Source: Coriobacteriales bacterium (lineage in GTDB: Bacteria > Actinomycetota > Coriobacteriia > Coriobacteriales > UMGS124). From it: a stretch of 39,137 bases of DNA. The notes under the pieces are model-generated. The model did not search any database and was not told where the DNA came from. It saw only the letters and a list, made by a program, of their open reading frames with translations. The stretch is taken from positions 1 through 39,137 of the forward strand of contig JAFWFL010000110.1 of NCBI GenBank assembly GCA_017515595.1, in the 5' to 3' direction. The position numbers and the translations under genes were made by a program. Shown here piece by piece: positions 1 to 39,137 of this stretch (position 1 is the first letter of the stretch; every line of letters starts with the position of its first letter).

Positions 1-407
1 GAGGTGCGGCCTGCATAAAGACCAAAGGGCTCAAAGTGTACTTTTGCAACACTTACGAGGTGGGTGCCCTTTTCCTCGTTGAACGAGTCAAGATAAGGCT
101 GATGCTGGAAGTAGTTGGCGTCTACTTCACCCTCTTCTGTGGCGGTGTTGGGAAGGACGTAATCAGTAAACTCAATAACGTCGAGCTGCCAGCCCTTTTC
201 TTCAAGCAGCGGCTTTACGGCATCATTCAAAATCTCGGCATGAGGGGTGGGGGTTGCTGCAATGCGGATAACGTTGTCACCATCAGGAGCGGGAATCTCC
301 TTGGCGAATGCCAGAGAACTCAGAGAGAACGTTGCGGCTGTTGCGGCCAAAATTCCGAGGCCTGCTACAAATGAACGACGTGATACAGAAGCGGTAAACA
401 ATGACAT
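1..407 (-). CDS. MetQ/NlpA-family ABC substrate-binding protein (partial, C-terminus beyond window)
   Basis: Only the first 135 codons are inside the window; the gene runs off base 1. The protein begins MSLFTASVSRRSFVAG, a twin-arginine signal followed by an Ala-rich hydrophobic stretch and a likely AFA/KE cleavage site. It has no lipobox Cys, although classical NlpA proteins are lipoproteins. The mature part reads IRIAATPTPHAEIL, then VDANYFQHQPYLDSF, both typical of the D-methionine/NlpA (Lipoprotein_9) family. The expected role is capture of methionine or a related small ligand for an ABC importer whose other genes would lie to the left. The start at 407 has AGGAGAGAAAGG just upstream. Family is clear; the ligand is not shown by the sequence. 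Confidence 0.85.
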   Translation of the reverse strand, partial: MSLFTASVSRRSFVAGLGILAATAATFSLSSLAFAKEIPAPDGDNVIRIAATPTPHAEILNDAVKPLLEEKGWQLDVIEFTDYVLPNTATEEGEVDANYFQHQPYLDSFNEEKGTHLVSVAKVHFEPFGLYAGRT

Positions 408-488
408 ATCAATACCTTTCTCTCCTCAGCGGGAACTACCGTTTACCCGCTAAAAATGCTCAAAACACTGCGCAAAAGCGTACATGCA

Positions 489-517
489 TTTATAAACAAA
501 TTTGCAACAGAATACAA
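489..517 (-). promoter_or_regulatory. Probable sigma-70-type promoter of the MetQ-like gene
   Basis: On the minus strand TTGTAT (512-517) is followed after 17 bases by TATAAA (489-494). It lies about 80 bases upstream of the start at 407 in the 219-base gap to aroF. Spacing is ideal and the -10 match is 5 of 6. Assignment is by consensus only. Confidence 0.4.
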
Positions 518-626
518 ACAGAAAATTAGAATACTTGGTTATAGATATACTAGATACCTATCAGTACCAGTATTCTTGAGACAAAAAGGTATGGTATATG
601 CAATAGCTAACAAAGAATCAGGTTTT

Positions 627-1661
627 TTACACCAACTCTGCGAGCTCAAGGACCATGCGCTCGGTTTTTTCCCAACCCAGGCAGGGGTCAGTGATTGATG
701 TTCCGTAAATGTCTCCGCCAACTTTTTGAGAGCCGTCGTTGAGGTAGCTCTCGACCATAAAACCCACAACGCAGTCTGCGATATCATTATTGATGGCACA
801 GCTCCCCAACACGTCTTTTGCGATGCGCGGCTGCTCGAACGGACGTCTTCCCGAATTGGCATGATTGCAGTCAACCACAATGGCGACTCTGCCCAAACCG
901 CGCTCCTGGCAACGGTCTACAAGATGATGAAGGTCGTCGTATGAATAGTTTGGCCGTATACGCCCGCCCAAACTTGTTGCTCCGCGTAAGACTGCATGGA
1001 CACTGGGGTTTCCGGTTGAGCTTACGTCCCAGTTGCGGTAAATAAAGTCATGAGGAGCACGGGCCGAGACAATCGCGTCAAGCATCACTTCAATATCTCC
1101 GCTTGTGGGGTTCTTCATGCCCACCGGAACATCAAGGCCGGATGCGAGCAAGCGATGCTCCTGATTCTCCACGGAGCGGGCTCCCACCGCGACATAGCTT
1201 AAGATATCCGAGAGAAACCTGTTATACGAAGGATAGAGCATCTCATCAGCGCCAAAGAGGCCGGTTTCGTAAGCAACGCGCAGGTCCATATGACGAATCG
1301 CACGCACGCCGGCAAGCAGGTTTGGTTCGGCATTGGGGTTGGGCTGGTGCATCATACCCATGTAACCAATACCCAGCGTACGGGGCTTATTGGTATAAAG
1401 ACGCGGGATCAGCAAAAGACGCTCGGCCACCTGTTCCTGCAAGCCGGCCAGCCGTGTGCAGTAATCAACAACGGCATCCTCCCGGTCAGCCGAACAAGGG
1501 CCAATAACCATGAGCTTGCGCTTTTTGGGATCTTCTCCGCTGATAATCTGTGCTATCTCGGCATCAAAGCGGGTTTTGCGCGCAACAAGATCCTCAGATA
1601 AAGGCATCTGAGCCTTGATCTCTATAGGGTTAGGCAGGCGGCGCTTAAAGTCCATGGACAT
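627..1661 (-). CDS. aroF: Class I 3-deoxy-7-phosphoheptulonate (DAHP) synthase
   Basis: It catalyses condensation of phosphoenolpyruvate and erythrose-4-phosphate, the first step of the shikimate pathway, in the cytoplasm. The 344-residue length fits the AroF/G/H type I-alpha family. Visible motifs in order are VIGPCSADR (phosphate/PEP site), YTNKPRTLG, KNPTSGD, RGATSLGGR, VDCNHANSG (metal-site region) and the C-terminal GTSITDPCLGWEKTE. Typical enzymes read DCSHANSxK, so the Asn for Ser and Arg for Lys are small deviations. It stands alone between the MetQ-like gene and a divergent gene, with no trp or aro neighbours and no visible leader-peptide attenuator. Which aromatic amino acid inhibits it, and so which of aroF/G/H fits best, cannot be read here. 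Confidence 0.93.
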   Translation of the reverse strand: MSMDFKRRLPNPIEIKAQMPLSEDLVARKTRFDAEIAQIISGEDPKKRKLMVIGPCSADREDAVVDYCTRLAGLQEQVAERLLLIPRLYTNKPRTLGIGYMGMMHQPNPNAEPNLLAGVRAIRHMDLRVAYETGLFGADEMLYPSYNRFLSDILSYVAVGARSVENQEHRLLASGLDVPVGMKNPTSGDIEVMLDAIVSARAPHDFIYRNWDVSSTGNPSVHAVLRGATSLGGRIRPNYSYDDLHHLVDRCQERGLGRVAIVVDCNHANSGRRPFEQPRIAKDVLGSCAINNDIADCVVGFMVESYLNDGSQKVGGDIYGTSITDPCLGWEKTERMVLELAELV

Positions 1662-1750
1662 AATAGAAATCCCTTCAAATTTCTCGAACGCTCTGCATGA
1701 TGGTTTTCAGGCAAGATAAAGTATACCATCATCATTATATGTGGATATAG

Positions 1751-1783
1751 AACAATACGGCCCATAGTGTTCAGTATTGTTAC
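1751..1783. promoter_or_regulatory. Inverted repeat, candidate operator between aroF and the U32-like gene
   Basis: AACAATAC (1751-1758) and GTATTGTT (1774-1781) form an 8-bp perfect inverted repeat with 15 bases between. The 10-mer GTATTGTTAC (1774-1783) recurs inverted as GTAACAATAC at 4220-4229, upstream of flavoprotein 1. The two sites flank the TetR gene, which suggests but does not prove a shared regulator. Confidence 0.35.
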
Positions 1784-1896
1784 ACAGCATAGCATGATGT
1801 CCTTATTGCCTCTTAATAATGGCATTGCGGTATATGCCGCAAAAAGAGTATCCTTTGTACGATAAAGATATTAAAGACAGAACAAGGAGCTGGGTT

Positions 1897-2889
1897 ATGA
1901 TTAATCTTCGGGAAGGGCTTGAAGTATACCGAGATAGGCCGGTACACCTAAGCTGGAAGGTGCCCGCGTTTTTAAATAATGACTGGCTCGCTCTGCGATT
2001 AGTTCAGTATTGCGAAGATATGGGGGCTGACCGGCCGTTTGATATGGTATACGGGGCCCCTCATTGTATTTGGGCGGGCGGACGGCCTTCTTCTTATACA
2101 AAGGAAATGACAAAAGACCAGCTTGAAGCTTATTTCTCGGCATATGAGAGACATGGTATTACCGTAGCATTAACATTTTCACGTTTGGGTATTGATAAGA
2201 ATATGGTCAAAGACCCCTACGGCAACTTGATTCTGAGTGTGGCCGAGAAGCATAATGCCCAGGCTATTGTTGCTGATGACCGGCTTGCCCGCAAGATTCG
2301 CAACGACTATCCTCATATGCGCCTCATCGCTTCATATGACCGTACGGTTACTACACTTGCAGCGAGGGGTTTCTCGGATGAAACGCAGTATTATAAGCAG
2401 GCATTTGGTCTCTATGATGAGGTTGTATTACGCTGTGAATATGCGCTGGATGATGCTCTTATTAACGAGCTGCCAAAAGAGCTTCTTGGCAAATGCGAAG
2501 TATTGGTTAATCAGATGTGTGTGCCCAATTGTACCGTATGCGAAAAGCATATCAGAGGTATAGAAGACTGGGCCTTTGGCTCACGTAAGGATGTTCCCTG
2601 TCCACCTTGTTATCATCTGAAAGACGTGGGTGATCCCGCGCGTCGTTTGGAACGCAACGTTCTTCTCTCAAATAAACGCATTAATGAGCTGGCAGCAATG
2701 GGTATGGGGAGATTTAAGATTGGCGGACGTAACGCACCGCCTCAAAAATTCGTTGACCTTTTTGTTGACTATATATTTGAGCCAACAGGTGCCATTACCG
2801 TGCTCAAAACCGGTTTAGTGGGTGAGCTGGGAATGCTTCAGCGCAAATATCCGGGTTTTATGCAGTATAATTTGCCTGATGGTATTTAG
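1897..2889 (+). CDS. U32-peptidase-like protein with a CxxxCxxC cysteine cluster, function unknown
   Basis: This is a 330-residue soluble protein. I chose ATG 1897 because AAGGAG (1884-1889) sits 7 bases before it; in-frame ATGs at 1819 and 1834 have no such site. The N-terminal two thirds (VHLSWKVPAFL, GITVALTFSRLG, AQAIVADDRLARKI, RLIASYDRTV) looks like a TIM-barrel of the U32 peptidase/UbiU-UbiV type. The last third has five cysteines: C208-x3-C212-x2-C215 (MCVPNCTVCEKH), then C235-x2-C238 (PCPPC). These could bind an iron-sulfur cluster. There is no signal peptide. The gene is probably co-transcribed with the TetR gene 47 bases downstream. The family assignment is tentative; members of U32 include an RNA-modifying and a quinone-hydroxylating branch, and I cannot say which, if either, applies. 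Confidence 0.6.
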   Translation: MINLREGLEVYRDRPVHLSWKVPAFLNNDWLALRLVQYCEDMGADRPFDMVYGAPHCIWAGGRPSSYTKEMTKDQLEAYFSAYERHGITVALTFSRLGIDKNMVKDPYGNLILSVAEKHNAQAIVADDRLARKIRNDYPHMRLIASYDRTVTTLAARGFSDETQYYKQAFGLYDEVVLRCEYALDDALINELPKELLGKCEVLVNQMCVPNCTVCEKHIRGIEDWAFGSRKDVPCPPCYHLKDVGDPARRLERNVLLSNKRINELAAMGMGRFKIGGRNAPPQKFVDLFVDYIFEPTGAITVLKTGLVGELGMLQRKYPGFMQYNLPDGI

Positions 2890-2936
2890 GAGTAATAGAG
2901 AATGGACTATTGCAGCCTTATATAGAGGAGAATGCG

Positions 2937-3578
2937 ATGGACAGCGAGGGCTTGAACAACCAGATTGGTATGCAAAAGGACCATATTGCTGAGCGTTTGC
3001 ATATAGCGGCGGTAATAGATTTTCTGTCTCGCACCAAAGAGTATGACTCTTTAACTGTGAGTGAGATTTGCCAACATGCAAAAATCTCGCGCACAAGTTT
3101 CTACCGTCTTTTTGCTGATAAATATGACGCCGCAAACTGGTATATGTTCCAGGTTTTAGACGCAGGCAACACGCTCACGGGGCGTAATTATACCTGGTAT
3201 GAAGGCAACCTTATTACTCTGTCGGGCTGTATGCTTATGAAAGACCTCATGGGGAGCGCATGGAAGAGCGCCGGTTATTATGCCATGAAAGAAACAGGCA
3301 TACGCAAAAAGTATGAAGAAATGGTTACAACCATTACACAGTATAAAAACCTCGAATTGACTGATGAACTCAGGTTTCAATGTGACTCATTTGCATACAT
3401 AGAGAGCTATGTAGTAAGAACGTGGATACGCGAAAAAGAGCCAAGAACGGTCGAAGAAATGGCGTCATATATTGATCATATTGTACCGCCACAGCTCCAC
3501 GAGCTTTTAAATAAGCCCATAGATCCAAAACCTGCCGAGAAACTCACGCTTGGTTCTTTGGTGCTTGCTATATCATAA
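2937..3578 (+). CDS. TetR/AcrR-family transcriptional regulator
   Basis: A 213-residue DNA-binding protein. Its N-terminus carries the TetR helix-turn-helix: LTVSEICQHAKISRTSFYRLFADKYD at about residues 40-65 matches the family closely. The C-terminal ligand and dimerisation region is family-specific and gives no ligand. Start ATG 2937 follows GAGGAG (2925-2930) by 6 bases; an in-frame TTG at 2910 lacks a site. It follows the U32-like gene by 47 bases and is convergent with the FMN-binding gene. Nearby candidate operators are the related inverted repeats at 1751-1783 and 4177-4229. It may therefore control the U32-like gene and the flavoprotein 1 region; this is inferred from position and shared sequence. 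Confidence 0.85.
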   Translation: MDSEGLNNQIGMQKDHIAERLHIAAVIDFLSRTKEYDSLTVSEICQHAKISRTSFYRLFADKYDAANWYMFQVLDAGNTLTGRNYTWYEGNLITLSGCMLMKDLMGSAWKSAGYYAMKETGIRKKYEEMVTTITQYKNLELTDELRFQCDSFAYIESYVVRTWIREKEPRTVEEMASYIDHIVPPQLHELLNKPIDPKPAEKLTLGSLVLAIS

Positions 3579-3590
3579 TATATAAAACAA

Positions 3591-3621
3591 CAAAACCCCC
3601 GCCGTTAAAGCAGGGGTTTTG
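3591..3621. terminator. Bidirectional Rho-independent terminator
   Basis: CAAAACCCC (3591-3599) pairs with GGGGTTTTG (3613-3621) around a 13-base loop. It has A/T runs on both sides and lies between the convergent TetR and FMN-binding genes. Confidence 0.85.
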
Positions 3622-3653
3622 ATTCAGTTGTTAAGTTATAGCGAGTGTAAAAC

Positions 3654-4001
3654 TTAGATTGCCTGCTCAAGTGCCTCGCGTACAGCACTCAGGAAACCGT
3701 TTGAAGAAATGGTTGCACTGCCTACAGCGTCAACCCCCTCAACACCATTTGCCTCAACTACGCGGCCGGCGAGATACTTAATGGCTGCTCCGCCAAGGTT
3801 TGGAGTCTCGTTGTGGTTACCAATAATAACTTCAGCAACCTTACCGCCCTCGACAACAACGCTTACGGGAATATCGTCGCCGTTGCCATAACCAATACCA
3901 AAGCCTACGCCATCATATGTGCCGTCTTTATAGACGGTCTCGGAAGGAGTGATCTCTTTCTCAGGAACAAACCACGTATCAAAAATGTAGGTACCTTTCA
4001 T
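3654..4001 (-). CDS. Stand-alone FMN-binding domain protein
   Basis: A 115-residue single-domain protein of the FMN_bind type, as found in NqrC, RnfG and UrdA-like reductases. The C-terminal DAVGSATISS (residues 91-100) resembles the DxxSGATxxS site where FMN is attached through a phosphoester to Thr by an ApbE-type flavin transferase; T97 would be the attachment residue. GS replaces the usual SG before A-T. It starts MKGTYIFDTWF with no signal peptide, which is odd because most covalent FMN domains work outside the membrane. ATG at 4001 has AGGAGG 4 bases before it; an upstream in-frame ATG at 4034 is rejected. It is divergent from flavoprotein 1, which lacks an FMN domain, so it may serve as a separate electron donor. 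That is inference. Confidence 0.8.
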   Translation of the reverse strand: MKGTYIFDTWFVPEKEITPSETVYKDGTYDGVGFGIGYGNGDDIPVSVVVEGGKVAEVIIGNHNETPNLGGAAIKYLAGRVVEANGVEGVDAVGSATISSNGFLSAVREALEQAI

Positions 4002-4176
4002 GGGTCCTCCTATAAATAGACTCAACAATCTCAACTTATAAACTTGTTGATCGCATTGACATGATGTATATCCAAATCCTAAACATATGGGCGCGGGGTT
4101 CCCATGCGCTTATCGCCATGTCTGCCAACCATTATAGGACCTCAAAAACGGAAAGCAAGTTTACAAATAATCATAC

Positions 4177-4229
4177 ATTGTTACAAGGCGTAACACATGT
4201 ACCAAATCTGGACAGCTCAGTAACAATAC
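4177..4229. promoter_or_regulatory. Candidate TetR-type operator cluster upstream of flavoprotein 1
   Basis: TGTTAC-AAGGC-GTAACA (4179-4195) is a 6-bp inverted repeat with 5-base spacing. A further GTAACAATAC (4220-4229) is the exact inverse of 1774-1783. Repetition of the same half-site on both sides of the TetR gene is the evidence. Binding has not been shown. Confidence 0.35.
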
Positions 4230-4304
4230 GTCGGAACATGAATTTACTTGTGACAAAAGGGCAAAATCTGAACCCAATGATAACAGGATTCAAAGTTTTG
4301 TAAC

Positions 4305-4334
4305 TGGACACGGGTAAAAAAGCAGCGTACATTA
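4305..4334 (+). promoter_or_regulatory. Possible promoter of flavoprotein 1
   Basis: TGGACA (4305-4310), 18 bases, then TACATT (4329-4334). This would give a leader of about 140 bases containing the perfect palindrome AATGCATGCATT (4368-4379). The match is moderate. Confidence 0.3.
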
Positions 4335-4479
4335 TGTCTCAAGCCGAGCGTAGGGCATGCAAAAAGTAATGCATGCATTTCTATCATATATACGTTGCGG
4401 GAGCGGGGCCTGCTTTATTTATGATATACACCTTCTCGGATATGTAACATGTTCTCCCAATAAAACTAAGGAGCTATTC

Positions 4480-6471
4480 ATGGAAAACATTTCTCGTCGT
4501 CAGTTTGTTGCCGCTGCTGCCGCAACCGCAGGCGTAGCTGCTATGTCTAAATATGCTATCGCAGAAGAAGCTGCCGCTGCATGCGGAGCGCCTGATCCTG
4601 ATCCCTTTGTACTTCCCAATGCAGAGATCAAGGTATTTGAGGGTGGCCGCCGCCGTCCCGAGGCTCTCTCACGTGAGCATCCTCTGCCCATGGAGACAGG
4701 CCATGTTGGTCCCAATGCTATGCCCATCCCGCCGGTTGATGTGCCTGCCGAGTGGACAGACGAAGCTGACGTAGTTGTTGTAGGTGCCGGTTACGGCGGA
4801 CTTACCGCTGCTGCTTATGCCGCACGTAACGGTTACACCGCAATTCTTCTTGAGAAGAACGCCGAGGTTGGCGGCACTTCTGCTCACGCCGCTATTAACA
4901 TGTGCGTTGCCGGCGGTGCTAAGGAGCAAATTCAGCTTGGTTACTTCTGGCCCAACGACACCTTCTCGATCAACCAGGCTGTTAACAAGCTCAACAATGA
5001 GTATCAGAACTCAATTGACCTTGACCTTCTGACTGCTACCGTTATTGCAAACCCGGTCTGGATTGACTGGATGCAAGAGGAAATGAAGGTTGGCTGGGAA
5101 TGCATTGGTTCACTTTACTGGCGTCCCGAGATTGGCGCAAAGCAGACCACCACTGTTATTGGTAACCGTCCTACCTGCGAGATTCTTGCTGCTAACGCAG
5201 AAGCTGACGGTGCGCAGATTCTTCTTAAGACCGAGGCTCTTAACCTTGTTAAGGACGGTAACAGCATTGTTGGCGTTAAGGCCAAGCAATGGGATGGTAC
5301 CGAGGTTTATTACAAGGCCAACAATGGTGTTATTTTGACCGCCGGTCACTTTGGTATGAACTTTGACCTTCTTGAGCAGTACTGCCCAACCGCTTACCGC
5401 GCAGCTGCAACCGGCGGCCCCATGCCCTGGACAACCGGCGAGTGCTTCCGTATGGGTCTTGGTGTTGGCGCTGACGTCAGCGGTTTTGACTCATGGTGCG
5501 CATGGGACGGCGGCGCAGACGAGTTCTGGAACAGCGGCAACGGCAACTGGTGGAACTATTTCTGGAGCGGCGAGCGTCAGCTTGCAAAGAACCCCTGGCT
5601 CCTTCTTAACAAGGCCGGCGACCGTCTGCCTTACTATGCAGCAGACTTTGTTGCAGGTAACATCCAGCCCGGTTATGACATTGACACGTATTCAATGGGT
5701 GACCTTACCAACAGCGCTGCTTGGTTTGCAACCATCGGTAACCGCAACTACTGCATCTTTGATGACAATTATGCCGAGAATGTCTTCTCGTTCGAGTCAG
5801 CTCACACCGCTGCTGACGAAGGCCGTATTCCGGTACATCCCGGCGACGGCACTCCGCAGCAAATGTATTGCACCCAGAACTGGCAATATGAGTTTGAGCA
5901 GGCCATTGAGCAGGGTTCTGCCTTCCGTGCAGACACCATTGAAGAGCTTGCCGAGATGGTAGGCCTTCCTGTTGAGAAGACCGTGGCACAGGTAGCCAAG
6001 TGGAACGAGATTGTTGCCTCCGGCGACGACTCCGCATTCACTCCTGCTTATTTGCCCGACTGGCTGGTACCCATTGCTACTCCTCCGTTCTACTGCATCC
6101 CCTGCTCAGGCCAGATTGGCAAGATCATGTGCGGTCTTCGTGTTAACCCCAAGATGCAGGTTATCACCCCTCAGGGCAACCCCATTGACGGCCTGTATGC
6201 CGGTTGGTTTACTGCCGGCGGTATCTGCGGCGAGTCTTCGTTTGGTGGCCAGTTTGGTAACCCCACCCTTGCAGGCGGCGTAGCAATCTCAGGTGTTGGC
6301 GGCCTTATGGCAGTACGTGCCGCTCTTGGTAATCCCATCACCTATGATGATCTTTGTGATGAGGCTAAGGCTCTTGACCAGGCAGACCGCATTGCACAGT
6401 CTGAGGCATACCTTGCCAAGGCAGCCGACGGCAGCTACATGCCCATTGTCCAGTCTCAGGATCACCTGTAA
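4480..6471 (+). CDS. Tat-exported FAD-dependent oxidoreductase 1 (fumarate reductase flavoprotein-like)
   Basis: A 663-residue flavoprotein of the FAD_binding_2 family, likely a reductase of an organic electron acceptor on the outer face of the membrane. The N-terminus MENISRRQFVAAAAA is a twin-arginine signal with cleavage near AIA/EE. After a Pro-rich linker comes ADVVVVGAGYGGLTAAAY (GxGxxG at 102-107) and LLEKNAEVGGTSAH for FAD binding. The C-terminal LYAGWFTAGGICGESS closes the FAD fold. ATG 4480 follows AAGGAG (4468-4473) by 6 bases; ATG 4357 is not used. It lacks a heme or FMN domain. At the place where flavoproteins 2 and 3 read HTGE/HTGD, this one reads TTGE. It is a clear paralogue of the gene at 8517. 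The substrate cannot be predicted. Confidence 0.88.
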   Translation: MENISRRQFVAAAAATAGVAAMSKYAIAEEAAAACGAPDPDPFVLPNAEIKVFEGGRRRPEALSREHPLPMETGHVGPNAMPIPPVDVPAEWTDEADVVVVGAGYGGLTAAAYAARNGYTAILLEKNAEVGGTSAHAAINMCVAGGAKEQIQLGYFWPNDTFSINQAVNKLNNEYQNSIDLDLLTATVIANPVWIDWMQEEMKVGWECIGSLYWRPEIGAKQTTTVIGNRPTCEILAANAEADGAQILLKTEALNLVKDGNSIVGVKAKQWDGTEVYYKANNGVILTAGHFGMNFDLLEQYCPTAYRAAATGGPMPWTTGECFRMGLGVGADVSGFDSWCAWDGGADEFWNSGNGNWWNYFWSGERQLAKNPWLLLNKAGDRLPYYAADFVAGNIQPGYDIDTYSMGDLTNSAAWFATIGNRNYCIFDDNYAENVFSFESAHTAADEGRIPVHPGDGTPQQMYCTQNWQYEFEQAIEQGSAFRADTIEELAEMVGLPVEKTVAQVAKWNEIVASGDDSAFTPAYLPDWLVPIATPPFYCIPCSGQIGKIMCGLRVNPKMQVITPQGNPIDGLYAGWFTAGGICGESSFGGQFGNPTLAGGVAISGVGGLMAVRAALGNPITYDDLCDEAKALDQADRIAQSEAYLAKAADGSYMPIVQSQDHL

Positions 6472-6531
6472 GATCTTCTGTGGCTTCTCGGGTAATTAAA
6501 GAGAATGCCACAAGTGTTAAGGAGTAATGAA

Positions 6532-6569
6532 AACGGCGGAGGTACAGAACGTGCGGCTCCGCCGTTTTT
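6532..6569 (+). terminator. Rho-independent terminator after flavoprotein 1
   Basis: AACGGCGGAG (6532-6541) pairs perfectly with CTCCGCCGTT (6557-6566), followed by TTT. It separates flavoprotein 1 from the following three-gene unit, so that unit has its own promoter within 6570-6705. Confidence 0.8.
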
Positions 6570-6717
6570 ACAAATGGGAATTGCGGGAAAGTGTGACATT
6601 GGTTTTATACAACTCCCCTCTTTATATGTTTCAAAGATTAATGTCATATTTTCCGACAATTCCTGTCGCAAAGCTGTAAGGTTTTAAATTCCTGAAAGAG
6701 AAAAGCGAGGAAGCAAT

Positions 6718-7377
6718 ATGTTAGAAAAACTGACTCCCAAAAGTCCGGCTGATGTTTCTTTAAAAACCCCGGTTATTAATGTGTGGGGATTTAAGAGCCC
6801 GCTGTTTGAAGGAGAGCCGTTTAAGGCTGCTGTACGGGTGAAAGCTGTTGACGGTATGTCCCTAGAAGGGTCAACTATTAAGATTGTTGATTCCACAACC
6901 GGTCATGTACTGGGTTCTTCGCGGGTGGGTACTGCTGAGGATACCCGGGCCGGCAAGTTACAAGATGAAATTGAACTTACAGCGCCTGCAGAGCCGGGGA
7001 TGCATAAATATTTTGCAGTACTTGATGATGGGAGTGATTCTATACCTGTACAGGTGTCATTCCCGTTCTCGGTAGTACCAAAGGGAGAGCGTGAGATTAC
7101 CGTTACATGTAAGGATGACAAATCAGGCAAGCCTTTAGCAGCGCGTTTGTTTCTCTACAATACCAAGCTTGACAAAACAAAGCCTATAGATGTACGTGCT
7201 GATGAGAACGGCGTTGCACATGCAAAGATTGTCCCAAATGTTGATTATAAAGTGAAGGCAGTGTGTGAAGACTATGTTATGTCGTTTCTTGATATCCCGG
7301 CTGAGGCTCCTGAGAATGACCGTTATGAACTGCCTATGCGCTATGTCTTTAATGTTAAAATAAAGCGTCCGTTCTAA
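6718..7377 (+). CDS. Unknown protein, two predicted beta-sandwich-like regions
   Basis: A 219-residue protein I do not recognise. It has no signal peptide, membrane segment or cysteine pair. The sequence alternates short hydrophobic strands with turns. Residues 15-125 (FKAAVRVKAVDGMSLEGSTIKIVD, then FAVLDDGSDSIPVQVSFPFSVV) and 130-219 (REITVTCKDDKSGKPLAARLFLY, VDYKVKAVCEDYVMSFLDIP) resemble Ig-like or carboxypeptidase-regulatory-like beta sandwiches. GAGGAAG lies 5-6 bases before the ATG. It is the first gene of an apparent operon with the radical SAM enzyme (82-base gap) and flavoprotein 2, so a partner or substrate role in that system is plausible. No function is assigned. Confidence 0.75.
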   Translation: MLEKLTPKSPADVSLKTPVINVWGFKSPLFEGEPFKAAVRVKAVDGMSLEGSTIKIVDSTTGHVLGSSRVGTAEDTRAGKLQDEIELTAPAEPGMHKYFAVLDDGSDSIPVQVSFPFSVVPKGEREITVTCKDDKSGKPLAARLFLYNTKLDKTKPIDVRADENGVAHAKIVPNVDYKVKAVCEDYVMSFLDIPAEAPENDRYELPMRYVFNVKIKRPF

Positions 7378-7459
7378 ACAGTATATTCCCCTTGTATATA
7401 GGACTGTGGCTTGTCATACCACGGCAGGCCATGGTCCTTTATTCTTTAAGGCTGATATT

Positions 7460-8503
7460 ATGAAAAAGAAAAAACAATCATTTGCGTTCCAGTGGCATAT
7501 AACCGATTCATGTGACCAGCGCTGTAAACATTGCTACATCTTCTCTGAAGGTTTTTGTGATTTTACCTCAATGCTGTTTAAAGACATGGTAGACGTGCTT
7601 GATTCGATTGAAGATATGGGTATTCGTACATATCGTGAACCCTACATTTACATGACAGGCGGAGATCCTCTTTTACACCCTGACTTTTGGAAGATTGCCG
7701 GAGAAATGCACAGACGCAATATTCGTTTTGCGATTATGGGGAATCCGTTTCATCTTGATGCTGATGTATGTACAAAGCTCAGGCAGCTTGGTTGCCGCAA
7801 ATACCAAGTTTCGCTTGACGGGCTTGAGAAGACCCATGATGAGTTTAGAATGCCCGGATCATTTGCGGAGACCATGAGAGTAATTCCGCTTATACGCGAA
7901 GCAGGTATGTATTGTGCTGTTATGAGCACGGTTTCGAGTAAAAACATGGCCGAGATACCCCTGGTTATTGACTTAGTAGGCAGTATGAACGTTGACGTGT
8001 TTGCCTGTGGGCGTTATTGCCCCACAAGCGGGCAAAAACGCGACGAGTTTCATATTGAGCCGCTGGATTACCGGAAATTTCTTATTGAGTGCCAAAAGCA
8101 CATAAAACAAGCGGCTGCGCAGGGCAGTACAACATATTTTCATCCCAAAGACCATCTTTGGACGCTTTTGAACTGGGAACAAGGTACCTTCAAAATACCT
8201 GAAGACGCAGATCCGCAAACTATATATAGCGGATGCCATTGTGCGATTTCCCATCTAACAATTCTGCCCAAAGGAGACGTGTATGCCTGCCGCCGTATGG
8301 AGAGCAAAGTGGGCAATGTATTTGAGAAGCCACTCTATGAGCTGTTTATGAGCGCAGAAATGAATGAGTATCGTCAGTATGACCAAATGGAGAAGTGCTC
8401 AACCTGCGAACTTCTTAGGTGGTGCCGCGGGTGTAGCGCTGTGTCATACGGTTATACCAAAAACCACCTGGCAGCTGACCCGCAATGTTGGAAAGATTTA
8501 TAA
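7460..8503 (+). CDS. Radical SAM enzyme with SPASM-type C-terminal cluster domain
   Basis: A 347-residue iron-sulfur enzyme. The radical SAM motif C18-DQR-C22-KH-C25 binds the [4Fe-4S]/SAdoMet cluster, and MTGGDPLLHP is the GGE-like motif. The last 90 residues form a SPASM-like domain for auxiliary clusters: CHC, GDVYACRR, CSTCELLRWCRGC (C-x2-C-x5-C-x2-C), then DPQCW. SPASM enzymes such as PqqE, AlbA and sulfatase-maturating enzymes mostly modify peptides or proteins. ATG 7460 is chosen because it begins a typical Lys-rich start; AAGG lies 8 bases before. It ends only 13 bases before flavoprotein 2, so they are almost surely co-translated. No short precursor peptide is visible, which makes the flanking unknown protein or the flavoprotein candidate targets. 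That is inference. Confidence 0.9.
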   Translation: MKKKKQSFAFQWHITDSCDQRCKHCYIFSEGFCDFTSMLFKDMVDVLDSIEDMGIRTYREPYIYMTGGDPLLHPDFWKIAGEMHRRNIRFAIMGNPFHLDADVCTKLRQLGCRKYQVSLDGLEKTHDEFRMPGSFAETMRVIPLIREAGMYCAVMSTVSSKNMAEIPLVIDLVGSMNVDVFACGRYCPTSGQKRDEFHIEPLDYRKFLIECQKHIKQAAAQGSTTYFHPKDHLWTLLNWEQGTFKIPEDADPQTIYSGCHCAISHLTILPKGDVYACRRMESKVGNVFEKPLYELFMSAEMNEYRQYDQMEKCSTCELLRWCRGCSAVSYGYTKNHLAADPQCWKDL

Positions 8504-8516
8504 GGGAGGAAAATCT

Positions 8517-10400
8517 ATGGCTCAGGCGAAAACAGGTATTTCGCGTAGGAAATTTGTCAAAGCGAGTATGGCTGCGGGAACCATAGTTACAGGTATGTCT
8601 CGTAAAAAAGCCTTAGCAAGCGATGCGCCGCAAGCACAAAGCTTTGAGGGCTTTAAAGCTCCAAGTACAGAAGACGGCTTGTTAAGCGTACGCCCGGGAC
8701 ATGGAGAAGGAAACCCTCGTACTCCTGGTTTTGCACGTGCAGAGGCCACTCCTATCGCTCCGGTTGAGCCCCCCAAGGCATGGGACAAAGAAGCTGATGT
8801 TGTGGTTGTTGGGACCGGCATGGGCGGGCTGGCTGCGATTATTAATTGTGCTGAAGGAGGGCTTTCTGTTATTGGTCTTGAAAAGGATTCCAGAACGGGC
8901 GGCTCGGGCAGGCACGCGTATTATAACCTGTGTTATGTAGGCGGTACTGACGAGCAAAACAGCTTAAAGGCAGGGTATCCCATAGCTGTATTTAAGCCTA
9001 ATAATGCGGGACAGTGCAGGGAGGTCGCACGGGAGTTCAACAAACATTATCAATATAGCGCGAACCTTAAGCTGCTCGAACGCGTTGCCCAGTGCGGGCC
9101 AAAATATATTGATTGGCTGCGAAACGAGCCTAATTCCCAGGTACATCTTCATGATTTTGGAGGACGCAAGGCCTGTGCCTGGACTAATGCCGAGCATGAT
9201 GAACACGGGTATAACGCAGCAATGGGTAACAGTACCTTGGTTGACCGGCTTACGCAAAATGCTGCTGATGCAGGAGCACAAATTCTCACAAGCACTGAGT
9301 GTACAGCACTGGCGAGAGATGCTGATGGGCGGATTGTAGGAGTCAGAGCAGAGGACGATAACGGTATAATTTATATTAAAGCCAAACGCGGTGTTCTTTT
9401 GGCGGCGGGTGGTTTTGGTTTTAATCTTGATCTGCTTGAACAGTATATCCCCACTGCGTATTTATGTGCAACAAGCGGAGGTCCGGTGCCATCGCACACC
9501 GGCGAAGCCTTTAGGATGGGCCTTGGTGTTGGCGCTGATTTTGCAGGTTTTAATTCGTTTGTTTGTTGGGACTCAGGAGCAGATACGTATTGGAATGGAC
9601 AAGGCGCATATTGCTCGGATTTTTGGTCGAGTGTGCACCAGCTTACCTATATGCCCATTGTGAAGTTCAACAAGCTCGGAGAACGTGTTGCCCATTTTGG
9701 CGTAGGAGCATCGGATGCTGCAAGTATGAGGTCAGACGAGTATTATGCAACAAACTATGATCCCAATATGGCACAGTCATGGGCTTGCCCTGATTACCGC
9801 AAATACATGGTGTGGGACAGTACCTGGGATTTTGAAACAGTTAACAATCTAGAAGGAACCGCAGCCACTAAGTATTCGCCTGCGCTTACCTGGAAGTACT
9901 TCTCGCCAATTGCTTTGGAGACCAGGGCACAAACCTGGGAAGAAGATTTTCAGAACTATATAGATTCCGGGCTTATTAAGGTTGCCAATACCATCGAAGA
10001 ACTGGGAGAGATGTGGGGTTTTGAGCCGGGGGTTCTTGAAGGGGCAGTAGAACGCTGGAATGCTGACTGTGAGGCAGGCAAAGACACCGAGAGCGTAATT
10101 CCGTATGCTGCCGAGGCTCTGGTTCCCATTAAGGAACCGCCGTTTTATGGTATGTGTATGGGAGCCCAGATTTCAAAGACCAACTGCGGGCTTCGGGTTA
10201 CCAACAGAATGGAAGTAGTGGACAACACTCCTCAGCACAATATCATCCCCGGCCTTTATGCTTCTTGGAGCACTGCCGGCGGCTTTACCGGTGAAAGCAT
10301 GTTCTTGGATTTTGGCCAGGTGAGCCCCATGGGTTCAGTAGCGCTTTCAGGAACCACGGGCTATATAGCCTCTCTGGCAATTTTGGGTGAACTTGAATAA
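8517..10400 (+). CDS. Tat-exported FAD-dependent oxidoreductase 2 (paralogue of oxidoreductase 1)
   Basis: A 627-residue flavoprotein. GISRRKFVKASMAAG is the twin-arginine signal. EADVVVVGTGMGGLAA (GxGxxG at 99-104) and GLEKDSRTGGSGRHAYY bind FAD; the C-terminus has LYASWSTAGGFTGESM. Long stretches align with oxidoreductase 1: LEQYxPTAY, FRMGLGVGAD, WDxGAD, so the two arose by duplication. Here HTGEAFRMG keeps a His missing from oxidoreductase 1. ATG 8517 follows AGGGAGGA by 6-7 bases. It is the last gene of the 6718-10400 unit and follows the radical SAM gene by 13 bases. It probably reduces an extracellular acceptor, with electrons from a membrane or FMN-domain donor; substrate unknown. Confidence 0.88.
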   Translation: MAQAKTGISRRKFVKASMAAGTIVTGMSRKKALASDAPQAQSFEGFKAPSTEDGLLSVRPGHGEGNPRTPGFARAEATPIAPVEPPKAWDKEADVVVVGTGMGGLAAIINCAEGGLSVIGLEKDSRTGGSGRHAYYNLCYVGGTDEQNSLKAGYPIAVFKPNNAGQCREVAREFNKHYQYSANLKLLERVAQCGPKYIDWLRNEPNSQVHLHDFGGRKACAWTNAEHDEHGYNAAMGNSTLVDRLTQNAADAGAQILTSTECTALARDADGRIVGVRAEDDNGIIYIKAKRGVLLAAGGFGFNLDLLEQYIPTAYLCATSGGPVPSHTGEAFRMGLGVGADFAGFNSFVCWDSGADTYWNGQGAYCSDFWSSVHQLTYMPIVKFNKLGERVAHFGVGASDAASMRSDEYYATNYDPNMAQSWACPDYRKYMVWDSTWDFETVNNLEGTAATKYSPALTWKYFSPIALETRAQTWEEDFQNYIDSGLIKVANTIEELGEMWGFEPGVLEGAVERWNADCEAGKDTESVIPYAAEALVPIKEPPFYGMCMGAQISKTNCGLRVTNRMEVVDNTPQHNIIPGLYASWSTAGGFTGESMFLDFGQVSPMGSVALSGTTGYIASLAILGELE

Positions 10401-10422
10401 TTCCGGGTTGAGGGTCTAATGA

Positions 10423-10468
10423 GTATGCCCGGTGTTCCGCCTGAATAGGAACACCGGGCATACCCTTT
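10423..10468. terminator. Strong bidirectional terminator between flavoproteins 2 and 3
   Basis: GTATGCCCGGTGTTCC (10423-10438) pairs over 16 perfect bases with 10448-10463, followed by CCTTTT. It lies between convergent genes. Confidence 0.9.
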
Positions 10469-10503
10469 TGTTATATCTGAAAAAACAGCTTATCGTCAGG
10501 TGG

Positions 10504-12066
10504 TTATGCAAGCTGAGAGGCGATGTTATTTGCAGCTACTCGGCCTGAATTTACGCAGTGGGCAACACATGTGCCGCCGCCCACAAGTCCAATGAAGGGA
10601 TAGACGTTGCGGTAGAGACGTACGCCGTCCACGCCAATGGCATAAAGACCGTCTATGGGGTCGCCATCAGTGTTTACAACCTGCATGTTGTGGTCTGTGT
10701 CAAGAGCGCCAATGGAGACAATATAGGTGATATCCAGGCGATAGATGTAGTATGGCGGCTCGTCAATAGGAATCATCATAGACGGATCCTTACCAAACTG
10801 GTCATCATTGCCTGCGGCGCAGAGAGCGTTGTATGATTCGATGCTGGCAAGCAGGGTATCTGCAGGCAGGCCGCACTTCTGCGCAAGTTCTTCAAAAGTG
10901 TCAGCCGTGAAAATATTGTTTGAAGGGCAGGCTTCGATGGCAGCGGCTATTTCGTCCCGGGGATCAGCTGTGATCTCGCCTACATCAGCCAGGCCGTCTA
11001 CGTTAAGAGCCATGTTTACAATCTTTTGGTCCGCGATTGACCAAAGCGCTTTGGTGGAGTTAACTGCAAAGGGCAGCGATGTTGCGTTGTCTGCCGAGAA
11101 GTTCTCGTCGATGAATCGCCTGCCGTAGCTGTTGACCCACAGGAACGGTCCTCCAAACGTGAGGCCCATAGTTGCGGTGCCATAGAACGGCATGCCGTCG
11201 ATATGCAACCTGTTCATGCTCGCAGTATCCTTAATAGCGGAGCGTGCACCGGCTGCTATGGCCATACGGTATCCGTCGCCGGTATGTCCCGGAAGCCCGG
11301 TATAAAGAGCATGCTCCACATTCCAGCCTGCCTCTTTGTACAGCTCCATGTTCTCGGCAAAGCCACCTGTAGCAATGATGACTGCATCTGCGTTGACCTG
11401 CAGAATACTATCATCCGCAAGGCGGGCATAGACGCCTACAGCTTTCCCGTCCTGCATAATAAGCTGCTCAGCACGAGCACCAAACACAAACTCAGCGCCG
11501 TTGGATCTGGCAGTTTCTTCCATAGCAGGGACGTAACCAACACCCGCGAGGGAGTCCTTAAACCAAAGCATTGTAGGATCGGGAATGGGTATGTACTCGT
11601 TTGTAAGCCCGTCAAATGTGACGCCGTTCTCTACCATCCAGTCATAGTTTGCCGGGGTAGCCTCAAGCAGGTCTGTCCAAAGCGAACCGTCGACGCGGTT
11701 TTGTGCATCCTTCATTACAGAGCGTATAAGTGCTCCGGTGTCAAATTCAACACCTGACTCAATGTGCGGAGTGCTGCCCACAGCAAAGATGCCGTTGGCA
11801 TATAAGCCGTTACCACCGGTTGTCTCGGCACGTTCCAAAACTAATGTGCCGAGCCCATTCTGTGCACATTGTACCGCTGCGGAGAGACCAGAAATCCCGG
11901 CTCCGATAATAACAACCTGCGCTTCTTTGACCTCACTGGCAACAAGTTCTGCTGATTCTTCTGCAAGGGCCATACCTGGCGCTGCAAGAGCCAATCCTGT
12001 AGCTGCAGCGGCACATCCGGCCGCACTTTTAACAAATGACCTACGGGATACACTGTTTACCGTCAT
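10504..12066 (-). CDS. Tat-exported FAD-dependent oxidoreductase 3 (fumarate reductase-like)
   Basis: A 520-residue flavoprotein closer to the ordinary flavocytochrome c/fumarate reductase subunit than genes 1 and 2. It begins MTVNSVSRRSFVKSAAG (Tat signal, cleavage near ALA/EE). VVIIGAGISGLSAAVQ (GxGxxG 55-60) and VLERAETTGGNG bind FAD. The middle shows GHTGDGYRMAIAAGA and FLWVNSYGRRFIDEN, both conserved in the fumarate/urocanate reductase group, and the end is GLVGGGTCVAHCVNSGR. It has no FMN or heme domain. ATG 12066 has AAAGGA about 7 bases upstream; an in-frame ATG 15 bases earlier overlaps that site and is rejected. It is monocistronic, with the donor and substrate unknown. Confidence 0.88.
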   Translation of the reverse strand: MTVNSVSRRSFVKSAAGCAAAATGLALAAPGMALAEESAELVASEVKEAQVVIIGAGISGLSAAVQCAQNGLGTLVLERAETTGGNGLYANGIFAVGSTPHIESGVEFDTGALIRSVMKDAQNRVDGSLWTDLLEATPANYDWMVENGVTFDGLTNEYIPIPDPTMLWFKDSLAGVGYVPAMEETARSNGAEFVFGARAEQLIMQDGKAVGVYARLADDSILQVNADAVIIATGGFAENMELYKEAGWNVEHALYTGLPGHTGDGYRMAIAAGARSAIKDTASMNRLHIDGMPFYGTATMGLTFGGPFLWVNSYGRRFIDENFSADNATSLPFAVNSTKALWSIADQKIVNMALNVDGLADVGEITADPRDEIAAAIEACPSNNIFTADTFEELAQKCGLPADTLLASIESYNALCAAGNDDQFGKDPSMMIPIDEPPYYIYRLDITYIVSIGALDTDHNMQVVNTDGDPIDGLYAIGVDGVRLYRNVYPFIGLVGGGTCVAHCVNSGRVAANNIASQLA

Positions 12067-12382
12067 AAGATATCCTTTCACAATACTTTTAAGCTTGTGG
12101 TATTTAGTTTCCCTGCGCAGTTCTTTAAAAAGATTCTATTCAAGCGGAGAAAAAATGTATAGTTGACAGAAAACAGAAACAGTTACTCATATGAACAAAT
12201 ACAGGCACAATGTCACGGTGCGGGACAATATTAAGCAAACTGTACCTGTCTTTGGTACGATGTCTTATTGAAGTTAAGAATATCGATATATCCGATTTTA
12301 CTCTTCGGTACTTTTTGACCCCAACATCATAAATATATGCTATGTATACATAATAAATATAAATATGCCATATATGTAATAT
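12067..12382. other. Gene-free, AT-rich intergenic region
   Basis: The first 150 bases must hold the promoter of oxidoreductase 3. From about 12300 it becomes a strongly AT-rich tract of TATA/ATAT runs (12327-12385) unlike the neighbourhood. No RNA gene or clear hairpin is seen. Confidence 0.5.
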
Positions 12383-12673
12383 ATGCATTCCTATGGCATT
12401 GTATGTGTATGTATTGCGTTTGGATTATCAGGAGGCAAAACGGCTTCTTCTCTTGATGAACACCACATCGCAAAATCGCAGCTCATTGCCGAAGCTTTAG
12501 GTAAAACAACTCAGCAGGTAAGCCGCACACGTGAGGCGCTACTGCAAGACGGGATTATTATCGCAGTGGGACACGGCGAACTTATGTTTAACATACCGTA
12601 TTTAAGAACATATCTGGGAAAAGAAACCACAAGCGATGCCAACATCGCTTTAATAAAACAATGGATGCCGTAA
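12383..12673 (+). pseudogene. C-terminal remnant of an AAA ATPase like the one at 21373
   Basis: The frame has no ribosome site and lies in AT-rich DNA. Its second half, TTQQVSRTREALLQDGIII, then FNIPYLRTYLGKE, aligns with the last 45 residues of the intact ATPase at 21373 (TTDYAQKYRRRLLETGIIE, then FAVPYLADYLRRS). This is the winged-helix end of that family. The Walker A and B parts are absent upstream, so the gene is a decayed fragment, left after deletion or transfer. The first 12-15 residues of the frame are probably not homologous. Confidence 0.6.
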
Positions 12674-12734
12674 TGACAGGCTGAACGATAGAAATAGGGT
12701 TACAGACAAAGATAAATTGTCACAAAAATTGATC

Positions 12735-12764
12735 TTGACAAAGCCAAGAAAATCGCGCTATTAT
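12735..12764 (+). promoter_or_regulatory. Promoter of the riboflavin operon
   Basis: A perfect TTGACA (12735-12740), 18-base spacer, then TATTAT (12759-12764). It lies about 20 bases before the FMN riboswitch. Confidence 0.7.
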
Positions 12765-12782
12765 GCGCACCACAAGCTTTGC

Positions 12783-12911
12783 TGTTCAGGGCGGGGTGAG
12801 AATCCCCACTGGCGGTATCGGTACAACCAAGTACCGGAGTCCGCGAGCCCCATAGGGGTTGATCTGGTGAGATGCCAGAACCAACGGTATAGTCCGGATG
12901 GAAGAACACGC
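12783..12911 (+). ncRNA. FMN riboswitch (RFN element)
   Basis: The order of conserved blocks is unmistakable: CAGGGCGGGGTGAGAATCCC, ACTGGCGGTA, GTCCGCGAGCCCC, GATCTGGTGAGATGCCAG, ACGGTATAGTCCGGATGGA, then AGAA. The RNA binds flavin mononucleotide and, when bound, lets the following terminator form. It controls the rib genes just downstream. Confidence 0.97.
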
Positions 12912-12989
12912 GATGATTGTACGGCGGTTATACGCAGTCTCTATGAGGAGACTCGCCGGAGAACGCCTGCAATCTCAATTGATTCCAAG

Positions 12990-13019
12990 CCCGCGAACAG
13001 AAGTTCGGCGGGTTTTTTA
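12990..13019 (+). terminator. Riboswitch-controlled terminator
   Basis: CCCGCGAAC (12990-12998), AGAA loop, GTTCGGCGGG (13003-13012; one bulged G), then TTTTTT. Position between the aptamer and ribD indicates transcription attenuation. Confidence 0.88.
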
Positions 13020-13065
13020 TTGCCCTGAGCCTGCCGGGCTTTTGTACACGGCAGAAGGGCCTTAT

Positions 13066-14253
13066 ATGGTTCAAGAAACAGAATACAACCGGTTTATGAC
13101 GCGTGCGATAGAGCTGGCACTCTTGGGTGACGGACTCACCAATCCTAACCCTTTGGTAGGAGCCGTGATCGAGAAGGACGGGCAGATTCTGGGCGAAGGT
13201 TATCATGAGCGCTACGGCGACCTTCATGCCGAGAGAAACGCGCTTAAAGAATGTTTTGCCAAGGGAAATGATCCTCGTGGTGCAACAATGTATGTGACTC
13301 TGGAACCCTGCTGCCATACCGGTAAACAACCGCCTTGTGTTGACGCAATTCTAGAATCGGGCATATCAAAAGTCGTTATTGGCTCACGGGACCCAAACCC
13401 CCTGGTACGCGGTAAAGGCGCCGAGTACTTGCGCAATGCGGGAATTCAGGTGGTAGAAGATGTAGAACGCAAAGCGTGCGATGCGCTCAACCAAATCTTT
13501 TTTGAGTATATAACTACCAAAGTGCCGTATACCATTGTAAAGTGGGCAATGACAGCTGACGGACATATTGCCTGCGCAAACGGTGACTCAAGGTGGATAA
13601 CGGGAACACGTGCCCGTAAACATGTCCATGCGCTCAGAAACAGGGTCGCCGCCATTATGGTTGGCATTGGAACTGTGATTGCAGATGATCCGCAGCTTAC
13701 TTGCAGGCTTGATGGCGGGAACAACCCCCTCCGTATTGTGTGTGACACACATCTTGCTATTCCGTTGGACTCTGCCCTTGTAAAGACGGCAAAACAAGTG
13801 CCGCTGCTTGTTGCTTGTGCTTCTGATGCTGGTGTTGAGGATTTAAAGATTGAGACACTCGAATCCTGCGGGGTACAGGTTCTTTGCGTGCCTCTTCTCA
13901 ATGGTCATATTGATATTCGTGCACTCATGACAGAGCTTGGCAAACGAGGCATTGACTCGGTTCTCGCAGAGGGTGGCTCCACGCTTAACAGGGCTGTTCT
14001 TGATGCCGGCGTGTGCTCTGAACTGGCTGTCTATATTGCGCCTAAAGTTCTGGGAGGTCATAACGCGATGAGTCCGGTTGGAGGGGAAAGCCCTCTTGCC
14101 ATGGATAAAGCACTCCGTTTTCACCCGCCTCAGGTTCTCAGACTTGGCGATGATGTTTTGTTGGGAATGCGCACTTGTAATGGCTTTGAACAGGCGGATG
14201 GCACTGAACCACCATGTGTATGTACCGGCCCGCTTGGCCTTTGGAGGGAATGA
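13066..14253 (+). CDS. ribD: Bifunctional riboflavin deaminase/reductase RibD
   Basis: A 395-residue cytoplasmic enzyme that deaminates the pyrimidine from GTP cyclohydrolase II and then reduces its ribose side chain. The N-terminal CMP/dCMP-deaminase fold shows LHAERNAL and LEPCCHTGKQPPC, the Zn ligands and catalytic Glu. The C-terminal DHFR-like reductase begins VKWAMTADGHIAC, with SRWITG and LAEGGSTLNRAVL. The start at 13066 follows AGAAGGGC; earlier in-frame starts fall inside the riboswitch and terminator and are rejected. It is the first gene of the rib operon, with TGA 6 bases before the ribE ATG. Confidence 0.96.
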   Translation: MVQETEYNRFMTRAIELALLGDGLTNPNPLVGAVIEKDGQILGEGYHERYGDLHAERNALKECFAKGNDPRGATMYVTLEPCCHTGKQPPCVDAILESGISKVVIGSRDPNPLVRGKGAEYLRNAGIQVVEDVERKACDALNQIFFEYITTKVPYTIVKWAMTADGHIACANGDSRWITGTRARKHVHALRNRVAAIMVGIGTVIADDPQLTCRLDGGNNPLRIVCDTHLAIPLDSALVKTAKQVPLLVACASDAGVEDLKIETLESCGVQVLCVPLLNGHIDIRALMTELGKRGIDSVLAEGGSTLNRAVLDAGVCSELAVYIAPKVLGGHNAMSPVGGESPLAMDKALRFHPPQVLRLGDDVLLGMRTCNGFEQADGTEPPCVCTGPLGLWRE

Positions 14254-14259
14254 TTGCTT

Positions 14260-14940
14260 ATGTTTACCGGAATTATCGAAGAAGTTGCAAAAGTTCTCGC
14301 GCTGCCCCCAAAACATCAGGCAGGCGAGCTGGTCATTGAAGCAAAGCATGTCCTTGAGGATGTACATCTTGGTGATTCGATTGCCGTGAACGGCGTCTGC
14401 CTTACGGTTACCTCCTTTGGGAGCACACGATTTGCTGTTGATGTTATGCCGCAGACACTTGCTCATACAAGCCTTGGAGATCTGCACGTGGGCAGCAGCG
14501 TTAACCTCGAGCGCGCCATGCAGATGGGCGGCCGCTTTGGCGGACATATTGTAAGCGGGCACATTGACGGTACCGGTACCGTAGCTTTGCTCACACGCGA
14601 CCAGAATGCGGTGCGTATGCACATAACCTGCTCAGAGGAGCAAAGAAAGCTTATTGTTGAGCGAGGCTCGATTGCGGTTGACGGAGTGAGTCTCACGGTA
14701 TCGAATCTTTTTGACGACGGGTTTGAGGTCTCAGTGATTCCTCATACGAGGTCACAAACAATTCTTATGGATAAGCGCGTAGGTGACCGCGTTAATCTCG
14801 AAAATGATGTGATTGGCAAATATGTTGCGGCATTGCTGCAGGGAGATCAAGATGCCCGACAGATACTCTGGGGAGCAAGTCAGCCCGGGGCTTCTCGGCA
14901 GGAAATAACTCTTGATTATTTGCGTGAACATGGATTTTAA
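14260..14940 (+). CDS. ribE: Riboflavin synthase alpha chain
   Basis: It converts two molecules of 6,7-dimethyl-8-ribityllumazine to riboflavin. The 226 residues make the usual two lumazine-binding barrels: MFTGIIEE, VNGVCLTVTSFG and GGRFGGHIVSGHIDGTG from the first, VDGVSLTVSNLF and NLENDVIGKY from the second. The start is ambiguous in an instructive way: TTG 14254 lies 6 bases after GGAGG, while ATG 14260 lies 12 bases after it. MFTGI is the near-universal N-terminus, so I keep ATG 14260; TTG would add Met-Leu. Gene name follows the ribE (riboflavin synthase) usage; E. coli calls it ribC. Confidence 0.96.
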   Translation: MFTGIIEEVAKVLALPPKHQAGELVIEAKHVLEDVHLGDSIAVNGVCLTVTSFGSTRFAVDVMPQTLAHTSLGDLHVGSSVNLERAMQMGGRFGGHIVSGHIDGTGTVALLTRDQNAVRMHITCSEEQRKLIVERGSIAVDGVSLTVSNLFDDGFEVSVIPHTRSQTILMDKRVGDRVNLENDVIGKYVAALLQGDQDARQILWGASQPGASRQEITLDYLREHGF

Positions 14941-14964
14941 ACAAAATAAAAAGGAGCAATCAAA

Positions 14965-16227
14965 ATGGAACAAATGATAAATGGCTTTGGTATTACGGCC
15001 CAGGAAACTTCCGAGAATGCGCTTCAGCTGAACACGGTAGAGGAAGCTATCCAGGAGCTGCAGATGGGGCGCTGTATTTTGGTTGTTGATGACCCGGACC
15101 GGGAGAATGAAGGCGATCTTATTTGCGCAGCTGAGTATGCAACAACCGCGAACGTGAACCTTATGGCAACCGAGGCACGCGGTCTTATTTGCATGCCCAT
15201 GAGCGCTTCGATCGCTGCGCGGCTTGACTTTCCGCCTATGGTTGCCATCAATACCGACAACCATGAGACAGCATTTACCGTGAGCGTTGACCATGTGGAA
15301 ACCGGTACGGGTATCAGTGCCGAGGAACGCGGCCTCACGGCTCGCAAGGTAGTAGACGAGTCATCAAAGCCAGAGGATTTTAGACGGCCGGGCCATATGT
15401 TCCCGCTGGTCGCAAGGCCGGGAGGAGTTCTTGAACGCAACGGCCATACCGAGGCCACCGTTGACCTTTTGCGCCATGCCGGTATGAAGCAGTGCGGTCT
15501 TTGCTGCGAGATTATGCGTCCTGACGGGTACATGATGCGCACAAGCGAACTTATCGAGAAGGCCCGGAGCCTGGGACTTGCGATGATCAGCATTAAGCAG
15601 CTGCAGGATTACTGCCGCATCCATGACAACCATATGCGCGAAGAAGCCGTGGCAGAGCTGCCCACAGATTACGGCGTGTTCAAGATTCACGTGTTCAGGA
15701 ATGACATTACCCAGGAAGAACACGTAGCCCTTGTGAAGGGAGATATTGGGAACGGACGCGACGTGCTGGTGCGCGTGCACTCGGAGTGCCTCACGGGCGA
15801 CGCATTTGGCTCGCGCAGATGCGACTGCGGAGACCAGCTCCACACCGCTATGAGACGCATTGATCAGGAGGGACGCGGCGTCATTCTTTACATGCGCCAG
15901 GAGGGCAGAGGTATTGGTCTTGCGAACAAGATCAGAGCCTATAAGCTCCAGGAACAGGGCATGGATACCGTTGAAGCAAACGAGGCGCTGGGATTTGAAC
16001 CTGACTTGCGTGAGTATTGGAGCGGCGCTCAGATTCTGCGCAACCTCGGCTGCCGGAGCGTACGGCTTCTCACCAATAACCCGGATAAGCTCTACAAACT
16101 CGCAGACTTTGGCCTCGAGATAACCGAGCGTGTTCCCATCGAGATACAAGCTCATGATGGTGATCGCCGCTACCTGGAGACAAAAGCCCACAAAATGGGC
16201 CATATCTTTGAAACCGCCCTCGCATAA
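14965..16227 (+). CDS. ribBA: Bifunctional DHBP synthase / GTP cyclohydrolase II
   Basis: A 420-residue fusion that makes both precursors of riboflavin: 3,4-dihydroxy-2-butanone 4-phosphate from ribulose 5-phosphate (N-terminal half), and the diaminopyrimidine from GTP (C-terminal half). [11 protein letters not shown] and DSGHTVAE-type substitutes such as [10 protein letters not shown] mark the first domain. [18 protein letters not shown] (Zn cysteines) and [11 protein letters not shown] mark the second. The N-terminus is about 20 residues longer than usual before [18 protein letters not shown] lies 8-9 bases before the ATG. Gaps of 24 bases to ribE and 27 bases to ribH support one operon. 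Confidence 0.96.
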
Positions 16228-16254
16228 ACAAGACAATAAAGAAAGGAAATAAAA

Positions 16255-16725
16255 ATGGCTATCAAAGTATTGGAAGGCAATGTTGTTGCAAGTAACATTA
16301 AGGTTGGCATTGTTTGCAGCAGGTTCAACGAGTTTATTGTCAGTAAGCTTCTCGACGGCGCGCTTGACGGTTTGCGCAGGCATAATGTGGCAGATGAGGA
16401 CATAACTCTCGCCTGGGTTCCCGGCGCGTTCGAGATCCCTCTGACCGCACAAAAGATGGCTGAAAGCGGCAAATACGACGCCGTTATTGCCCTTGGCGCT
16501 GTGATTCGAGGAGCAACAAGCCACTATGAGCTTGTATGCAGCGAAGTTGCCAAGGGCATCGCACAAACCTCGCTTAAAAGCGGAGTTCCGGTAATGTTTG
16601 GCGTCATTACCACCGAGAACCTCGAGCAAGCCATTGACCGCGCCGGCGCCAAAGTTGGCAACAAGGGCTTTGAATGCGCAACCGGCGCAATCGAGCTCGT
16701 TAACCTCTACCGCCAGATGGCATAA
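16255..16725 (+). CDS. ribH: 6,7-dimethyl-8-ribityllumazine synthase (riboflavin synthase beta chain)
   Basis: It joins the two RibBA/RibD-derived precursors into the lumazine. The 156-residue length is standard. [41 protein letters not shown] (with the catalytic His after GATS), [16 protein letters not shown] and [12 protein letters not shown] are all family hallmarks. The start has AAAGGAAAT upstream. It is the last gene of the operon and is followed by a hairpin terminator. Confidence 0.97.
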
Positions 16726-16736
16726 GAGGTATCAAA

Positions 16737-16768
16737 AACCACCCCAACATCATGTCGTTGGGATGGTT
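16737..16768 (+). terminator. Terminator of the rib operon
   Basis: AACCACCCCAAC (16737-16748) pairs with GTTGGGATGGTT (16757-16768) with one mismatch, followed by CTCTTGATTT, a weak T-rich tail. Confidence 0.65.
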
Positions 16769-16779
16769 CTCTTGATTTG

Positions 16780-16900
16780 TCGTAAGTTATGACGGGTACT
16801 AGCATGAGGAAAAACCAAAATCGAGGGGTTTCTCGGCATTAGGCCTGGATTTTGAAATCATTTGTGTATTGATCATGCTAGCGCCCGTCATAACTTGCGA
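16780..16900. repeat. 121-bp inverted-repeat element, copy 1
   Basis: Imperfect arms 16780-16809 and 16871-16900 both carry AAGTTATGACGGG and CTAGCATGA. The centre has GGGTTTCTCGGCA (16826-16838). Arms differ from copies 2 and 3 by TTAT for TTTT in both arms, a compensated change that suggests the hairpin is kept by selection. It lies between the convergent ribH and BspA-like genes. Confidence 0.85.
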
Positions 16901-16905
16901 TTGAT

Positions 16906-19302
16906 TTATTCAGATACAAACTGTGGGTATGTCTCGAAGTGCAGGTTGGCATTCTTGAAATTCTCGTTACCGGTGTCAACGTTTACTTCGAACCACATAC
17001 GTTCAGAGCCTTCATAATAAATATCCCTAAGACTTTCGCAGTTGTAGAAGACATTAGATTCTACAGATGTAACAGAGGCAGGAAGGTCAATGGAGGCCAG
17101 GCTTGTACAACCATTAAAGGTACTGCTTTTAATGGTTGTAATACCTTTTGGAAGCGTTATACTTGTGAGGTTCTTGCAGTTATAAAATGCAGAATAGTCT
17201 ATTGTGCGAACCGTAGAAGGAATCCCAACGCTTATTAAGCTACTGCAGCCGGCAAACGCATATGATCCAATGCTAATAACATCATCCGGAATACAAAAAC
17301 TCAAATGATTGCTGCAATTATTAAATAAATACGGAGTTATCCGTCGCATTCTTTCGGGAAGATCAACGGTATTAAGGTTTTTACAATCAGCAAAAGCATA
17401 GTCACCAAGCGCAGTCATTTGCTCAGGTATGGTAATCGCTTCCAACCTTGAGCATCCTTTGAATGCGCTATGACCAATATAAGAAACGGTTTCCGGTAGT
17501 CTTATAGATGTAAGGCTTGTGCAGTTTTCGAATGCGCTATCACCAATGCAGGTAATCCCTTCCCGTATGACTAAACGAGTGATCTGTCCGCTGTAGTCGT
17601 GCCAGGACCCGGTTTCCCAATAATTATCTATGATTGCTCCTAATCCGGCAATGGTCAGTGTGCCATCGCTTCCCAGGGCCCAGGATACATTTTGTCCGCA
17701 ATAACCATGGGCAATGCTGTCTGCAAACGGAGCCAGCTCAATTGCCTCCGGTCCGTCTTCCCATATCTCATCGCCCAAAGGCGCTGAGTCGCAATGGAGA
17801 ACAGCTTCAGAGAAGTACTCGTTACCCGTGTTGGTTTGAACCTCAAACCACTGACGGTCTGTACCGGCATAATTGATATCAAGAAGACTGTAACAGTTGT
17901 AGAATGCATTACTATCAACACTGGTTAAAGACGACGGAAGGAATATTTCTCGTAGGCTACGGCATCCGCTGAACAGACTCGAATTAATCACCGTAATGCC
18001 TTCAGGCAATGTAATGGATGTTAAGCTTCTGCAATCGTAAAACGCGGAGCTTTCGATGGTGCGCACAGATGCAGGAATATGTGCTTTTACCAAGCTCATG
18101 CAGCCTGAAAAAGCATAATAACCAATACTTTGAACACTGTCAGGAATGTAGATCTCATGAAGAGTATGACAATCATTAAAGAGATAAGCAGGGATTCTGA
18201 GCATACGGGCAGGAAGTTGTATGGAGACGAGGCTGCCGCAGTTTTGAAACGCTCCATCACCAAAAGCCGTCAGTTGTTTTGGTGTGTTAATTGATTCCAT
18301 CCTAAAGCAGTTATGAAAGGCATAACTGCTTATATATGAGAGACTCTCAGGTAGGGTAACTTTGGTGGCGGTAGTACAGTCTTCGAACGCAGCAGTTCCT
18401 ATGTATGTTATTCCTTCAGAGATTACGATATTGCGAATCTGGCCACGATACTCATACCAAGGACTTCCGTTGCTGGAATAGTTATATATGGTTCCCAAAC
18501 CTGCTATGGTTAACGTGCCACTGTTGTCTAAAGCCCAGGAAGTATTTGCCCCGCAATAACCATGGGCAATACTGTCTGCAAACGGCGCACTTTCGATATT
18601 GAATAAATCAGAAGGCCAAGCCTGGGCTGGGAGAGGTGCAGCTTCAAAATGCAGGTTGGCACCACGCAGATATTCTGTTCCCGAGTAATCGATAGTCAGA
18701 TTCAGCCATTGTTGCTGGGTTCCCTCATAATAAACGTCAACCAAGCTGAAGCAGTTGAAAAAGGAATTGGATTCGATGGATGTTACTGAAGCCGGAATCC
18801 ATATCTCACGCAAGCCGCTACATTCGCTAAATGAACTACTGGAGATAGTTGTGATGCCCGCTGGGAGGTTGACAGATGTCAGGCTCCTGCACGTATGAAA
18901 AGCTGAGCTATTGATCTTTTGGACTGAAGAGGAAAGCGATAATCGGATGATATTTATGCAACCCGCGAATGCTTCATAACCAATACTGGTTACATTGCCT
19001 TCTACTATAACGCCAAATATATTGCCGTTATATTCTTCCCAAGGACGGGAGGTCATTTCTCCGTTGCCAGATATGGTAAGGATACCGTTATCTGTGAGGG
19101 ACCATTGCACATTATCGCCGCAGTTTCCCTCAGCAATGATGGTAGCATTGCTTATGTCCGGAGAAGCTGGTGTTTGCAAGATATTCGATATACCTGCCTC
19201 AGCCCGGACATTTGTAAACGCAACGCCTGCGATGAATACAGATAAGCATAAAAATATTAAAACTGGTTTTAACAAAGTGCGAAAAGCGATTTTACTTTCC
19301 AT
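16906..19302 (-). CDS. Secreted BspA-like leucine-rich repeat protein
   Basis: A 798-residue exported surface or secreted protein. The signal is MESKIAFRTLLKPVLIFLCL plus VFIAGVAF, cleaved around VRA/EA. It is built of TpLRR (LRR_5) repeats such as AFxxCxSLTSITLPxGITxI in three blocks (about residues 57-225, 239-505 and 524-798). Each block opens with a CG-x-N-x-xW-x-L-x-x-x-G-x-LTIxGxG strand module and closes with a YxGTxxxW...AxLHxE motif. Blocks 2 and 3 both open with APFADSIAHGYCG. There is no LPxTG or cell-wall domain. Relatives in oral and gut bacteria bind host matrix or other bacteria; that role is inferred. ATG 19302 has GGAAGGGG 6 bases upstream; a longer frame from 19434 has no such site. 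Confidence 0.85.
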   Translation of the reverse strand: MESKIAFRTLLKPVLIFLCLSVFIAGVAFTNVRAEAGISNILQTPASPDISNATIIAEGNCGDNVQWSLTDNGILTISGNGEMTSRPWEEYNGNIFGVIVEGNVTSIGYEAFAGCINIIRLSLSSSVQKINSSAFHTCRSLTSVNLPAGITTISSSSFSECSGLREIWIPASVTSIESNSFFNCFSLVDVYYEGTQQQWLNLTIDYSGTEYLRGANLHFEAAPLPAQAWPSDLFNIESAPFADSIAHGYCGANTSWALDNSGTLTIAGLGTIYNYSSNGSPWYEYRGQIRNIVISEGITYIGTAAFEDCTTATKVTLPESLSYISSYAFHNCFRMESINTPKQLTAFGDGAFQNCGSLVSIQLPARMLRIPAYLFNDCHTLHEIYIPDSVQSIGYYAFSGCMSLVKAHIPASVRTIESSAFYDCRSLTSITLPEGITVINSSLFSGCRSLREIFLPSSLTSVDSNAFYNCYSLLDINYAGTDRQWFEVQTNTGNEYFSEAVLHCDSAPLGDEIWEDGPEAIELAPFADSIAHGYCGQNVSWALGSDGTLTIAGLGAIIDNYWETGSWHDYSGQITRLVIREGITCIGDSAFENCTSLTSIRLPETVSYIGHSAFKGCSRLEAITIPEQMTALGDYAFADCKNLNTVDLPERMRRITPYLFNNCSNHLSFCIPDDVISIGSYAFAGCSSLISVGIPSTVRTIDYSAFYNCKNLTSITLPKGITTIKSSTFNGCTSLASIDLPASVTSVESNVFYNCESLRDIYYEGSERMWFEVNVDTGNENFKNANLHFETYPQFVSE

Positions 19303-19470
19303 AATAAACCCCTTCCGACAGTATCCACAATGATAAATGGTATCACAGGCGAACACACAACACAAACTTTTGGATGAAATAACCTGGCATAAGGTCCTGT
19401 AGGTTTTGTCCAAACGAGAACCATCTTGTGTCATCCTGCATTCTCAGGGTTTAATTCAAAACAAAACAGC

Positions 19471-19532
19471 GGCACATACTGCTCACGCTGACTCAAGATC
19501 GCAGATCTGAGCCAGCGTGAGCAGTATGTGCC
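19471..19532 (-). terminator. Long perfect hairpin, probable terminator of the double-glycine peptide gene
   Basis: GGCACATACT-GCTCACGCTG (19471-19490) is perfectly repeated inverted at 19513-19532, and the inner CTCA/GATC bases pair further. Read on the minus strand it is followed by GCTGTTTTGTTTTG, a T-rich tail. It sits 36 bases beyond the peptide stop codon. Confidence 0.7.
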
Positions 19533-19567
19533 ACGTTCAATGTATTTTGCCGGGTGCCTTTTGGCTG

Positions 19568-19825
19568 TTACCCAAAAATCATGGCCATCCAGTCCCACCC
19601 GCTGGGACCGTATTTCTCCTCTAGGGTCGCGACGTAGTCTTTGAAATTTGCGTAGTTGGCCGCGCGTGTCTCGTCCGATGATCCGTACGCTGCAGAGCCA
19701 ACCATGTTGGTGATGAGCACATCCAGGCGGCGCAATTCGTCGTAGGTCAGCGTATCTTTGTCCCAGGTGCCGCCAACGATGCTGTCCAGTTGGTCAAGCG
19801 TCAATACTTGCAGTTTGTTTTCCAT
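19568..19825 (-). CDS. Double-glycine leader peptide (bacteriocin- or pheromone-like)
   Basis: An 85-residue peptide. It starts MENKLQVLTLDQLDSIVGG, which fits the LSxxELxxIxGG leader cleaved and exported by ABC transporters with a C39 peptidase domain. The expected mature part is 66 residues, TWDKDTLTYDELRRLD..., ending WDWMAMIFG, with no Cys. GAGGG lies about 7 bases before ATG 19825. An in-frame upstream ATG at 19987 gives a Lys/His-rich extension before the leader and is rejected. No exporter, immunity or regulator gene is recognisable next to it, so function (bacteriocin, signalling peptide or other) remains open. A strong terminator follows. Confidence 0.65.
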   Translation of the reverse strand: MENKLQVLTLDQLDSIVGGTWDKDTLTYDELRRLDVLITNMVGSAAYGSSDETRAANYANFKDYVATLEEKYGPSGWDWMAMIFG

Positions 19826-20179
19826 CTGATGCCCTCTTTCGTTATGATGTGCCGTTTTGCAGGCCTTGAAGGACAGCCGGTCTCCCTCAACCACAGCGCC
19901 CTGATCATGATCCTGCGCAACGATGCTTCGCTTTTTGACTGTATATGAAGCACATCCCCTCCCATCTCTCGGGTTTCCGAATTCCATAGAGACTACTCAA
20001 CAGTGGCTTCAGATGCTAATCATCCCCCTGAAGACTGTCCCTCTCCATAACTTGACCCCTGCATATTCCTAAGTTAGCTTTTTTAACAAATATATCATTC
20101 TCACAAAAATTATCTTAAAGAAATTTGTCATACTGATACCAGCCCAAAAGAGGCCTACCACAAAGAAAGAAGTACAGCT
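19826..20179. other. 354-base divergent region without a supported gene
   Basis: It separates the double-glycine peptide from the YczE-like gene. A 54-codon frame on the minus strand (GDVLHIQSKSEASLRRIM...) overlaps the peptide start, lacks a ribosome site and is not counted. 20070-20150 is AT-rich and probably holds the promoter of the plus-strand gene. No RNA gene is seen. Confidence 0.5.
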
Positions 20180-21043
20180 ATGACTGATTCATCACAGCGT
20201 GAGAAGCGCAAAACTCTCCAAGAACAAATACCCGGTAATGCGAATATTGATGGTACTTCATCTGCGGATGTTGATGCTGCTATGAATGAAACCGCATCTG
20301 CAGATCAAGCTTCTGATACCGGTGACAATATCCCGCCAGCTTCGCAGTCCTCTTGGACACGATTCTTTTCTCGGCGTATTCCCAATGTAATCTTGCGCAC
20401 TATTGTGCTCGTTTTAGGATTTGCCTGGATTGCCATGGGAGTTGCAATGTCCCGGCATACCGGCATGGGAACATCGCCTATCTCGTGTGTGCCGTGTGTT
20501 TTGAGCTTTGTGACTCCCATTACTATTGGTACTTATACCATGATCCTCAACACACTGTTTGTGATTGCGCAAATAGCGATGCTTCGCAAACAGTTTAACC
20601 CGTTACAGCTGTTACAGATTCCCTGTACCTTGGTATTTTCGGTCTTTATTGATGCCTTTGTCCCTCTTGCCGAGAAGATCCCGCTTCCTAACTATGCCGC
20701 CTGTATGGCCCTCATGCTTGTGAGCATCTGCTTTACTGCCATCGGCGTATTCTTGGAAGTACGGGCGTATCTCATCCCGCTGCCGGGCGAAGGCGTGAGT
20801 ACAACCGCATCCCGCGTGTTTGGCGTTGAGTTCCCCAGATGCAAGCTCATATTTGATGTGAGCAACGTGCTGGTTGGTACGGTTCTCTCGCTCGTCTTTT
20901 TGCACGGTTTGTATGGTGTACGCGAAGGCACAATCCTCGCTGCCATAGCCGTAGGCCCCCTTGTGCGTGTTATCGGTAAACTCCTTCCCAACTTCGAACA
21001 AATAGTCCCCGTCCAAGGCAAAAACCTCTTCCTGAGCCAATAG
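20180..21043 (+). CDS. YczE/YyaS-like integral membrane protein
   Basis: A 287-residue membrane protein. Residues 1-55 are hydrophilic and rich in Ser, Ala and Asp, with no counterpart in the shorter B. subtilis YczE. After RRIPNVILRTIVLVLGFAW come about five membrane segments. MGVAMSRHTGMGTSPISCVP and PLPGEGVSTTASRVFGVEFPRCK are conserved in the family. The role of these proteins is not established; some are linked to peptide-antibiotic gene clusters. Start at 20180 with AAAGAAAGAAG upstream. It is transcribed away from the double-glycine peptide, so a link is possible but unproven. Confidence 0.75.
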   Translation: MTDSSQREKRKTLQEQIPGNANIDGTSSADVDAAMNETASADQASDTGDNIPPASQSSWTRFFSRRIPNVILRTIVLVLGFAWIAMGVAMSRHTGMGTSPISCVPCVLSFVTPITIGTYTMILNTLFVIAQIAMLRKQFNPLQLLQIPCTLVFSVFIDAFVPLAEKIPLPNYAACMALMLVSICFTAIGVFLEVRAYLIPLPGEGVSTTASRVFGVEFPRCKLIFDVSNVLVGTVLSLVFLHGLYGVREGTILAAIAVGPLVRVIGKLLPNFEQIVPVQGKNLFLSQ

Positions 21044-21141
21044 GACAAAAGATTAAGGATTTTTAAGAGTTACAAGTAAAAAATGTGCCTCACATGAAGG
21101 AATCGTGTTCTTATGCATCAATCTCTACAAAAATCGTCCGC

Positions 21142-21260
21142 TGCAAGTTTTGACGGGCGCTAGCATGATCAAATCATAAACGATTAAAAACAACTGGCCT
21201 TTTGCCGAGAAACTCTATAAATTTTGCCCGCCATCATGCTAGCACCCGTCAAAACTTGCA
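21142..21260. repeat. 119-bp inverted-repeat element, copy 2 (reverse orientation)
   Basis: TGCAAGTTTTGACGGG at 21142-21157 and its exact inverse CCCGTCAAAACTTGCA at 21245-21260, extended by GCTAGCATGAT, give arms of about 28 bases. The central 9-mer appears as TGCCGAGAA (21203-21211), 49 bases from the right end; in copy 3 it is 49 from the left end. So this copy lies the other way round. It is upstream of the AAA ATPase gene. Confidence 0.88.
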
Positions 21261-21307
21261 ATGAAAAAAGGAAGCATCGAATTTACGTCTAATTATTGTG
21301 AGGGTGC

Positions 21308-21336
21308 TTGACAAAAAGGAAAGAAAGGAAAGAATA
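21308..21336 (+). promoter_or_regulatory. Possible promoter of the AAA ATPase gene in a polypurine tract
   Basis: A perfect TTGACA (21308-21313) is present, but the expected -10 (AGAATA, 21331-21336) is poor. The following run of GGAAA repeats to 21350 is almost all purine. Confidence 0.3.
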
Positions 21337-21372
21337 GGAAAAAAAGGAAAACCATGAGAAAGGCCCACAGCA

Positions 21373-22476
21373 ATGGTTCGCGACACCATATTTTCACCGG
21401 CATTTGGAAATAGACCGAGCCAGCTGGTTGGGCGCGATGTCATTTTGCGCCAGCTTTTGGATGGACTCATGGCTGTTCCCGGCAGCAAAGAAAGAGCGAC
21501 GTTATTATTGGGACAAAGGGGCATGGGTAAGACCGTCCTCTTGTGGGAAATTGCAGAAACAGTGCGAGAAAAGAACTACGTCGTAGCATCACCAACCATA
21601 GTTTCAGAGAATATGCTTGAGCGTATTATTGAGAAAATCCAGGAGGACTCCGAACAATACCTCAATAAGAAAAAGCTTCACCTTACGGGAGCAAATGTTG
21701 GGGTCATGGGTTTCTCGGCAGGAATACAGTTTAGTCGCGAAGAACAGGAGACCAAGAGTCCGGAATATCGGTTGGCCCGCATCTGCAGAGAATTAGCTCG
21801 GTTTGAAGTGAATGTGTTGATATTGGTTGATGAGGTACAGGCTAACTCAGCAGAATTAAAACGACTGATCATTGCATATCAGGAGCTTGTGGGCGAAGGA
21901 TTACCGGTGGCAATAATTATGGCAGGTTTGCCGGCCTCTGTTTCTCAAACACTGAATGATAAAGTCCTTACTTTCTTTAACAGAACCAGAAAACTGGATA
22001 TTGGCCCCCTTAATCTGCGAGATATTAACGCGTTTTATGAAGAAGCATTTTCTACGTTACATATTGAGATTTCTTCTGACTTATGTACCAAAGCAGCAGA
22101 AGCTACCCTGGGATCCCCCTACTTATTACAGCTTATCGGACACAACCTTGTGCTCTCTGCCAGTTCTGATTCTATGACTGTTAACCAAGATGTATATAAC
22201 AAAGCAATTAAAGCATCACAAAATGATTACCAAGAAGATATTTGTAAAACCACCCTGGCTCCGCTCTCTGACCGTGATATCGATTTTTTGCGGGCCATGT
22301 CAAAAGATGCAGATACGAGTAAAGTGTTTGATATCGCTGTCCGTATGGGAGTTACAACTGACTACGCTCAAAAGTATCGCAGACGTCTTTTAGAGACGGG
22401 CATCATAGAAGCCCCTCGCAGAGGCGTTGTTGCATTTGCGGTCCCATACCTGGCAGATTATCTACGAAGGTCATAA
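21373..22476 (+). CDS. AAA+ ATPase with C-terminal winged helix (archaeal ATPase/Orc1-Cdc6-like type)
   Basis: A 367-residue soluble P-loop protein. Walker A is GQRGMGKT (residues 47-54), Walker B is VLILVDEVQ at about 155, and PLNLRDINAFYEEAF is a sensor-2/lid region typical of STAND-like or archaeal-type ATPases. The C-terminal 90 residues form a winged helix ending FAVPYLADYLRR. The start at 21373 has GAAAGG 10 bases before it; an out-of-frame ATG at 21354 opens a 19-codon frame ending at 21413 that may be a leader or nothing. Bacterial members are common in gut Actinobacteria and have no established role; DNA or mobile-element association is often assumed. A decayed paralogue lies at 12383. 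Confidence 0.8.
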   Translation: MVRDTIFSPAFGNRPSQLVGRDVILRQLLDGLMAVPGSKERATLLLGQRGMGKTVLLWEIAETVREKNYVVASPTIVSENMLERIIEKIQEDSEQYLNKKKLHLTGANVGVMGFSAGIQFSREEQETKSPEYRLARICRELARFEVNVLILVDEVQANSAELKRLIIAYQELVGEGLPVAIIMAGLPASVSQTLNDKVLTFFNRTRKLDIGPLNLRDINAFYEEAFSTLHIEISSDLCTKAAEATLGSPYLLQLIGHNLVLSASSDSMTVNQDVYNKAIKASQNDYQEDICKTTLAPLSDRDIDFLRAMSKDADTSKVFDIAVRMGVTTDYAQKYRRRLLETGIIEAPRRGVVAFAVPYLADYLRRS

Positions 22477-22545
22477 GTAGGTAAATAAAGAACCGGATGT
22501 ACGCATCTGGTCTACTCTGTCTGTTATTTGCGAAGGAGGTTGCTT

Positions 22546-23907
22546 ATGGAGAGCAGACGCGAGCTGTATAGCATGTATGCCATCATTGTGCTCGCTTGCG
22601 CTCTGGGTAATCTTTCGCAGACGGCTGTAAGCGCGATGCTTCCTCATATTGATGCATCTCTTGGGATTGATGTGACCACGGGCCAGTGGTTAACCAGCGG
22701 GTATATGCTTGCGCTTGGCATTGTTGTGCCGCTTGCCACCTATTGCTCCCACCGGTTTTCTTGGAGAATGCACATCTGCATTGGTTTGATGCTCAGCATT
22801 ATAGGTTCTTTGCTCGATATCTTTGCGCAGGATTTTGTTGTTATGCTTTTGGGGCGGATACTCCAGGCGGCTTCCTGCGGCGTGCTTATGCCTCTTATGC
22901 AGACAATTGCCATGACAGAGTTTGCTCCCGGCAAACGTGCAACAGCAATGGGAATCGCAGGAATTGCCATGGGATTTGCACCGAATGTGGGGCCAACTGT
23001 TGGCGGGGCCATGAATCATGCATGGGGATGGCAAAGCTTTTTTGTGCTGCTTTTAGGATTCTCAGCTGTGTTGATGATAGCGACGGTACTTTTTATTCCC
23101 GGAGGTCAGGCAAAGCGCAAGGCATCTTTTGAGACCATCTCGTTTATATTCTCGACCCTGGGATTTGGCGGTATTTTACTTGGTCTTTCGCAGGCAAGCA
23201 GCCTTGGATTTGCAAGCTTTATGGTGTGGGTGCCTATTCTGTTGGGAACCCTGTTTTTGCTTTTGTTCTTTTGGCGGCAAAAGCGGGTTGCCTCACCGCT
23301 TATTGACCTCTCGATATTCCATTCGTCGCGGTATAACAAAGGAATCGTTGCTCTCTCGCTGCTCTTTGCGTCGTTTATGGGAGTAACGCTCGTGATTCCT
23401 TTGTATGTTGTAGACCTCTGTCACGGGACCTCGCTCGACGCTGGGCTGGTTATATTACCTACCACAATCTCCGCTCTTGTTATGAACCCTTTAAGCGGTA
23501 TTCTTGCCGACCGATTTGGTACCCGTCCCGTGGTGCTTGTAGCTGCAACCGTTTTGGCAATAGGTGCTTTGGGATGTTGCGTGGTAAATGAGACAACACC
23601 GCTCTGGGTCCTCTCGGCATGGCAAACGGTGCGTGCATGCGGAGTATCATCGCTTATAGGACCCCTGCAGGCCTGGAGCCTCGATAAACTCGAACCGCGA
23701 GTCATCACGGACGGCAGTTCATTTTCTACCATTGTGAGACAGGCTGCTTCCTCATTTGGAACATCCTTAATGGTCGCTATCATATCGCTCACCACCGCAT
23801 ATGCACTGACCATCGGAAACGCTGCACTTCCATACCAATGCGCCTTTGGTTTCTCGGCATTGTTATCATGTGCTGTATTGGTATTCAGTATCTGCAAAGT
23901 GAGATAA
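22546..23907 (+). CDS. MFS multidrug exporter, DHA2-like
   Basis: A 453-residue membrane protein with 12-14 hydrophobic segments. TTGQWLTSGYMLALGIVVPL is typical of the EmrB/QacA group, as are GRILQAASCGVLMPL and the antiporter motif C, GIAMGFAPNVGPTVGGAM. NPLSGILADRFGTRPVVLV repeats motif A in the second half. It probably exports a drug or lipophilic compound against protons. ATG 22546 follows AAGGAGG (22533-22539) by 6 bases, so an earlier ATG at 22528 is rejected. It follows the ATPase by 69 bases; a shared transcript is possible. Substrate unknown. Confidence 0.88.
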   Translation: MESRRELYSMYAIIVLACALGNLSQTAVSAMLPHIDASLGIDVTTGQWLTSGYMLALGIVVPLATYCSHRFSWRMHICIGLMLSIIGSLLDIFAQDFVVMLLGRILQAASCGVLMPLMQTIAMTEFAPGKRATAMGIAGIAMGFAPNVGPTVGGAMNHAWGWQSFFVLLLGFSAVLMIATVLFIPGGQAKRKASFETISFIFSTLGFGGILLGLSQASSLGFASFMVWVPILLGTLFLLLFFWRQKRVASPLIDLSIFHSSRYNKGIVALSLLFASFMGVTLVIPLYVVDLCHGTSLDAGLVILPTTISALVMNPLSGILADRFGTRPVVLVAATVLAIGALGCCVVNETTPLWVLSAWQTVRACGVSSLIGPLQAWSLDKLEPRVITDGSSFSTIVRQAASSFGTSLMVAIISLTTAYALTIGNAALPYQCAFGFSALLSCAVLVFSICKVR

Positions 23908-23949
23908 CAAGGTTGCTGTCCTCCGCATCGGCTGCTCTGGGTTGAGAAA

Positions 23950-24068
23950 TGCAAGTTTTGACGGGTACCAGCATGATGGCAGACTAAATTCAAAGGGTTT
24001 CTCGGCAAAAGTCCAGTTGGTTTTGATCTTTTGAATGCTGATCATGCTAGCACCCGTCAAAACTTGCA
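23950..24068. repeat. 119-bp inverted-repeat element, copy 3
   Basis: Arms TGCAAGTTTTGACGGG (23950-23965) and CCCGTCAAAACTTGCA (24053-24068) extend inward through AGCATGAT. The centre reads GGGTTTCTCGGCAAAAGTCC (23996-24015), with the 9-mer at 23999-24007. It lies between the convergent MFS and FecE-like genes. Confidence 0.9.
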
Positions 24069-24111
24069 TTCTGTATGATTTAAGGTACGAGCAGGTTATT
24101 CGTTTGTGTTT

Positions 24112-24936
24112 TTATCTTCGCTTTGTGGTGCCGGTTTCGAATTTCTCGATGCGGCCGAGAGGGTCGTCGAGGTCGCCGGGGACGCATACTTTGCGAGATC
24201 CTACGGGGGCGATATTGATGGGAATGCCGTAGATTTGGCCGAGGGCTTCCTCGGTGACAACCTTATGCGCCGGGCCTTGGGCTACAACACCTCCCTTTGA
24301 GAGAATGGCTGTTTCGCAATCAAGCAGCAGGGCGTGGTCAGGGAAGTGCGTGGTCATGAGCACGCCGATTCCCTTGGCATGCAGGCGTTCTACCAGCTGG
24401 ACAAACTTAAACTGGTTACCAAAGTCAAGGTGCGCGGTAGGTTCATCCAAAAGCATGGCCTCGGGTTGTTGCGCAAGAGCGCTCGCAATCATCACAAGCT
24501 GCCGCTCGCCTCCGGAGATTTCGGTGTAGGGACGCTCTGCCAGACGCTCGATTCCCAAATAAACCAGCTGGTCATAGGCAAACTGTACATCCTCGTCGCT
24601 TGGGTTCGAGAGGTACCCAATGTGCGAGGTACGTCCCATGGTTACCACATCAATAACCGGATACGAGAAGGTAGGTGCATGCATTTGGGCAATGTATGCG
24701 ACCTTGAGCGCCATGTCGCGCGGAGAATACTGACGGGTGGGTTTACCGTCTATGGTAATGGTTCCGCTTGCAGGCGAAAGCTCGCCCATAATGCACTTGA
24801 GCAGGGTCGATTTACCAACACCATTGCATCCCAAAAGACACATGATATCAGGTGATTCATAAGTAAAGCTCATGCCCTCAAGAATGTTCTGGCCGGTGCC
24901 ATAGTCAAAGGTAACGCCATCAACTGCAAGCTTCAT
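24112..24936 (-). CDS. FecE/BtuD-type ABC transporter ATP-binding protein
   Basis: A 274-residue cytoplasmic ATPase that powers the importer with the next two genes. Walker A GCNGVGKST, Q-loop YIAQMHAP, signature ISGGERQ (usual LSGGQ), Walker B AMLLDEPTAHLD and switch TTHFPDH are all present in order. The last 25 residues are a charged tail past the family core. It overlaps the permease gene by one base (TAATG), so the two are translationally coupled. Family members move Fe-siderophores, heme, cobalamin or molybdate/tungstate; the sequence does not decide. Confidence 0.93.
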   Translation of the reverse strand: MKLAVDGVTFDYGTGQNILEGMSFTYESPDIMCLLGCNGVGKSTLLKCIMGELSPASGTITIDGKPTRQYSPRDMALKVAYIAQMHAPTFSYPVIDVVTMGRTSHIGYLSNPSDEDVQFAYDQLVYLGIERLAERPYTEISGGERQLVMIASALAQQPEAMLLDEPTAHLDFGNQFKFVQLVERLHAKGIGVLMTTHFPDHALLLDCETAILSKGGVVAQGPAHKVVTEEALGQIYGIPINIAPVGSRKVCVPGDLDDPLGRIEKFETGTTKRR

Positions 24937-26021
24937 TACCAGTTCACCTTCTTACGGTAGATAAAGTACAGGAACAATGGCACACCAATGATGCCTGTTA
25001 CGACGCCAATGGGTATTTCGGCCGTGGTAAGGGCACGGCACACGTCATCTATGATGCACAGATAACATGCCCCCAGAGAAAGCGATACGGGCAGCAGCTT
25101 TCTAAAGTCAGGTCCGCAAATCATGCGGGCCAGGTGTGGTACAACAATACCTACCCATCCGATGATGCCCGAGATCGATACGCAAACTGCAGAGATGACA
25201 GATGCCGAGACAATCACGATGTTGCGATCGCGCGTTACGTCAATACCGAATGAACGCGCCTCGGTATCGCCTACCGAAAGTACGTTGAGCCTCCATCTGA
25301 ATGCGATGAGCACCACAAGACTTATGAGGTACAAAGGCAGAATCATAAGGAGCTTCTCAAAGCTGACGCCGCTGAATGAGCCCATAAGCCAGTACACAAT
25401 TTGCGGGAGTTTCTCGGTAGGATCTGCCACGAACTTGAGCAAGCTTACGAGTGAAGCAAAAAGCGAGCTGATAAGCATACCGGCGAGAACCAAGGTAACA
25501 CTCGATTTGCTCGAACGCGATGCTACCACAAAGGTAAGTACGACGGTTATGAGGCCAAAGAGAATGGCGGACCCCTGGATTAAAAATGTTGAGAGGCCCA
25601 AAACAATGCCAATTGCCGCACCAAAACCGGCGCCGTTTGAGACACCCAAGGTATACGGCGATGCGAGCGGGTTGCGGAACACACCTTGAAAGACCGCGCC
25701 TGCTATGGCCAGACCCGCACCTACCAGGCAAGAAACGACTACACGAGGCAGGCGTACGGTCCAGACCATGCTGTAGGCAAGCGCCGGGTTTTTGTAGTTG
25801 TCGCTCGTGAACTCCTGGCCGGTAATACCGCACCAAACTATCTCGATCACCTCGGGTACGCTTATTTCAAACGCGCCGAGCGTCAGAGAGATAAGAATGC
25901 AGAGAATAGGAGCAATAATAAATACCGGGATAAGCCAGGGCTGACGTTTTGGTTTAAAGGTAGGTTTAATGCTTGCAACACCGGGAGACGCGCTCTCGGT
26001 GTTTTGAGAGTCTTGAGACAT
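24936..26021 (-). CDS. FecCD/BtuC-family ABC transporter permease
   Basis: A 361-residue membrane protein with about ten transmembrane segments and a hydrophilic N-terminus of about 28 residues. TVRLPRVVVSCLVGAGLAIAG, QGVFRNPLASPYTLGVSNGAG and GWVGIVVPHLARMICGPD are hallmark FecCD motifs; the last is the ATPase-coupling region. GAGGAG lies 6 bases before the ATG. It sits between the binding protein and ATPase genes of the importer, separated from the former by a strong hairpin at 26089-26122. Confidence 0.93.
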   Translation of the reverse strand: MSQDSQNTESASPGVASIKPTFKPKRQPWLIPVFIIAPILCILISLTLGAFEISVPEVIEIVWCGITGQEFTSDNYKNPALAYSMVWTVRLPRVVVSCLVGAGLAIAGAVFQGVFRNPLASPYTLGVSNGAGFGAAIGIVLGLSTFLIQGSAILFGLITVVLTFVVASRSSKSSVTLVLAGMLISSLFASLVSLLKFVADPTEKLPQIVYWLMGSFSGVSFEKLLMILPLYLISLVVLIAFRWRLNVLSVGDTEARSFGIDVTRDRNIVIVSASVISAVCVSISGIIGWVGIVVPHLARMICGPDFRKLLPVSLSLGACYLCIIDDVCRALTTAEIPIGVVTGIIGVPLFLYFIYRKKVNW

Positions 26022-26088
26022 GAGATTCTCCTCGTACTCTGTTTGTAACTTAAGGCCAACTGAATACCGTTAAGCATTTAAAAGTCAA

Positions 26089-26122
26089 GGTGCCAAGGAA
26101 ACACAGAGGCTTCCTTGGCACC
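26089..26122 (-). terminator. Intercistronic hairpin between binding-protein and permease genes
   Basis: GGTGCCAAGGAA (26089-26100) pairs perfectly with 26111-26122 around a 10-base loop. On the minus strand TTGACTTTTAAA follows. It probably stops part of transcription or protects the upstream message, giving more binding protein than permease. Confidence 0.65.
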
Positions 26123-26156
26123 AAAGCAGTAATTCTGAGATAAACGGTTCCCGGGT

Positions 26157-27335
26157 TTACTCAGCGTCAACAGTACCGGTAAACTCAATGCCATAAAAGT
26201 CCTTATAGAACTTCTCGGCACGCTCTTGGACTTCTTCTGCGGGAACGGCTTCAGGATAGAACTTGTGAGCAAGCCAGAGCTCGCCTAAGGCCATGGAATC
26301 GGTGTCGGGGTTGCCCCACGGCTTGGTCCAGTACGGAGCGAGAAGGACATTGCCCTCTTTGACCGCACGAATCTCGGTAAAGCGCGGGTCAGTGGTGAAC
26401 TCCTCGTAGAGATCCATATAACGGTCCTGAATAATGATGACGTCAGGATCCCAGTTGGCGAGCTGCTCGACGGTGTAAGAGCCGTTGCCTTGGATAGAAG
26501 CTGCAGCTACGTTGATTGCGCCTGCGCGGAGAAGCTGGCAGCCAACGTACTTGTCGTTGCCGTAGGTCTGGTCATCCTTCATAGGAACAAACGCAGTAAC
26601 GCGGTCTTCGTCTTTAACGTCGCCCACGGCTTCAAGCACGCGCTCGCGGCTTTCTTCTACAAAGTCCCAAATGGCTTTTGCCTGCTCGTCTTTGCCGGCA
26701 AGCTTACCAAGGACCTTAACTGCCCACTCGCAGCCCTCGGTGTAAGCGGCGTCAGCGTTTGCAAGGTGCGGGGACTGGGCTTCTGCCTGCTTGCCCTCAC
26801 CACGAAGGCTCACGGTTACTACCGGGATGCCGAGTGCGCGAATTTGCTTTACGGCATCTTCGGGCGCCTGGGGAGCGGCGATAACAACATCAGGCTCAAG
26901 AGCAGCGATTTCTTCTACATTCCACTCATTAAGGTTGCTGCCCATGGCAACGCCTTCGATGCCGGGGAATACATCGAGCATGTACTCGCCCAGGTTGCCC
27001 TTCCACTTGCCGAGAACACCGACAATCTGATCTTGGGCGCCAAGCTGGCACATCATGTCGAGCGAGTGATGCTGCAGCATAACAAAGCGCTCGCAGGGAA
27101 GACTCGGAATGGTAACTTCGTAACCGTTCTGATCAGTAAAGGTCCACGAGCCGTCTTCATTGGACTTCAAAATCTCGTCCATATCAAACGCGGGCTTCTC
27201 GGTGGCTTCCTCAGCGGGCTTCTCTTCTGCGAATGAAAGCCCGGCTACGCCAAGCAGGCTTGCAGCGGCAACGGCTACACTGCCCTGAACAAAGATACGA
27301 CGAGACAGACCACGGTTAAACAGATTGTCTGACAT
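26157..27335 (-). CDS. Tat-exported FepB/BtuF-type substrate-binding protein
   Basis: A 392-residue extracytoplasmic binding protein of the periplasmic-binding-protein-2 (metal chelate) type. GLSRRIFVQGSVAVAAAS is a twin-arginine signal, cleaved near SFA/EE; there is no lipobox Cys. The mature part shows EVTIPSLPCERFVMLQ, LNEWNVEEIAALEPDVVIAAP, QLANWDPDVIIIQ and WTKPWGNPDTDSMALG, the last resembling the metal-chelate binding-protein pattern. GGGAGGGGAA precedes the ATG at 27335. It leads the importer operon. Likely ligand is an iron chelate, heme or corrinoid; not decided here. Confidence 0.88.
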   Translation of the reverse strand: MSDNLFNRGLSRRIFVQGSVAVAAASLLGVAGLSFAEEKPAEEATEKPAFDMDEILKSNEDGSWTFTDQNGYEVTIPSLPCERFVMLQHHSLDMMCQLGAQDQIVGVLGKWKGNLGEYMLDVFPGIEGVAMGSNLNEWNVEEIAALEPDVVIAAPQAPEDAVKQIRALGIPVVTVSLRGEGKQAEAQSPHLANADAAYTEGCEWAVKVLGKLAGKDEQAKAIWDFVEESRERVLEAVGDVKDEDRVTAFVPMKDDQTYGNDKYVGCQLLRAGAINVAAASIQGNGSYTVEQLANWDPDVIIIQDRYMDLYEEFTTDPRFTEIRAVKEGNVLLAPYWTKPWGNPDTDSMALGELWLAHKFYPEAVPAEEVQERAEKFYKDFYGIEFTGTVDAE

Positions 27336-27372
27336 GTGCTTCCCCTCCCAAGAGAAACGTATTGAATTGACA

Positions 27373-27427
27373 AACCGGCTTGGTTAACCGGTTATGCGTA
27401 TCATACGCCACAGCGCCAAAATGTCTA
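27373..27427 (-). promoter_or_regulatory. Promoter with overlapping palindromes for the ABC importer
   Basis: On the minus strand TAGACA (27422-27427), 16 bases, then TATGAT (27400-27405). The -10 falls inside the palindrome GCGTAT-C-ATACGC (27396-27408). A second inverted repeat, AACCGG-N9-CCGGTT (27373-27393), containing GGTTAACC, follows directly. Both look like repressor sites; neither matches a classical Fur box. Confidence 0.45.
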
Positions 27428-27546
27428 TCACAAAGGGTATGCAAAGCTTATTAAATAGCCATGTTTTGCAAAATCATACTCGTAAATCATACTCGGTCTC
27501 CGTTGTTCAAGATAAGTATTTCTATAAACTATAGCCGCTCTGCAAA

Positions 27547-27595
27547 CCAAACTCTTTGTCTATATGGTTGTGTAGAAGGCAGAGTTTGGCTTTTT
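27547..27595 (+). terminator. Terminator of an unassigned plus-strand transcript
   Basis: CCAAACTCT (27547-27555) pairs with AGAGTTTGG (27581-27589), followed by CTTTTTGTTGTT. No gene ends upstream on this strand: the neighbouring gene is divergent. Confidence 0.6.
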
Positions 27596-27819
27596 GTTGT
27601 TGGCGGCCATTCGCTGCAAGTCCGTATGGTTTAGGTGTGTTATTGGTACAAAAGTCCACAGGATGGGAGTTCTGATCCCTTGGGAGGGGATTTTATGGAC
27701 ATGATGCTTACTCGTTCGTAGGAATTTGCCGTCAGTTCTCTTCTTGCCGGCGCCGATAGGCCTGTTGCCGTGAGGAGAATTTTGAGGCAATACCTTCCAT
27801 CTCCGTTGTCTCCCATCTG

Positions 27820-27862
27820 CGTGCCGAGAAACCCGCAAGGGCTTCTCGGCACGATGTTTTTT
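27820..27862 (+). terminator. Terminator made of two inverted TTCTCGGCA 9-mers
   Basis: CGTGCCGAGAA (27820-27830) pairs perfectly with TTCTCGGCACG (27843-27853); CCC/GGG in the loop may pair too. TTTTTT is at 27857-27862. It lies 211 bases before thrS. Confidence 0.75.
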
Positions 27863-28073
27863 ATTCCATTTGTTTCTTAAGAGTATTGGGTTTTGTCAAT
27901 ATACAATGTGATTGATTGTGTACAATACAAGACTGCACTAACAGCAGCGGTAACCATGAGGAGAGGCAGGAACATTATAAGAGTCTGCTTAATGAGTTGC
28001 CGCAGGAGTAACCGCTTACACTGCAGCGTCTTTTGTATGGATTTCTGCAATGGAGGGAAAGAAGGATTTAGTT

Positions 28074-29852
28074 ATGTCAGATGACAACAAGTACACCTTT
28101 GAGAACGAGGAGTACCGCCATACGTATTGGCATACTTGCTCACACATCATGGCCCAGGCCGTAAAGAGACTGTGGCCGGAGGTGAAGCTTGCCATTGGAC
28201 CGGCCATCAAAGAGGGCTGGTACTATGATATGTATCCGCCGTTTACATTTACCCCGGATCATCTTGAGCAAATCGAAGCCGAGATGAAGAAGATTATCAA
28301 AGAGAATCTCCCCATTGAGCGTTTTGAGCTCCCCAGGGACGAAGCTCTTAAGCTCATGCAGGATCACGACGAGCCATTTAAGATCGAGCTCATTGGCGAT
28401 ATTCCCGAGGGCGAGCCCATCTCGTTCTATAAGCAGGGCGAGTTTACTGATCTCTGCGCAGGTCCGCACCTTGACAAAACAGGCCGCGTGAAGGCCAACG
28501 CTTTTAAGCTTATTGCAAACAATGCCGCCTATTGGCGCGGTGACGCACAGCGCGAGTCGCTTCAGCGCATTTATGGTATCGCCTTCCCCAAGAAGGAAGA
28601 GCTTGATGCCTATCTCGAGAAGCTCGAGGAGGCCAAGCGCCGCGACCACCGCAAGATTGGCCATGATCTGCAGCTCTTTATGGTAGACGAGCTGGTGGGC
28701 AAGGGTATGCCTATGTTCCTGCCCAAGGGCTATACGCTTTGGCGCATTCTCGAGAACTATATTCGCGACAAGGAGCTCAAGGCCGGGTATCAGCATGTAT
28801 TGACACCCTGCGTGGGCAGCGTCAATCTGTACAAGACCTCAGGCCACTGGGATCACTACAAAGAGAACATGTTCCCGCCCATGGAGGTTGACGAGGAGAC
28901 CTATGTTCTGCGCCCCATGAACTGCCCTCACCACATGCGCATTTATGCAAACCAGCCTCACTCATATAAGAACCTCCCCATTCGTATTGGCGAGATTGCC
29001 CACGACTTTAGGTATGAGGCTTCGGGCACGCTCAAGGGCATCGAGCGCGGACGCCACTTTTGCCAAAACGACGCGCACCTCTTTGTAACGCCCGAGCAAA
29101 TCAAGGACGAGTTCACCAACGTTGTGAACCTTATTTTTGATACCTACAAGGACTTTGGTATTACTGATTACCGCATGGTTCTCTCGCTGCGCGACCCTGC
29201 CGACAAGCATAAGTACCACGATGACGACGAGATGTGGAACACTGCCGAGGACGCTCTCCGTAATGTTCTGAACGAGCTCGGCCTTGACTATACCGAGGAA
29301 ATCGGCGAGGCAGCATTCTACGGACCCAAGCTTGACGTAAACGTACAGCCCGCCGTTGGTGCCGAGTACACACTTTCTACCTGCCAGCTCGACTTCTGCC
29401 TGCCCGCACGCTTTAATCTTACCTATAAGGACAGCGAGAGCAACGAGCGCACCCCGGTTGTTATCCACCGTGCTATTTTGGGTTCGCTTGACCGCTTTAT
29501 GGCATACCTTATCGAGGAAACCATGGGTGCATTCCCCACCTGGCTTTCTCCGGTTCAGGCCAAGATTTTACCCGTTACCGACCGTGCGCTTGAATATGCC
29601 GAGACAATCTGCAGCAAGCTCGACGCCCTTGGATACCGCGCAGAGGTTGACACCCGTAACGAGAAGATCAACCGCAAGATCCGCGATGCCCAGCTCGAGA
29701 AGGTCCCCTACATGGTGGTTGTAGGCGACCGCGACGTAGAAGGCAACACCATGGCCCCCAGGCACCGTGCCGACGGCGATCTTGGTACCATGGATTTTGA
29801 CGCATTCCTCGCAATTCTCAAGGACGACGTAGACAACAAGCGCATCAAGTAA
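28074..29852 (+). CDS. thrS: Threonyl-tRNA synthetase lacking the N-terminal TGS domain
   Basis: It charges tRNA-Thr in the cytoplasm. The protein is 592 residues, about 50 shorter than E. coli ThrRS. It starts almost directly at the editing domain: HTCSH near residue 22 and CAGPH near 130 are the HxxxH and CxxxH editing site. The class II core follows: RPMNCPHH (Zn Cys), FRYEASGTLKGIERG (motif 2), CQNDAHLF (Zn His), VIHRAILGSLDRF (Zn His and motif 3), and the C-terminal anticodon-binding domain begins near AKILPVTD. The missing piece is the TGS domain. ATG 28074 follows GAAGGA by 7 bases; ATG 28050 lacks a site and would add only 8 residues. The motif 2 loop is divergent compared with the common SGSLHGLxRVRGF. 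Confidence 0.92.
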   Translation: MSDDNKYTFENEEYRHTYWHTCSHIMAQAVKRLWPEVKLAIGPAIKEGWYYDMYPPFTFTPDHLEQIEAEMKKIIKENLPIERFELPRDEALKLMQDHDEPFKIELIGDIPEGEPISFYKQGEFTDLCAGPHLDKTGRVKANAFKLIANNAAYWRGDAQRESLQRIYGIAFPKKEELDAYLEKLEEAKRRDHRKIGHDLQLFMVDELVGKGMPMFLPKGYTLWRILENYIRDKELKAGYQHVLTPCVGSVNLYKTSGHWDHYKENMFPPMEVDEETYVLRPMNCPHHMRIYANQPHSYKNLPIRIGEIAHDFRYEASGTLKGIERGRHFCQNDAHLFVTPEQIKDEFTNVVNLIFDTYKDFGITDYRMVLSLRDPADKHKYHDDDEMWNTAEDALRNVLNELGLDYTEEIGEAAFYGPKLDVNVQPAVGAEYTLSTCQLDFCLPARFNLTYKDSESNERTPVVIHRAILGSLDRFMAYLIEETMGAFPTWLSPVQAKILPVTDRALEYAETICSKLDALGYRAEVDTRNEKINRKIRDAQLEKVPYMVVVGDRDVEGNTMAPRHRADGDLGTMDFDAFLAILKDDVDNKRIK

Positions 29853-29887
29853 GAGCGTGTCAAAGAGTCAGGTCATTTGACACGCTC
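29853..29887 (+). terminator. Hairpin after thrS
   Basis: GAGCGTGTCAA (29853-29863) pairs perfectly with TTGACACGCTC (29877-29887), directly after the thrS stop codon. It has no T tail, so it may protect the message rather than terminate. Confidence 0.5.
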
Positions 29888-29899
29888 CCTGACTAATAC

Positions 29900-29942
29900 A
29901 AAAGCGGGACCTCCGGTGTTATTTCGGAGGTCCCGCTTTTTA
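29900..29942. terminator. Strong bidirectional terminator between thrS and fbp
   Basis: AAAAGCGGGACCTCCG (29900-29915) pairs perfectly over 16 bases with 29925-29940, with U-tail possibilities on both strands. Confidence 0.9.
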
Positions 29943-29972
29943 CCTGACAAAAGGTGCGTCCTTTTGTCAGGT
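29942..29972 (-). terminator. Third hairpin, reaching the fbp stop codon
   Basis: ACCTGACAAAAGG (29942-29954) pairs perfectly with CCTTTTGTCAGGT (29960-29972). Its last base is the last base of the fbp TAA codon. Confidence 0.5.
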
Positions 29973-31780
29973 TAATCTATTGCGCGCCAGTGTAACCCAA
30001 GGTCTGTGTTGGTCTCAATGGCAGTTTGGGTACCGCAGAAGGGGTCGAGATAGGCGAGCCACAGGCCTCTTGAATCGAGCGTGAGGCCAAAGCCTGCAAT
30101 TCCCGAGGTTGACTGGTATGCCTTGGACATGCCTCCGTCAATGATAAGCACTCTGCCGTGACATTTAGCAGGGTCTTCTCCGTCTTTTACCTTAACGGGC
30201 ACGTGACCGCACACAATGTGTGACTTCGCGGGATCCATACCGAATTCCTCAAAGATACTGTCAATCACCTCTTCATTCTCAAGCAATGAGTAGAAGGGGT
30301 TCTTAACTTCTTTGCGGGCGGCTTTGTCGGCAATGAGATAAAGCTCAAAGGTGGCCATCTTGCTCTTGGCAAAAAGCGGAGAGCCTTCGCCGAGCCACAG
30401 ATACCACAAAAAGTCGAGACCGCGCTTGCGCTGTACGGGATCAGTTGCTTTAAAGGCATCACGAACATACTGCTCAACAGCATCATAAAGCGCCTTACCT
30501 TTGAGCGTCTGCCCAAAGATGGTTACTTCTTTGAAAGTGCCGTCTGCGTTGAGCGGTACGCAGGCATGGAAGAGCAAAATGTTCCCGTCGAGCTTGTAGA
30601 GGCTGCCCTTGTCGAGGAAGAGTTTGATGTGACGTTGCAGGCGCTTGCAGCCAATAAAAGCCTCTTGCAAATGCTTCATCACGGCTTCTTCCTGAGGAGT
30701 CATACGGTACGGGTCAGCCGGGTCAATGGTAGGGAAGACCTTGTCGAGAAGTTCATGGGTTACGCCGTCAAGCTCAACGGTGCCGGCTTCGTAATCAATA
30801 TGATGCAGGAGATTACGGGCTTCCAGGCCAAACGAGGGGTTTTCGGCAATAAGCCGGGCTTCTACTTTGAACTGGATATATGCCATTGCTTTTTGGACTT
30901 TGATACTGAGCGCAAGTTCTTCTTCGCTGATATCGGGACTGCCCTTGATTCCAAATGCGGCGCAGGGGTCATCTGCATAGACGGTTTGTGCGAACTCAAA
31001 CAAGGGCGAGAGATCCATGCCGTAGGTATCGCGAAGAATTGACAAGTTGCCATAACGGGCGCAAATGCGCACTACATTGGCTACGCAGCCGGGTTGTCCC
31101 AAAGATGCACCCATCCACAGCATGTCGTGGTTACCCCACTGGACATCAAGCTTAGGCCATTTTTCGAGCTCATCCACAACAAGATCAGGGGCCGGACCGC
31201 GGTCATATACGTCGCCCACCATATGCACGTTGCCAACTGCCAGGCGTTGTATGGTCTCGCAGAGCGCTATGACAAAGCTTATAGATTCTTCTAGCGCATG
31301 GCTTGCAATGTAGGATGCGGCACATGAGCCTGCCTGGGCACAAGGTGCACTCATAAGCGGACCAAAGAGCTCAATGCTGTCCTGAGGATACGACTCCTGC
31401 AGTTCGCTGGCGGTACGAATGCACGCGAGCAAGCGGAGGACTGCCAGCAGTTGTTTTGATTTCTGGCCCAGCCAAGCGTTCATGTCTATGCACATGTCTG
31501 TTTCTTGTGCAATTTTATCTGCAGGGTAGTAAATGAGCGTGGCTAATGAGCGGCAATCATCTTGGGTGAATTCTTCGCCAAAAGCTCCGCGTTTTTGCGC
31601 TTCTTCAATGACTTCCCAAATGGCTCCGCATCCGCTGCGCATGAGGTGCGAAAACGCCTCATATTCGCCATGGATGTCAGAGACAAAAAGCTCGGTGCGC
31701 GATCCCGGAGACTCGGATGGGAACGGCCGCGAAGTAAAACAGGTATTTGCCATGTTTGTGGTTTGATCCAATGTATCCAT
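29972..31780 (-). CDS. fbp: Class III fructose-1,6-bisphosphatase
   Basis: It hydrolyses fructose 1,6-bisphosphate to fructose 6-phosphate, the gluconeogenic step. The 602 residues are a little shorter than the B. subtilis enzyme. It is a calcineurin-like metallophosphatase: SDIHGEYEAF, HMVGDVYDRGPAPD, VQWGNHDMLWMGA, and later SHIVCGHVPVK and GRVLIIDGGMSKAYQ are the metal and phosphate motifs. GLDFLWYLWLGEGSPLF is typical of this class. AAGGAGG lies 7 bases before the ATG at 31780. It is monocistronic and convergent with thrS. Confidence 0.94.
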   Translation of the reverse strand: MDTLDQTTNMANTCFTSRPFPSESPGSRTELFVSDIHGEYEAFSHLMRSGCGAIWEVIEEAQKRGAFGEEFTQDDCRSLATLIYYPADKIAQETDMCIDMNAWLGQKSKQLLAVLRLLACIRTASELQESYPQDSIELFGPLMSAPCAQAGSCAASYIASHALEESISFVIALCETIQRLAVGNVHMVGDVYDRGPAPDLVVDELEKWPKLDVQWGNHDMLWMGASLGQPGCVANVVRICARYGNLSILRDTYGMDLSPLFEFAQTVYADDPCAAFGIKGSPDISEEELALSIKVQKAMAYIQFKVEARLIAENPSFGLEARNLLHHIDYEAGTVELDGVTHELLDKVFPTIDPADPYRMTPQEEAVMKHLQEAFIGCKRLQRHIKLFLDKGSLYKLDGNILLFHACVPLNADGTFKEVTIFGQTLKGKALYDAVEQYVRDAFKATDPVQRKRGLDFLWYLWLGEGSPLFAKSKMATFELYLIADKAARKEVKNPFYSLLENEEVIDSIFEEFGMDPAKSHIVCGHVPVKVKDGEDPAKCHGRVLIIDGGMSKAYQSTSGIAGFGLTLDSRGLWLAYLDPFCGTQTAIETNTDLGLHWRAID

Positions 31781-31845
31781 ACAACAGCCTCCTTATGAAA
31801 GCTCAAAGGCAAACAAGTGCCATCATTGTAAAACCCAAGCACGGT

Positions 31846-31920
31846 TTAGGCAAGCATGAGGCATGGGTTTCTCGGCAAAAGTCCTGTCAGAAATGTTGGA
31901 TAACTCATGCTCTTGACCGG
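31846..31920. repeat. Degenerate copy 4 of the inverted-repeat element
   Basis: AGCATGAG (31853-31860) and CTCATGCT (31904-31911) are the inner ends of the arms. Between them GGGTTTCTCGGCAAAAGTCC (31866-31885) matches the centre of copy 3 exactly. The outer arm parts (TGACGGG) are lost, and the left spacer is about 13 bases shorter. It lies in the divergent gap between fbp and pncB. Confidence 0.65.
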
Positions 31921-32018
31921 CATTTTTGCGTAGCAATCGATACGTGCGCAATCAGTCAAGAGGTTTCTGCTAACATAGACAATCACATGGTGACGGGTTG
32001 CACAAGGGGGAAACATCT

Positions 32019-33503
32019 GTGGAAGAGGTTAAGAACGATCAAGTACGGGCCGGCTATAAGCAATTCGAGCAGAGAAACCTTGCGATGGTTATGGATTTAT
32101 ATGAAATGACTATGGCGAACGGGTATTTTAAAACAGGAAATGTTGACTCCCGTGCCGTGTTTGATGTGTTTTACCGTCGTAACCCCGACGAAGCCGGTTT
32201 TGCGATTTTTGCCGGTCTTGAGCAGGTAGTTGACCTTATCGAGAACATGCATTTTGACCACGATGACATTAAGTATTTTGAATCGCTCAATATTTTTGAC
32301 AGGCAGTTTTTGGATTACCTTGCCAACTACCGGTTCAGGGGCGACGTGTATGCCATGCCCGAGGGTACCGTCATTTATCCGAGCGAGCCCATCCTCACGG
32401 TTGTTGCCCCTATTATAGATGCCCAGCTCATTGAGACTGCGGTTCTCGCACAGATCAATCACCAGTCACTCATTGCAACCAAGACGCAGCGCATTGTGCG
32501 TTCGGCTTTGGGACGCGCGGTTTCAGACTTTGGCGCCCGGCGTGCTCATAATATGGATGCCGCAGTCTATGGTGCCCGCGCATCATATATTGGGGGCGCT
32601 GTGGGTACAGCTACCGTTCTCGCCGGTAAACAGTTTGGAATTCCGGTAAGCGGAACCATGGCGCACAGCTGGGTTATGTATTTTGAAGATGAGTACGAGG
32701 CTTTTAAAAAGTATGCCGAGATCTATCCCGACAATACGGTATTGCTGGTAGACTGCTATGATGTTATGAAGAGCGGTATCCCAAATGCAATCCGTGTTGC
32801 ACACGAGATTTTGGAACCGCAAGGCAAGCGCCTCAAAGGAATCCGCATTGACTCGGGAGACCTTGCGTATCTTTCTAAACGCGCCCGCGCTGCTCTGGAT
32901 GAAGAAGGACTTAATGATACAAAGATTATTGTATCGAACAGCCTTGATGAGCGCACCATAGCCTCTCTTATGGATCAGCAAGCCCCCATCGACAGCTTTG
33001 GCGTAGGTGAGCGCCTCATTACGGCGTCAAGCGAACCCGTATTTGGCGGTGTCTATAAAATCGCTGCTGTCGAGAAAAACGGCATACTAGAGCCCCGCAT
33101 TAAGATTTCTGAGACTGTCGAGAAGATCACGAACCCCGGGTTTAAAAAAGTCTATCGCATCTATAACGAGCAGGGATATGCTGTGGCTGATCTTATTGCT
33201 TTGGCCGAGGAGACCGTCGACCTCTCAAAACCATACCGTTTTGTTGACCCGCTTATGCCCTGGCGTAACCGGGAATTTGTAGGTTTTACCGCCAAAGAGC
33301 TGCAACAGCCCGTAATTATTGAAGGCAAGCGTGTCATGCCTTACCGGGAGCTTTCAGAAATACGCAATTATGTGCGCCAGCAGCTTGAGCATGAGATATG
33401 GCAAGAAGAGCAGCGCTTCTCGAACCCCCATCGTCATTTTGTAGACATGACACCCGCTTACTACGAAATGAAGATGACGCTCCTTCACGACATCCAAGGC
33501 TAA
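32019..33503 (+). CDS. pncB: Nicotinate phosphoribosyltransferase
   Basis: It makes nicotinate mononucleotide from nicotinate and PRPP in NAD salvage. The 494 residues match the long type of the family. LYEMTMANGYFKTG, VFDVFYRRNPDEAGFAIFAGL, SDFGARRAHNMDAAVYGAR, GTMAHSWVMYFEDE and GIRIDSGDLAYLSKRAR carry the substrate and PRPP sites. The start is probably GTG 32019, 8 bases after AAGGGGG (32004-32010); TTG 31998 in the same frame has no site. It is convergent with the YgjP-like gene, whose end is only 9 bases away. Confidence 0.93.
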   Translation: MEEVKNDQVRAGYKQFEQRNLAMVMDLYEMTMANGYFKTGNVDSRAVFDVFYRRNPDEAGFAIFAGLEQVVDLIENMHFDHDDIKYFESLNIFDRQFLDYLANYRFRGDVYAMPEGTVIYPSEPILTVVAPIIDAQLIETAVLAQINHQSLIATKTQRIVRSALGRAVSDFGARRAHNMDAAVYGARASYIGGAVGTATVLAGKQFGIPVSGTMAHSWVMYFEDEYEAFKKYAEIYPDNTVLLVDCYDVMKSGIPNAIRVAHEILEPQGKRLKGIRIDSGDLAYLSKRARAALDEEGLNDTKIIVSNSLDERTIASLMDQQAPIDSFGVGERLITASSEPVFGGVYKIAAVEKNGILEPRIKISETVEKITNPGFKKVYRIYNEQGYAVADLIALAEETVDLSKPYRFVDPLMPWRNREFVGFTAKELQQPVIIEGKRVMPYRELSEIRNYVRQQLEHEIWQEEQRFSNPHRHFVDMTPAYYEMKMTLLHDIQG

Positions 33504-33512
33504 AATGCGGTT

Positions 33513-34082
33513 TTAGTATCCGAGCTTTGCCATGAGCAGACTTCCGTTCGTATTAAGCCATTTGCGCTGCTCTTTGTAGTTGGGCATAATGCGCTCAACT
33601 TCTGCCCAAAAGCGGGTGGAATGGTTCATTTCTTTGCGATGGCAGAGTTCATGAATGACCACATAGTTGCGCACATCCTCAGGCGCGAGCATGAGAAGTA
33701 CATTAAAGTTAAGATTACCTTTTCCTGAGCAGCTGCCCCAGAGTGTTTTTTGTGCTCTGATGGTAATGCGGCCATAAGTGACACCCAGCAGAGACGCATA
33801 GTGCTGAACGCGCTCGGGCAGGTCTTTGCTTGCCTGGTTGGCCAGCTCTTGTAATTCCTGACTTGTAAGGTGCGTAACCTCGGATTTTGCCTGAGCCTTA
33901 GTCTTAACATCTTGGAGCATTTTGATAATTTTGTCCCGTTTTGATTCTATAAAACTGCGAATTTGTGCATCGCTTGCGCGCAGAGGAGCCCGGACAGTAA
34001 TTTTACCCGGTTCTTTAATTTGGATGGCAAGTGTCTTACGCTTGCTGCGAATGATTTCGATCGTAATATTCTCAATCTGCAT
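33513..34082 (-). CDS. YgjP-like zinc metallohydrolase (DUF45/M48-type)
   Basis: A 189-residue soluble protein. VVIHELCHRKEMNHSTRFW carries HExxH plus a second His, the metal site of the YgjP/SprT-like family. LWGSCSGKGNLNFN and the N-terminal IRSKRKTLAIQI are also conserved there. Its substrate is not known. AGGAG lies 3-4 bases before ATG 34082; a longer frame to 34151 would overlap trmL and is rejected. It follows trmL by 10 bases, so the two form an operon. Confidence 0.85.
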   Translation of the reverse strand: MQIENITIEIIRSKRKTLAIQIKEPGKITVRAPLRASDAQIRSFIESKRDKIIKMLQDVKTKAQAKSEVTHLTSQELQELANQASKDLPERVQHYASLLGVTYGRITIRAQKTLWGSCSGKGNLNFNVLLMLAPEDVRNYVVIHELCHRKEMNHSTRFWAEVERIMPNYKEQRKWLNTNGSLLMAKLGY

Positions 34083-34092
34083 AAACTCCTCT

Positions 34093-34704
34093 TTACATGC
34101 CTTGGAACCCGGTTTGCCGCAGAGCTTCATACAGAACAATTGCTGCGGCATTAGACAGATTGAGCGATGTTACCCAATTGGTGCGGTCATCTACAAAATT
34201 TCCTGCGACATCGCGGCGCAACTCAGGGTGGAGCTCACCGTATTGCGCCTGCCAATCGGCTGCATTCTCGAGTGCATGGCTGTCATCAAGCATGGGTATG
34301 CGCTCACACAATGCGGGATAGGTATCAATAAGTCCCCGGGAAAGTCCGCTGCTTTCTTTCCCGAAAATGAGCCAGTCGCCCTCGGTATAGGTGGCATCTG
34401 AATAAATGGTTGCACCGCGTTTGGTAAGCAGGTGAACACGCGGTAGAACAGGTGTACTTTGCGCCAGACGGTTTTGAAGCTCAAGGTCAATGGCGTTCTG
34501 CTCGAGAAACTCGTGCCAATTCTTATAACGTGTAACGTTGAGGCTTGACCAATATGCCATGCCCGCCCGTTTTAGAGAGTAGTCGTCAAGCAAGAACCCA
34601 AAAGGTCCAACCAGGTGTAAATGTGACCCGGTTATAACACAGGTGCGGCCAATATTGCCGGTATTCGAGGGTATCTCGGGCTCAACAAGTACTACATTAA
34701 ACAT
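34093..34704 (-). CDS. trmL: tRNA (cytidine/uridine-34-2'-O)-methyltransferase
   Basis: A SPOUT-fold enzyme that methylates the wobble ribose of certain leucine tRNAs using S-adenosylmethionine. The start MFNVVLVEPEIPSNTGNIGRTC is diagnostic, followed by LHLVGPFGF, LIFGKESSGL and the knot region SLNLSNAAAIVLYEALRQ. The 203 residues include an acidic insertion near 140-165 not found in the roughly 157-residue E. coli protein. AAGGAG lies 8 bases before the ATG. Confidence 0.92.
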   Translation of the reverse strand: MFNVVLVEPEIPSNTGNIGRTCVITGSHLHLVGPFGFLLDDYSLKRAGMAYWSSLNVTRYKNWHEFLEQNAIDLELQNRLAQSTPVLPRVHLLTKRGATIYSDATYTEGDWLIFGKESSGLSRGLIDTYPALCERIPMLDDSHALENAADWQAQYGELHPELRRDVAGNFVDDRTNWVTSLNLSNAAAIVLYEALRQTGFQGM

Positions 34705-34844
34705 CGCAAATGCTCCTTAAACGAAAACAGCTTTTGAGATTGTACCGCATTGATGCCAATGTTAACGCTTAATTGTGTGTATTCTTGGTTTATTAGCTGA
34801 GGACTCTGCAACCATAAATAATGTGTTACTATACCACGTTGCAA

Positions 34845-34919
34845 GCGGGCATCGCCAAGCGGTAAGGCAATGGCTTCCCAAGCCATTATTCGCGGGTTCG
34901 AATCCCGTTGCCCGCTCCA
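34845..34919 (+). tRNA. tRNA-Gly (anticodon CCC)
   Basis: Acceptor GCGGGCA pairs with TGCCCGC (34909-34915); the anticodon stem ATGGC/GCCAT encloses TTCCCAA, giving CCC. The T loop is GGGTTCGAATCCC. Discriminator T and an encoded CCA end at 34919. Confidence 0.97.
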
Positions 34920-34930
34920 GCGGCCATTAA

Positions 34931-35006
34931 GGGACGTTAGCTCAGCTGGTAGAGCAGAGGACTTTTAATCCTAAGGTCGAGGGTTCGATTCCCTCACGTC
35001 CCACCA
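34931..35006 (+). tRNA. tRNA-Lys (anticodon TTT)
   Basis: Acceptor GGGACGT pairs with ACGTCCC (34996-35002). The anticodon loop CTTTTAA gives TTT. AGGGTTCGATTCCCT is the T arm; A discriminator and encoded CCA end at 35006. It is 11 bases after tRNA-Gly, so both are probably one transcript. Confidence 0.97.
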
Positions 35007-35033
35007 TTAAAATACCTGCAAAAATGTATATAT

Positions 35034-35083
35034 TATAACATCGGAGCAGAGGTGAGAAGATGCACCTCTGCTCCAATGTTATA
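35034..35083. terminator. Long bidirectional hairpin after the tRNA pair
   Basis: TATAACAT-C-GGAGCAGAGGTG (35034-35054) pairs with CACCTCTGCTCC-A-ATGTTATA (35063-35083), one mismatch. It separates the tRNAs from the convergent repeat-protein gene. Confidence 0.75.
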
Positions 35084-35113
35084 TACTGAACGAAATTCTG
35101 TGACAGCTACATA

Positions 35114-38100
35114 CTATAGGTTTGTATTATCGTAAATGGTGTATACGTCTCCTGCTGTTTCGCTCCAGTAGCTGTAGTGGTTGACACCGTTTACGGTTAT
35201 GTAGTAGCGGTATCTGTACCAGTAGGTTTTGCCGAGTTCAAGCGATGGGAACAGGGTTGACATGGAGACTTCATCCTTGGTAGATAATACTGTTTTCCAT
35301 TCGCCGTCGTCGCCTTCTTTAACCGCATACTCATAGCCGGTAATGGGAAGATTCGAGTCATTGTAGGCTTTGAATTCGATTTTGCCCAGTCTGATAAGTC
35401 CCGGAGGCATTGTTGTGGGGGTAGCGGCGACAACCAGGTCAATTTCTGATTGCTGCTCAGGCGTAATGGTGGGAGTTTCTTCTTCATCCGCGAGTACAAT
35501 TCCCTGATACCAGACGCCGGAGTACGATTTCCCATTATAGGTGCAGGTAACCGTGACGTTGGGGCCCTGTGTGAAGGGATTTGTGCTTGGTGCAGTCTGA
35601 ACCGTAAGTTTGCAGCCGCCATCGCCCGTTAAGGCAAGCGATGTAAAGCTCACTTCAGCAAAATCGGTAATCAGCCAGGTATTGACCGGTACTTTTACCG
35701 AATGATCCCAGTTGTCATCCTCGGTCATATACAGGTAGAAGACCTTATCAGATGTCTCTTTGACCATGTATTTGGCGGTGTCTGCGGGTACCGTGGGCTC
35801 TTTAGGAGGTGTATCGACAGTTTCGTCTGTGGTAGACTCGGTTACCGAGACGGTTGTTTCTTGAGTGGGCTTTTTAGGTTCCTGAGACTCGCTGGTTGTG
35901 ACTGTAACCGTTGCTATGTCTTCATCACTGTAAGCATTCTGTTCCGTTTGGTTTCTGTGTCTGTTTTTGTCTTTGTCTTGTGAAGACGTTGTGGCAGTTT
36001 CGGTTTCGTTTGATGCCGTCTTAGTTGATGTTATGAGCGCGGTCTCGTTCTCTTTGCCGGACATTTTGAGGGTATGGCCGGTAGTGTCTTCGACTTGTCC
36101 TGCGACTTCAATGGTTCCGGCTGTCATAACAGAGGAGTACTGGCTGCTTGCAATAAAGTTTCCGCTTACAACCATATGATCAGCGGGATCTTCCATATAA
36201 AGCCTGCCCCAAACCGTCTTGTACGAACCATCCTCGTTCTTCTCGGCACTCTGAAGCAGGTAATCTCCGCCAATCTGAAGTGTTCCCTTATGGAAATAAA
36301 TATCGGCATCCAGCTGACGGAAGTTTCCGTTTACAGAGAGCTTGCCTCTATTCAAATCAACATCTGCCATCAACGCGCCTAAATCTCCCTTGATGACCAG
36401 TCTCTTGCCGTTGAGATCGAGGTCTTTCCAGATTTTCTCAACGGAGCCGGCGATAATGACATTTTCGGTGAGCTGGTTAACTGCAAAGGTTTTAAAATGT
36501 ACGTTTTGATTCGACGTTCTGATAGATTGGAAGCATGAGTTGGTATTTGCAAACTCTACTGTCTGGGTTCCCTTCCCGTTAAAGACGGCTTTGTTGGTAC
36601 CGTAGCACCTCACGGTATTACCGGTGTAATCAGTGACGTTACCTGCAAATTCCATCTGACCCGCGCTCAGAACGGAGCTATAAGAACTTCTTGTTAGGAA
36701 GTTTTTGGAAACAACAAGGCGGTCCTTATCATTTTCCATAAACAAACGGCCATAACAATTCTTTTGTGTACCGTCATCATTCTTCTCGGTACTCTCGATG
36801 GTAAAGCTGCCGTCTACCCACAGGGTACCGCCATTGAAATAAATGGTGCCATCGGTCAGACAAAGATCCTTATTGGCAAAGAATTGCCCGCCGTTCAGGT
36901 TAATATCTGCGGAGACATTCTTTATGTTACCGTTGACAACCAACCACTTTCCGTTTAAATCAAGATCGTGCCAGATATTCTCGACATCGCCGTCCAGGTG
37001 AATACTCTCCGTGAGTTTATGTACGCCAAACTGCTTCATGGTTACGTAGTCATTGTAGGTTCCAATGGTTTCAAAGCAGGCAGAGCGGTTCTGAAGATCA
37101 ACCACTTGCCTTTTGGGATAGCCCGAGAACTCCACTTTATGACTTCCCGAGCATCTGAAGGTATTGCCGGTATAGTCAGTCACATTCCCCTTAAAGTCCA
37201 TAACGCCTGCACTTAATACAGACGAATAACTGCTTTTGGCCGAGAAGTTCCCGCCTACGATGAGCTTGTCTTTGACGTTTTCCATCATAAGCCGGCCATA
37301 GGAATTTGCCGGCGTTCCGTCATCGTTTTTCCCGGTACTCTCTATGAGGTAATCCCCGCCAACCTCGAGTGTGCCGCCCATAAAGTAGATGGTAGGATCA
37401 ACTTGCGTAAAGCTTCCCGATACCTTGAATATACCGCTGTTTAAATAGATATCTGCAGAAACTTTTTTTACACTGCCGTTGAGCTGGATTTGATAACCGT
37501 TGAGATCCAGTGTGTTCCAAATATCTTCGATGTTGCCAACCAAGAAAATATTCTCGGTCAGCTTGTTAATGCCCAGTTGCTTAAAGGTGACACTTTGGTT
37601 AATGGTTCTGATGCTTTGGAAGCATGCCGAGCTATTTTGCAGGTCAACCACCTGGTTGTTTCTGCCCGAGAAAACAGCCAGATGCTCTTTGGATCCGCGT
37701 ATGGTGTTCCCGGTGTAATCTGTAACGTTGCCTTTGAATTCCATAGTACCGGCAGTCAGAACAGATGAGTATTTGCTTTTGGCAAAGAAGTTCTTTCCCA
37801 CAATGAGCTTGTCGTTTTTGTTATCCATGCTAAGCAGGCCGTAAGAGGCTTGGGGTGTTTTGCCGTCTTCTTCTTTTTCACGGCTTTGAAGGTAATAGTT
37901 TCCATCTACCTGTAATGTTCCGCCGTTAAAATATATACAGGTGTCTCCTTGGTAGAAGTCACCGTTTACCACGAGGGTACCGCAGTTTAAGTCCATGTCT
38001 GCCGTAACGTTTTGAACGGTGCCCCTGATGGTCATCGTATATCCGTTCAGGTTCAGCTTCGTGTAGATATTCTCAACGTCTCCAAAAAGGGTTATTCCGT

Positions 38101-38830
38101 ATGTGAGTTTGTTAATGCCAAGCTGTTTAAATTGCACGCTGACGCTACCGGTAATAATTGATTCAAACGCGGCACCGTTTTGTAAATCAACGGTAACCAG
38201 CTGGGTATTCATAAAATTGGCCCGGTGTGTACCGGTTGCTCTGATGGTATTCCCTGTGTAATCAGTAACATTTCCCTTGAATTGCATCTCGCCTGCGGTC
38301 AGCTTGGAGGTATAGCTGCTTCTTGCCCAAAAGTCTTTTCCAATCCATATTTTATCTGCAGTGTTGTCCATGGTAATGGTACCGTAGGACGATTTTGGGA
38401 TGCCTGAGTCGTCCTTCTCGGTTCCTTCGATATAATAATTACCGGCAACCTGCAAAAGACCGGCGTTAATGTACATTGTTCCGTTTACCTGGTGCAAATC
38501 ACCTGCAATATATATTCTGCCGCCGGCCAGGTTTACATTTGCATCCATGAGAACGTTACCGGTAACGCTCAGCTGGCGGCCGTTGAGATTTATATCCGCC
38601 TTAATCACAAGGTCGCCGTCTATGTGTTTATCAGTCTCCAGCATGCCGCTTTGATCTATGGTTGTTGTCTGGCGGCCGTTGATAAATTCTGTGTTCATCT
38701 CGTCGCCTGCAGGCCAGTAGGCGGCCCATGCAGGCATACTGGCAATGAATCCAATGAGCAGCGCTATCAGGAATCCGGCTATTTGCCAAGTACGGTATTT
38801 GGTGTTGTGTTTGCGGTTGAATGCTATCAT
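35114..38830 (-). CDS. Large secreted protein with five tandem 179-residue repeats, function unknown
   Basis: A 1238-residue exported protein. Residues 1-37 are a Sec signal (WQIAGFLIALLIGFIASM, cut near AWA/AY). Five repeats begin at about residues 81, 260, 439, 618 and 797; the fifth is incomplete. Each starts LNGxxLxxxG, passes short glycine-rich beta strands (IYFNGGTLxVxGxYxIES), KNDDGTxxxSYGRLxMEN, and the strongly kept GNVTDYTGNT (repeats 1-4). The pattern suggests a beta-helix or solenoid. A Thr/Ser/Glu-rich linker (about 925-1010) leads to two C-terminal beta domains, the last Fn3-like (YWYRYRYYITVNGVNHYSYW). There is no LPxTG, dockerin or SLH motif. AGGAGG lies 7 bases before the ATG. 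It may be an adhesin or matrix protein; I do not recognise the family. Confidence 0.8.
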   Translation of the reverse strand: MIAFNRKHNTKYRTWQIAGFLIALLIGFIASMPAWAAYWPAGDEMNTEFINGRQTTTIDQSGMLETDKHIDGDLVIKADINLNGRQLSVTGNVLMDANVNLAGGRIYIAGDLHQVNGTMYINAGLLQVAGNYYIEGTEKDDSGIPKSSYGTITMDNTADKIWIGKDFWARSSYTSKLTAGEMQFKGNVTDYTGNTIRATGTHRANFMNTQLVTVDLQNGAAFESIITGSVSVQFKQLGINKLTYGITLFGDVENIYTKLNLNGYTMTIRGTVQNVTADMDLNCGTLVVNGDFYQGDTCIYFNGGTLQVDGNYYLQSREKEEDGKTPQASYGLLSMDNKNDKLIVGKNFFAKSKYSSVLTAGTMEFKGNVTDYTGNTIRGSKEHLAVFSGRNNQVVDLQNSSACFQSIRTINQSVTFKQLGINKLTENIFLVGNIEDIWNTLDLNGYQIQLNGSVKKVSADIYLNSGIFKVSGSFTQVDPTIYFMGGTLEVGGDYLIESTGKNDDGTPANSYGRLMMENVKDKLIVGGNFSAKSSYSSVLSAGVMDFKGNVTDYTGNTFRCSGSHKVEFSGYPKRQVVDLQNRSACFETIGTYNDYVTMKQFGVHKLTESIHLDGDVENIWHDLDLNGKWLVVNGNIKNVSADINLNGGQFFANKDLCLTDGTIYFNGGTLWVDGSFTIESTEKNDDGTQKNCYGRLFMENDKDRLVVSKNFLTRSSYSSVLSAGQMEFAGNVTDYTGNTVRCYGTNKAVFNGKGTQTVEFANTNSCFQSIRTSNQNVHFKTFAVNQLTENVIIAGSVEKIWKDLDLNGKRLVIKGDLGALMADVDLNRGKLSVNGNFRQLDADIYFHKGTLQIGGDYLLQSAEKNEDGSYKTVWGRLYMEDPADHMVVSGNFIASSQYSSVMTAGTIEVAGQVEDTTGHTLKMSGKENETALITSTKTASNETETATTSSQDKDKNRHRNQTEQNAYSDEDIATVTVTTSESQEPKKPTQETTVSVTESTTDETVDTPPKEPTVPADTAKYMVKETSDKVFYLYMTEDDNWDHSVKVPVNTWLITDFAEVSFTSLALTGDGGCKLTVQTAPSTNPFTQGPNVTVTCTYNGKSYSGVWYQGIVLADEEETPTITPEQQSEIDLVVAATPTTMPPGLIRLGKIEFKAYNDSNLPITGYEYAVKEGDDGEWKTVLSTKDEVSMSTLFPSLELGKTYWYRYRYYITVNGVNHYSYWSETAGDVYTIYDNTNL

Positions 38831-39000
38831 CTCTTTCCTCCTGTTAACAGCTGCGTGTCCACAGTAACGGCGGGGCAGAATATTCTTCTGCTTTATAACC
38901 TTTTATTATGACATGTGCACGTATTTGTTGCAACGATAGTACGGTAAACAGCACAGGTGCTGCCATTCAAGGAGAAATGGGAATTGGGGACGGTTCGGGA

Positions 39001-39137
39001 GTGCGGACAAAAAGTTGGACCAATTTAGGTTCTGATTGGAGTCCGCATGGTTTACAATGAATCCCTCAAAAATGAGGCAAAGTCCAGGTATGCTTCTGGC
39101 ATGTCGTTTAGAGGTATAGCCGCTCTTCCGGGGATGC
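39001..39137 (+). mobile_element. Left end of an IS3-like insertion sequence (cut by window end)
   Basis: GTGCGGACAAAAAGTTGGAC (39001-39020) has the look of an IS3/IS150-group terminal repeat, beginning TG. The transposase frame opens 27 bases further on. The right end and target duplication lie beyond the window. Confidence 0.6.
39047..39137 (+). CDS. IS3-like transposase, N-terminal helix-turn-helix part (partial)
   Basis: The visible 30 residues read MVYNESLKNEAKSRYASGMS, then FRGIAALPGM. This is the helix-turn-helix start of IS3/helix_turn_helix_28 transposase proteins. TTGGAG lies just upstream. It continues past the window. Confidence 0.6.
   Translation, partial: MVYNESLKNEAKSRYASGMSFRGIAALPGM

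Follow-up and report, generated by a model that had tools for sequence, protein, structure and literature searches.

An ACGX-type radical SAM maturase without its usual peptide partner at a flavoprotein locus of a Coriobacteriales bacterium, and a candidate acceptor unit in a Tat-exported flavoprotein

Here we examined a 39,137-nucleotide stretch of DNA from a Coriobacteriales bacterium (the window), in which a radical SAM/SPASM gene (positions 7460-8503, plus strand, 347 amino acids) is best read, from its sequence, as encoding a structurally intact maturase of the ACGX type whose customary peptide partner is absent from this lineage. We tentatively suggest that the enzyme, having lost this partner, may now act on a protein encoded in the flavoprotein locus around it, the likeliest substrate being the Cys35-Gly36 unit of the Tat flavoprotein encoded at 4480. 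It is rather doubtful, but conceivable, that with loss of the peptide gene a RiPP maturase was recruited to act on a full-size respiratory flavoprotein exported by Tat, using a single peptide-type acceptor unit immediately behind the signal sequence.

The radical SAM enzyme scored 500.1 bits against TIGR04340 (rSAM_ACGX), for which the curated cut-off is 400. The second-best family was SbtM (TIGR04082) at 187 bits, far under its cut-off of 350. Pfam matches were Radical_SAM (69 bits) and SPASM (40 bits). The CxxxCxxC motif (CDQRCKHC) and the SPASM auxiliary-cluster cysteines are present, and C18, C22, and C25 as well as the C-terminal cysteines are invariant in the family alignment. The enzyme is 60-62% identical to six peptide-associated orthologues of the same order and 46-47% identical to two. 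A longer frame beginning with GTG at 7406, considered as a fused leader, was rejected; because this frame crosses a hairpin and relatives start near 7460, the ATG at 7460 is the preferred start.

In this family, a precursor peptide of ACGX repeats is the rule. Of 80 named relatives, 76 have it just upstream of the enzyme, as do all 26 other copies from Coriobacteriales for which upstream sequence is available. In every upstream-sequenced orthologue locus of this order that we read it was found there, mostly within about 500 bases. By contrast, the corresponding place is sequenced here and occupied by another gene. No ACGX-repeat precursor was found in the flanks of the enzyme gene, and the short open reading frames in the intergenic stretches of the window are not Cys-rich. 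Throughout the genome, a 134-contig assembly of 97.7% completeness, there was no match to TIGR04341 (target_ACGX), no cluster of CGxxD motifs, and no hit to a home-made precursor profile that gave positives in seven control genomes with E-values of 3e-13 or better. A sequence-only reading of this DNA had noted that no precursor peptide was visible, which these searches bear out. The peptide-free pairing with a neighbor that the same reading proposed does not hold for the family, whose members do adjoin a short precursor elsewhere, the very result that the reading had set against itself. The usual ACGX partners in our survey (HxlR, nitroreductase, zinc dehydrogenase, and SIR2) were not recognized among the neighboring genes either. 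Among the papers searched, none contained both "ACGX" and "radical SAM".

The gene order given in the sequence-only reading is correct, with a gene for a beta-sandwich protein of unassigned function (6718-7377, plus strand, 219 amino acids) upstream of the enzyme gene and a gene for a Tat-exported FAD_binding_2 flavoprotein (8517-10400, plus strand, 627 amino acids, signal SRRxF) downstream. The 13-base gap separating the stop codon of the radical SAM gene from the ATG of the flavoprotein gene is real and contains AGGGAGG. Nevertheless, a terminator- or attenuator-like hairpin (7400-7438, plus strand, 16 bp with a T-rich tail) separates the beta-sandwich and radical SAM genes, and the single three-gene transcript envisaged earlier is thus not a given. 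Nor is the trio conserved, since among 249 genomes the beta-sandwich gene lies beside the enzyme in no other. The remaining neighbors are also as described before: a second Tat flavoprotein (4480-6471, plus strand), paralogous to the first and belonging to the fumarate/urocanate-reductase superfamily, a leaderless FMN-binding-domain protein (3654-4001, minus strand, FMN_bind PF04205 at 51 bits), and a TetR-family regulator (2910-3578, plus strand, Pfam TetR_N). A U32-peptidase-like protein with a cysteine cluster (1819-2889, plus strand) has a weak Pfam U32 match (E 0.05), and no solved relative was found for it by sequence. The idea that all these genes form one inducible respiratory system gained no support. 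A terminator-like hairpin 3' of the 4480 flavoprotein gene (6530-6568, plus strand, with a perfect stem of 12 bp and a T run behind it) sets this gene apart from the 6718-10400 unit, and no operator motif common to the promoters of the locus exceeded chance; in the promoters of the U32-like and flavoprotein genes, candidate sites for a TetR operator common to both were likewise at chance level.

The two flavoproteins are paralogues, 41% identical in one comparison and 37% in an alignment. They carry the twin-arginine signals SRRQF and SRRKF and match PF00890 (FAD_binding_2) at 99 and 104 bits; among solved structures, flavocytochrome c3 and urocanate reductase come closest to them. In these features they resemble known Tat-exported fumarate/urocanate-type reductases; unlike in those systems, a TIGR04340 enzyme is present at such a locus, which we found only here and in genome G010. 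Directly after the Tat signal, the N terminus of the 4480 flavoprotein contains ACGAPDPDP (4579-4605, plus strand; residues 34-42), a single ACGX-like unit, in a stretch predicted to be disordered (block-mean pLDDT of 28-39 in the structure model). Some Atopobiaceae precursors repeat ACGTPDPAP. The pattern CG[AST]xD[PKTNHQ] occurs in only three recognizable genes of the genome, those of the 4480 flavoprotein, an acetate kinase, and an aminopeptidase, the latter two identified by eye. When Cys-Gly sites were scored with a profile of 107 true ACGX units, precursor reading frames being set aside, only the 4480 site and two in spurious frames scored this high among 1,607 background sites, and the score of the 4480 unit corresponds to the 8th percentile of true units. 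A profile of whole precursors did not pick up the 4480 flavoprotein, which has one unit in contrast to the several repeats of TIGR04341-type precursors. Cys35 occupies the alignment column of the lipobox cysteine found in related flavoproteins and may thus be a relic. The motif was recognized post hoc, and the probability of an ACGX-like match by chance is about 1% when all proteins of the cluster are allowed for. Given this figure and the lipobox alignment, the unit is suggestive only as a putative acceptor of the enzyme.

If the 4480 flavoprotein is the substrate, it would first fold and bind FAD in the cytoplasm, where the radical SAM enzyme could oxidize Cys35-Gly36. SbtM, which takes Cys or Sec substrates, removes four hydrogens to form a thiooxazole (PMC11002830). 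By analogy with this relative, the product of the TIGR04340 enzyme may also be a thiooxazole. In contrast to SbtM systems, no Sec peptide is present here. The folded flavoprotein would then be exported by Tat, carrying a modified N-terminal tail that is possibly metal-binding or reactive toward electrophiles. Bufferins would offer a functional parallel, as copper chelators with Cys-derived thiooxazoles on exported products (PMC12452194), but these are made from small dedicated precursors by MNIOs, multinuclear non-haem iron enzymes of another superfamily. Such a re-targeting would show how transfer of the acceptor motif to another protein can make a peptide-maturation enzyme modify ordinary redox enzymes, and would add a new posttranslational modification to exported flavoprotein reductases, which are abundant in Coriobacteriia.

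The closest relative with the enzyme near a flavoprotein is G010, the only one among the other enzyme loci searched; there the flavoprotein is not downstream of the enzyme, has no ACGX-like motif, and the locus has a peptide of its own. The enzyme adjoins a related cassette in G010, consisting of a U32-like protein, a TetR regulator (54% identical to that of the window), and a flavoprotein of 48% identity. The U32-like protein is a conserved partner of the 4480-type flavoprotein, the pairing being present in G010, G110, and G064. In G110 and G064 (77% complete), both occur without the enzyme, which indicates that the 4480-type flavoprotein family does not generally need it. The combination of an enzyme next to a flavoprotein, no peptide, and the motif is confined to one genome.

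The competing explanation to which we give most weight, itself short of even probability, is that the enzyme still matures a small peptide, its position at a flavoprotein locus being historical. The gene for this peptide may be elsewhere or fall into a gap of the assembly, or the peptide may have diverged too far to be recognized. The family is almost invariably linked to a peptide, and the genome is a 97.7%-complete assembly in 134 contigs. Since peptide and enzyme already adjoin the U32-like/TetR/flavoprotein cassette in G010, proximity by itself can be inherited. Further RiPP systems are present in the genome, among them one at C49 in which a related enzyme accompanies a Nif11-type peptide. 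On the other hand, the peptide's usual place holds another gene, and neither TIGR04341, the positively controlled profile, nor the search for clustered CGxxD motifs recovered a peptide.

It is unlikely that, with the peptide lost, selection on the radical SAM gene has relaxed and the gene persists as a recent relic. In favor of decay, 13 of the 137 columns that are otherwise invariant differ in the enzyme, compared to 0-5 in relatives of the same clade, and none of the usual ACGX partners was recognized nearby. The deviating columns, with the cluster residues kept, also speak for a re-targeted enzyme. However, the full-length open frame, the intact cluster cysteines, the score above the TIGR04340 cut-off, and the tight coupling to the 8517 gene with its good ribosome site argue against this.

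We consider it improbable that the beta-sandwich protein has replaced the precursor as substrate. It lies where the precursor would be, a 16-bp hairpin precedes the enzyme gene as in three precursor loci (L010, L011, and L017), and the protein has two cysteines that its relatives do not share. Yet such hairpins are missing from some precursor loci, and the protein contains neither Cys-Gly nor an ACGX-like unit. AlphaFold predicts a leaderless tandem beta-sandwich (mean pLDDT of 83) with Ig-like and prealbumin/CnaB-like domains; the best Foldseek matches, with E-values as low as 6e-8 but low TM-scores, are to pilins of Gram-positive bacteria, and the SpaA/CnaB prealbumin-like Pfam domain reaches 13.8 bits, under its cut-off of 23.1, although the predicted fold is of this kind. 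Distant relatives of the protein are found with flavoproteins or ligA and not with the radical SAM enzyme, and four of eight lie directly downstream of FAD_binding_2 genes. The protein thereby has a link to flavoproteins, and it may be a cytoplasmic accessory of these.

Least probable is the earlier proposal that the adjacent 8517 flavoprotein is modified at a site unrelated to ACGX: the 13-base coupling and a Tat export compatible with prior cytoplasmic modification speak for it, but there is no Cys in its N-terminal 80 residues or linker and no ACGX-like unit, and of the enzyme loci searched only that of G010 has any flavoprotein nearby, there not downstream of the enzyme. A flavoprotein is a plausible substitute substrate, as the earlier reading proposed, but the 4480 paralogue is the better candidate.

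Even if the proposed re-targeting to the 4480 flavoprotein is wrong, our survey links the enzyme to a widespread and little-studied system composed of the ACGX peptide, an HxlR regulator, a nitroreductase, a zinc dehydrogenase, and SIR2. The window enzyme belongs with this TIGR04340/TIGR04341 system by score and by its identity to most peptide-associated copies of the same order, and departs from it in having Tat flavoproteins as neighbors instead of an ACGX peptide. In the survey, the ACGX system spans Actinobacteria, Firmicutes, and Bacteroidota.

The locus was described accurately by the sequence-only reading: an unknown gene (6718-7377), a radical SAM/SPASM gene (7460-8503) and, after a gap of 13 bases, a Tat flavoprotein (8517-10400), accompanied by a paralogous Tat flavoprotein (4480-6471), a TetR regulator (2910-3578) and, on the opposite strand to the others, a leaderless FMN-binding protein (3654-4001). 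Given terminator-like hairpins at 6530-6568 and 7400-7438, the 4480 gene probably forms a transcription unit of its own, and co-transcription of the unknown and enzyme genes may be partial.

The window enzyme matches TIGR04340, "radical SAM/SPASM domain protein, ACGX system", at 500 bits (cut-off 400); the runner-up is the thio(seleno)oxazole maturase SbtM at 187 bits. Thiooxazole arises from SbtM substrates through loss of four hydrogens (review PMC11002830), and any chemistry we would propose for the window enzyme is taken throughout from SbtM, by analogy. Among 150 related genomes, eight others encode a TIGR04340 enzyme over the cut-off, with an ACGX-repeat peptide upstream in seven; the eighth locus starts at a contig end. 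The peptide is also upstream of 76 of 80 relatives in named genomes, from Coriobacteriia, Lachnospiraceae and other Firmicutes, and Bacteroidales; L143 and L172 lie at contig ends, L162 beside an assembly gap, and L114 has no visible peptide. Within the order, 28 of 397 genomes, including the window's own, exceed the cut-off, and the peptide is present at all 26 other loci read that have upstream sequence. The earlier proposal that the enzyme family pairs with the beta protein or a flavoprotein therefore fails on its own criterion, since a short precursor adjoins the enzyme elsewhere. Its observation that no precursor is visible here stands: both the ACGX precursor model TIGR04341 and a profile built from ten precursors found no peptide in this genome, and the latter recovered it in seven of seven control genomes with enzyme and upstream sequence (E 2.7e-13 or better). 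The window copy is really an exception.

Usual further neighbours at the 80 loci, named by Pfam from one example per cluster, are an HxlR regulator (59), nitroreductase (46), zinc dehydrogenase (36) and SIR2-like protein (28), none of which was recognised beside the window enzyme. Recurrence of peptide and maturase with these genes in three phyla (L100-L179) suggests a role in electrophile or redox stress. Peptide and enzyme are separated in Collinsella, as in some other Coriobacteriales, by a ~205-aa protein that carries two [4Fe-4S] motifs.

The 4480 flavoprotein begins MENISRRQFVAAAAATAGVAAMSKYAIAEEAAAACGAPDPDPFVLPN, and its residues 34-42, ACGAPDPDP, resemble one ACGX unit; the repeat unit of Atopobiaceae precursors (L107, L117) is ACGTPDPAP. 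As a DNA pattern, CG[AST]xD[PKTNHQ] has 12 matches genome-wide versus nine for the reversed control, three of the 12 falling in recognisable genes (the 4480 flavoprotein and, identified by eye, acetate kinase and an aminopeptidase). Scored with a profile made from 107 true units, ACGAPDPDP lies at their 8th percentile; among 1,607 background Cys-Gly sites, its score is reached, precursor ORFs aside, by just two others, both in spurious frames. With every Cys-Gly site of the neighbouring proteins taken into account, we estimate a chance match at ~1%. The surroundings are predicted to be disordered (block-mean pLDDT 28-39), which would make the site accessible.

We tentatively put forward that the window enzyme, its peptide missing, was re-targeted to the 4480 flavoprotein, because the peptide's absence and the motif would then share one explanation and because the idea is directly testable. 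That the enzyme still has a peptide, unseen here, is possible too, and on present evidence about equally likely. Against re-targeting, the 4480 flavoprotein has a single unit, its Cys35 falls, in the alignment, where related flavoproteins have their lipobox cysteine, and the relative in G010, a Coriobacteriia MAG, has its own peptide and lacks an ACGX-like motif. In G010, a U32-like protein, a TetR regulator and this 48%-identical flavoprotein adjoin the enzyme and its peptide, so that enzyme and cassette occur together in two genomes; among the 80 named loci, only that of G010 has a 4480-type flavoprotein nearby. Related flavoproteins in G110 and G064 also accompany a U32-like protein, and TIGR04340 has no above-cut-off match in either genome; in general, then, this flavoprotein family does not need the enzyme. 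The U32-like protein has a paralogue on contig C79 of the window's genome, close to which a Nif11-type leader peptide ending in SGGGWWPCGGYK is encoded (L210:2011-2289).

Next in order comes decay of the enzyme gene, which we consider unlikely. The cluster cysteines are intact, and identity to most compared relatives in the order is 60-62%. Of 137 alignment columns that do not vary among the six other enzymes compared, the window enzyme departs at 13 (same-clade enzymes, 0-5; the distant L014 enzyme, 30), which fits either altered specificity or relaxed selection.

It is improbable that the beta protein is the substrate, although its gene occupies the usual precursor position and the hairpin before the enzyme gene has counterparts in three of the six precursor loci studied. 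Nothing in Pfam or NCBIfam matches the protein above a cut-off, and it has no evident signal peptide; AlphaFold predicts two beta-sandwich domains (mean pLDDT 83) resembling Gram-positive pilin domains, with low overall TM-scores. Eight distant relatives (20-30% identity) occur in 249 genomes. For four of them the gene immediately upstream encodes an FAD_binding_2 protein, with multihaem cytochrome genes also nearby in two of the four, and three have a DNA ligase close by. Two cysteines conserved in these relatives are lost here, and two others are present instead. Least probable as substrate is the 8517 flavoprotein, despite its proximity to the enzyme gene.

Elsewhere in the genome (L009; G000:C49:17289-18672), a 606-aa open frame holds another TIGR04340-like enzyme, which is more distant (373 bits, 43% identical); 3' of this frame lies an 89-aa Nif11-type precursor with the C-terminal end DDDLENVAGGCVCICCAHNCARICAR. 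G277, G308 and G315 have comparably long frames. Upstream of the unknown gene, at 6577-6663, is an imperfect inverted repeat (24-nt arms, 83% complementary, 39 nt apart), and an FMN riboswitch (RF00050, 103 bits) at 12778-12914 precedes riboflavin biosynthesis genes (12898-16227).
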